36,451 nt of DNA from Nocardioidaceae bacterium (lineage in GTDB: Bacteria > Actinomycetota > Actinomycetes > Propionibacteriales > Nocardioidaceae). The position numbers and the translations under genes are program-made. The stretch covers positions 1 to 36,451 of the forward strand of contig JAICXL010000021.1 of NCBI GenBank assembly GCA_025980475.1, in the 5' to 3' direction. The notes beneath the pieces are model-generated. The model ran no database searches, had not been told where the DNA came from, and was given only the letters and a program-made list of their open reading frames with translations. Of this stretch, positions 1 to 36,451 are shown one piece after another. Every line of letters begins with the position of its first letter. The stretch's first letter is position 1.

Positions 1-13
1 AGCGCTGGTCCGG

Positions 14-616
14 TCAGGCGCCCTTGCGGATCCCGTCGCCCTCACGCGCCAGGCCGGCGGCACCGGCGTCCCAGTCGACGAGTGCGCCGACGGCCTCACC
101 ACCCTCACCCTCCCAGCAGGCCAGAGCGTCGGCCTCCTCGGCCTGGCGGACGGCGAGCTGCTGCTCGAGCTCGTGGACGCGCTCCTGGGTCTCCACCAGC
201 CGACGCGAGTCGCGGGCCAGCCGGGACTCGGCGTCGGTGGCGCGCCGCTCGGTGGCGACCACGGCGCCCTCCAGCTCCCGGCTCTGCAGGTGCGCCGCGG
301 CCAGCCGCTCGGTCATCGCGACGGTGAACTCCGCGTGCTCAGCAGCCCGCTGGGCGAACAACGACTTGTAGGCGCTCGCGGCGGCGGCGCGGTCGGTGGC
401 CTGCTCCCGGCGCGACTGCAGCACCTCGGTCCACATCATCCGGGCCGACGCCCAGCCGAGGACCAGGGCGACGACCGAGCTGATGCTCAACAACAGCGGC
501 GACTGGGTGGGCAGGGCGGCGAGCACCGCTGCGGTGGCCAGGCACAGCAGCGCGACGGCCACGGTGACCCGGACACTTCGTTGGCGACGGCGGGCAGAGG
601 TGCGGGAAGCTGCCAT
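14..616 (-). CDS. Membrane-anchored coiled-coil protein, unknown function
   Basis: About 200 residues. A basic N-terminus (ASRTSARRRQR) is followed by two hydrophobic segments close together (about residues 20-36 and 42-57), then a long Ala/Arg/Glu-rich helical stretch with heptad-like spacing (about 70-165), and an acidic glycine-rich tail. This predicts a small membrane protein with a cytoplasmic coiled coil. It is the last gene of the leftward folate operon, 17 bp after the DUF3180 gene. An alanine/arginine-rich membrane protein sits in the same place in mycobacteria, so it may be a positional counterpart. I chose the ATG at 616 over the TTG two codons upstream. No catalytic motif is visible and I assign no function. 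Confidence 0.75.
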   Translation of the reverse strand: MAASRTSARRRQRSVRVTVAVALLCLATAAVLAALPTQSPLLLSISSVVALVLGWASARMMWTEVLQSRREQATDRAAAASAYKSLFAQRAAEHAEFTVAMTERLAAAHLQSRELEGAVVATERRATDAESRLARDSRRLVETQERVHELEQQLAVRQAEEADALACWEGEGGEAVGALVDWDAGAAGLAREGDGIRKGA

Positions 617-633
617 GGGCAAAGCGTAGGGCG

Positions 634-1155
634 TTACTCGTCCCCGTCACGGACACGACACGCACGCTCGAGCAGCAGCGAGCCGACCATCAGCAGCAGG
701 CCGCCGACGCCCGCGATGACGCTGTGCCACAACCGTGTGTCCGAGGTGTCGGACGAGGTCACCCCGAGCTGGGCCAGCGCGTAGCCGAAGTACCCCCCGG
801 CGATCGCGGCCCCGGCCAGCGCGCAGGCCTTGCCAAGCACGAGGCGGTTCACCGCGCGGCTGGGGACCAGCCGGCGGCGTTGGTGGTGCAGGGTGCGCCA
901 GGTGAGGTACGCCGCACCGCACAGCACTGCGGCCATGAAGAAGACCAGTCCGATCGCCAGCCAGGTGACGTCGGGCTCGGCCGCCCCCAGGCGCAGCGAG
1001 ACCGGCCGCACCGCCCAGCCACACACGAGGCCGGCGACTCCGAACCCGACCAGGGGCCCGGCGCCCGTGGTCCGGACGTGTCCGGGCGGCCGATCGGGGG
1101 GCTCGGGCTCGCTCCCGGGCCCGCCGTCGTGGACGTCGGGAAGCTCCCGGGTCAC
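634..1155 (-). CDS. DUF3180 family membrane protein
   Basis: 173 residues if translation starts at the GTG (1155-1153) that overlaps the folK stop codon in a GTGA arrangement. The longer reading back to 1272 would lie inside folK in another frame and gives Arg-rich sequence. After a Pro-rich cytoplasmic start there are four hydrophobic segments in two hairpins: VGFGVAGLVCGWAV, WLAIGLVFFMAAVLCGAAYL, LAGAAIAGGYFGYALAQL and VIAGVGGLLLMVGSLLL. This organisation and its place directly after folK match the actinobacterial DUF3180 family. Its role is unknown, and the translational coupling says only that it is made together with the folate enzymes. Confidence 0.85.
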   Translation of the reverse strand: MTRELPDVHDGGPGSEPEPPDRPPGHVRTTGAGPLVGFGVAGLVCGWAVRPVSLRLGAAEPDVTWLAIGLVFFMAAVLCGAAYLTWRTLHHQRRRLVPSRAVNRLVLGKACALAGAAIAGGYFGYALAQLGVTSSDTSDTRLWHSVIAGVGGLLLMVGSLLLERACRVRDGDE

Positions 1156-1721
1156 TGCAGGTCGAGCTCGATGTCGTCTCGCCGGGTCACGCCGTCGGCG
1201 CCGACCTTGTCGATCAGCTCCGCGATCGGACCCACCCCTGGGACTTCCGCATCCGGCTCGAGGTCGCTCCACGGCACCAGGACGAAGGCTCGTTCCGCCG
1301 CGCGGGGATGAGGCAGGACCAGCTCGTCCTTGTCGGAGCGCCGGTCCCCGACGACGATCAGGTCGACGTCGAGGGTGCGCGGCGCGTTGTGGGAGCCGTC
1401 GCGCTCGCGGCCGTATGCGGCCTCGATCGCCTGGGCCCGGTCGAGCAGGGTGCGGGCCGAGAGCGTGGTGTCGAGCAGCACGACGGCGTTGAGGTAGTCC
1501 TTGGCGTCATCGCGTGAGTCGACCGGCCGGGTCTCGTAGACCGGCGACACGCCGGTCACCCAGACTTCCGGAGTGTCGGCGAGCGAGTCCACGGCTCCCT
1601 GCAGGTTGAGCCTGCGGTCGCCCAGGTTGGAGCCGATGGAGAGGACCACGCGGCGGATGGGGTGCATCTCGCCCGTCAGGGTGTCGGCGTCGATGATGTT
1701 CGGGTTGGGGGACTCGGTCAT
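1152..1721 (-). CDS. folK: 2-amino-4-hydroxy-6-hydroxymethyldihydropteridine pyrophosphokinase
   Basis: Transfers pyrophosphate from ATP to 6-hydroxymethyl-dihydropterin, making the substrate for dihydropteroate synthase. The family signatures are present: VLSIGSNLGDR near the N-terminus, RTLDVDLIVVGD in the ATP/Mg-binding region, and LPHPR. At 189 residues it is slightly longer than the usual 160-170 because of about 20 extra residues before the first strand. The ATG at 1721 overlaps the folB stop in an ATGA arrangement, which fixes the start and indicates translational coupling. A longer reading to 1808 would lie inside folB. Confidence 0.97.
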   Translation of the reverse strand: MTESPNPNIIDADTLTGEMHPIRRVVLSIGSNLGDRRLNLQGAVDSLADTPEVWVTGVSPVYETRPVDSRDDAKDYLNAVVLLDTTLSARTLLDRAQAIEAAYGRERDGSHNAPRTLDVDLIVVGDRRSDKDELVLPHPRAAERAFVLVPWSDLEPDAEVPGVGPIAELIDKVGADGVTRRDDIELDLQ

Positions 1722-2080
1722 GATCGGCTCCGTCTGATCGTCAGCGCCACGTCGTCGAACGTCGCAGCTATCGGGGCGTGCGGCTTGTGCACGGTCACTT
1801 CGACCCACTCGACCGGATCGGGGCCCAGGCAGACATTGGCGATGCGCTGCGCCAGGGTCTCGATCAGGTCGACCGGATCCTGCTCGACGGCCGCCTTGAC
1901 CGCGTCCACGAGCGTGCCGTAGTCCACGGTGTCGGCCAGCTTGTCGCTGGCAGCCGCGGCGCGGGTGTCGACCCCGAGGAGCAGGTCGACCACGAACGTC
2001 TGGCCCTCGCGGCGCTCGAAGTCGAACACACCGTGGTGGCCGTGGATCGCGATGCCACGCACCGCCAGCTGGTCAGTCAT
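1718..2080 (-). CDS. folB: Dihydroneopterin aldolase
   Basis: Cleaves 7,8-dihydroneopterin to 6-hydroxymethyl-dihydropterin and glycolaldehyde. At 120 residues it has normal family length. The N-terminal LAVRGIAIHGHHGVFDFER block, the central DTVDYGTL segment, the LIETLAQRIA helix and the VEWVEVTVHKPHAPI strand with its conserved Lys-Pro are all typical. It lies 47 bp downstream of folP and overlaps folK by 4 bp. Confidence 0.97.
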   Translation of the reverse strand: MTDQLAVRGIAIHGHHGVFDFERREGQTFVVDLLLGVDTRAAAASDKLADTVDYGTLVDAVKAAVEQDPVDLIETLAQRIANVCLGPDPVEWVEVTVHKPHAPIAATFDDVALTIRRSRS

Positions 2081-2127
2081 GCTGCTCTGACACTACCGGG
2101 GGCGTCGCCGCCCCTGAAATCCCCGGG

Positions 2128-2988
2128 TCACCTCTTCCCACGCCACCTGTCGACGACGGCGACGGCGTCCGCGCTGGCCCGGACCTCGTGGACGCGCACT
2201 CCCCAGACGCCCTGCATCGCCGCGATCGTGGTCAGCGCGACGTTTGCGTCCTCACGATCCAGGACGTGCCGAGGGTGCCCTCCCGCGTCGGCCAGCAAGG
2301 AACCGAGGAAGGACTTCCGGCTCGAGCCGACCAGGATCGGCAGGCCGAGGGCGTCGAGATCGGCCAGCCGGCGCAGCAGCTCCCAGTTGTGCTCGGCCGT
2401 CTTGGCGAAGCCGAGGCCCGGGTCGACCACGAGCCGCTCAGCAGGGACGCCTGCGGCGACCGCAGCGTCGACGCGGCGGCGCAGCTCGTCCACCACTTCA
2501 GCGACCACGTCCTGATAGGTCGCATGTCGCTGCATCTCCGCGGCGTGGGCGCGCCAGTGCATCACGACGAAGGCCGCCCCGGCGTCGGCCACGACCCGGA
2601 GGATCGCGGGATCGGCCAGGCCACCGCTGACGTCGTTGACGAGCACCGCCCCCGCGGCCAGGGCGGCGGCCGCCACCTCGCTGCGCATGGTGTCCACCGA
2701 CACCGCGATGCGGTCCGCCGCCAGGGACCGGATGACCGGGACCACCCGGTCGAGCTCCTCCGCGACGAGCGGCCGGGTGGCGCCGGGCCGGGTGGACTCA
2801 CCCCCGATGTCGAGGAGATCCGCTCCCTCCTCGCGAAGGTCGTAGCCATGACGCACCGCCGCCTCCGTGTCGTGGTGGCGGCCGCCGTCGGAGAAGGAGT
2901 CCGGGGTCACGTTGACCACGCCCATGATCAGCGGGCGGCTCACCGCCGGCAGGCCCGCGACGTGGCGGAGCGGGAGGCTGGTAGTCAC
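2128..2988 (-). CDS. folP: Dihydropteroate synthase
   Basis: Condenses hydroxymethyl-dihydropterin pyrophosphate with p-aminobenzoate; this is the sulfonamide target. The TIM-barrel signatures are intact: VVNVTPDSFSDGG, GGESTRPGA, SVDTM, LVNDVSGG, DPGLGFAKT and GSSRKSFLG. The length of 286 residues is normal. The GTG start at 2988 has a strong ribosome-binding site (GGAGGAG) about 5 bases upstream. The gene follows folE after 19 bp. Confidence 0.97.
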   Translation of the reverse strand: MTTSLPLRHVAGLPAVSRPLIMGVVNVTPDSFSDGGRHHDTEAAVRHGYDLREEGADLLDIGGESTRPGATRPLVAEELDRVVPVIRSLAADRIAVSVDTMRSEVAAAALAAGAVLVNDVSGGLADPAILRVVADAGAAFVVMHWRAHAAEMQRHATYQDVVAEVVDELRRRVDAAVAAGVPAERLVVDPGLGFAKTAEHNWELLRRLADLDALGLPILVGSSRKSFLGSLLADAGGHPRHVLDREDANVALTTIAAMQGVWGVRVHEVRASADAVAVVDRWRGKR

Positions 2989-3007
2989 GCGGCTCCTCCG
3001 GCGCGGC

Positions 3008-3613
3008 TCAACGCGCGTGGATCAGCGCCATCGCCTCGGCGCGGGTCGCGGGGTTGTGCAGGATGCCGCGCACGGCGGAGGTGATGGTGCGGGCGCCGGC
3101 CTTGCGCACGCCGCGCATCGTCATGCACAGGTGCTCGGCCTCGATGACCACGATGACCCCGCGGGCCCCGAGAAGCTCCATCAGCGAGTCGGCGATCTGG
3201 GTGGTCAGCCGCTCCTGCACCTGCGGTCGCCGGGCGTAGACGTCGACCAGCCGGGCGAGCTTGGACAGTCCGGTGATCCGGCCGCTCTCGGCGGGGATGT
3301 AGCCGACGTGGGCCACCCCCGTGAAGGGCACGAGGTGGTGCTCGCACATCGACCAGAGCTCGATGTCGCGGACCAGCACCATCTCGTCGTGCCCGATGTC
3401 GAAGACGGTGGTCAGCACGTCCTCGGCGCGTTGGCGCAGGCCGGCGGTCATCTCCGCGTAGGCCCGGGCCACCCGCGCCGGTGTGTCCCGCAGGCCTTCG
3501 CGGTCGGGATCCTCGCCGATCGCGATCAGCAGCTCGCGGACCGCTGCCTCGGCGCGCTCGGCGTCGAAGGGCCCCACGGCCGCACCGGCGCGGGTCACCG
3601 GCTCGATGCTCAT
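3008..3613 (-). CDS. folE: GTP cyclohydrolase I
   Basis: Converts GTP to 7,8-dihydroneopterin triphosphate, the first committed folate step. The zinc-site MCEHH motif, the [12 protein letters not shown] helix, the [14 protein letters not shown] segment and HLCMTMRGV (second zinc cysteine) are all present. The length of 201 residues fits the short bacterial form. It starts 21 bp after the ftsH stop, so folate synthesis here is probably read from the ftsH transcript as well as any internal promoter. Confidence 0.97.
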
Positions 3614-3634
3614 CAGTGGCTCATCGGGAGGAGC

Positions 3635-5686
3635 TCATGAGGAGGCGGGAGGCGGGCCGGGGGGCGGGGGGACCGGGGGATCCGTGGGCATGCCGGGGTG
3701 GCCGTGCACGTCACCACCCGCACCTGGCGGGGTGAGGATCACGCCGCTCTCCGAGTCGCCGGCCGGCTTGGTGCCGTTGACCGCCGACTTCGGCACCCGC
3801 ACCGGTGGGATCGTCGACGGCATCCGGTCGGGGGAGCCGGTCCAGGCCGGGCGCTCGGCCCGGCGCCGCAGCGGCTCGAAGACACTCGCCACCTCTTGCT
3901 TGTCGAGGGTCTCCTTCTCGATCAGCGCTGTCACGAGCGAGTCGAGGACGTCGCGGTTCTCCTCCAGGATGTCGAAGGCCTCCTGATGGGCGTTGGCCAG
4001 GAGCTTCTTGGTCTCCTCGTCGACCGCCGCGGCGACCTCCTCGGAGTAGTTGCGCTGGTGTCCGAGGTCGCGGCCGAGGAAGGGCTCGCCCTGGGACTCG
4101 CCGAGCTTGATCGCGCCGAGCCGCTCGGTCATGCCGTACTGGGTGACCATCGCCCGCGCCAGGGAGGTGGCCTTGTCGATGTCGTTGCCGGCACCGGTGG
4201 TCGGGTCGTGGAAGACCATCTCCTCGGCGGCTCGGCCGCCGAGCATGTAGGCGAGCTGGTCGAGCATCTCCGAGCGGGTCTGGGAGTACTTGTCCTCGTC
4301 GGGCAGCACCATGGTGTAGCCCAGGGCCCGCCCGCGCGGCAGGATCGTGATTTTGTGCACCGGATCGGTGCCGGGCAGCGCCGCCGCGACCAGGGCATGG
4401 CCGCCCTCGTGGTAGGCGGTGATCAGCTTCTCCTTCTCGCTCATCAGGCGGGTGCGCTTCTGCGGGCCGGCGATGACCCGGTCGATCGCCTCGTCGAGCG
4501 CCTGGTTGGTGATCATCTTGGCGTTGTTGCGCGCGGTCAGCAGCGCCGCCTCGTTGAGCACGTTGGCCAGGTCGGCGCCGGTGAAGCCGGGGGTACGACG
4601 GGCCACCGACATCAGGTCGACGTCCGGGGCCATCGGCTTGCCCCGAGCGTGCACCCGGAGGATCTTCTCCCGACCGTTGAGGTCCGGCGGGTCGACGCTG
4701 ATCTGCCGGTCGAAGCGACCGGGGCGCAGCAGGGCGGGGTCGAGGATGTCGGGCCGGTTGGTGGCCGCGATCAGGATCACGCCGCCGCGCACGTCGAAGC
4801 CGTCCATCTCGACCAGCAGCTGGTTGAGGGTCTGCTCGCGCTCGTCGTGGCCGCCGCCCATGCCGGCGCCGCGGTGCCGGCCGACGGCGTCGATCTCGTC
4901 GATGAAGACGATCGCGGGAGCATTCTCCTTGGCCTGCTCGAAGAGGTCGCGGACCCGGCTGGCGCCGACACCGACGAACATCTCCACGAAGTCCGAGCCG
5001 GAGATCGAGTAGAAGGGCACGCCCGCCTCGCCGGCGACGGCCCGGGCCAGCAGGGTCTTGCCGGTGCCCGGGTTGCCGTAGAGCAGGACGCCCTTGGGGA
5101 TCTTGGCGCCGACCGCCTGGAACTTCGCCGGCTCCTGGAGGAACTCCTTGATCTCGCCGAGCTCCTCGATGGCCTCCTCACAGCCGGCGACGTCGGCGAA
5201 GGTGGTCTTCGGCATGTCCTTGCTGATCAGCTTGGCCTTGGACTTGGCGAACTGCATCACCCGGCCGCCGCCGCCCTGCACCTGGTTCATCAGGAAGAGG
5301 AAGAGCAGGATGATCAGCGCGAACGGCAGCAGCGTGGCCAGGATCGACCCGAGGATGCTCGGCTTGTCGACCTTGACGTCGAACTTGCCGATCGCCCCCT
5401 TGTCGACCTGCTTCTGCACGCGGTCGACCAGGCCGACCTGCTGGCCGGTGAGCCAGGTGGCGATGATCTTCTTGCCGGAGTCGGTGGTCGCCCGGATCTG
5501 CTGGTCCCCACCGTCGACGAAGGTGACCTGCTTGAGGTCGCCCTTGTCGATGTGCTTGACCATGTCGGAGGTCTGCACCTGCTGGTAGCCGCCGCTGGGC
5601 ACGAGGTACTGCAGCGCGATGAGCGCCCCGATCACGGCCACCACGAGCCACAACCAGGGTCCGCGAAGAATTCGTTTCACGTCCAT
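3635..5686 (-). CDS. ftsH: ATP-dependent zinc metalloprotease FtsH
   Basis: A membrane-anchored AAA+ protease for quality control of membrane and short-lived proteins. Two N-terminal transmembrane helices (about 10-29 and 112-134) flank an extracytoplasmic domain. The ATPase has Walker A GNPGTGKT (204-211) and Walker B VFIDEID (about 260-266), followed by the second region of homology with its arginine fingers (RPGRFDRQ). The protease site is HEGGH (426-430), and an Asp in the GAGNDI segment is the likely third zinc ligand. The tail after residue 610 is Pro/Gly-rich and variable, as in other actinobacteria. At 683 residues it is a normal length. An AGGAGGA lies about 20 bases upstream of the ATG, further than ideal, so a slightly different start is possible. 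Confidence 0.97.
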
Positions 5687-5812
5687 CTGCCGGGGTCGCT
5701 TCCCCGTCCTCCTGCCACTCCGACCGTCTGCGCGAGATGCCGACGGTACACGTCCACCCCATTCTCTCAGGCGACGCCAGAAACCCCTATGCCGATCCCC
5801 CGTCGGACAGGC

Positions 5813-6364
5813 TCAGCTGTAGACGTGGGGAGCGAGTGTGCCGATGTCGCGGAGGTTGCGGTAGCGCTCCTTGTAGTCGAGCCCGTAGCCGACCACGAAC
5901 TCGTCGGGGATGTCCCAGCCGACGTACTTCACCTCGACCGGCATCTGCTGGGCGTCGGGCTTGCGCAGCAGGGTGCAGATCTCCACGCTCGCCGGGGTGC
6001 GGCTGGCGAGGTTCGACGTCAGCCACGACAGCGTCAGTCCGGTGTCGATGATCTCGTCGACGATGATCACGTGCCGGCCGCTGATGTCGGTGTCGAGGTC
6101 CTTCAGGATGCGCACCACGCCCGAGCTCTTGGTGCCCGAGCCGTAGGACGAGATCGCCATCCAGTCCATCTCGACGTGCCGGGACAGCGCCCGGGAGAGG
6201 TCGGCCATCACCATCACCGCACCGCGGAGGATGCCGACGACCAGGATGTCCAGGCCCTCGTAGTCAGCCTCGATCTCCCGGGCCAGCTCGTCCAACCGCG
6301 TCTGGATCTGCTCCTCGGTGAACAGGATCTCGACCAGGTCCGACTCGAGGTCCGCTGCGTCCAT
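5813..6364 (-). CDS. hpt: Hypoxanthine(-guanine) phosphoribosyltransferase
   Basis: Salvages hypoxanthine and guanine with PRPP. The PRPP-binding loop (VIIVDEIIDTGLTL), the LVVGILRGAVMVMADL segment and the C-terminal VGWDIPDEFVVGYGLDY block are diagnostic. With the ATG at 6364 it has 183 residues, a normal family length. The same frame stays open far upstream, but that stretch lies inside tilS and reads as Arg/Pro-rich noise. It follows tilS after 31 bp, the order seen across actinobacteria and many Firmicutes (tilS-hpt-ftsH). Confidence 0.96.
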   Translation of the reverse strand: MDAADLESDLVEILFTEEQIQTRLDELAREIEADYEGLDILVVGILRGAVMVMADLSRALSRHVEMDWMAISSYGSGTKSSGVVRILKDLDTDISGRHVIIVDEIIDTGLTLSWLTSNLASRTPASVEICTLLRKPDAQQMPVEVKYVGWDIPDEFVVGYGLDYKERYRNLRDIGTLAPHVYS

Positions 6365-6395
6365 GCGGGCCAGCCTGCCACAGGCCGCGACTGCC

Positions 6396-7418
6396 TCAGC
6401 CGCGCGCCCCCGGCTCGAAACGGAGCACGGTGCCCTCGCGCACCGCCCGCACCGGTCCGGGCAGGTCGATCCAGCGCTGGCCGCGGTAGCCGGCCACGAG
6501 CTTGTCGACCGCGAGCACGTGCTGGCGGGACAGCTCGCTGGCGGGGCTGCCCGCCTCGACTGCAGCCTCGCGCAGGACCCGCAGCCGCAACGCGTCACCG
6601 AGCACCTCGAGCTCCGTGGTGGCGAGTCGGCCCCGGTGGTCGCGGAGCCAGGTGTCGGCGAGGTCGTCGAGCTCGTCCACGTCGGCCCGCACCGCCTCGG
6701 CCGTCCGCGCCAGGGCCGCGGCGACCCCCGGTCCGAGCTCGCGCTCGAGGACCGGCAGGACCGTGTGCCGGATCCGCGCCCGGACGAAGCGCGGGTCGCT
6801 GTTGTGGGGGTCCTCCCACCAGCCGATGCCCTCGGCCCGGCAGGCGGACTCGGTGTCTCCCCGGGTGAGGCCGAGCAAGGGCCGGGTGAAGAGCACGTCG
6901 TCGCGGCGGAACCAGCGCCGCATCCCGGCGATCGACCGGCCACCGGAGCCGCGGGTCAGTCCGAGCAGCACGGTCTCGGCCTGGTCGTCGAGGGTGTGCC
7001 CGAGCAGGACGGCCCCGGCGCCGAAGTGGTCGGCGAGCTGGCCGAGCGCGGCGTAGCGGGCCTCCCGGGCTCCGGCCTCGACGCCACGGGGACCAGGGTC
7101 GACGGTGACGCGGACGGTCGCAGTCTCGTCGACGCCGAGGCTCGCCATCTGCTCGACGACGTGCGTCGCGTGCGCGGCCGAGGCCTCCTGGAGGCCATGG
7201 TCCACGGTCACCCCGACGACGCGGAGCCGTGACCGGCGGGTCTCGAAGACGGTCGCGGACAGCAGCGCGAGCGAGTCGGCGCCGCCCGAGCACGCGACCA
7301 GCACGGTCCCGTCGTCGGGGAGCCCGGGCCGGGTCGCGCCCCGGCCGCCGGACAGCTGTCCCAGGTCGCGTCGTACGGCGACCCGCACGGCTGCCACCGC
7401 CGGCCCCGGCCCGGTCAT
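6396..7418 (-). CDS. tilS: tRNA(Ile)-lysidine synthetase
   Basis: Modifies the wobble cytidine of the CAU-anticodon tRNA-Ile to lysidine, so that it reads AUA. The PP-loop ATP-pyrophosphatase motif SGGADS is at residues 44-49. Other conserved segments are VTVDHGLQ, LGHTLDDQAETVLL, GSGGRSIAGM and WWEDPHNSDPRFVRARIR. At 340 residues it is the short form typical of actinobacteria. It starts 6 bp after the upstream gene stops, indicating one transcript. Confidence 0.95.
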   Translation of the reverse strand: MTGPGPAVAAVRVAVRRDLGQLSGGRGATRPGLPDDGTVLVACSGGADSLALLSATVFETRRSRLRVVGVTVDHGLQEASAAHATHVVEQMASLGVDETATVRVTVDPGPRGVEAGAREARYAALGQLADHFGAGAVLLGHTLDDQAETVLLGLTRGSGGRSIAGMRRWFRRDDVLFTRPLLGLTRGDTESACRAEGIGWWEDPHNSDPRFVRARIRHTVLPVLERELGPGVAAALARTAEAVRADVDELDDLADTWLRDHRGRLATTELEVLGDALRLRVLREAAVEAGSPASELSRQHVLAVDKLVAGYRGQRWIDLPGPVRAVREGTVLRFEPGARG

Positions 7419-7424
7419 GCCGCC

Positions 7425-8525
7425 CTAGCCGTGGACGCGGGTGACCCAGGCGTCGGGGTCGTGGATCTCGTCCTTCGAGGGCAGGTTCCCGGGCGCGGCC
7501 CAGACGGCGTTGAAGCCGTCCATGCCGACCTTGTCGATGCAGGCCCGCACGAAGGCGGCGCCGTCGCGGTACTGCGCCATCTTCTGGTCGAGCCCGAGGA
7601 GCCTGCGCAGCAGCCGGTCAAGGGTGCCGACTCCCTTGCGCCGCCGGTCGAACTTCTCGCGGATCTGGGCCACCGACGGGATCACCTCCGGGCCGACCCC
7701 GTCCATCACCACGTCGGCATGGCCCTCCAGGAGGCTCATCACGCCGGTGATCCGGTCGATCACAGCCTTCTGCTCGGCGCTGGAGAGCAGGTCGACCAGG
7801 CTGCCCTCAGCCCGGCCCGTGACCACGTCGCCGATCCGCTTCGCGGCCTCGGCGATCAGCTGGCCCGGGTCGGTCTGCAGGGAGCCGACGATCCGGGCCA
7901 TCTCCTCCCGCAGATGGTCGGTCAGCCACGGGACCGCGGTGAACTGCACCCGGTGGGTCTCCTCGTGCAGGCACACCCAGAGCCGGAAGTCGTGGGGGTC
8001 AGCGGCGAGCTCGCGCTCGGCCTGCACGATGTTGGGCGCAACCAGCAGCAGCCTGCCGGTCTCGCCGCGGTCGGCGCCGACCGCGCGCTCGTGGAAGGGG
8101 TCGAACTGCCCGAGCACCTTGGAGCCCAGGAAGCCCAGCATCAGCCCCAGCTCCGTGCCGGTGACCCGCGACCCGACCGCCTCGGTCAGCGGCGAGGGCG
8201 GCCCCTTCTTCTGTTGCAGCTTGTCGACCAGGGGGGCCACCACCTGGGCGAACCCGTCGGCGTTGGCCTGGATCCAGCCGGGTCGGTCCACGACGAGCAC
8301 GGGCGCGTTGCGCTCCTCGCCGTCGGGCGCGACCAGCCCGGTGAAGTCACGGACGTACGGCGTGGACCGCAGCGCACCTGCCCGCAGCTCGGCGACGACG
8401 TCGGCCGCCTCGGACCGGGTCACGGTCGGCCCCTCGCCGACCACGCGCGACCCCACGCTCACGGCCAGGTCCCAGTCGATCATCCGTGAACGGCGGGGTC
8501 CACTTCCGCTTCCGGGCTGGTCCAT
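7425..8525 (-). CDS. DUF2342 zinc-dependent metalloprotease-like protein
   Basis: About 366 residues. A CLHEETHRVQF segment provides an HExxH zinc motif, and a later LEGHADVVMDGVG segment supplies a plausible further glutamate and histidine in the active site. This is the pattern of the actinobacterial DUF2342 family (annotated as putative hydrolase or F420-biosynthesis-associated). The gene sits between dacB and tilS exactly as in mycobacteria. The substrate is unknown. There is no signal peptide, so it should be cytoplasmic. Three starts are possible: GTG 8549, ATG 8525 and ATG 8483. None has a good ribosome-binding site; conserved sequence begins with the IDWDLAVSVG block just after the last one. 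Confidence 0.85.
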   Translation of the reverse strand: MDQPGSGSGPRRSRMIDWDLAVSVGSRVVGEGPTVTRSEAADVVAELRAGALRSTPYVRDFTGLVAPDGEERNAPVLVVDRPGWIQANADGFAQVVAPLVDKLQQKKGPPSPLTEAVGSRVTGTELGLMLGFLGSKVLGQFDPFHERAVGADRGETGRLLLVAPNIVQAERELAADPHDFRLWVCLHEETHRVQFTAVPWLTDHLREEMARIVGSLQTDPGQLIAEAAKRIGDVVTGRAEGSLVDLLSSAEQKAVIDRITGVMSLLEGHADVVMDGVGPEVIPSVAQIREKFDRRRKGVGTLDRLLRRLLGLDQKMAQYRDGAAFVRACIDKVGMDGFNAVWAAPGNLPSKDEIHDPDAWVTRVHG

Positions 8526-8553
8526 GCAGGTGACCCTACGACGCGGCACCTAC

Positions 8554-10044
8554 TCAGCGGCCGCAACGACAGGCGCCGAGCGCACCCGCGATCCGGTCGA
8601 GGCGGTCCTGGACCCACAGCTCGTTGCGGTGCCGGACCCGGTCGGCGACGGCGACGAAGACCAGCCGGTCACCGTCGAGGTCGGTGGCGAGGCCGGCCAG
8701 CCCGTGCACGCCGGTCAGGGTGCCGGTCTTGGCCCGGACGCGGCCGCGGGCCGCCCGGTAGGCCTGGTCGAAGCGGTAGGTCAGCGAGCCGGTGAAGCCC
8801 GCGACCGGGAGGCCGGTGACCACGTCCCGGAGCTGGGGACGGTCCGGGCTGGACGCCGTCCGCAGCACCTCGATGAGCGTTCGGGCGGTGATCCGGTCGT
8901 GGCGGGAGAGGCCGCTGCCGTCATAGAGCCGGTCGCCGGTGGTGTCGATCCCCAGTCGGCGCAGCACGCCCAGAACCGAGCGGGTCGCCGCAGCGAAGGA
9001 GCCGCGGTGCGCCTCGGCGAGGCCGACGTGCCGGGCGAGCACCTCCGCGCCCATGTTGTCGCTGACGTCGAGCACGTGCTGGACGATCTCGCCCAGCGGG
9101 GCACTCTGCACCTCCGCGACGGCGACCGACCCCGCGGGAGCGCGCCCGGGCCGGGGGCCGGCGACCACCTTCACGCCGGCGCGCTCGAGGGCCCTGGCGA
9201 AGAGCTGGGCGGCGAAGCGCGCCGGGTTGTGGACGAAGCCGGGGCCGGCGGGGTCGCGGCCCTCGTCCACCCACAGGGCGCTGATCGGCGACACCACGTC
9301 GGCGTGGTACTCCTCGGGCCACTCCGGGTCGAAGGCCGGTCCGGAGAAGAGCGACGCGTCGTAGCTGAGGTCGATGCGCCGGAGGTGCTGGCGCAGCAGC
9401 GTGGCGGCCGCCTCGCGGGCCAGGGTGGTGAGGTCCGCGCGGGCCGGGTAGAGCCCGGCCGCCGCCTTGGGAGTGCTGGCCAGGAACGGGTCGCCACCGC
9501 CGACGAGGACGACCCGACGCGTGCCCGGCAGCTGCCGGACGGTGGTGCTGAACCTGGCCATCGGACCGAGCGACTCCAGGGCCGCGGTCGTGGTCAGCAG
9601 CTTGGTGGTCGAGGCCGGGGTCACCGCGCCGCGGCCGTGCCGGAAGAGCATCCGGCCGTCGTCGAGAGCGGCGACCGCGACCACGACGTGCCGGCCGAGC
9701 CGACCGGAGCCGAGGTACGGCGCGACCGCCCTCGCCACCTTCGCCGGCGAGGCGGGGCCACCGTCGACGGCCGCCGCCACGGGTCGGGCCGCCGCCAGCT
9801 GTGGCAGGTCGAGCCCGCGGGGCGGCAGCACGCGGGCCGGGTCGGTCCGGGGGTTCGGGCCGGCGAGCCGGTGGTTCCCGAGGTCGCCGTGCCAGCCGGC
9901 GACCGCGACTGCGAGCAGGACCAGCACCAGCAGCTCGGGGAGCCAGCCGCGGAGCCGGCGGAGGCGACGCCGCCGGGTCGGCTGGGGGTGGGATTGCTCA
10001 CGCTCGACCACTGCACCCCTTTCCGATGTCCCGATCGCAGCCAT
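8554..10044 (-). CDS. dacB: D-alanyl-D-alanine carboxypeptidase/endopeptidase (PBP4, S13 family)
   Basis: Trims or cleaves peptidoglycan stem peptides outside the membrane. After a basic N-terminus there is one transmembrane segment (about residues 36-50). The penicillin-binding motifs follow in order: S145-T-T-K148 (SxxK), SDN in [13 protein letters not shown] (about 327) and KTG in RAKTGTLTG (about 436). The insertion between the first two motifs (about 160-300) is typical of class C PBP4 enzymes. The length of 496 residues is normal. It is divergent from ppa across a 65-bp gap and heads the leftward housekeeping run. Confidence 0.94.
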
Positions 10045-10109
10045 TGTGCGCGAGACTGTGTCGGATGCGGTCGGCGCCCGGCCGCGAGGGCACGTGGAGA
10101 GGAAGAGCG

Positions 10110-10616
10110 GTGGACTTCGACGTCCTGGTGGAGATCCCGAAGGGTCAGCGCAACAAGTACGAGGTCGACCACGAGAGCGGTCGACTGCGGCTGGACCGCA
10201 CGCTGTTCACCTCCACGCAGTACCCGGCCGACTACGGGTTCATCGAGAACACCCTCGGCCTAGACGGTGACCCCCTCGACGCCCTGGTCCTGCTCCAGGA
10301 GCCGACCTTCCCCGGGTGTCTCATCCGGGCCCGCGCCATCGGGATGTTCCGGATGACCGACGAGGCCGGTGGCGACGACAAGGTGCTCTGCGTCCCGGCC
10401 ACCGACCCGCGGCTGGAGCACCTGCGCGACATCAACCACGTCTCGAAGTTCGACCGCCTCGAGATCCAGCACTTTTTCGAGGTCTACAAGGATCTCGAGC
10501 CCGGCAAGTCAGTCGAGGGTGCGGAGTGGGTCGGCCGCCACGATGCCGAGGCCGAGGTCACGGCGTCCTTCAAGCGGTTCGAGGAGCGTCTGAAGGAGAA
10601 GGCCGCCGGCCACTGA
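10110..10616 (+). CDS. ppa: Inorganic pyrophosphatase
   Basis: Hydrolyses pyrophosphate and so drives biosynthetic reactions forward. 168 residues from the GTG at 10110. The sequence contains the soluble family I signatures [33 protein letters not shown] and [10 protein letters not shown] (the metal-binding DxDxxD), plus DDKVLCVP and [10 protein letters not shown]. An AGAGGAAG ribosome-binding site at 10098-10105 fixes the start, although the frame is open further upstream. It ends against the convergent acyl-CoA oxidase gene with only 9 bp between the stops. Confidence 0.97.
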
Positions 10617-10628
10617 CGTCGGACGTCA
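10614..10628. terminator. Perfect palindrome holding both convergent stop codons
   Basis: TGACGTC, one G, then GACGTCA. The left TGA is the ppa stop. The right TCA is the complement of the acyl-CoA oxidase stop. Seven-base arms with a one-base centre form a weak hairpin at best and there is no T-tract, so a terminator role is only possible. Confidence 0.35.
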
Positions 10629-12566
10629 GCGGAGCATCTCGGCGCGCTGCAGCTCCTCGGGGACGGCGAAGGCGTCGACCAGGTCCGCTGCGAGCGGCCG
10701 CACCTTGCGGCAGAGCTGGCCGATCGTGCGGGTGATCTCCTTGGAGCGCTGGGAGGAGAGCCGGCCGTGCTCCATCCACCAGGCGCGGTCGTCCTCGATG
10801 ACCGAGAGCGCATAGAGGTCGCAGAGGTGGTTCAGCGCCACCTTGTTGTCGCCGTCCGGCAGGGCCGCCGTCTTCGCCGTGAACGCCTCCAGGACCAACC
10901 GGTCGACATGGGCGCGGGCAGCGCCGACGACGTGGGGCTGGCAGCGGCTGAACACCTCGGTGGGCTCCATCCCGCCGTCGATGCCGCGCTTCAGGCGGCG
11001 GGCGACCCCGGCCAGCATGTGCTCCTCGCGCCAGCGGAACATGGCCAGCTGGTACTCCGGGTCGAGCACGCCGGCCTCCTGGTCCCACTTGTCGTCGCCG
11101 CCGGGCAGCACGTCGCGGATGCGCTCGAGCAGCTTGTGCACCGCCGTCCGCTCGATCACGGTCTCGACCGCCACCTCGGCGACGAAGCGCACCATCCCCA
11201 GCTGGTCGAGGTCCTCGAACTCCGATGCGTAGTCGGTCAGCAGCCCCTTGGCCACCAGCTGCAGCAGCACGTGGTTGTCGCCCTCGAAGGTGGTGAAGAC
11301 GTCGGTGTCCGCCCTGAGCGCTCCCAGCCGGTTCGCCGAGAGGTAGCCGGCACCGCCACAGGCCTCCCGACACTCCTGGACGGTGTCGCTGGCGTGCCAG
11401 GTGCCCAGCGCCTTGGTGCCGGCCGCCCGCGACTCGAGGGCGCGTCGCCGGCGCTCGTCGGCCGCGTCCGGGTTGCTGAACACCTCGTGCAGCTCGGCGA
11501 CGAGCACCTCCTGGGCGAAGTGCAGGCCGTAGGTGCGCGCCAGCCGCGGGAGCAGCCGGCGCTGGTGCATTCCGTAGTCGAGCAGCAGCTCGTCGGTGGT
11601 GCCGCCGGGCGCCCCGAACTGCCGCCGCCGGTTGGCGTAGCGCACGGCGACGGCGAGCGCGACCTTGCTGGCGTTGATTGCCGCGCCGCCGACCGAGACC
11701 CGGCCCTGGACCAGGGTCCCGAGCATGGTGAAGAACCGCCGGTCGGGGTTGAGAATGCTCGACCGGTAGACACCGTCCTCGGTGACCTGGGCGTACCTGT
11801 CGAGCAGGTTCTCCCGCGGCACCCTGACCTCGTCGAACCAGATCCGGCCGTTGTCGACGCCGTTCAGGCCGATCTTCGGGCCGTCGTCCTCGATGCGGAC
11901 ACCGGGGCAGAGCCGCCCCTCGCCGTCACGGATCGGCACGACGAACGCATGCACCCCCTCGGACCTGCCCTCGAGCACGAGCTGCGCGAACACCACAGCC
12001 GTGCTCGCGTGGCAGGCCGCGTTGCCGATGTAGTCCTTGCGCGCGCTGTCGTCAGGCGTGCTCAGGACGAACTCGCGAGCTGTGCCGTCATAGGTCGCGG
12101 TCGTGGCCAGGGCCTGCACGTTGGAGCCGTGACCGGTCTCGGTCATCGCGAAGCAGCCGACGAGGTCGCCGCTGATCGCGTCGGCCAGCCAGGTCTCGTG
12201 GTGGCGCCGGGTGCCGAGGTGCAGCAGGGCTCCGCCGAAGAGCCCGAACTGGACACCGGACTTCACCAGCACCGAGAGGTCCCCGAAGGCGAGCGTCTCG
12301 AAGGCCGCGATGGAGGCGCCGATGTCAGCTCCGCCGCCGTACTCCTCGGGGAACCCGAGACTGGAGGCGCCGCTGCCCGCCATCTCCAGGATCACCTCGA
12401 GGACGCGGTCACGGAACTCGTCGCGGCCCATGGTGATCGCCTCGTCGAGGATCTCCGCGTGGCTGGTCAGGTTCTCCCGGACCATGGTGCGCACCTCGAC
12501 GTGCACCCCGTCGAGCAGTGCAGTGAGGGCGGGCACGTCGATCACGGGTCGGACGTAGTCGGCCAT
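10626..12566 (-). CDS. Acyl-CoA oxidase / large acyl-CoA dehydrogenase-like flavoprotein
   Basis: 646 residues, far above the roughly 390 of a standard acyl-CoA dehydrogenase and matching the acyl-CoA oxidase fold. The central domain has CFAMTETGHGSNVQALATTA (FAD/substrate region), then RFFTMLGTLVQGRVSVGGAA and RRRQFGAP. A CREACGGAGYLSANR segment and FEGDNHVLLQLVAKG follow; the glutamate of FEGDN is the likely catalytic base. A helical C-terminal domain (about 450-646) is the oxidase-type extension. It should catalyse alpha-beta desaturation of an acyl-CoA, with FAD reoxidised by oxygen if it is a true oxidase. It stands alone, convergent with ppa. The chain-length preference cannot be read from the sequence. 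Confidence 0.88.
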   Translation of the reverse strand: MADYVRPVIDVPALTALLDGVHVEVRTMVRENLTSHAEILDEAITMGRDEFRDRVLEVILEMAGSGASSLGFPEEYGGGADIGASIAAFETLAFGDLSVLVKSGVQFGLFGGALLHLGTRRHHETWLADAISGDLVGCFAMTETGHGSNVQALATTATYDGTAREFVLSTPDDSARKDYIGNAACHASTAVVFAQLVLEGRSEGVHAFVVPIRDGEGRLCPGVRIEDDGPKIGLNGVDNGRIWFDEVRVPRENLLDRYAQVTEDGVYRSSILNPDRRFFTMLGTLVQGRVSVGGAAINASKVALAVAVRYANRRRQFGAPGGTTDELLLDYGMHQRRLLPRLARTYGLHFAQEVLVAELHEVFSNPDAADERRRRALESRAAGTKALGTWHASDTVQECREACGGAGYLSANRLGALRADTDVFTTFEGDNHVLLQLVAKGLLTDYASEFEDLDQLGMVRFVAEVAVETVIERTAVHKLLERIRDVLPGGDDKWDQEAGVLDPEYQLAMFRWREEHMLAGVARRLKRGIDGGMEPTEVFSRCQPHVVGAARAHVDRLVLEAFTAKTAALPDGDNKVALNHLCDLYALSVIEDDRAWWMEHGRLSSQRSKEITRTIGQLCRKVRPLAADLVDAFAVPEELQRAEMLR

Positions 12567-12632
12567 GGCACCACTCTCCCACCACCGCTGGGCCGGCCCC
12601 GTCGGGCATCCGGCGCACGTGCCCGGGAGGGT

Positions 12633-12662
12633 GTCTGCCGGCCGCCCTCACGGCCGGCAGAC
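12633..12662 (-). terminator. Strong hairpin after the NlpC/P60 gene
   Basis: GTCTGCCGGCC (12633-12643) and GGCCGGCAGAC (12652-12662) form a perfect 11-bp stem with an 8-base loop, starting 6 bases past the stop codon at 12668. No long T-run follows, which is usual for high-GC intrinsic terminators. It lies in the 101-bp gap before the acyl-CoA oxidase gene. Confidence 0.7.
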
Positions 12663-12667
12663 AAGCC

Positions 12668-13981
12668 TCAGAGCCGGACGGCGAAGTCCGGGAACCAGCT
12701 GTAGATCGAGTCGTAGCGGACGTAGCTCCCGGTGTGCGGGGACTCGATGAACCGCCCGTCGCCCAGGTAGAGGGCGACGTGGTGGATGCCGGCCGGCGTG
12801 CCGTCATAGGTCCAGAAGAGCAGGTCACCGCGCCGGAGGTTGGTCACCGCCACCGGAGTGCCGGCCCAGTACTGCTCGGCCGCCGTGCGGGGGAGGTAGA
12901 CCCCGGCCGCCTGCCAGGCGCGGAGCATCAGGCCCGAGCAGTCGAAGCGGTCCGGGCCGGTGCCCCCCCACAGGTAGGGCTTGCCGAGCTGGGCCTTGGC
13001 GAAGTCGATGGCGGTCTCGATCGTCTTCCTCGGCAGTGACCCCGGGTTGCCGGTCGGGGGCGGCGCGGGCGTCCCGGGCGCGGCGATCGAGCCGCCGCCA
13101 GAGCCGGCGGCCTGCGCGTCCTGCTGTGCCTGCCGTGCCTGCTGCTGGGCGGCCCGGGCCTGCTGCCTGGCTGCCGCAGCGGCGGCGCGCTGCTCGGCGA
13201 GCGCCTTGGCCCGTGCGGCGGCGGCGGCCTTCTCCCGCGCGATGCGCTCGAGGGCGTCCTGCCGCTGGCGGGCCAGGGTGAGGGAGATGTTCTGCGCCGC
13301 GGACAGCTCGCTGATCAGCTGGTCCCGCTGCTGGGAGACCTGGGCTTCCTTGCCCTGGGCGCTGGTCGCCAGCGAGGCCGCCTGGTCGCGCGCCTGCCGG
13401 GCCCGCTCGGCGAGCTTCTCCTGGTGCTGCTGGGCCTGTTGGGCCTTGGTGGCGTAGACGTCCGCGAGGGCACTGACGGCCCGGAACTCCGCGTAACGGG
13501 CCTGCAGCGAGTCGCCGGCGCTCTGCACCACACCGATCTTGGCCATCAGGCCCTGCGGTCCATCGGCGCCCAGCAGGGCGGTCATCGCGTTGAGATCGGT
13601 GCCCTGCTGGTAGCTCTGCGTGGCCAGGTGGGCGATCTGCTCGCGTTGCGCTGCGACCCGTGCCCGTGCCCGAGCGGCATCCGTGCGGGCCTGGGCGGTC
13701 TCCTGCCTGGCCTGCCGCAGGGCCCACACAGCCCCGTTGTAGCTCTCCGAGGCGATCTCGGCCGCGGTGTTTGCGGCGTCGGCCTGCTGCTGGGCGACGA
13801 CCAGGGCCGCCCGGATCTCGGCGACCGACTTCGCCTTCTCGGCGACGGCCTGCTTCGCCGCGTCGACCTTGGCCTGGCTCGGGTAGGGATCCTTCGGGTC
13901 CGCGTTGGCCGCACCGACGCCGGCCGCCAGGACGGCGGCAGCCGTCAGCGCCGACAGCGTGGTCCGGATACTCGTGCGCAC
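12668..13981 (-). CDS. Secreted NlpC/P60 peptidoglycan endopeptidase with coiled coil
   Basis: 437 residues. An N-terminal signal peptide ends near AANADP (about 28). A long Ala/Gln/Arg-rich coiled coil covers about 38-275, and a Pro/Gly linker follows (about 290-315). The C-terminal NlpC/P60 domain has the catalytic cysteine in RFDCSGL (C348) and the histidine in GIHHVALYLG (about H400). This is the architecture of RipA/RipC-type D,L-endopeptidases, which cleave stem peptides during cell separation; in that group the coiled coil partners with or restrains the enzyme. The start is a GTG with a weak AAAGGG about 9 bases upstream. The long gap upstream carries a structured leader and an MtrA-like direct repeat, both annotated separately. 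Confidence 0.93.
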   Translation of the reverse strand: MRTSIRTTLSALTAAAVLAAGVGAANADPKDPYPSQAKVDAAKQAVAEKAKSVAEIRAALVVAQQQADAANTAAEIASESYNGAVWALRQARQETAQARTDAARARARVAAQREQIAHLATQSYQQGTDLNAMTALLGADGPQGLMAKIGVVQSAGDSLQARYAEFRAVSALADVYATKAQQAQQHQEKLAERARQARDQAASLATSAQGKEAQVSQQRDQLISELSAAQNISLTLARQRQDALERIAREKAAAAARAKALAEQRAAAAAARQQARAAQQQARQAQQDAQAAGSGGGSIAAPGTPAPPPTGNPGSLPRKTIETAIDFAKAQLGKPYLWGGTGPDRFDCSGLMLRAWQAAGVYLPRTAAEQYWAGTPVAVTNLRRGDLLFWTYDGTPAGIHHVALYLGDGRFIESPHTGSYVRYDSIYSWFPDFAVRL

Positions 13982-13987
13982 TCTCGC

Positions 13988-14052
13988 GAGCCCTTTCGCT
14001 AGGAGCCCGAGCCGCTTCCCCGCGGCTCGGGTCGGACGCCACGCTAGGGCTC
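13988..14052 (-). promoter_or_regulatory. Nested stem-loop in the leader of the NlpC/P60 gene
   Basis: An inner stem of CCCGAGCCGC (14006-14015) with GCGGCTCGGG (14022-14031) is a perfect 10 bp around a 6-base loop. An outer pairing of GAGCCC (13988-13993) with GGGCTC (14047-14052) encloses it, and CGCTAGG occurs twice between the arms. The structure ends a few bases before the GTG start, so it would sit in the 5' untranslated RNA. I looked for c-di-AMP (ydaO) riboswitch signatures, common before such genes, and did not find them. Confidence 0.5.
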
Positions 14053-14181
14053 ATCTGCCACAAGGGGAACAGTTTTCCCAAAAAATCCCGCATTACACGG
14101 CGTGTCGAGTTGACGAATTACATCAATGTAGTTTTTGAAGCGACGCGAAATCGGGGCACAACACGCAAAACAGGCACACTG

Positions 14182-14206
14182 CTGTGACCTCTGTGATTCC
14201 TGTGAT
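14182..14206 (-). promoter_or_regulatory. Three 9-bp direct repeats resembling an MtrA box
   Basis: CTGTGAC at 14182, CTGTGAT at 14191 and CTGTGAT at 14200, exactly 9 bp apart; on the minus strand these read TCACAG-type repeats. The response regulator MtrA of actinobacteria is known to bind GTCACA-like direct repeats of about 9 bp and to control cell-wall hydrolase genes. The array is about 200 bp upstream of the NlpC/P60 start, which is rather far. Confidence 0.5.
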
Positions 14207-14341
14207 CCGAAGGCGTGGCGTCGGGGGCGCTGCACGCGCTCTGCGGCCCGGTTTAGACCGGGGCGGTCAGCTTTCGCCGTTCAGGAGCCTGAGGTCACCG
14301 GCGGTGGTAGGGCACCCAGGCCCCGGGGAACCCCTTCCCGG

Positions 14342-15376
14342 TCACGGTGGGGTGAGCTCGGCGGTCCTCGAGGGGTCCATCACCACGCGGACGGGAGCAC
14401 CCACGGGCACGTCCTCGTGCGGCTGGGCCACCCCGTCGACGACGCCGACCCCGTCGACGTCCAGCCGCAACCGGATCTGCTCAGGAGTGACCCGGGCCGC
14501 CAGCACCCGTGCGGCCAGCGGGCCGGACGCATCCACCCGGAGCGCGGACCGGCGCAGCGCCAGGCTGGTCCCGGACGCGGCCGCGTCGGTCGTCCGGCGA
14601 AGGGCAGCAGCGGCGGGGCCGGTCACGACGTTGGCGTAGCCGAGGAACAGGGCCGTCCAGGGGTCGCGCGGGTGCGCCCAGACGTCCGCCACCGTGCCGT
14701 GCTGCACCAGGCGCCCGTCGCGCATCACCGCCATCCGGTCGGCGACCGCGAAGGCCTCGTCCTGGTCGTGGGTGACCAGGATCGCCGTGGTGCCGGCACG
14801 CGCGAGGATCTCGCGCAGGTCGCCGGCCAGCCGCTCCCGCAGGCCCCGGTCGAGGGCGCTGAGCGGCTCGTCGAGGAGCAGCAGGCTCGGGTCGACGGCC
14901 AGGGCCCGCGCGAGCGCGACCCGTTGCCGTTCCCCTCCCGAGAGGGTGGCCGGCATCCGGTCGCCGTACGACGGCAGTCCGACGAGCGCGAGCAGCTCCT
15001 CGACGCGGCTGTCGATGGCCTTGCGTGGCCGGCGCCGCAACCGCAGCGGGTAGCCGACGTTGCGGGCCACGCTCTGGTGGGGGAAGAGCTGTCCGTCCTG
15101 GAACATCAGCGCGAAGCCGCGCCGGTGGGCGGGCACGTGGAGGAGGTCCCTCCCGTCGTGGCAGACCCGGCCCGCGTCGGGCTCCTCGAGGCCGGCGATG
15201 ACCCGCAGCAGCGTGGACTTGCCGCAGCCGGACGGTCCGAGGACCGCCAGCACGTGGCCGGCCGGCAGGTCCAGGCTGACGTCGTCGACGGCGACCGTCT
15301 CGCCGCGCTTCCCGGGGGCCGGCGAGGGGAACCGCACGGTGACGCCGATGAGCGAGAGGGCGGGCTGCTCGGCCAT
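14342..15376 (-). CDS. thiQ: Thiamine ABC transporter ATP-binding protein
   Basis: 344 residues. Walker A GPSGCGKST, Q-loop LMFQDGQLFPH, signature LSGGERQRVALARAL, Walker B LLLLDEPLSALD and H-loop LVTHDQDEA are all present, so the ATPase should be active. Enterobacterial ThiQ is only about 230 residues; here an extra C-terminal domain (about 245-344) with short beta-strand-like segments looks like a TOBE-type regulatory domain. The assignment to thiamine rests on the operon (binding protein and fused permease) and the TPP riboswitch upstream. It starts 2 bp after the permease gene ends. Confidence 0.9.
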   Translation of the reverse strand: MAEQPALSLIGVTVRFPSPAPGKRGETVAVDDVSLDLPAGHVLAVLGPSGCGKSTLLRVIAGLEEPDAGRVCHDGRDLLHVPAHRRGFALMFQDGQLFPHQSVARNVGYPLRLRRRPRKAIDSRVEELLALVGLPSYGDRMPATLSGGERQRVALARALAVDPSLLLLDEPLSALDRGLRERLAGDLREILARAGTTAILVTHDQDEAFAVADRMAVMRDGRLVQHGTVADVWAHPRDPWTALFLGYANVVTGPAAAALRRTTDAAASGTSLALRRSALRVDASGPLAARVLAARVTPEQIRLRLDVDGVGVVDGVAQPHEDVPVGAPVRVVMDPSRTAELTPP

Positions 15377-15378
15377 GG

Positions 15379-17019
15379 TCAGAAGGCTCCCATCGATCCG
15401 ACCCGGAGCCGCTCGACGACCAGCATCACCAGCGCAGTGGCCGCTGCCAGGATCACCGAGGCCGCCATCGCCATCCCGAAGTTCTGCTCACCGGGCCGGG
15501 CGATCAGCTGGTAGATCACCACGGGCAGGGTCGGGTTGTCGCTGCGGGCCAGGAAGCTGGTCGCGCCGAACTCACCGAGCGAGACCGCGAACGCGAAGCC
15601 GGTCGCTGCCAGCAGTGCCCGCCACGCGGTGGGCAGGTCCACCGCGAGCAGCACGCGGACGGGCCCGGCGCCCAAGGACGCCGCGGCCTGGCGTTGGCGC
15701 GGGTCGATCGAGCGCAGCACCGGCGCGACCGTGCGTACGACGAGCGGCAGGGCGACCATCGCCTGCGCGATCGGGATCAGCGCGGGCGACGTGCGCAGGT
15801 CGATCGGCGGGCGGTCCAGGGTGATCAGGAATCCGAAGCCGAGCGTCACCGCGGAGACGCCGAGCGGCAGCATGAACACGGCGTCGAAGACGCCCACCAC
15901 CCGGCGGGCGGCAGCCCTCCGGGGGCGCCTGGAGACGAGGAACGCCACCAGCGTGCCGAGGCTGAGCGCGAGCGCCGCCGCCCCCAGCGCGATCTCGAAT
16001 GAGTTCCGCAGCCCGACCAGGGCCGGCACCAGGAGGGCGTCGCGCTCGCCGGTCGTGCCCAGCGCCCGGTAGTTGCCCAGCCCCCACCCGTCTGCCGTCC
16101 GCAGGGACGCCACGACGAGCTCGACGATGGGCGCCATCAGGAAGACCAGCACGAGAAGGGTCCAGCCGAATGCCGGGAGGTGTCGCCTGCCGGGCCGCCG
16201 GAGCAGGTCCGCCGTGCGGGTGACCGGGGGGGTGTCCCGGTGGGCGCGCGCCGAGAGGAGCAGGAGCACGGTGATCACCGCGACCTGGAGCACCGACAGC
16301 GCCGCGGCGCCGGTCAGGTCGAGCTCCTGGGTGGTGAGCTGGTAGATCTCGGTCTCGATGTTGGCGTAGCGCAGCCCGCCCATCACCAGCACCACCCCGA
16401 AGGCGGTCGCGCAGAAGAGGAAGACCACCGAGGCCGCGGACACGATGCCGGGGAGCAGCGCCGGCAGCGTGACGGTCCGGAAGACCTGCAGCGGGGTCGC
16501 CCCGAGGGCGGCAGCCGCCTGGCCCTGCCGCGGGTCGAGGCCGGCCCAGAAGGAGCCGACGGTGCGAACCACGACGCTGACGTTGAAGAACACCAGCGCC
16601 GCGACGATGGCCGCCGCGGTGCCGTCGAGGTGCAGGAAGCCGAGCGGTCCGGAGCTGACGAGCAGCTGGCGGAAGGCGACGCCCACCACGACCGTCGGCA
16701 GCACGAAGGGCACCATGGTCAGCGCGCGGAGCAGGTCGCGTCCCGGGAACCGCAACCGGTGCAGCACCCAGGCGACCGGGACGCCGAGCAGCACCGAGCC
16801 CGCGGTGCCCGCCGCGGCCGACCAGAGGGTGAACCACAGCGCTCGCTGGACGATCGACCGCTCGAACACTGGCACGACCTGGCCGGGAGCGAACGACCCG
16901 TCGACCCAGAAGCCTCGCGCGAGCATGCCGCCGACGGGGTAGAGGAAGAACAGGGCGATCACCGCGAGGGGCACGGCGGCCAGGAGGGCATAGCCGGCCC
17001 TGGCCCGCAGCGTGCCCAT
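15379..17019 (-). CDS. thiP: Thiamine ABC transporter permease, two fused permease halves
   Basis: 546 residues with about 12 hydrophobic segments arranged as two homologous membrane halves. Each has the EAA-loop type motif: AAAALGATPLQVFRTVTLPAL in the first half and AAASLGAGPVRVLLAVDLP in the second, and these loops dock on the ATPase. This duplicated layout is characteristic of ThiP and the iron transporter FbpB; the TPP riboswitch decides for thiamine. It lies between thiB (28 bp) and thiQ (2 bp). Confidence 0.92.
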   Translation of the reverse strand: MGTLRARAGYALLAAVPLAVIALFFLYPVGGMLARGFWVDGSFAPGQVVPVFERSIVQRALWFTLWSAAAGTAGSVLLGVPVAWVLHRLRFPGRDLLRALTMVPFVLPTVVVGVAFRQLLVSSGPLGFLHLDGTAAAIVAALVFFNVSVVVRTVGSFWAGLDPRQGQAAAALGATPLQVFRTVTLPALLPGIVSAASVVFLFCATAFGVVLVMGGLRYANIETEIYQLTTQELDLTGAAALSVLQVAVITVLLLLSARAHRDTPPVTRTADLLRRPGRRHLPAFGWTLLVLVFLMAPIVELVVASLRTADGWGLGNYRALGTTGERDALLVPALVGLRNSFEIALGAAALALSLGTLVAFLVSRRPRRAAARRVVGVFDAVFMLPLGVSAVTLGFGFLITLDRPPIDLRTSPALIPIAQAMVALPLVVRTVAPVLRSIDPRQRQAAASLGAGPVRVLLAVDLPTAWRALLAATGFAFAVSLGEFGATSFLARSDNPTLPVVIYQLIARPGEQNFGMAMAASVILAAATALVMLVVERLRVGSMGAF

Positions 17020-17047
17020 CAGCCGCCGCCCGTGCTCTGCGGCGCGG

Positions 17048-18148
17048 TCACTGCGAGGTGAGGTCTCGCCAGGTGCTGAGCCACTGGGCGCGGTGCGCGG
17101 TGATCTCGTGCGGCGGCATCGTCACCGGGTTCGGCGCCACCTTCGCCCACCTGGCCCAGTCGGCGGGCAGCTTCACCGAGGTGTCGACCGGGTAGACGTA
17201 CATCTCCTCGGGCAGCGCGGCCTGGAACTGCTTGCCCAGCATGAAGTCGATGAACTCCTTGGCAGCCCGGGGGTTGCTCGCGCCTCGCAGCACCCCGGCG
17301 TACTCGATCTGCCGGAAGCACGTGTTCAGCAGCGCACTGGTGGTGGGCTTACCGGTCTGCTTGTCGACCGTGTCCGGCGGCGAGGATGCGTAGCTGAGCA
17401 CGATCGGCCGGTCGCCGTGGCCGCCGCCGGCGGTGTAGTCGACGTCCCACGCGTCGGACCAGCCCGCGTCGATCTTGGTGCCGTTGGCCATCAGCCGCTT
17501 CCAGTAGTCCTGCCAGCCGCTGCCCTCCTTGGCGATCGTGGTCAGCAGGAAGGCCAGGCCGGGCGAGGACGTGGTGGCGCCCTCGGTGACGAAGAGGTTC
17601 TTGTAGGCGGGCCTGGTCAGGTCGCCCAGGGACGCGGGTGGGGACAGGTGGTGGCGCGCGAACCAGCTGTCGTCGACGTTGACGCACACGTCGCCGTAGT
17701 CGATGGGGGTGAGCTGCCCGGCGCCGTCGCCCTTCCCGGGCGCGAAGCGCGACACGGAGGCCGGCTGCTGCGGAGGGGTGTACGGCGCCAGCACGCCGGC
17801 GTCGACCGCCCGCGAGGCGAAGGTGTTGTCGATGCCGTAGACCATGTCGGCGAGCGGGTCGCCCTTGGTGAGCACGAGCTTGTTGGTCAGCTCGCCGGCG
17901 TCGCCCTGCGGCTGGATCTTCACGGTGATGCCGGTCTTCTTCTCGAAGTCGGCCATCACCTGCTTCGACATCGCCCAGGAGTCGTGGGTGGCCACCACGA
18001 GCGTCTTGCTGTCGGCCGCCGACGACGACGAGCCGCAGCCGGCGACGAGGCCCGCGACGAGCAGCAGCGACGCGGCCAGCGCGAGCGGGCGCAACCGTCG
18101 TGCCGCGAGCGCGGACCGGCGCAACGATTGGACGGACGGACGGGGCAT
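17048..18148 (-). CDS. thiB: Thiamine-binding lipoprotein of the ABC transporter
   Basis: 366 residues. A twin-basic N-terminal region and hydrophobic stretch end in the lipobox LVAGC (lipidated C38), followed by a Ser-rich linker. The mature part is a periplasmic-binding-protein fold: TLVVATHDSWAM, GDPLADMVYGIDNTF, TPIDYGDVCVNVD and the GWSDAWDVDYTAGGG loop are like those of ThiB. I chose the ATG at 18148 because an AAGGAG sits 9 bases upstream; the ATG at 18157 would leave no spacing to it. First gene of thiBPQ and directly downstream of a TPP riboswitch. Confidence 0.94.
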   Translation of the reverse strand: MPRPSVQSLRRSALAARRLRPLALAASLLLVAGLVAGCGSSSSAADSKTLVVATHDSWAMSKQVMADFEKKTGITVKIQPQGDAGELTNKLVLTKGDPLADMVYGIDNTFASRAVDAGVLAPYTPPQQPASVSRFAPGKGDGAGQLTPIDYGDVCVNVDDSWFARHHLSPPASLGDLTRPAYKNLFVTEGATTSSPGLAFLLTTIAKEGSGWQDYWKRLMANGTKIDAGWSDAWDVDYTAGGGHGDRPIVLSYASSPPDTVDKQTGKPTTSALLNTCFRQIEYAGVLRGASNPRAAKEFIDFMLGKQFQAALPEEMYVYPVDTSVKLPADWARWAKVAPNPVTMPPHEITAHRAQWLSTWRDLTSQ

Positions 18149-18163
18149 GGCTGCCATCTCCTT

Positions 18164-18262
18164 CGACTTCCTTCGCCGGTGCTAACCGGAGCAGGTTCGA
18201 GGGTCTGCGGATCTCCGCACTCTCAGCGCCCACGACGTGCCGTCGCGGCGCTCCCCTGTCGG
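18164..18262 (-). promoter_or_regulatory. TPP riboswitch (THI element)
   Basis: Read on the minus strand, the conserved core is present in order: an ACAGGGGAGC start, GGCGCTGAGAG, a short variable stem (TGCGGAGATCCGCA), GACCCTCGAACCTG, and the closing CTCCGGTTAGCACCGGCGAAGGA. It ends about 16 bases before the thiB ATG, so the ribosome-binding site lies just outside the aptamer. Control by sequestering translation initiation is therefore more likely than by a terminator. When thiamine pyrophosphate is plentiful, thiBPQ should be shut down. Confidence 0.96.
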
Positions 18263-18285
18263 ACGTCCTCCACCCTAGCCCACCC

Positions 18286-18368
18286 GCCGACCGGTCAGTT
18301 CTGGCGGCTGCAGCACGCCGACCGGTCACTTTCGGCACGCGCACGAGTGCCGACCGGTCACTTTCGGC
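18286..18368 (+). repeat. Three copies of a 20-bp intergenic repeat (A family)
   Basis: Copies at 18286-18305, 18317-18336 and 18349-18368, so a period of 31-32 bp with 11-12 bp of unique sequence between. The form is GCCGACCGGTCACTTTCGGC; the first copy differs at three positions. The ends GCCGA/TCGGC can pair. It lies in the non-coding stretch between the TPP riboswitch and the acyl-CoA dehydrogenase gene. Confidence 0.85.
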
Positions 18369-18398
18369 GCGGCCGCCGTGCGGGTCGTCGTACGAACC

Positions 18399-18513
18399 CA
18401 CCAAAGTTGCCCTCTCGAGGGGGCCGCAGCCGCCAAAGTCGACGCCTCGGCACTTCTGACGCGCCAAAGTCGACGTCTCGGCGCTCTCAGCGCGCCAAAG
18501 CTGACGCCTCGGC
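18399..18513 (-). repeat. Four inverted, related copies of the repeat (B family)
   Basis: Copies start at 18399 (degenerate), 18431, 18462 and 18493, so a period of 31-32 bp. On the minus strand the better copies read GCCGAGGCGTCGACTTTGGC, sharing GCCGA, GTC, ACTTT and GGC in order with the A family on the plus strand. The whole 18286-18513 block is therefore one array with an inversion in the middle. The last copy runs into the hairpin at the acyl-CoA dehydrogenase stop codon. Confidence 0.75.
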
Positions 18514-18527
18514 GGGATCAGCCGAGG
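18507..18527 (-). terminator. Hairpin with the acyl-CoA dehydrogenase stop in its loop
   Basis: CCTCGGC (18507-18513) pairs with GCCGAGG (18521-18527) around a 7-base loop that contains the stop codon of the upstream gene (18518-18520). The downstream arm is also the start of the last B-family repeat. A terminator role is possible but unproven; there is no T-run. Confidence 0.4.
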
Positions 18528-19687
18528 GGGCCGCGGACCGAGGCGTGCGCGGCGAGCAGGTTCCGCGCGATCGTGCGCCGCTGGATCTCGTCGGTGCCCT
18601 CGTAGATGCGCAGCAGCCGGAGCTCGCGGTACCACCGCTCGACCGGCAGTTCGCGGGTGTAGCCCATGCCCCCGTGGATCTGCAGCACCCGGTCGACGAT
18701 CTCGTTGGCCTTGACGCCGCCGTAGAGCTTCGCCATGGACTGCGCGTGCCGGGAGTCCATCCCCTGGTCGATCTGCCACGCGGCGGAGAGGACCAGCCAG
18801 CGCAGCGCCTCGATCTCGACCGCAGAGTCCGCCAGCATCCACTGGATCGCCTGCCGTTCGGCGATCGGCTGCCCGAAGGTGATCCGGTTGCGGGCGTGCT
18901 CCATCGCCATCTCCACCAGCCGCTCGGAGGCTCCCAGTGCACGGGCGGGCAGCAGGTACCGGCCGCGACCGATCCAGCGCATCGCGAGGTCGAAGCCGTG
19001 GCCCTCCCCGCCGAGGATGGCCGAGTGGGGGACGCGGACGTCCTGGAAGACCAGCGCGGCCGGGCCCCACTCGCCCATCGTGTCGATCGGCTTCGACGTC
19101 CATCCCGCTTCCCGGTCGACGAGGAAGCAGGTGACGCCGCCGTTCGCCCCCTTCTCCTTGTCTGTCACCGCGAACACCATGCAGAAGTCGGCCTCGTTGC
19201 CACCGGTGATGAAGGTCTTCTCCCCGTTGATCACCCACTCGTCGCCGTCGCGCACCGCGGAGGTGCGGATCGAGCGGGCGTCGGAGCCGGCGCCCGGCTC
19301 GGTGATCGCGAAGCAGCTCTTCTTCTCGCCGCTGATCGTGGGCAGGAGGTACGACGCCTGCTGCTCGGCGTTCGCGTCGTACAGGATGTTGTCGGCGTCT
19401 CCGGCGAACCGGAACTGCACGAACGAGCGACCGAGCTCGATCTCGATGAGCGCCATCATCACCGCCCCGAGGGCCATCCCGCCGTACTCCTCGGGCGTCT
19501 GCACGCCGAAGAAGCCGGCCGCCTTCGCCTTGTCCTGCAGCTCCTTGAGCTCCTCGGGGCGCAGGCCCTGCTCGTTGCGCCGCTCGCGCTCGAGCACCGT
19601 CGGCTCCAGCGGCATGATCTCGCGGGTGACGAACGTGCGCACCCACTCGCGGATGCTCTTCTCTTCGTCGCTGAGGCTCAGGTCCAT
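18518..19687 (-). CDS. Acyl-CoA dehydrogenase
   Basis: 389 residues, a normal length. The sequence has SCFAITEPGAGSDARSI (FAD/acyl-CoA contact), WVINGEKTFITGGNEADF, RITFGQPIAERQAIQWMLAD, QIHGGMGYTRELPVERWYREL and RIYEGTDEIQRRTIARNLL. The glutamate of YEGTDE is in the position of the catalytic base of medium- and short-chain enzymes. The frame is open further upstream, but ATG 19687 begins the conserved MDLSLSDEEKSIREWVR block. It is 32 bp downstream of the metallo-beta-lactamase-fold gene and probably co-transcribed. The substrate cannot be read from the sequence; branched- or medium-chain acyl-CoA is plausible. Confidence 0.92.
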   Translation of the reverse strand: MDLSLSDEEKSIREWVRTFVTREIMPLEPTVLERERRNEQGLRPEELKELQDKAKAAGFFGVQTPEEYGGMALGAVMMALIEIELGRSFVQFRFAGDADNILYDANAEQQASYLLPTISGEKKSCFAITEPGAGSDARSIRTSAVRDGDEWVINGEKTFITGGNEADFCMVFAVTDKEKGANGGVTCFLVDREAGWTSKPIDTMGEWGPAALVFQDVRVPHSAILGGEGHGFDLAMRWIGRGRYLLPARALGASERLVEMAMEHARNRITFGQPIAERQAIQWMLADSAVEIEALRWLVLSAAWQIDQGMDSRHAQSMAKLYGGVKANEIVDRVLQIHGGMGYTRELPVERWYRELRLLRIYEGTDEIQRRTIARNLLAAHASVRGPLG

Positions 19688-19719
19688 GGCGCCCAGCCTC
19701 GCATGTCGCCCAGGGCGGC

Positions 19720-20739
19720 TCAGGGCGGCGGTGCGGAGAAGCGCGCCGTCGCTCCGTCGGTGGTGCGCGCCAGGTCGCCACGGAGCGCGAGCAGCTCGAG
19801 GTGGGCGAGCGTCTCGAAGGCGGCGAGGACGGCGTCGAAGGGGCCGAGCTCGTCCCGGCGGCGCTGACGACGGGTCCACGGCAGCTCGCCGGCCACCTCC
19901 CACGCCGTCGCGGCGCCGTCGGCGACCGCCTTCTCGCACAGCGCCAGACGCTCGTCGTGATGGGCGACCAGCTCGTCGATGCGCGCGTGCGAGCTCTCGG
20001 TGACGGGCCCGTGGGCGGGCAGCAGCCTGAGGTCCGGCATGGCGCGCACCTTGGCGAGCGAGTCGAGGAAGTCGCGCAGGGGCTGCTGCACCCATTTCGG
20101 CTCGAAGCCGATCGACGGCGTGATCGTGGGCAGCACGTGGTCGCCGGCGAAGAGCAGGCCGGCGGCGCTGTCGGCGAAGACGTAGTGGCCCTGGGTGTGG
20201 CCCGGCGTGGAGACGGCGTCGAGCGTCCGGCCGCCCAGATCGATGGCGAGGTCGCGGTCGAGCCATTCGTCGGGCATGCCGTAGTCGTCGATCGAGGGCC
20301 GCTCCGCGGGCATCATCGAGCGCCAGCCCGCCGCGAGCTCGAGTGCACCGGCGAGCTCGAGCCGCACCAGATTGGGATCACTGCGCAGCGAGTCGTCGTG
20401 CATCAGGTCCATCGACGCCTTGTCGCCGAGGCCGAGCACGACAGGCGCGCCGACCTCCTTGCCCACGACGTAGGCCTGCGTGTAGTGGTCACGGTGCACG
20501 TGGGTGACCAGGAAGCGCCGGATGTCGCGGAGCAGGTAGCCCAGCTGCCGCAGCGACGACTCGAAGAGCGAGCGCGACTCCGGGATGGCCCACCCGCCGT
20601 CGATGAGCACCAGTCCCTGGTCGGTCTCGATCACGTAGACGTTGACCGCGCGCAGCCCGTCCATCGGCAGCGGCAGCGGAATCCGGGTGACGCCGGGCGC
20701 GACCGGGTAGGCACCGGGCTCGGTCCACTCGTGGCTCAA
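19720..20739 (-). CDS. Metallo-beta-lactamase-fold hydrolase
   Basis: 339 residues from a TTG start at 20739 that has a GGGAGGGG ribosome-binding site about 5 bases upstream. The zinc-binding motif THVHRDHYTQA (HxHxDH, about residue 78), STPGHTQGHYVF, LLFAGDHVLPTI and LLPAHGPV are in the order of the glyoxalase II-like group. The C-terminal part (about 270-339) is helical and resembles the extra domain of LACTB2-like proteins. In actinobacteria such proteins often sit beside acyl-CoA dehydrogenases, as here, which suggests but does not prove a thioesterase-like role. The frame is open to 21450, but that extension reads as noise inside the upstream gene. Confidence 0.9.
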   Translation of the reverse strand: MSHEWTEPGAYPVAPGVTRIPLPLPMDGLRAVNVYVIETDQGLVLIDGGWAIPESRSLFESSLRQLGYLLRDIRRFLVTHVHRDHYTQAYVVGKEVGAPVVLGLGDKASMDLMHDDSLRSDPNLVRLELAGALELAAGWRSMMPAERPSIDDYGMPDEWLDRDLAIDLGGRTLDAVSTPGHTQGHYVFADSAAGLLFAGDHVLPTITPSIGFEPKWVQQPLRDFLDSLAKVRAMPDLRLLPAHGPVTESSHARIDELVAHHDERLALCEKAVADGAATAWEVAGELPWTRRQRRRDELGPFDAVLAAFETLAHLELLALRGDLARTTDGATARFSAPPP

Positions 20740-20843
20740 CGCGTCCCCTCCCGACCTGGTCAGAGGCTGCGACGCTACCAACCCGCGGCCGGTGACCAGC
20801 GGCACGGTCCGCACACCTGCGCGTAGGCCGCGCGTCGCGCGCG

Positions 20844-21290
20844 TCAGCGGTGCGACCGAGACGTCGACGACAGCGAGGGTGCATCCGCACCGCAGCGGGA
20901 GGTCGCGCGCCGGGGCGACCGCGCCATGGCAGCCGTGGCCGCCGCGCCGAGGCCGCACACGATCGCGGCGTACTCGGCCGCCTGGGCGAGCACCTCCGAC
21001 CAGCCACCGATGCTCTCGTGCACCCCGAAGAGTCCGTGCACCACGGAGATGTAGAAGAACACGAGGGTGACGGCGCCGTACCCCGCGGCGGACAGGGTCG
21101 GCAGCCAGTGCCGCCACACCAGCACCGCCACCCCGAGCACGAGCCCGCCGGCGAAGTTGAGCAGGAACAGTGTCCCCAGCGTCGGCACGTCCCGTGCCCC
21201 CGCGGCCCACACGTCGAGGTGGACCACACCGGAGAGCAGGACTGCAGCCCCGGTGAGGGCCCGCAGGACGTCGTTCAGGGTGGTTCTCAT
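20844..21290 (-). CDS. Small four-helix integral membrane protein
   Basis: 148 residues from ATG 21290. Four hydrophobic segments are visible: VLRALTGAAVLLSGVVHLDVW, LGTLFLLNFAGGLVLGVAVLVW, LSAAGYGAVTLVFFYISVVHGLFGV and an Ala-rich last helix around AAEYAAIVCGLGAAATAAM. The tail is basic and Ser-rich. The VVHLDVW start and layout recall small DoxX-like membrane proteins, but I do not recognise a family with certainty. It is divergent from the lipoprotein gene and shares with it a 150-bp region carrying a large palindrome. Confidence 0.75.
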   Translation of the reverse strand: MRTTLNDVLRALTGAAVLLSGVVHLDVWAAGARDVPTLGTLFLLNFAGGLVLGVAVLVWRHWLPTLSAAGYGAVTLVFFYISVVHGLFGVHESIGGWSEVLAQAAEYAAIVCGLGAAATAAMARSPRRATSRCGADAPSLSSTSRSHR

Positions 21291-21318
21291 GCCTGCGACG
21301 ACGCGGCCGGGAGGGCAT

Positions 21319-21356
21319 CGGTTCAATCTCGGCCCGATCTCGGGGCGATCGAACCG
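21319..21356. promoter_or_regulatory. 38-bp imperfect palindrome between divergent genes
   Basis: Outer arms CGGTTCAATC (21319-21328) and GATCGAACCG (21347-21356) match at 9 of 10 positions. Between them is an inner palindrome CCCGA-TC-TCGGG (21333-21344). It lies 29 bp from the membrane-protein start and 84 bp from the lipoprotein start, as expected for a shared operator. Confidence 0.5.
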
Positions 21357-21440
21357 TCGAGGCGGGCTGGTCGTAGTCAGGGGCAAGGCACATAACGTAC
21401 GGCGCACACCTCGACCGTTGCGCCAGGAAGGACGAGCCCC

Positions 21441-22055
21441 ATGTCCACACGTACCATTCCTGCCGCTGTCCGGCTCGCCGTCCCCCTTGCTGCCGCGGCC
21501 CTGGCGCTCTCGGCGTGCGGGAGCAGCGGCTCCACCGGCTCGTCCGGATCCACCGGATCCACCGGATCCACCGGCTCCACCGGCTCGTCGGGCTCGTCCG
21601 GCGGCCAGATGGTCTCGGCGGTGAAGACCGCCGGCGCCAGCGACGGCGCCCACCTGGTGGACGGCTCCGGGCGGACCCTGTACCTCTTCGCCAAGGACAA
21701 GGGCGGGAAGTCGTCCTGCGACAACTCCTGCGCGAGCTTCTGGCCCCCCGCAGAGGTCCAGGGCACGCCGAAGGCAGGCGGGACGGTGAAGGCGAGCGAG
21801 CTCGGCACGGTGAAGCGGTCGGACGGAACCATGCAGGTGACCTACAACCGGCACCCCCTCTACTACTACGCCCAGGACACCAAGGCAGGTGAGACCAACG
21901 GGCAGGGCAGCAACGGATTCGGCGCCAAGTGGTGGCTGGTCGCGCCCACGGGAAGCGCGATCACCACCGCTGCCAAGAGCGGCGGCTCGGGCTCGGGCGG
22001 CTCCGGCGGATCCGGCTCGGGCAGCGGATCCGGAACGGGAGGCGGCTGGGGCTGA
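21441..22055 (+). CDS. Secreted lipoprotein with Lipoprotein_15 / COG4315 repeats
   Basis: 204 residues. The signal peptide ends in the lipobox LSAC (lipidated C26). A low-complexity Gly/Ser/Thr linker (about 28-53) leads to a domain with LVDGSGRTLYLFAKDKGGKSSCDNSC, then FWPP, then HPLYYYAQDT, GETNGQGSNGFGAKWWLVAP. These are the two halves of the COG4315 secreted repeat, with a CDNSC cysteine pair. A second Gly/Ser-rich tail follows (about 180-204). The function of this family is not established; homologues occur near redox and electron-transfer genes. A strong AGGAAGG precedes the ATG. It is followed by a permease gene after 4 bp. Confidence 0.9.
   Translation: MSTRTIPAAVRLAVPLAAAALALSACGSSGSTGSSGSTGSTGSTGSTGSSGSSGGQMVSAVKTAGASDGAHLVDGSGRTLYLFAKDKGGKSSCDNSCASFWPPAEVQGTPKAGGTVKASELGTVKRSDGTMQVTYNRHPLYYYAQDTKAGETNGQGSNGFGAKWWLVAPTGSAITTAAKSGGSGSGGSGGSGSGSGSGTGGGWG
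21528..21581 (+). repeat. 9-bp coding microsatellite in the lipoprotein linker
   Basis: Six consecutive 9-bp units, each coding Gly-Ser-Thr or Gly-Ser-Ser, including three identical GGATCCACC copies (21546-21572). Because the unit is a multiple of three, gain or loss of units would change linker length without breaking the frame. Confidence 0.8.
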
Positions 22056-22059
22056 GCGG

Positions 22060-23271
22060 GTGGCCGCCTCCACCTTCGAGGTCGCCGGGCCGGCTGGCTC
22101 CCGGCCGGCTGAGTCCGGCGACCGGTCCACCGGCCTCTGGACCTTCGTCGGCGTGGTGGTCGCGTCCCTGCGGGGCCCGCTGGCCCTCGCAGCCCTCTAC
22201 GCACCCCACATCGTCGCCGACGCGTCCGCCTCGGCGGGCCTGGCGACGGCGGCGGCCGCCGTGGTGTTCCTGGTGCCCCTCGCGGTCTGGCTGGGCTACT
22301 CACGGCAGCTGCAGACCAGTGGCGGGCTGTTCGCCTTCGTCGAGGCCGCAGCCGGACGCCGGGTGGCCCTGGTGCAGGGCGGCCTGTGGGTCTTCAGCTA
22401 CGTGCTCTACCTGCTGAGCACGACGGCGGAGATCGCCCGAGACGTGTTGCCGGCCGCGGTGCCCGGCAGCGCCCGACACGCCGGCCTGGTGCAGGCGCTC
22501 GTGCCCCTGGCGCTCGTCGCCGTGGCGGCTGCCGGCCGCAGGACGACGCTCGGTGCCCTCGCTCTCGTCGGCTTCGGACAGTTAGGCCTCGCTGCGCTGC
22601 TCGCCGGGATCGCGGTCACCCACCTCGGCGCTCCGGCCTCGAGCTTCTCGGCGGGTGCCGCCACAGGCCCGCTGGCCACTGCCTCGGCGCAGACCTCGTT
22701 GCTCTACGTGTGCGGGAGCCTGCCACTCTTCCTCGGGGGCGAGCTGCGTCGGCCCGCCGCGACGACGCGGCGCGGTCTGGGGATCGGCTATGCCCTGTCG
22801 GCGGTCGTCGTGGTGGCCGCGGTCTTCCCGATGGCGGCCCTTCCGGGGGTCACCCGCGCCGGGCTGCCCGGCGTCGATCTCGCCGCGCAGTTCACCAGCG
22901 CCCCCGTGTGGTCGTCGATCGGCGTAGGGGTCGCGGTGAGCATCGCCGGCGTCATGCTCGTGGAGTACGTCGCCCTCACCCGGTTGCTTCACCACCTGGC
23001 GGGATGGTCGCTGCGGGGCGGCACGATCGCCGTCGGTGTCGTCGTACTGGCCTCGGCGCCGCTCACGCTGGCCTTCCCGGAGCTCTACGACCAGCTGCTC
23101 AAGCCATCGCTGATCGCCTTGTGGATCAGCCAGCTCATCGTCTTCGCGGTGTACCCGCGCTTCGCCAGGAGCCACGGCACGGCGCCCGCGGCGGCCTGGG
23201 GGTTGGGACTGGCCGCCTCAGCCTTCGCGCTCTACGGCATGTGGGCAACGCTCGGTCACGACCTGGGCTGA
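22060..23271 (+). CDS. APC-superfamily permease-like membrane protein
   Basis: 403 residues from the GTG at 22060, 4 bp after the lipoprotein stop, so probably translated by coupling. About 11-12 hydrophobic segments are visible. The N-terminal part GLWTFVGVVVASLRGPLALAAL and the first helices with small residues resemble amino-acid permeases of the APC type, but the similarity is distant. LGYSRQLQTSGGLFAFVEAAAG matches the region before helix 3 in that superfamily. The substrate is unknown. Pairing with a COG4315 lipoprotein may mean the two act together at the membrane. Confidence 0.75.
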   Translation: MAASTFEVAGPAGSRPAESGDRSTGLWTFVGVVVASLRGPLALAALYAPHIVADASASAGLATAAAAVVFLVPLAVWLGYSRQLQTSGGLFAFVEAAAGRRVALVQGGLWVFSYVLYLLSTTAEIARDVLPAAVPGSARHAGLVQALVPLALVAVAAAGRRTTLGALALVGFGQLGLAALLAGIAVTHLGAPASSFSAGAATGPLATASAQTSLLYVCGSLPLFLGGELRRPAATTRRGLGIGYALSAVVVVAAVFPMAALPGVTRAGLPGVDLAAQFTSAPVWSSIGVGVAVSIAGVMLVEYVALTRLLHHLAGWSLRGGTIAVGVVVLASAPLTLAFPELYDQLLKPSLIALWISQLIVFAVYPRFARSHGTAPAAAWGLGLAASAFALYGMWATLGHDLG

Positions 23272-23414
23272 AGCTCGCGACGCAACCGGGCCAGCTCCTG
23301 GCGCGGGGGCCTGATGGAGAAGACGACCGAGGGCCTTGTGGGCCGGGACCTTCGCCCCTGTCCGGAGGCCTTGGGAATCGAGAACGTTGAGCTGTCGGGA
23401 GATCGACAACAGGA

Positions 23415-23432
23415 GGGGCCGAGGAAGGCCCC
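23415..23432 (+). promoter_or_regulatory. Short hairpin in the leader of the next gene
   Basis: GGGGCC (23415-23420) and GGCCCC (23427-23432) form a perfect 6-bp stem around GAGGAA, 20 bases before the ATG at 23453. The loop contains a purine run like a ribosome-binding site, while the probable real site (AAGGAAA) is just downstream. Confidence 0.4.
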
Positions 23433-23452
23433 GTGTAGACAAGGAAAAGACA

Positions 23453-24043
23453 ATGCGCCGCCGTACTTTTGATGCACTGATGTCCCTCGCCGGCGTCACC
23501 CTCACCGTGGTGCTCGCCCTCGCTGGCGGCCTGATGTTCTGGGCGCACGGCTTCGTCCAGGACCAGGTCACGACCCAGTTGTCCGCCCAGAAGATCTACT
23601 TCCCGCCCAAGGGTGACGAGGCCCTGGCCAGCAAGCAGATCGGCCCCTACCTGAACCAGTACGCCGGGCAGCAGCTGACCACAGGCGCCCAGGCCAGGGC
23701 GTACGCCGACCACTTCATCAACGTGCACCTGCAGGAGATGACCGGAGGCCAGACCTACGCACAGCTGAGCGCCAAGGCGATGGCCCACCCCGACGACCAG
23801 AAGCTGGCCGGACTGGTCTCGACCGTATTCAAGGGCGAAACCCTGCGCGGTCTGCTGCTCAACGCCTACGCGTTCGGCCAGATGGGCACCATCGCCCTCT
23901 ACGGTGCGATCGTCTCCTTCGTCGGTGCGGGCGTGATGCTCCTGCTGAGCCTGCTCGGGCTGGCGCACCTGCAGCGGGTCCCGGAAGAGGCGGAGGTCAG
24001 GCTCGGCAGCAAGGTCGGGAGGGCCAGCACGGTGACGGCGTGA
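23453..24043 (+). CDS. Two-helix membrane protein with a conserved extracytoplasmic domain
   Basis: 196 residues from ATG 23453, preceded by AAGGAAA. A first transmembrane helix (about 9-31, LAGVTLTVVLALAGGLMFWA) and a second one (about 150-175, ALYGAIVSFVGAGVMLLLSLLGL) flank an extracytoplasmic region of about 115 residues. This region includes QKIYFPPKGDEAL, IGPYLNQYAGQQLTTG, ADHFINVHLQEM and GQTYAQLSAKAMAHP. I recognise it only as an uncharacterised family common in actinobacteria, sometimes mislabelled as a LigA dioxygenase; there is no dioxygenase motif. It ends before a strong bidirectional terminator. Confidence 0.85.
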   Translation: MRRRTFDALMSLAGVTLTVVLALAGGLMFWAHGFVQDQVTTQLSAQKIYFPPKGDEALASKQIGPYLNQYAGQQLTTGAQARAYADHFINVHLQEMTGGQTYAQLSAKAMAHPDDQKLAGLVSTVFKGETLRGLLLNAYAFGQMGTIALYGAIVSFVGAGVMLLLSLLGLAHLQRVPEEAEVRLGSKVGRASTVTA

Positions 24044-24059
24044 CATCGACAGCACGAGC

Positions 24060-24088
24060 GAGGGCCCGGGTCAACGACCCGGGCCCTC
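24060..24088. terminator. Bidirectional terminator between convergent genes
   Basis: GAGGGCCCGGGTC (24060-24072) and GACCCGGGCCCTC (24076-24088) form a perfect 13-bp stem with a 3-base loop, placed between the stop at 24043 and the convergent stop at 24093. It can serve both directions. Confidence 0.9.
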
Positions 24089-24092
24089 TCCG

Positions 24093-25334
24093 CTACTTCC
24101 AGACGCGGACGTAGTCGATGTCCAGCGTCGCCGGGAAGGTCGTCAGCGAGTTGGGCGCGTTCGTGCCCATTCCGACTGCCTGGGTGAGCAGCAGGTAGAA
24201 GGGCTGGTTGAACGGCGCGGCCGGGTCGGTGCTGTTGCTGGCCTGGTAGTGGTCGACCAGACAGGTGTTGCCGTTGTAGGAGACCGTGAGCGTGCCCGGT
24301 TGCCAGTCGAGCGTGTAGGTGTTCCAGTGCGCGGGGTCGATCACGCAGGAGTAGCTGGTGACCTCGTTGGTGTTGGTCACCGGGTTGGCCGTCAGCGGGT
24401 CGTAGCGGTAGTGCAGGTAGGGCACGTCGAGGGTCGGGTACTGCGAGTAGAACTCGGCGAGGTCGATCTCACCCGAGCCGGGCCAGGGGCCGTACTTCGG
24501 GGTGACCGGGTAGAGCCAGAGCGTCTCCTGCACGCCGGCCGTACGGTTCGCGGGCAGCTTGGCGCGGACCTGATAGCGGCCGTAGGCCTGGGCGAACTTC
24601 CCGAAGGTGTGCACCATGCCGCCCTGGTAGGCGGTGGTGTAGGCGCCGCACGGGGTAGGCTTCCCGGTCTTCACCACGCTCAGGTGCAAGGCACCGCCCG
24701 AGACCGAGATCGTGTTCGGCTGGTCGACGTAGCAGACCTGGCCGGTGGCCGGGTCGCCGGTGTAGAAGTTGTTGCCGGTCGACACCTCGGCATTCCATTT
24801 CTCGCGGTCCAGCGCCGTCGCGTCCCCGGTGCGTGCGTCGAACTCGTCGTCGAAGGTGCATCGCCACGGCTCGCCGTCCGCCTTCGGCGGCGGGTCGGCA
24901 CCGCACGGAGTCCAGGTCGGCGGTGAGGCCCAGCCGGAGCTGGGCGCGGCCTGAGTCGCCTCCACGCGTCGCATCGGCGAGACACCGGGACGGGTACGCC
25001 GCGTCCCGGCCACCCGCGCCCGATAGGCCGCGACGCCGACCCTGTTGCGGACCAACGCCACGCGGTAACGCGATCGCGCGCCGGTCCGGACCCGCTCGAC
25101 CGTGTGCCAACCGGTCGGGGTTCGACGCTGGAGGAGCACGAGCCGGCCACCGGCCCGCGGACGCAATCGGCCGGAGACCGTGAACGGCACGCCCGACTGC
25201 GCCGTGTCCGGAGCACGCAGAGTCAGGGTGGTGGCACGCCGTACGGCGGCGTCGGCGCCACCGGGCGGCAGCATGAGCAGCCCGGCGAGGCACAACAGCG
25301 CCGCGACCGGCAACAGGCCGGTCCGGCGGGTCAT
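24093..25334 (-). CDS. Secreted glycoside hydrolase family 16 (beta-glucanase-like)
   Basis: 413 residues from ATG 25334; a GTG at 25367 is possible but has GGAG almost touching it. The signal peptide ends near GGADA. A small beta-rich domain (about 35-115, TLTLRAPDTAQSGVPFTVSG...) looks Ig-like and may bind carbohydrate or act as a spacer. The catalytic GH16 domain has WNAEVSTGNNFYTG, YGRYQVRAKLP and the diagnostic EIDLAE at 289-294, giving the nucleophile and acid/base glutamates. It also has YTLDWQPGTLTVSYNG and LDIDYVRVW at the end. It should cleave beta-1,3- or mixed-linkage glucans outside the cell. Divergent from the RTX-like gene. Confidence 0.92.
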   Translation of the reverse strand: MTRRTGLLPVAALLCLAGLLMLPPGGADAAVRRATTLTLRAPDTAQSGVPFTVSGRLRPRAGGRLVLLQRRTPTGWHTVERVRTGARSRYRVALVRNRVGVAAYRARVAGTRRTRPGVSPMRRVEATQAAPSSGWASPPTWTPCGADPPPKADGEPWRCTFDDEFDARTGDATALDREKWNAEVSTGNNFYTGDPATGQVCYVDQPNTISVSGGALHLSVVKTGKPTPCGAYTTAYQGGMVHTFGKFAQAYGRYQVRAKLPANRTAGVQETLWLYPVTPKYGPWPGSGEIDLAEFYSQYPTLDVPYLHYRYDPLTANPVTNTNEVTSYSCVIDPAHWNTYTLDWQPGTLTVSYNGNTCLVDHYQASNSTDPAAPFNQPFYLLLTQAVGMGTNAPNSLTTFPATLDIDYVRVWK

Positions 25335-25481
25335 GCCCGACGGCGCGAGGTGGCTCTGGGAGGGCACGCTCCGACGCTAACGGCGCCAGGCGTTCCGGGG
25401 GAGTTTTTCGGACAATTGGTGCATCGAGGGATGTTTCGCCACCTACACTCGGTGCGACCTCGAGATCCCCGGAGAACCGTC

Positions 25482-26306
25482 ATGCCGCACCCCCGCCTAC
25501 GCCGCTGCCTTGCCGCCCTCGCCGGACTGGCGATGGCCGCCGTGACCGCCGGCACCGCCACCGGCGCCACCACGCCCGATCCCGAGTACGGCCCGCCCTA
25601 CCAGTACACGACCGAGCTGATGGGCCAGTTCGGGACCCCGATCCCGCTGAAGAACATGGCGCTGCTGACCCGGACCCAGCACGGCTACCTCTACCGGGCC
25701 GGGCAGCAGAACAGCCACCTGACGATCACCCTGACCGACGCCGGCCTGCAGCTCGTCGACACCGGCACGGCGAAGTGGAAGAGGGCCGTGCCCGGCGTGT
25801 GCCACCAGCTCACGGTGGCGAAGGGCATCGGCGTGGTCTGCCCGGTCCCGGCAACGGTCAGCGCCAGCCAGCCGCTGCTGATGGAGGTCTGGCCGCGGCT
25901 CGGTGACGACTACGTCGACGGGAGCACGCTCCCCGACACCGTGGCGATGACCGTGCTCGCCGACGCGGGCAACGACACCGCCCTCCTGGGCGCCGGCCCG
26001 GACTTCTTCAACGGCTACACCGGCCACGACGTCGTCGTCGGCGGCGCCGGCAACGACTGGATCCGCAGCGGGCCCGGCGCCGACACCGTGCGCGCCGGCG
26101 CCGGCAACGACAAGGTCGTGGGCCAGTCGGGCGCCGACACCATCTACGGCAACGAGGGCGACGACGCGCTCTACGGCAGCGACGGCACCGACCACATCTA
26201 CGCCGGGTCAGGGACCGACCGCGCCAACTGCGGCGGCGGGCAGGACACCGCGACGATCGACAGCGCCGACCGCGCCATCGAGTGCGAGGCCGTGACCCTC
26301 GACTGA
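25482..26306 (+). CDS. Secreted protein with RTX-like calcium-binding repeats
   Basis: 274 residues from ATG 25482, with GGAG 7 bases upstream. A signal peptide ends near TATGA. The middle (about 30-155) has no family I recognise. From about 165 to 245 there are nonapeptide-like repeats of the GGxGxDxxx type: GYTGHDVVVGGAGNDW, GPGADTVRAGAGNDK, QSGADTIYGNEGDDAL, GSDGTDHIYAGSGTD. This forms a short calcium-binding beta-roll. The C-terminus, with two cysteines (NCGGGQD and IECE), may form a disulfide cap. In Gram-positive bacteria this would be exported by Sec, not by a type I system. Role unknown. Confidence 0.88.
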   Translation: MPHPRLRRCLAALAGLAMAAVTAGTATGATTPDPEYGPPYQYTTELMGQFGTPIPLKNMALLTRTQHGYLYRAGQQNSHLTITLTDAGLQLVDTGTAKWKRAVPGVCHQLTVAKGIGVVCPVPATVSASQPLLMEVWPRLGDDYVDGSTLPDTVAMTVLADAGNDTALLGAGPDFFNGYTGHDVVVGGAGNDWIRSGPGADTVRAGAGNDKVVGQSGADTIYGNEGDDALYGSDGTDHIYAGSGTDRANCGGGQDTATIDSADRAIECEAVTLD

Positions 26307-26314
26307 CCGACGAC

Positions 26315-26353
26315 GACCCGGAGTGAGGACCCGGAGTGAGGACCCGGAGTGAG
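26315..26353 (+). repeat. Three perfect 13-bp tandem repeats
   Basis: GACCCGGAGTGAG at 26315-26327, 26328-26340 and 26341-26353, with no mismatch, in the gap between the RTX-like gene and tRNA-Thr. Each unit contains a TGA in the third frame. Confidence 0.9.
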
Positions 26354-26382
26354 CACCGGCGTCACGACCCGGTCAGAGGGGG

Positions 26383-26458
26383 TGGAGCCGCCTGTCGGAA
26401 TCGAACCGACGACCTATTCATTACGAGTGAATCGCTCTACCGACTGAGCTAAGGCGGC
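26383..26458 (-). tRNA. tRNA-Thr (anticodon CGT)
   Basis: On the minus strand the acceptor stem GCCGCCT pairs with AGGCGGC, the D-arm is AGCTCAGTCGGTAGAGC, the anticodon stem-loop is ATTCA-CTCGTAA-TGAAT with anticodon CGT, and the T-arm is GTCGGTTCGATTCCGAC. The 3' CCA is encoded. The 76-nt cloverleaf is complete. It decodes ACG, a frequent threonine codon at this GC content. Confidence 0.97.
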
Positions 26459-26503
26459 GGGTACTGCACAGCGCCCGGCAAGCTCGGCCGGGCACGCCGG
26501 ACG

Positions 26504-26534
26504 AGTATAGGTGGGCCCGCGCCGCCGCCGCCAA
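26504..26534 (-). promoter_or_regulatory. Probable promoter of tRNA-Thr
   Basis: On the minus strand a good -10 (TATACT, 26509-26504) lies 19 bp after TTGGCG (26534-26529). A GCCCGGC/GCCGGGC hairpin (26473-26493) lies between the promoter and the tRNA, in the 5' leader. Confidence 0.5.
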
Positions 26535-26570
26535 ACAGGGGCGCGGCCCGCTTTGTCATGTGTTGCTCCC

Positions 26571-26600
26571 TTGATCGTCGTAACGAACCGGGCATATCTT
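26571..26600 (+). promoter_or_regulatory. Probable promoter of the aryl-CoA ligase gene, leaderless
   Basis: TTGATC (26571-26576) and TATCTT (26595-26600) are separated by 18 bp. The ATG at 26607 is 6 bases past the -10, where transcription would be expected to begin, and no ribosome-binding site is visible. This implies a leaderless mRNA, as at the other end of the cluster. Confidence 0.5.
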
Positions 26601-26606
26601 GCGGCC

Positions 26607-28199
26607 ATGGAGCTGCTGCCGTCCGCCCACGTCGACACGTTCTGCCGCGACCGGCTGCCAACGGCCGACGAGTGGCCGGAGTTCCTGACCGGACCGCCGG
26701 TGCCGGACTATCCCGACCGGCTGAACTGCGCCACCGTGCTGCTCGACGACACGATCAGCGAGCGTGGCGGCGACCGCCCCTGCCTGCACGCTCCGGGCTC
26801 GCCGACCTGGTCGTACGACGACCTGCGCGCGACCGCCAACCGGATAGCCCGGGTGCTCGTCGAGGACCACGGGCTCGTGCCCGGCAACCGGGTGCTGCTG
26901 CGCGGCCCCAACACCCAGTGGCTGAGCGCCTGCTGGTTCGGGGTGCTGAAGGCCGGTGGCGTCGCCGTCGCGACGATGCCGTTGCTGCGGGCCCATGAGC
27001 TGCAGGTCATCCACGACATCGCGAAGGTCGACCTGGCGCTGGTGGACCACCGCTTCCTCGAGGAGGTGCGAGGGGTCGCTGTCCCCGTCGTGCCCTTCGG
27101 GGGCGACACCGTGGACGACCTCACCGGGCGCGCCGTCGACCGGCCGGGTGACTTCGACGACGTGCTCACCTCCGCGGACGACGTCGCGCTGCTGGCCTTC
27201 ACCTCGGGCACCACCGGGCGACCGAAGTGCGCGATGCACTTCCACCGCGACGTGCTGGCGATGGCGGACACGTTCTCCGCGCGGGTCCTGGAGCCGACGC
27301 CGGACGACGTCTTCACCGGAACCCCACCGATAGCCTTCACGTTCGGGCTCGGCGGCGACCTCGTCTTCCCGCTGCGCGCCGGTGCCTCGGCCCTGATGAT
27401 CGAGAAGGCGTCGCCGACCGAGCTCGCCGGCCTCATCGAGGACTTCGGCGTCACCACCCTCTTCACCGCGCCGACGGCCTACAAGGCGATGCTCGCGGCG
27501 GGCACCAGGCTCGGCTCGCTCAGGTCGGCGGTCTCGGCCGGGGAGCACCTGCCGGCCGCCGTCTGGGAGGCCTTCCGTGAGGCGACCGGGGTGAAGATCA
27601 TCGACGGCATCGGCTCGACCGAGATGCTGCACATCTTCATCGCCTCGGCCGGCGACGACATCCGCCCGGGCTCGACAGGTCGCGCGGTGCCCGGCTACGT
27701 CGCCACCGTCGTCGACGAGGAGGGTCGCGAGCTGCCCGACGGCGAGCCCGGGCTGCTGGCCGTCAAGGGACCGACCGGCTGCCGCTACCTCGACGACCCG
27801 CGCCAGCAGACCTACGTCCAGCACGGCTGGAACCTCACCGGCGACACCTATCGCAAGGACGCCGACGGCTACTTCTGGTACCTCGCCCGCAGCGACGACA
27901 TGATCATCAGCTCCGGCTACAACATCGCCGCGCCCGAGGTCGAGGAGGCGGTGCTCAGGCATCCCGACGTCGCCGAGTGCGCCGTGGTCGGCTGGCCCGA
28001 CGAGCAGCGCGGCATGGTCGTCAAGGCCTACGTCGTGCTCACCGAGGGCGTGGCCGCGGAACCCGAGCTGGTGCCCAAGCTGCAGGACTTCGTCAAGGCC
28101 GAGATCGCGCCCTACAAGTACCCCCGCGCGATCGAGTTCGTCGACCAGCTGCCGCGCACCCAGACGGGCAAGCTGCAACGGTTCCGGCTCCGTGCCTGA
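26607..28199 (+). CDS. Aryl-CoA ligase, probably 2-aminobenzoate-CoA ligase
   Basis: 530 residues; activates a carboxylic acid with ATP and CoA through an acyl-adenylate. The AMP-forming family motifs are complete: FTSGTTGRPKCAMHFHRD (P-loop, about 197-214), DGIGSTEMLHIF (A5), NLTGDTYRKDADGYFWYLARSDDMIISSGYNI (A7-A8) and PRTQTGKLQRF with the catalytic lysine near 521. The long N-terminus with DYPDRLNCATVLLDD and the GSTEMLHIF motif are typical of the benzoate/2-aminobenzoate-CoA ligase group. The aromatic substrate is inferred mainly from the neighbouring monooxygenase/reductase fusion. The stop codon overlaps the PaaX-family gene by 8 bp. Salicylate or benzoate are alternative substrates. 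Confidence 0.85.
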   Translation: MELLPSAHVDTFCRDRLPTADEWPEFLTGPPVPDYPDRLNCATVLLDDTISERGGDRPCLHAPGSPTWSYDDLRATANRIARVLVEDHGLVPGNRVLLRGPNTQWLSACWFGVLKAGGVAVATMPLLRAHELQVIHDIAKVDLALVDHRFLEEVRGVAVPVVPFGGDTVDDLTGRAVDRPGDFDDVLTSADDVALLAFTSGTTGRPKCAMHFHRDVLAMADTFSARVLEPTPDDVFTGTPPIAFTFGLGGDLVFPLRAGASALMIEKASPTELAGLIEDFGVTTLFTAPTAYKAMLAAGTRLGSLRSAVSAGEHLPAAVWEAFREATGVKIIDGIGSTEMLHIFIASAGDDIRPGSTGRAVPGYVATVVDEEGRELPDGEPGLLAVKGPTGCRYLDDPRQQTYVQHGWNLTGDTYRKDADGYFWYLARSDDMIISSGYNIAAPEVEEAVLRHPDVAECAVVGWPDEQRGMVVKAYVVLTEGVAAEPELVPKLQDFVKAEIAPYKYPRAIEFVDQLPRTQTGKLQRFRLRA

Positions 28200-28998
28200 C
28201 CTGCCCCCGCGCCAGCTGATCCTGTCCCTCTACGGCCTCTACGCGCGGGCCGAGGGGGCGTGGCTCTCGGTGGCGTCGCTGATCGCCCTCATGGCAGAGT
28301 TCGGCGTCGACGGCGCGGCCGTCCGCTCGTCGGTCTCCCGGCTCAAGCGGCGCGGTGTGCTCGAGGCCGTCAGGCGCGACGGCAGTGCCGGCTACGCCCT
28401 TTCCGGCGAGGCACTGGAAGTGCTGCGCGAGGGCGACGTCCGGATCTGGTCACGGCCACGCGCGACCCCCGCCGACGGCTGGCTGGTGGTGGTCTTCTCC
28501 GTGCCCGAGACCGAGCGGGAGAGGAGGCACGCCCTGCGCTCCACCCTGGCCCGGCTGGGCTTCGGCACCGCGGCGCCCGGTGTCTGGGTGGCCCCGGGGA
28601 CGGCGTACGACGAGACCGCCCGCGCCCTGCGGCGGCAGGGCCTCGCGTCGTACACGGAGCTCTTCCGCGGCGACTACCTCGGCTCCGGTGAGGTGGAGCA
28701 GCGGATGCGCGAGTGGTGGGACCTCGACCAGCTCGAGAAGCTCTACGACGACTTCCGGATCGCCTGGGAGCCGGCGCTGGCCGTGCGGCGGCCGAGCCCC
28801 CGCGACGCCTTCGCGGCCTACGTGCCGATGCTCACGGCGTGGCGGCGGCTGCCCTACCTCGACCCGGGGCTCCCGCTGGAGCACCTCCCGGGCGACTGGA
28901 CCGGCGTCCGGGCCGGCGAGGTGTTCACCGTCCTGGACGGCCGGTTGCGGGCACCGGCCGAGGAGCACGCACACACGGTCGTGCACGGCGCGCGCTGA
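28192..28998 (+). CDS. PaaX-family transcriptional regulator
   Basis: 268 residues. An N-terminal winged-helix region (about 5-75: PRQLILSLYGLYAR, LIALMAEFGVDGAAVRSSVSRLKRRGVL, GYALSGEALEVL) is followed by the PaaX core with WLVVVFSVPETERERRHALRSTLARLGFG, PGVWVAP, and a C-terminal domain with RDAFAAYVPMLTAWRRLPYLDPGLP. PaaX proteins repress aromatic-acid catabolism and are released by an aryl-CoA thioester. The GTG start lies inside the last codons of the ligase gene, so the two are translationally coupled. It is the obvious candidate to sense the CoA-activated substrate and control this cluster. Confidence 0.92.
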   Translation: MPDLPPRQLILSLYGLYARAEGAWLSVASLIALMAEFGVDGAAVRSSVSRLKRRGVLEAVRRDGSAGYALSGEALEVLREGDVRIWSRPRATPADGWLVVVFSVPETERERRHALRSTLARLGFGTAAPGVWVAPGTAYDETARALRRQGLASYTELFRGDYLGSGEVEQRMREWWDLDQLEKLYDDFRIAWEPALAVRRPSPRDAFAAYVPMLTAWRRLPYLDPGLPLEHLPGDWTGVRAGEVFTVLDGRLRAPAEEHAHTVVHGAR

Positions 28999-29055
28999 GC
29001 CGCCGGGAAGTCCCGCGGGTGAGTGTCGAACCGGCGCATGGGTACCGGCCCGCGC

Positions 29056-29271
29056 ATGACCGACGACAAGACCGAGACAGTCCAGGCCGTGGTCGACCGG
29101 GTGTCGTCCTACCAGGACGGCGCCACCGAGGGCACCATCGCCGACGAGCTGCGCCGGGGCCTCAAGGAAGCCGGCGTCGACCTCTCCGACGACGAGGTGC
29201 AGAAGCTCGCCGACGCCATCGAGGACGCCAACGGCGAGGTTTCCGTCTCCGAGGTGCTGGGCCACGCCTGA
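29056..29271 (+). CDS. Small acidic protein, unknown
   Basis: 71 residues from ATG 29056; GTG 29023 and ATG 29038 are in frame. The composition is strongly acidic and helical: EGTIADELRRGLKEAGVDLSDDEVQKLADAIEDANGEVSVSEVLGHA. I do not recognise a family. Proper codon usage and a stop that abuts the convergent RidA stop without a single spare base argue that it is real. It could be read from the ligase/PaaX transcript. An association with the pathway is not shown. Confidence 0.65.
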   Translation: MTDDKTETVQAVVDRVSSYQDGATEGTIADELRRGLKEAGVDLSDDEVQKLADAIEDANGEVSVSEVLGHA

Positions 29272-29664
29272 TCAGTCGGGCAGGACCGCCAGGCCCTGCA
29301 CCTCGACGAGCGCCTCGGCGTCCCACAGCCGGGGGACCCCGATGCCGGCCATCGCGGGGTACTCGTGGCCGACGAGCCGCTGCCACACCTGGCCGATCTC
29401 GCGGGCGTGTGCACGGTAGTCGTCCATGTCGACGACGTATACGCTCAGCGAGGCCAGGTGCTCGGGCGCACCGCCGGCCTCGGCCAGCGCGGTGAGCAGG
29501 TTGCCGAGTGCCTGCTCGAACTGGGCGACCACTCCCCCCTCGACGATCGAGCCGTCGGAGGTCATTCCGGTCTGGCCGGCGAGGTGGACCGTCGTACCCC
29601 TGGCCACCACAGCGTGGCTGAAGCCACTGGGTCTCGGCAGCGACGAGGGGTTGACCCGCTTCAC
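29272..29664 (-). CDS. RidA/YjgF-family enamine/imine deaminase
   Basis: 130 residues, the normal size of this trimeric family. Conserved landmarks are VHLAGQTGM, FEQALGNLLTALAEAG, SLSVYVVDMDDY and the C-terminal GVPRLWDAEALVEVQGLAVLP. By eye, R112 and E121 match the arginine and glutamate that bind the carboxylate and activate water in RidA deaminases. The GTG start overlaps the SDR stop in a GTGA arrangement. In this cluster the natural substrate would be the ring enamine produced from 2-aminobenzoyl-CoA; a general imine-clearing role is the alternative. Confidence 0.9.
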   Translation of the reverse strand: MKRVNPSSLPRPSGFSHAVVARGTTVHLAGQTGMTSDGSIVEGGVVAQFEQALGNLLTALAEAGGAPEHLASLSVYVVDMDDYRAHAREIGQVWQRLVGHEYPAMAGIGVPRLWDAEALVEVQGLAVLPD

Positions 29665-30401
29665 GACTGCACCGCTCCCCCGTCGACGTTGAGGCCCTGA
29701 CCGTTGATCGCCCCGTTGTCGACGCACAGCATCACCGCGGACGCCACCTCCTCCGGCGCCACCAGCCGGTGGATCGGCTGCTTGCGCTCGAGGACCGCGC
29801 GCGCCTCCTCCGCGGACCTGCCCGTGCGCGACGCGATCTCCGCGACGGAACCGTCGGTCATCGGGGTGTCCACGTAGCCGGGGCAAACCGCGTTGACGGT
29901 GACGCCCGTGCGCGCGACCTCGGCGGCAGCGGAGCGGACCAGGCCCAGGACGCCGTGCTTGGCCGCGGTGTACGGCGCGATCCGCGTCTCGCCCACCTTT
30001 GACGCGACCGAGGCGATCACCACGATCCGCCCGTGGCCCGCGGACGTCATCGCCGGCAGCGCCCGGCGGATGCAGCGGAAGGGCGCGGTGAGGTTCAGGT
30101 CGAGCATCCGCTGCCACTCCTGGTCGCTCGTCGACGCCAGCGGCGAGGACGAGCCCGCGCCGGCGTTGACCACGAGAACCTCCACCGGGCCCCAGGCGGC
30201 CTCGACGGTCTCGAACATCGCCTCCGCGGCGTCGGGGTCGGTGACGTCGGTCGGCACGACCAGTGACTCGCCCGGCAGCGAGACGGCCTCGAGGGCAGCC
30301 TTGTCGCGAGCGGCCAGCGCGACCCGGTGCCCGGCGGCCGACAGCACCTGCGCGCAGGCCAGCCCGATGCCGCTGCTGGCGCCGGTGACGAGCGCGATCA
30401 T
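29661..30401 (-). CDS. Short-chain dehydrogenase/reductase
   Basis: 246 residues. The NAD(P)-binding TGASSGIG motif is at the very N-terminus, followed by VLVVNAGAG (NAG), the catalytic serine in VIASVASK, YTAAK (Y-x-x-x-K), and PGYVDTPM. The frame is open to 30506, but sequence upstream of ATG 30401 is not SDR-like. The first strand starts at residue 2, so no N-terminal extension is present. The likely role is oxidation of a hydroxyacyl-CoA intermediate or reduction of a ring ketone in the anthranilate pathway. It follows the crotonase gene by 46 bp and is coupled to ridA. Confidence 0.93.
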   Translation of the reverse strand: MIALVTGASSGIGLACAQVLSAAGHRVALAARDKAALEAVSLPGESLVVPTDVTDPDAAEAMFETVEAAWGPVEVLVVNAGAGSSSPLASTSDQEWQRMLDLNLTAPFRCIRRALPAMTSAGHGRIVVIASVASKVGETRIAPYTAAKHGVLGLVRSAAAEVARTGVTVNAVCPGYVDTPMTDGSVAEIASRTGRSAEEARAVLERKQPIHRLVAPEEVASAVMLCVDNGAINGQGLNVDGGAVQS

Positions 30402-30447
30402 CGGGGTCCCCGGAGAAGCGCGAGCGCAGCGAGCGGCTTCGTGGGAG

Positions 30448-31272
30448 TCACTTGCCCTCCCAGCGGGCCGGCCGCTTCTCGTTGAACGCGGCGTGGAACT
30501 CGGCATGGTCGTGGGTGGTCATCAGCAGCGCCTGGGTCATCGCGTCGAGCTCCATCGCGGCGCCGATCGACATGTCGAGCTCGCGGGTGATCAACGACTT
30601 GGTCTGGGCGTAGGCGAGCGTCGGCCCGTCGGCGAGCCGCCGCGCGAGCGTGGACACCGCGGCGTCCAGGGCGTCGTCCTCGACCAGTTGCGAGACCAGC
30701 CCGTAGCGGTCGGCGGTCTCGGCGTCGATGGTGTCGCCGAGCATCAGCAGCTCGGTCGCGCGGCCGGCGCCGACGACCCTGGGCAGCAGGTACGCCGCCC
30801 CCATGTCCCCGCCGGAGAGCCCCACCCTGGTGAACAGGAACGCGAACCTCGCCTTGCGCGTGCAGATCCGGAAGTCCGACGCCAGGGCAACCACCGCCCC
30901 GGCGCCCGCGGCGATGCCCTGGATGCCGCTGATGATCGGCACCGGGCACTCCCGCATCGCCCTGATCGCGTCACCGGTCATCCTGGTGAAGCCCATCAGG
31001 TCGCGGGCGTCCATCTTGATCAGCTCGCCGATGATCTCGTTGACGTCCCCGCCGCCGCAGAACCCCTTGCCCTCGCCGCGGATCACCAGCACCCGGGTGT
31101 CGCCGCGGTGCGGCAGCTCGTGCAGCAGGTCGCGCAGGTCGGCGTAGCTCTCGAAGGTGAGCGGGTTCATCTTCTCGGGCCGGTCCAGCGTCACCGTGGC
31201 GACGCCGTCGGTCACCTCGAAGCGGAAGTGCCGCCAGTCGTCGTGGATCGGCACCGAGCCGCGGTACTGCAT
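30448..31272 (-). CDS. Crotonase-superfamily protein, candidate ring-opening hydrolase
   Basis: 274 residues. The crotonase fold is clear: ATVTLDRPEKMNPLT, GEGKGFCGGGDVNEI and VPIISGIQGIAAGAGAVVALASDFRI (oxyanion hole). Aligned by eye with enoyl-CoA hydratase, both catalytic glutamates are replaced: V127 for the first and F147 for the second. Instead D156 in GLSGGDMGAAYLLPRVVG lies where MenB-, BadI- and dehalogenase-type crotonases carry an aspartate. It is therefore probably not a simple hydratase and may cleave a cyclic beta-keto-thioester. The ATG at 31272 overlaps the stop of the acyl-CoA dehydrogenase (TGATG) with AGGAG upstream. Confidence 0.85.
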   Translation of the reverse strand: MQYRGSVPIHDDWRHFRFEVTDGVATVTLDRPEKMNPLTFESYADLRDLLHELPHRGDTRVLVIRGEGKGFCGGGDVNEIIGELIKMDARDLMGFTRMTGDAIRAMRECPVPIISGIQGIAAGAGAVVALASDFRICTRKARFAFLFTRVGLSGGDMGAAYLLPRVVGAGRATELLMLGDTIDAETADRYGLVSQLVEDDALDAAVSTLARRLADGPTLAYAQTKSLITRELDMSIGAAMELDAMTQALLMTTHDHAEFHAAFNEKRPARWEGK

Positions 31273-32435
31273 CACTGCTCCTCTCCACGCGCACGCACCA
31301 GCCCCCGGCCGATGATCGTGCGCTGCACCTCGGACGCGCCCTCGTAGATCCGGGGCGCGCGCACCTCACGATAGAGCCGCTCCAGCAGGTGCCCGCGTTG
31401 CAGCGCCCGGGCGCCGTGCAGCTGCACCGCCTGGTCGACGACCCATTGCGCCGACTCGGTCGCGAACAGCTTCGCCATCGCCGCCCGGCTGGTCACGTCC
31501 GCGGCCGGCGCCTTTGCGTCGTACGACGAAGCAGCGCTCCTCACCAGCAACCGGGCAGCCTCCACGCGGGTCGCCATCTCGGCCAGCGCGTGCTCGACCG
31601 CCTGCTGCCGCACCAGGGGGCCGCCGCGCACCTCACGCGTGCAGGCCCAGTCCACGGCAGCGTCGAGCGCGGCCTGGGCCATCCCGACGGCGAAGGCGCC
31701 GACGCTCGGCCGGAAGAGGTCGAGGGTGCGCATCGCCACCGCGAAGCCGCGGTCGACCTCGCCGAGCACGTCCTCAGGGCCCACGCGGACGCCGTCGAAG
31801 GACAGCCGCCCGATCGCGTGCGGGGCCAGCAGGTCCAGGTGCTCGCCGGAGAGCCCGGACGCGTCGCCCGGGACAGCGAACGCGGTCACCCCGCGAGCGC
31901 CCGCGTCGGCCGTCGTGCGTGCGAAGACCGTGTAGACGTCGGCCTCGGGCGCGTTGGAGATCCACAGCTTCTCGCCGTGCAGCAGCCAGCCGTCGCCGTC
32001 GGCGCGAGCAGACAGAGACAGCGCCGCGGCATCGGATCCGGCGCCCTCCTCGCTCAGCGCGAACGCGGCGACCACCTCACCGGTCACCACGCCGGGGAGC
32101 CACCGCTCGACCGCCGACGGGCGACCGGACTGCAGGATCGGGTAGCTGCCCAGCCCCTGCAGGGCCAGCGCGGTCTCCGCCTCGGTGCTGGTCTGGGCAA
32201 GCGCCTCGCGCAGCAGGCACAGCTGCATGGCCGCGGCGTCGCCCGAGGACAGGTCGAGCGGCTCCTCGGCAGCGCCGCCGAAGAGCCCGCGCAGCAGCCC
32301 GTGCTTCCCCAGCTCGAGCAGCAGTGGTCGGTTGACACGGCCCTCCGTCGCGGGCACCGCGGCCAGGTGGGTCTGCGCGATGTCACGGACGTGCTCGACG
32401 AAGGCGTGCTGGGTGTCGTCCAGGGCGTAGCGCAT
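31272..32435 (-). CDS. Acyl-CoA dehydrogenase of the anthranilate cluster
   Basis: 387 residues from ATG 32435. Segments include FALSEEGAGSDAAALSLSA (FAD contact), WLLHGEKLWISNAPEADVY, QLHGARALQRGHLLERLYREVRAPRIYEGASEVQRTIIGRGLV. The YEGASE glutamate sits in the catalytic position. The N-terminal domain diverges from the enzyme at 18518-19687. It is first in a four-gene leftward operon with the crotonase, SDR and RidA genes. It probably dehydrogenates an acyclic dicarboxylyl-CoA after ring opening. The mRNA appears leaderless (see the promoter entry). Confidence 0.9.
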   Translation of the reverse strand: MRYALDDTQHAFVEHVRDIAQTHLAAVPATEGRVNRPLLLELGKHGLLRGLFGGAAEEPLDLSSGDAAAMQLCLLREALAQTSTEAETALALQGLGSYPILQSGRPSAVERWLPGVVTGEVVAAFALSEEGAGSDAAALSLSARADGDGWLLHGEKLWISNAPEADVYTVFARTTADAGARGVTAFAVPGDASGLSGEHLDLLAPHAIGRLSFDGVRVGPEDVLGEVDRGFAVAMRTLDLFRPSVGAFAVGMAQAALDAAVDWACTREVRGGPLVRQQAVEHALAEMATRVEAARLLVRSAASSYDAKAPAADVTSRAAMAKLFATESAQWVVDQAVQLHGARALQRGHLLERLYREVRAPRIYEGASEVQRTIIGRGLVRARGEEQ

Positions 32436-32442
32436 GCCGGCC

Positions 32443-32472
32443 ACGCTATTGCGCCTTGACAACGTCCGTCAA
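32443..32472 (-). promoter_or_regulatory. Leaderless promoter of the leftward operon
   Basis: TTGACG (32472-32467) and TAGCGT (32448-32443), 18 bp apart on the minus strand. The ATG at 32435 lies 8 bases beyond the -10, where the transcript should begin, and no ribosome-binding site precedes it. Confidence 0.6.
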
Positions 32473-32482
32473 GAACGCAATA
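32447..32482. promoter_or_regulatory. Long palindromic operator in the divergent promoter region
   Basis: Left arm TATTGCG-C-CTTGAC (32447-32460) and right arm GTCAAG-AA-CGCAATA (32468-32482) are inverted copies apart from one extra base. The arms are separated by 7 bases. It covers the -35 elements of both divergent promoters, so a bound repressor would silence both units. The PaaX-family protein encoded in the cluster is the first candidate ligand. Confidence 0.8.
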
Positions 32483-32486
32483 TATT
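32456..32486 (+). promoter_or_regulatory. Leaderless promoter of the monooxygenase/reductase gene
   Basis: A perfect consensus -35 TTGACA (32456-32461) is followed by an AT-rich -10 region: AATATA with a 17-bp spacer or TATATT (32481-32486) with 19 bp. The ATG at 32494 is about 7 bases past the -10, and there is no ribosome-binding site, so the mRNA should start at or next to the initiation codon. Confidence 0.65.
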
Positions 32487-32493
32487 CGACCGC

Positions 32494-34881
32494 ATGAAGA
32501 TCGCAGTGGTCGGTGGTGGCCCGGGCGGGCTCTACTTCAGCGCGCTCGCCCAGCAGCTCGCCGCCCTCACCGGCGGCCGCCACGAGATCACCGTCTGGGA
32601 GCGCAACGCCGCCGACGACACCTTCGGCTTCGGGGTCGTGTTCAGCGACGAGACCCTCGGTGGCATCGAGCACGCCGATCCCGTGGTGCACGAGCAGATG
32701 GCCGCGGAGTTCGCGGTCTGGGACGACATCGACGTGCACTTCAAGGGCGAGGTGGTCACCAGCGGCGGACACGCGTTCGCGGCGATGCCCCGCAAGCGGC
32801 TGCTCGAGATCCTGCAGCGCCGCTGCGCCGACCTCGGCGTCGACGTCGGTTTCCGGACGACGGCGCCGGACGTCGAGGAGCTCGCCGCCACGCACGACCT
32901 GGTCGTCGCCGCCGACGGGCTCAACTCGATCGTCCGCTCGACGTTCGCGGACAGCTTCTGCCCGAGCCTCGACGTGCGCGACTGCAAGTACATGTGGCTC
33001 GGCACCGACAAGGTCTTCGACGCCTTCAAGTTCTACGTCGCCGAGACCCCCTACGGCGTCATGCAGATCCACGGCTACCCCTACGACGCCCACGGCAGCA
33101 CCTTCATCGTCGAGATGAACAGCGCGGTCTGGGAGCGGGCAGGGTTCGCGGAGTACGACGACCGTCCCTGGCTGCCCGGCGAGTCCGACGAGAAGTCGAT
33201 CGCCCTCATCCGGGAGCTCTTCGCCGACGTGCTGGACGGGCACGAGGTGATGGCCAACAACTCCCGGTGGCTCAACTTCACCACCGTGCGCAACGAGCGC
33301 TGGCGGCACGGGAACGTCGTGCTCCTCGGCGACGCCGCTCACACGGCGCACTTCTCGATCGGCTCCGGCACCAAGCTGGCGATGGAGGACGCCCTCTCCC
33401 TCGCCGCCTGCCTGCACGAGCAGCCGAGCGTGCCGACCGCGCTCGCCGCCTACGAGGAGGAGCGCAAGGCGGTCGTCGCCTCGACCCAGCGCGCCGCGCA
33501 GGCCAGTCTGGAATGGTTCGAGAACCTCGGGCAGTACACCCACCAGCACCCGCTGCAGTTCGGCTTCAACATCATGACCCGCAGCCGCCGGGTCACCTAC
33601 GACAACCTCCGCGTCCGCGACCCGGAGTTCGTCGCCCGGCTGGACGAGTGGTTCGCCGCGGAGGCCGAGCGTCTCGGCCACGGCCCCGGCGACGTGCGGC
33701 CGCCGATGTTCCAGCCGTTGGTGCTGCGGACCCCTGACGGTCCCGGGATGTCACTGGCCAACCGGGTGATCGTCTCGCCGATGGACATGTACGTCGCCAC
33801 CGACGGCATGCCGAACGACTTCCACCTGGTCCACCTCGGCGGCAAGGCGCTCGGCGGGGCCGGCCTGGTGATGACCGAGATGGTCTGCGTCTCCCCGACC
33901 GGCCGGATCACGCCCGGCTGCACCGGCCTCTGGACCGACGGGCAGCGCGACGGCTACGCCCGCATCGTCGACTTCGTGCACGAGCAGTCATCCGCGCGGA
34001 TCGGCCTGCAGCTCGGTCACTCCGGCGGCAAGGGCTCGACGAAGCTGATGTGGGAGGGCATCGACGAGCCACTCCAGGACGGCAACTGGCCGGTCTGCGC
34101 GGCCTCGCCCGTCCCCTACAAGCCCGGGGTCAACCAGGTGCCCACCGAGCTCGACCTTGCCGGGATGGAGGAGATCCGGCAACAGTTCGTCGACGCCGCG
34201 CGTCGCGGCGCGGAGGCGGGCTTCGACCTGCTCGAGCTGCACTGCGCGCACGGCTACCTGCTCTCGGGGTTCCTCTCCCCGGTCACCAACCGGCGCACCG
34301 ACGAGTACGGCGGCCCCGTCGAGGCGCGGATGCGCTACCCGCTCGAGGTGTTCACCGCGATGCGGGAGGTCTGGCCGGCCGACCGGCCGATGACTGTGCG
34401 GATCTCGGCGACCGACTGGGTCGAGGACGGCCAGCCGCTCGAGGACGCCCTGCGCATCGCCGAGGCGTTCGCCGACGCCGGCGCCGCCGCGATCGACGTC
34501 TCGACCGGGCAGGTCACCGCGGCGGAGAAGCCGGCGTTTGGACGGAGCTACCAGACTCCGTTCGCCGACGCGGTCCGCAACCGGGTGCACGTGCCGACGA
34601 TCGCGGTCGGGGTGATCTCGTCCTGGGACGACGTCAACTCCATCCTGCTCGCCGGTCGGGCCGATCTGTGCGCGCTCGGCCGGGTGCACCTCTACGACCC
34701 GTCCTGGACGTTGCACGCCTCGGTCGAGCAGGACTACGACGGTCCCGGTGCCCGCTGGCCGTTGCCGTGGCGCGCCGGTCGGCGCAAGCCCCAGACCGGC
34801 CGCACCGATGGCCCGCGTCCCCGCCTGGAGCTGGTCCGCGGCGAGGAACCGCGGACGCAGCACCGCCGCTGGCGCCCCTGA
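32494..34881 (+). CDS. Bifunctional flavin monooxygenase / OYE-type reductase (2-aminobenzoyl-CoA monooxygenase/reductase-like)
   Basis: 795 residues in two flavoprotein domains. Residues 1 to about 395 are a class A flavin monooxygenase of the salicylyl-CoA 5-hydroxylase type: VVGGGPGGLYFSAL (FAD), and GDAAHTAHFSIGSGTKLAMEDA near 280. Residues from about 405 are an Old Yellow Enzyme TIM barrel: LANRVIVSPMDMYV, GLVMTEMVCVSPTGR, LQLGHSGGKGST, ELHCAHGYLLSGFLSPVTNRRTDEYGG, and DLCALGRVHLYDP for FMN. This fusion is known from 2-aminobenzoyl-CoA monooxygenase/reductase of Azoarcus evansii, which hydroxylates and then reduces the ring to 2-amino-5-oxocyclohex-1-enecarbonyl-CoA. The frame extends upstream, but ATG 32494 begins the FAD fold exactly. 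Confidence 0.92.
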   Translation: MKIAVVGGGPGGLYFSALAQQLAALTGGRHEITVWERNAADDTFGFGVVFSDETLGGIEHADPVVHEQMAAEFAVWDDIDVHFKGEVVTSGGHAFAAMPRKRLLEILQRRCADLGVDVGFRTTAPDVEELAATHDLVVAADGLNSIVRSTFADSFCPSLDVRDCKYMWLGTDKVFDAFKFYVAETPYGVMQIHGYPYDAHGSTFIVEMNSAVWERAGFAEYDDRPWLPGESDEKSIALIRELFADVLDGHEVMANNSRWLNFTTVRNERWRHGNVVLLGDAAHTAHFSIGSGTKLAMEDALSLAACLHEQPSVPTALAAYEEERKAVVASTQRAAQASLEWFENLGQYTHQHPLQFGFNIMTRSRRVTYDNLRVRDPEFVARLDEWFAAEAERLGHGPGDVRPPMFQPLVLRTPDGPGMSLANRVIVSPMDMYVATDGMPNDFHLVHLGGKALGGAGLVMTEMVCVSPTGRITPGCTGLWTDGQRDGYARIVDFVHEQSSARIGLQLGHSGGKGSTKLMWEGIDEPLQDGNWPVCAASPVPYKPGVNQVPTELDLAGMEEIRQQFVDAARRGAEAGFDLLELHCAHGYLLSGFLSPVTNRRTDEYGGPVEARMRYPLEVFTAMREVWPADRPMTVRISATDWVEDGQPLEDALRIAEAFADAGAAAIDVSTGQVTAAEKPAFGRSYQTPFADAVRNRVHVPTIAVGVISSWDDVNSILLAGRADLCALGRVHLYDPSWTLHASVEQDYDGPGARWPLPWRAGRRKPQTGRTDGPRPRLELVRGEEPRTQHRRWRP

Positions 34882-34885
34882 TCGG

Positions 34886-34924
34886 GCCCGGTCAGCAAGC
34901 CCGGTCAGCAGGCCCGGTCAGCAG
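34886..34924. repeat. Three 13-bp tandem repeats between convergent genes
   Basis: GCCCGGTCAGCAA/G at 34886-34898, 34899-34911 and 34912-34924; the last two are identical and the first differs at its final base. The last copy covers the stop codon of the convergent hydrolase gene (34918-34920), so unit gain or loss could duplicate that stop. Confidence 0.85.
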
Positions 34925-36451
34925 GCAAGGCCGTTGCGCGGCACCTTGCCGCGCACGAGGTAGCCCTGCACGGCGTTGTCGATGCAGGAGTTGCCCTGGT
35001 GGAAGGCGGTGTGGCCGTCGCCGTTGCGGGTGATCAGGACGCCGGAGTCGAGCTGACGGGCGAGCGCCCTGGCCCACTCGATCGGAGTCGCCGGGTCACG
35101 GGTGGTGCCGGTCACCACGATCGGTGGGGCGCCCTTGGCGTGCAGGGCGTGGGAGCTGTTGCCGGTGTGGATCGGCCAGTAGTGGCAGGTCGACAAGCCG
35201 AAGGCGAAGATCTTGCCGAAGGTCGGCGAGGCCTTGACGAACTCCGGGAAGTGCGACGGCACCTGCGAGGTCGGGATGGCGTCGTCGTGGTCGAGGCAGT
35301 TGACGTCGTAGAGGGCCTCGAGGGAGTTGTCGAGGTAGCCGTTCGGGCCACGCGAGGTGTAGAGGTCGGCCAGCGACAGCAGCTTGGAGCCGCTGCCCTG
35401 CTGGAGGGCCTGCTGCAGGCCGGCGGTCAGCTGCGGCCAATAGCTGCGGACGTAGAGCGGCATCCAGATGCCGAGGACAGCGGTGCCGGCGGTGAGCTGG
35501 CGGCTGGTGTCGGTTGGCAGCGGGTGTGCCTCGACCTGGACGAGGAACTGCCGGATCCGCCGGGTGCCCTGGTCGACCGACGAGCCCAGGATGCAGTGCC
35601 CCTGGGAGACGCAGTTGGCGACGTAGGCACGCAGGGCGACCTCGAAGCCGTGCGCCTGCTCCAGGGAGAGCTTCTCGTTGGAGAGCGCGGGGTTGATCGC
35701 CCCGTCGAGCACCATCCGGCCGACGTGGTGCGGGAACAGGTTGGCGTAGGTGGCGCCGAGGAAGGTGCCGTAGGAGGCGCCGAAGTAGTCCAGCTTGGGC
35801 TCCCGGAGCGCGCTCCGCAGGATGTCCATGTCCTTGGCGACCTCGACCGTCGACATGTGCCTGGCCAGCGCGCCGCTGTCGCGCAGGCAACCCTCGCCCA
35901 AGCGGTGGACCTCGGCGTTCATCTGGTGTCGCTCGGCGGCGGTGTCCGGATCGGGGTCGGAGGCAACGAAGTGGTCGAGCTCGGCTGTGCTGGCGCACTG
36001 CAGCGGGGTGCTGTGCCCGACACCGCGCGGGTCGAAGCCGACGATGTCGAAGTACTTCGACAGCACGCTGCCGAAGACGACCGCGCCGGCGGCGGCGTAC
36101 TGCACCCCGGAACCTCCCGGGCCGCCGGGGTTGACCACGAGCGAGCCGACCTTGTGCGCCTGGTCGGTGGCGGGCACCTCGAGCACGGCCAGCTGGATCG
36201 TGCGGCCCTGGGGCCTGGCGTAGTCGAGCGGGACGGTCAGCTGCGCGCACTTGTCGGCGCTGCAGGCGTGCCAGGCCAGCCGCTGGTGGTAGAACCGCGC
36301 CAGCGCCGGGGACGTGGCCGGCATCGGTGAGCTGCTCGCCGACGCGCCCGGGGTCGGGCTGGTCTCTGGCACGGGCGACGGGCTGGTGGCCCCGGAGGAG
36401 CCCGCGGCCTGCGGCTGGGCGGCCCCCCGCCACACGAACAGCCCGGCGAGC
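34918..36451 (-). CDS. Secreted alpha/beta hydrolase, TAP-like peptidase (5' end missing)
   Basis: At least 505 residues. The frame stays open to the window edge; the residues before the first possible start (LAGLFVWRG) look like the end of a signal peptide, so the true start lies outside. A Ser/Pro/Thr-rich linker (about 10-40) precedes the hydrolase. Landmarks are LVVNPGGPGGSG (oxyanion), FDIVGFDPRGVGHSTPL, GASYGTFLGATYANLFPHHVGRMVLDGA (nucleophile serine) and GDGHTAFHQGNSC (histidine), with a typical TAP-like C-terminal domain. Relatives are the SlpD/SlpE and Tap tripeptidyl aminopeptidases of Streptomyces. It should act outside the cell on peptides. Confidence 0.92.
   Translation of the reverse strand, partial: LAGLFVWRGAAQPQAAGSSGATSPSPVPETSPTPGASASSSPMPATSPALARFYHQRLAWHACSADKCAQLTVPLDYARPQGRTIQLAVLEVPATDQAHKVGSLVVNPGGPGGSGVQYAAAGAVVFGSVLSKYFDIVGFDPRGVGHSTPLQCASTAELDHFVASDPDPDTAAERHQMNAEVHRLGEGCLRDSGALARHMSTVEVAKDMDILRSALREPKLDYFGASYGTFLGATYANLFPHHVGRMVLDGAINPALSNEKLSLEQAHGFEVALRAYVANCVSQGHCILGSSVDQGTRRIRQFLVQVEAHPLPTDTSRQLTAGTAVLGIWMPLYVRSYWPQLTAGLQQALQQGSGSKLLSLADLYTSRGPNGYLDNSLEALYDVNCLDHDDAIPTSQVPSHFPEFVKASPTFGKIFAFGLSTCHYWPIHTGNSSHALHAKGAPPIVVTGTTRDPATPIEWARALARQLDSGVLITRNGDGHTAFHQGNSCIDNAVQGYLVRGKVPRNGLAC

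Follow-up and report, generated by a model that had tools for sequence, protein, structure and literature searches.

A candidate aerobic CoA-dependent anthranilate degradation cluster with a putative PaaX-type operator in a Nocardioidaceae genome

We analysed a stretch of 36,451 nucleotides (the window) from a Nocardioidaceae bacterium. The ligase, PaaX-type regulator, RidA-like protein, SDR, crotonase, acyl-CoA dehydrogenase and monooxygenase-OYE fusion named in the first-pass annotation were all recovered by Pfam and NCBIfam profiles, and all lie within positions 26607-34881. Start codons were chosen from translations and are not gene-finder predictions. The features are as follows.

26607..28199, plus strand: aryl-CoA ligase, 530 aa, most likely anthranilate-CoA ligase (AMP-binding, 1.9e-69)
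28192..28998, plus strand: PaaX-type transcriptional regulator (PaaX, PaaX_M and PaaX_C above cut-offs; PaaX_M, 1.5e-22)
29272..29664, minus strand: RidA-like protein, 130 aa (Ribonuc_L-PSP, PF01042, 1.2e-18 with the longer ORF)
29661..30401, minus strand: SDR, 246 aa (adh_short, PF00106, 9e-56; YTAAK at residue 144)
30448..31272, minus strand: crotonase-superfamily enzyme of the NF006107 family, 274 aa (ECH_1, 1.9e-45)
31272..32435, minus strand: acyl-CoA dehydrogenase, 387 aa (Acyl-CoA_dh_1, PF00441, 8.4e-48; IYEG at residue 363)
32452..32479, no strand: putative operator, 28-bp imperfect palindrome (matrix score 25.9 bits)
32494..34881, plus strand: flavin monooxygenase-OYE fusion of the 2-aminobenzoyl-CoA monooxygenase/reductase (ACMR) type, 795 aa (Oxidored_FMN, 5e-56; FAD_binding_3, 4.7e-16)

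The stop of the SDR gene and the start of the RidA-like gene overlap by 4 bases. A tRNA-Thr gene (26383-26458) and an ORF of 71 aa (29056-29271) were absent from the first-pass annotation. A promoter and terminator scan returned no consensus promoter and no terminator.

Comparison with relatives indicates that the window ligase is most likely an anthranilate-CoA ligase. It is 58% identical to the ligase of plasmid pAL1 of Arthrobacter sp. Rue61a, which is described as active on anthranilate in the passages available from PMC3534580; the tested enzyme was equated with ARUE_113p00220 from gene order. The top PDB match is 4wv3, "Anthranilate-CoA ligase" (5.7e-85), and the segment AFTFGLGG is present in both the window and the pAL1 ligases. 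Both score below the cut-off of TIGR02262, the benzoate-CoA ligase family (336.7 and 338.4 bits, respectively, cut-off 375.25). The same genome also encodes a benzoyl-CoA (box) cluster distinct from that of the window. It has a PaaX-type gene of its own, and its benzoate-CoA ligase exceeds this cut-off (524.9 bits) and shows FFAYGIGNS at the place of AFTFGLGGD in the window ligase. Given this separate cluster, benzoate was ruled out as the substrate of the window cluster. The fusion carries FAD_binding_3 and Oxidored_FMN on a single chain, passes the NF006101 cut-off (1198.3 bits, cut-off 1078), and is 64% identical to the pAL1 fusion.

A search for the gene set in relatives, as suggested in the first-pass annotation, was successful. 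The order and strands of the seven genes are identical to those of the window in 5 of 83 loci (L003-L085) and in 4 of 12 further stretches from the family. The arrangement is seen in L004 and L010 (Nocardioidaceae) and in L126, L127, L130 and L131 (same family), and in all six the candidate site lies between the dehydrogenase and fusion genes, as in the window. The gene set had been called reorganised; this applies at most relative to the Azoarcus cluster and does not hold within the family, where other Nocardioidaceae have the same order.

The pAL1 locus (NC_009453.1) resembles the window, apart from the ligase and the fusion, in a RidA-like protein (54% identity) and two PaaX-type regulators (46% and 44% identity to the window regulator). 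However, the SDR, crotonase and acyl-CoA dehydrogenase genes are replaced by genes for FAH, a cupin and a TesB-like thioesterase. An operator-like site (8601-8628) precedes the FAH gene at 8654, the first gene of a run ending in the ligase and the fusion. According to PMC3534580 (2012), pAL1 encodes the conversion of quinaldine to anthranilate, and anthranilate-grown Arthrobacter contained a C7H8O4 acid as its CoA ester. The same source describes an actinobacterial CoA route for anthranilate and two PaaX-related plasmid regulators, and the novelty initially suggested for actinobacteria is thus lost.

The 2-aminobenzoate clusters of Azoarcus (Aromatoleum) evansii likewise contain a ligase and a monooxygenase/reductase, and the passages available from PMC3534580 and PMC4539516, referring to the work of Schuhle et al. 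2001, ascribe the further steps to beta-oxidation enzymes. Unlike the window, these clusters are proteobacterial. An alphaproteobacterial locus, on plasmid p_3 of Phyllobacterium sp. 628 (NZ_CP050300.1), encodes homologs of the ligase (53% identity), fusion (51%), crotonase (48%), dehydrogenase (43%), SDR (41%) and RidA-like protein (34%). It differs from the window in having a MarR gene inside the gene set and no PaaX match, as well as additional genes for a 3-hydroxyacyl-CoA dehydrogenase, a second crotonase and ABC transporters. The top operator score in this locus is 8.7.

In some relatives, the neighbours of the fusion gene would feed anthranilate. These are tryptophan dioxygenase and a kynureninase-like enzyme (KYNU_C, 3.2e-25; TIGR01814, 238.1 with cut-off 246.4) in L084, and the quinolone dioxygenase AqdC1 in L085. 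Genes of a ThDP-enzyme and a cyclase-family protein near some fusions may encode isatinate decarboxylase and isatin hydrolase. Family counts around the fusions are rough, since ORF calling took antisense frames in several places.

The window regulator is not PaaX proper (TIGR02277, 134.5 bits with cut-off 264.55). It is likely to be cognate to the palindrome at 32452-32479, judging by the distribution of both. Situated between the dehydrogenase gene and the divergently oriented fusion gene, the palindrome is the sole strong site in the 36-kb window, the runner-up scoring 6.0 bits; the ligase promoter offers no more than a degenerate match (1.3 bits, at 26564). Similar palindromes recur ahead of these operons across actinobacteria, although the right half is weakly conserved beyond CGT. 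Of 85 loci, 47 have the operator core close to the start of the fusion gene, compared to 25 of 9988 other windows. A site was found in 52 of 53 loci with a PaaX gene and 13 of 31 loci without one (Fisher test, kinship ignored; PaaX required at least 40% identity, and sites at any position of a locus were counted). Short contigs account for several of these 13. No site of 16 bits is present in 19 of 84 loci. The matrix was derived from 46 sites in the same loci that were later scanned, and the held-out stretches provide the only test outside the training loci. The co-occurrence holds there as well (11 of 12 stretches counted, L134 being left out as near-identical to L006).

MeqR2, the PaaX-type repressor of pAL1 (Niewerth et al. 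2013), reportedly has the operator core TGACGnnCGTCA and is reported to be released from the operator by anthraniloyl-CoA. From its position downstream of the pAL1 fusion, we take ARUE_RS22915 to be MeqR2, and if so, the window regulator is 44% identical to it. The core of the window site, CAACGTCCGTCA, resembles the MeqR2 operator with two bases altered in one half-site, and the site fits the matrix of the relatives. The exact TGACGnnCGTCA core is present in other loci of the set. A search of the window with the MeqR2 consensus, allowing up to two mismatches, produced 31 matches against a chance mean of 33. Thus such a search is useless alone, and the result came only from comparison across loci. 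Genome-wide, the half operator with one mismatch occurs in 17 places, compared to 14 for the reversed control, whereas its exact form occurs in two, the window site and position 13724 of contig C67, which scores only 2.8 with the full matrix. Hence the half-site alone is not specific. Three other palindromes were enriched by word count, with background windows that contain the sites themselves: AGCCG-6 (14 of 353 versus 16 of 8205), CAGCC-8 (12 versus 14) and TTCGC-7 (10 versus 14). All occurrences of the first two and 8 of 10 of the third are located roughly 120 bases upstream of where the RidA-like gene starts. They were set aside, as they probably lie inside a neighbouring coding gene.

The canonical RidA imine deaminase has a catalytic arginine at position 105. 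This arginine is missing from the window RidA-like protein, where Met105 stands opposite the Arg of 6tcc and 5yu2 (in two of the three PDB alignments listed). Methionine occupies this column in 59 of 62 aligned sequences, including the window protein, whose putative role is in the deamination step. The crotonase passes the NF006107 cut-off (403.8 bits, cut-off 330), its top PDB match being 3g64 (4e-116). Enoyl-CoA hydratases have two catalytic glutamates. Both are missing here, V127 and F147 being aligned with Glu residues of the hydratase-like paralog from Phyllobacterium, and no glutamate was observed in these two columns among 38 sequences. The enzyme is a putative ring hydrolase or isomerase. 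Given Met105 and the crotonase without both glutamates, the late steps may differ from standard beta-oxidation.

The host genome is a metagenome-assembled genome that is 92.8% complete, so gene absences in it are soft. It contains six thiolases above cut-off and three matches to 3HCDH domains on two contigs. A tryptophan-dioxygenase-like gene is present. No match to a Rieske oxygenase alpha subunit or to kynureninase was found in this 92.8% complete genome, and the latter leaves it with no known source of anthranilate.

Taken together, region 26607-34881 very probably (about 0.85) encodes aerobic breakdown of anthranilate through CoA esters by an actinobacterial type of cluster, with the steps and operator control proposed below. 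This had been the core of the first-pass annotation, including the PaaX-type regulator, and homology to the pAL1 ligase and 4wv3 supports it. The separate box cluster, the anthranilate-forming neighbours of the fusion in some relatives, the thiolases and 3HCDH domains, and the lack of Rieske alpha-subunit and gentisate dioxygenase matches in the 92.8% complete genome point the same way. Counting against it are the lack of a kynureninase match, the salicylyl-CoA name of the fusion family, the altered residues of the RidA-like protein and the crotonase, and the degenerate site at the ligase promoter. By close homology to the tested enzyme, the ligase would form 2-aminobenzoyl-CoA. The fusion, as suggested by its family and the Azoarcus enzyme, would hydroxylate and then reduce the ring at the expense of O2 and NADH, yielding 2-amino-5-oxocyclohex-1-ene-carboxyl-CoA. 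The RidA-like protein may aid the release of ammonia to give 2,5-dioxocyclohexane-carboxyl-CoA, a step on which the C7H8O4 acid CoA ester reported from Arthrobacter bears. The crotonase may hydrolyse the C1-C2 bond of the ring to form 4-oxopimeloyl-CoA. The SDR and the acyl-CoA dehydrogenase could then ready the chain for ordinary beta-oxidation, with genes elsewhere in the genome; the order of steps from ring opening to chain preparation is a guess. The PaaX-type repressor on the palindrome would keep both divergent operons off until anthraniloyl-CoA accumulates. The site was predicted by comparison alone, and binding and the effector are modelled on MeqR2. We hypothesize that the window gene set reveals the steps after ring reduction.

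One possibility, which we regard as open to doubt, is that the pathway is indeed that of anthranilate, with the crotonase acting as an isomerase, a different enzyme opening the ring, and the RidA-like protein only clearing a side product. Its odds overlap those of the anthranilate cluster reading, as it competes only with the RidA-like and crotonase/ring-opening steps. Asp156 of the crotonase and an Asp residue of the isomerase PaaG occupy the same alignment column, and the loss of the RidA arginine would also fit. On the other hand, the RidA-like and crotonase genes accompany the fusion from actinobacteria to Phyllobacterium.

A salicylate pathway, in which the ligase forms salicylyl-CoA and the fusion 5-hydroxylates it on the way to gentisate, is improbable. 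It is suggested by the NCBIfam name of NF006101, "bifunctional salicylyl-CoA 5-hydroxylase/oxidoreductase". However, the pAL1 fusion bears the identical name and is a neighbour of the anthranilate-tested ligase. Gentisate dioxygenase (TIGR02272) had no match in the 92.8% complete genome, a negative without a positive control, as the model exceeded its cut-off in 0 of 14 control genomes. Further, the RidA-like gene and the OYE reductase half would have no evident role in such a pathway, and the fusion neighbours described above point to anthranilate. Salicylate was rejected as the main reading on the gentisate dioxygenase result and the shared name.

It is still less probable that the upper pathway is the same but the true intermediate is 5-hydroxyanthraniloyl-CoA and not the ring-reduced product. 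Two observations could suggest it. One is the presence of genes for FAH, a cupin and a thioesterase in pAL1-type loci: 6 of 83 loci, including pAL1, have at least two of these and no more than one from the SDR/crotonase/dehydrogenase set. The other is the CoA ester of a C7H7NO3 acid, presumably hydroxyanthraniloyl-CoA, reported from Arthrobacter (PMC3534580). But these three genes are unmatched in the window, the full OYE half is kept, and PMC3534580 has 5-hydroxyanthraniloyl-CoA formed under NADH-limiting conditions.

Returning to the anthranilate cluster reading, we tentatively suggest that a single ring-attack core (anthranilate ligase, ACMR fusion, Met105 Rid, PaaX-type anthraniloyl-CoA sensor and 28-bp operator) is common to actinobacteria and is combined with interchangeable lower modules, SDR/crotonase/dehydrogenase in the window or FAH/cupin/thioesterase in pAL1. 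In that case, the Rid protein with Met105 would be a dedicated enamine hydrolase that does not need the RidA arginine, and the crotonase lacking the glutamates would be a new hydrolase that opens the ring of 2,5-dioxocyclohexane-carboxyl-CoA.

Through anthranilate, the breakdown of tryptophan, indole, auxin and quinolones is connected with central metabolism. Work on Azoarcus has made the CoA route known, and the available passages of PMC3534580 and PMC4539516 give no single-enzyme assignment after ring reduction. The compact seven-gene set, whose layout is common to other members of the family, is usable for assaying these steps, and the putative operator could serve as a marker for further clusters of this type, also where the lower module differs. 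Relative to the published pathway, the likely additions from sequence comparison are the conserved putative operator before key genes and the residue changes in the RidA-like protein and the crotonase.

In one of the loci (L105), region 9127-10659 matches wax ester synthase.

All seven genes that the first-pass annotation named were found at 26607-34881 of the window, and the gene set is real. The aryl-CoA ligase and PaaX genes are read rightward, and the genes of the RidA-like protein, SDR, crotonase and acyl-CoA dehydrogenase form a tight leftward run. The flavin monooxygenase-OYE fusion gene is again rightward, and a 58-base gap separates it from the dehydrogenase start (start codons of the cluster genes were chosen by hand). 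The genome comprises 2.76 Mb in 114 contigs and is 92.8% complete; the window is its contig C101 (36,451 bases). The interval separating paaX from the RidA-like gene contains an ORF of 71 amino acids (29056-29271, plus strand), with no tblastn match at E 1e-5 in the 84 loci. The cluster type is already known, and the window adds another instance. Its most interesting features are the putative operator and the atypical active sites seen in the RidA-like protein and the crotonase.

The substrate is probably anthranilate, as the first-pass annotation had proposed. The ligase is 58% identical to the ligase of plasmid pAL1 of Arthrobacter sp. Rue61a, and its top PDB match is an anthranilate-CoA ligase. 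The window and pAL1 ligases have in common the segment AFTFGLGG, which we take to be part of the acyl pocket. Salicylyl-CoA appears in the name of the family NF006101, in which the fusion scores 1198.3 against a cut-off of 1078. The pAL1 fusion bears the same name and adjoins a ligase with anthranilate activity. That activity was demonstrated in E. coli extracts, according to PMC3534580, whose ARUE_113p00220 was equated with ARUE_RS22905 through gene order.

The genome's own box pathway for benzoyl-CoA provides an internal contrast to the window ligase:

Own genome, contig C46, 17000-28000 (locus L106): BoxB, BoxC, benzoate-CoA ligase and a second PaaX-type gene

No match to a Rieske oxygenase alpha subunit, gentisate dioxygenase or kynureninase was found in the 92.8% complete genome. 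A tryptophan-dioxygenase-like gene is present, together with six thiolases over the cut-off and three matches to 3-hydroxyacyl-CoA dehydrogenase domains.

Gapped palindromic words were counted upstream of the cluster genes (353 regions, 8205 background windows). The top-ranked word, TTGAC-N7-GTCAA, occurs in 22 regions versus 9 background windows. Among the next-ranked is TGACG-N2-CGTCA (14 versus 18), reportedly the MeqR2 consensus (Niewerth et al. 2013). Three GC-rich words are likewise enriched, but are located far upstream of the RidA-like start. Over 84 loci the two words were observed 19 and 11 times, respectively, versus means of 3.8 (maximum 7) and 0.45 (maximum 2) in 20 simulations. 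Counting the window, 47 of 85 loci have their common core, TTGACGnnCGT on either strand, from -130 to +20 relative to the start of the fusion gene, versus 25 of 9988 other 150-base windows. In 48 aligned sites, G and C reach 98% at symmetric outer positions beyond the searched core, and the right half is weakly conserved immediately after CGT. The symmetrised consensus is CGTnTTnTTGACGnnCGTCAAnAAnACG.

A matrix built from 46 of these sites finds a single site in the window, the putative operator at 32452-32479 (25.9 bits; runner-up 6.0). The window and 84 loci contain 105 sites of at least 13 bits, 96 of them near cluster-gene starts and nine elsewhere; at 14 bits, 100 are observed versus 5 in simulated sequence. 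A 16-bit site anywhere in the locus accompanies a PaaX match of at least 40% in 52 of 53 loci, versus 13 of 31 loci without such a match (Fisher p 3e-9, loci treated as unrelated). Among 11 held-out stretches, the site is present in all seven with a PaaX match of at least 50%, six times directly before a tested cluster gene, and in one of four with a more distant PaaX or none. The box-cluster region of the own genome scores 8.2 at best.

The acyl-CoA dehydrogenase keeps the IYEG motif and the SDR keeps YxxxK. Where two of the three PDB relatives listed carry Arg, the RidA-like protein carries Met, and Met occupies this position in 59 of 62 aligned sequences. The best PDB match of the crotonase, 3g64, is titled 'putative enoyl-CoA hydratase'. 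V127 and F147 of the window crotonase face the two Glu of a paralogue from the Phyllobacterium cluster that is hydratase-like, and none of 38 aligned sequences, three of them 31-33% identical, has Glu in these columns. Asp156, which aligns with an Asp of PaaG, is retained in 35 of the 38. From these residue patterns we hypothesize that the RidA-like protein would deaminate, yielding 2,5-dioxocyclohexane-carboxyl-CoA, and that the crotonase would then open the ring hydrolytically. The acid formula of this intermediate, C7H8O4, matches a CoA ester reported in Arthrobacter only upon growth on anthranilate (PMC3534580). The literature drawn on also comprises PMC4539516, PMC10005059, PMC9613470 and PMC6221969. 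A literature search with thin coverage of subscription journals yielded no paper on the operator across actinobacteria or on the later-step enzymes, which is weak evidence of absence.

The gene set was sought in relatives by tblastn with the window proteins, at thresholds set by us, in 83 loci (L003-L085) from the best 80 of 325 confirmed fusion relatives plus four plasmid loci, the proteobacterial Phyllobacterium plasmid being left out. All seven genes occur in 18 loci, five with identical order and strands; four of twelve additional family stretches have the same order. Of the 83, 35 carry two or more of the genes for SDR, crotonase and dehydrogenase, and six, pAL1 itself included, carry two or more of FAH, cupin and thioesterase, the genes found in pAL1. 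Neither set is present in 42, some of which are short contigs or partial sets. The NF006101 cut-off is passed by 19 of 149 family genomes sampled and by two of 24 genus genomes, own genome counted; thus the presence is patchy. Given this distribution, a tRNA-Thr(CGT) gene 148 bases before the ligase (26383-26458, minus strand) could mark an insertion site.

Apart from the own genome, a single member of the genus exceeds the cut-off (L123, G116:C61), with a fusion scoring 1336.9 bits, above that of the window, and just 48% identical to it; it may be of different origin. On a contig labelled Acidobacteria (L008), the fusion shares 74% identity with that of the window and is accompanied by a PaaX and an operator, both of the actinobacterial kind, reflecting either transfer or misbinning. 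Acetate-CoA-ligase-like, AMP-binding and methylmalonyl-CoA-mutase-like genes follow the fusion in L014, L024 and L029 (assigned by scan in L024, by sequence family in the others), which hints at another lower route. In L014, L025, L043, L045 and L058 the neighbours of the fusion include a member of the cyclase family (PF04199 in L025) and a ThDP-dependent enzyme; these may be an isatin hydrolase and an isatinate decarboxylase, respectively, that supply anthranilate.

Elsewhere in the window are a TPP riboswitch (18151-18267, minus strand; 59 bits versus a gathering score of 54.3) and an alpha/beta hydrolase with a TAP-like C-terminal domain (34918-36450, minus strand), which runs open into the contig end.
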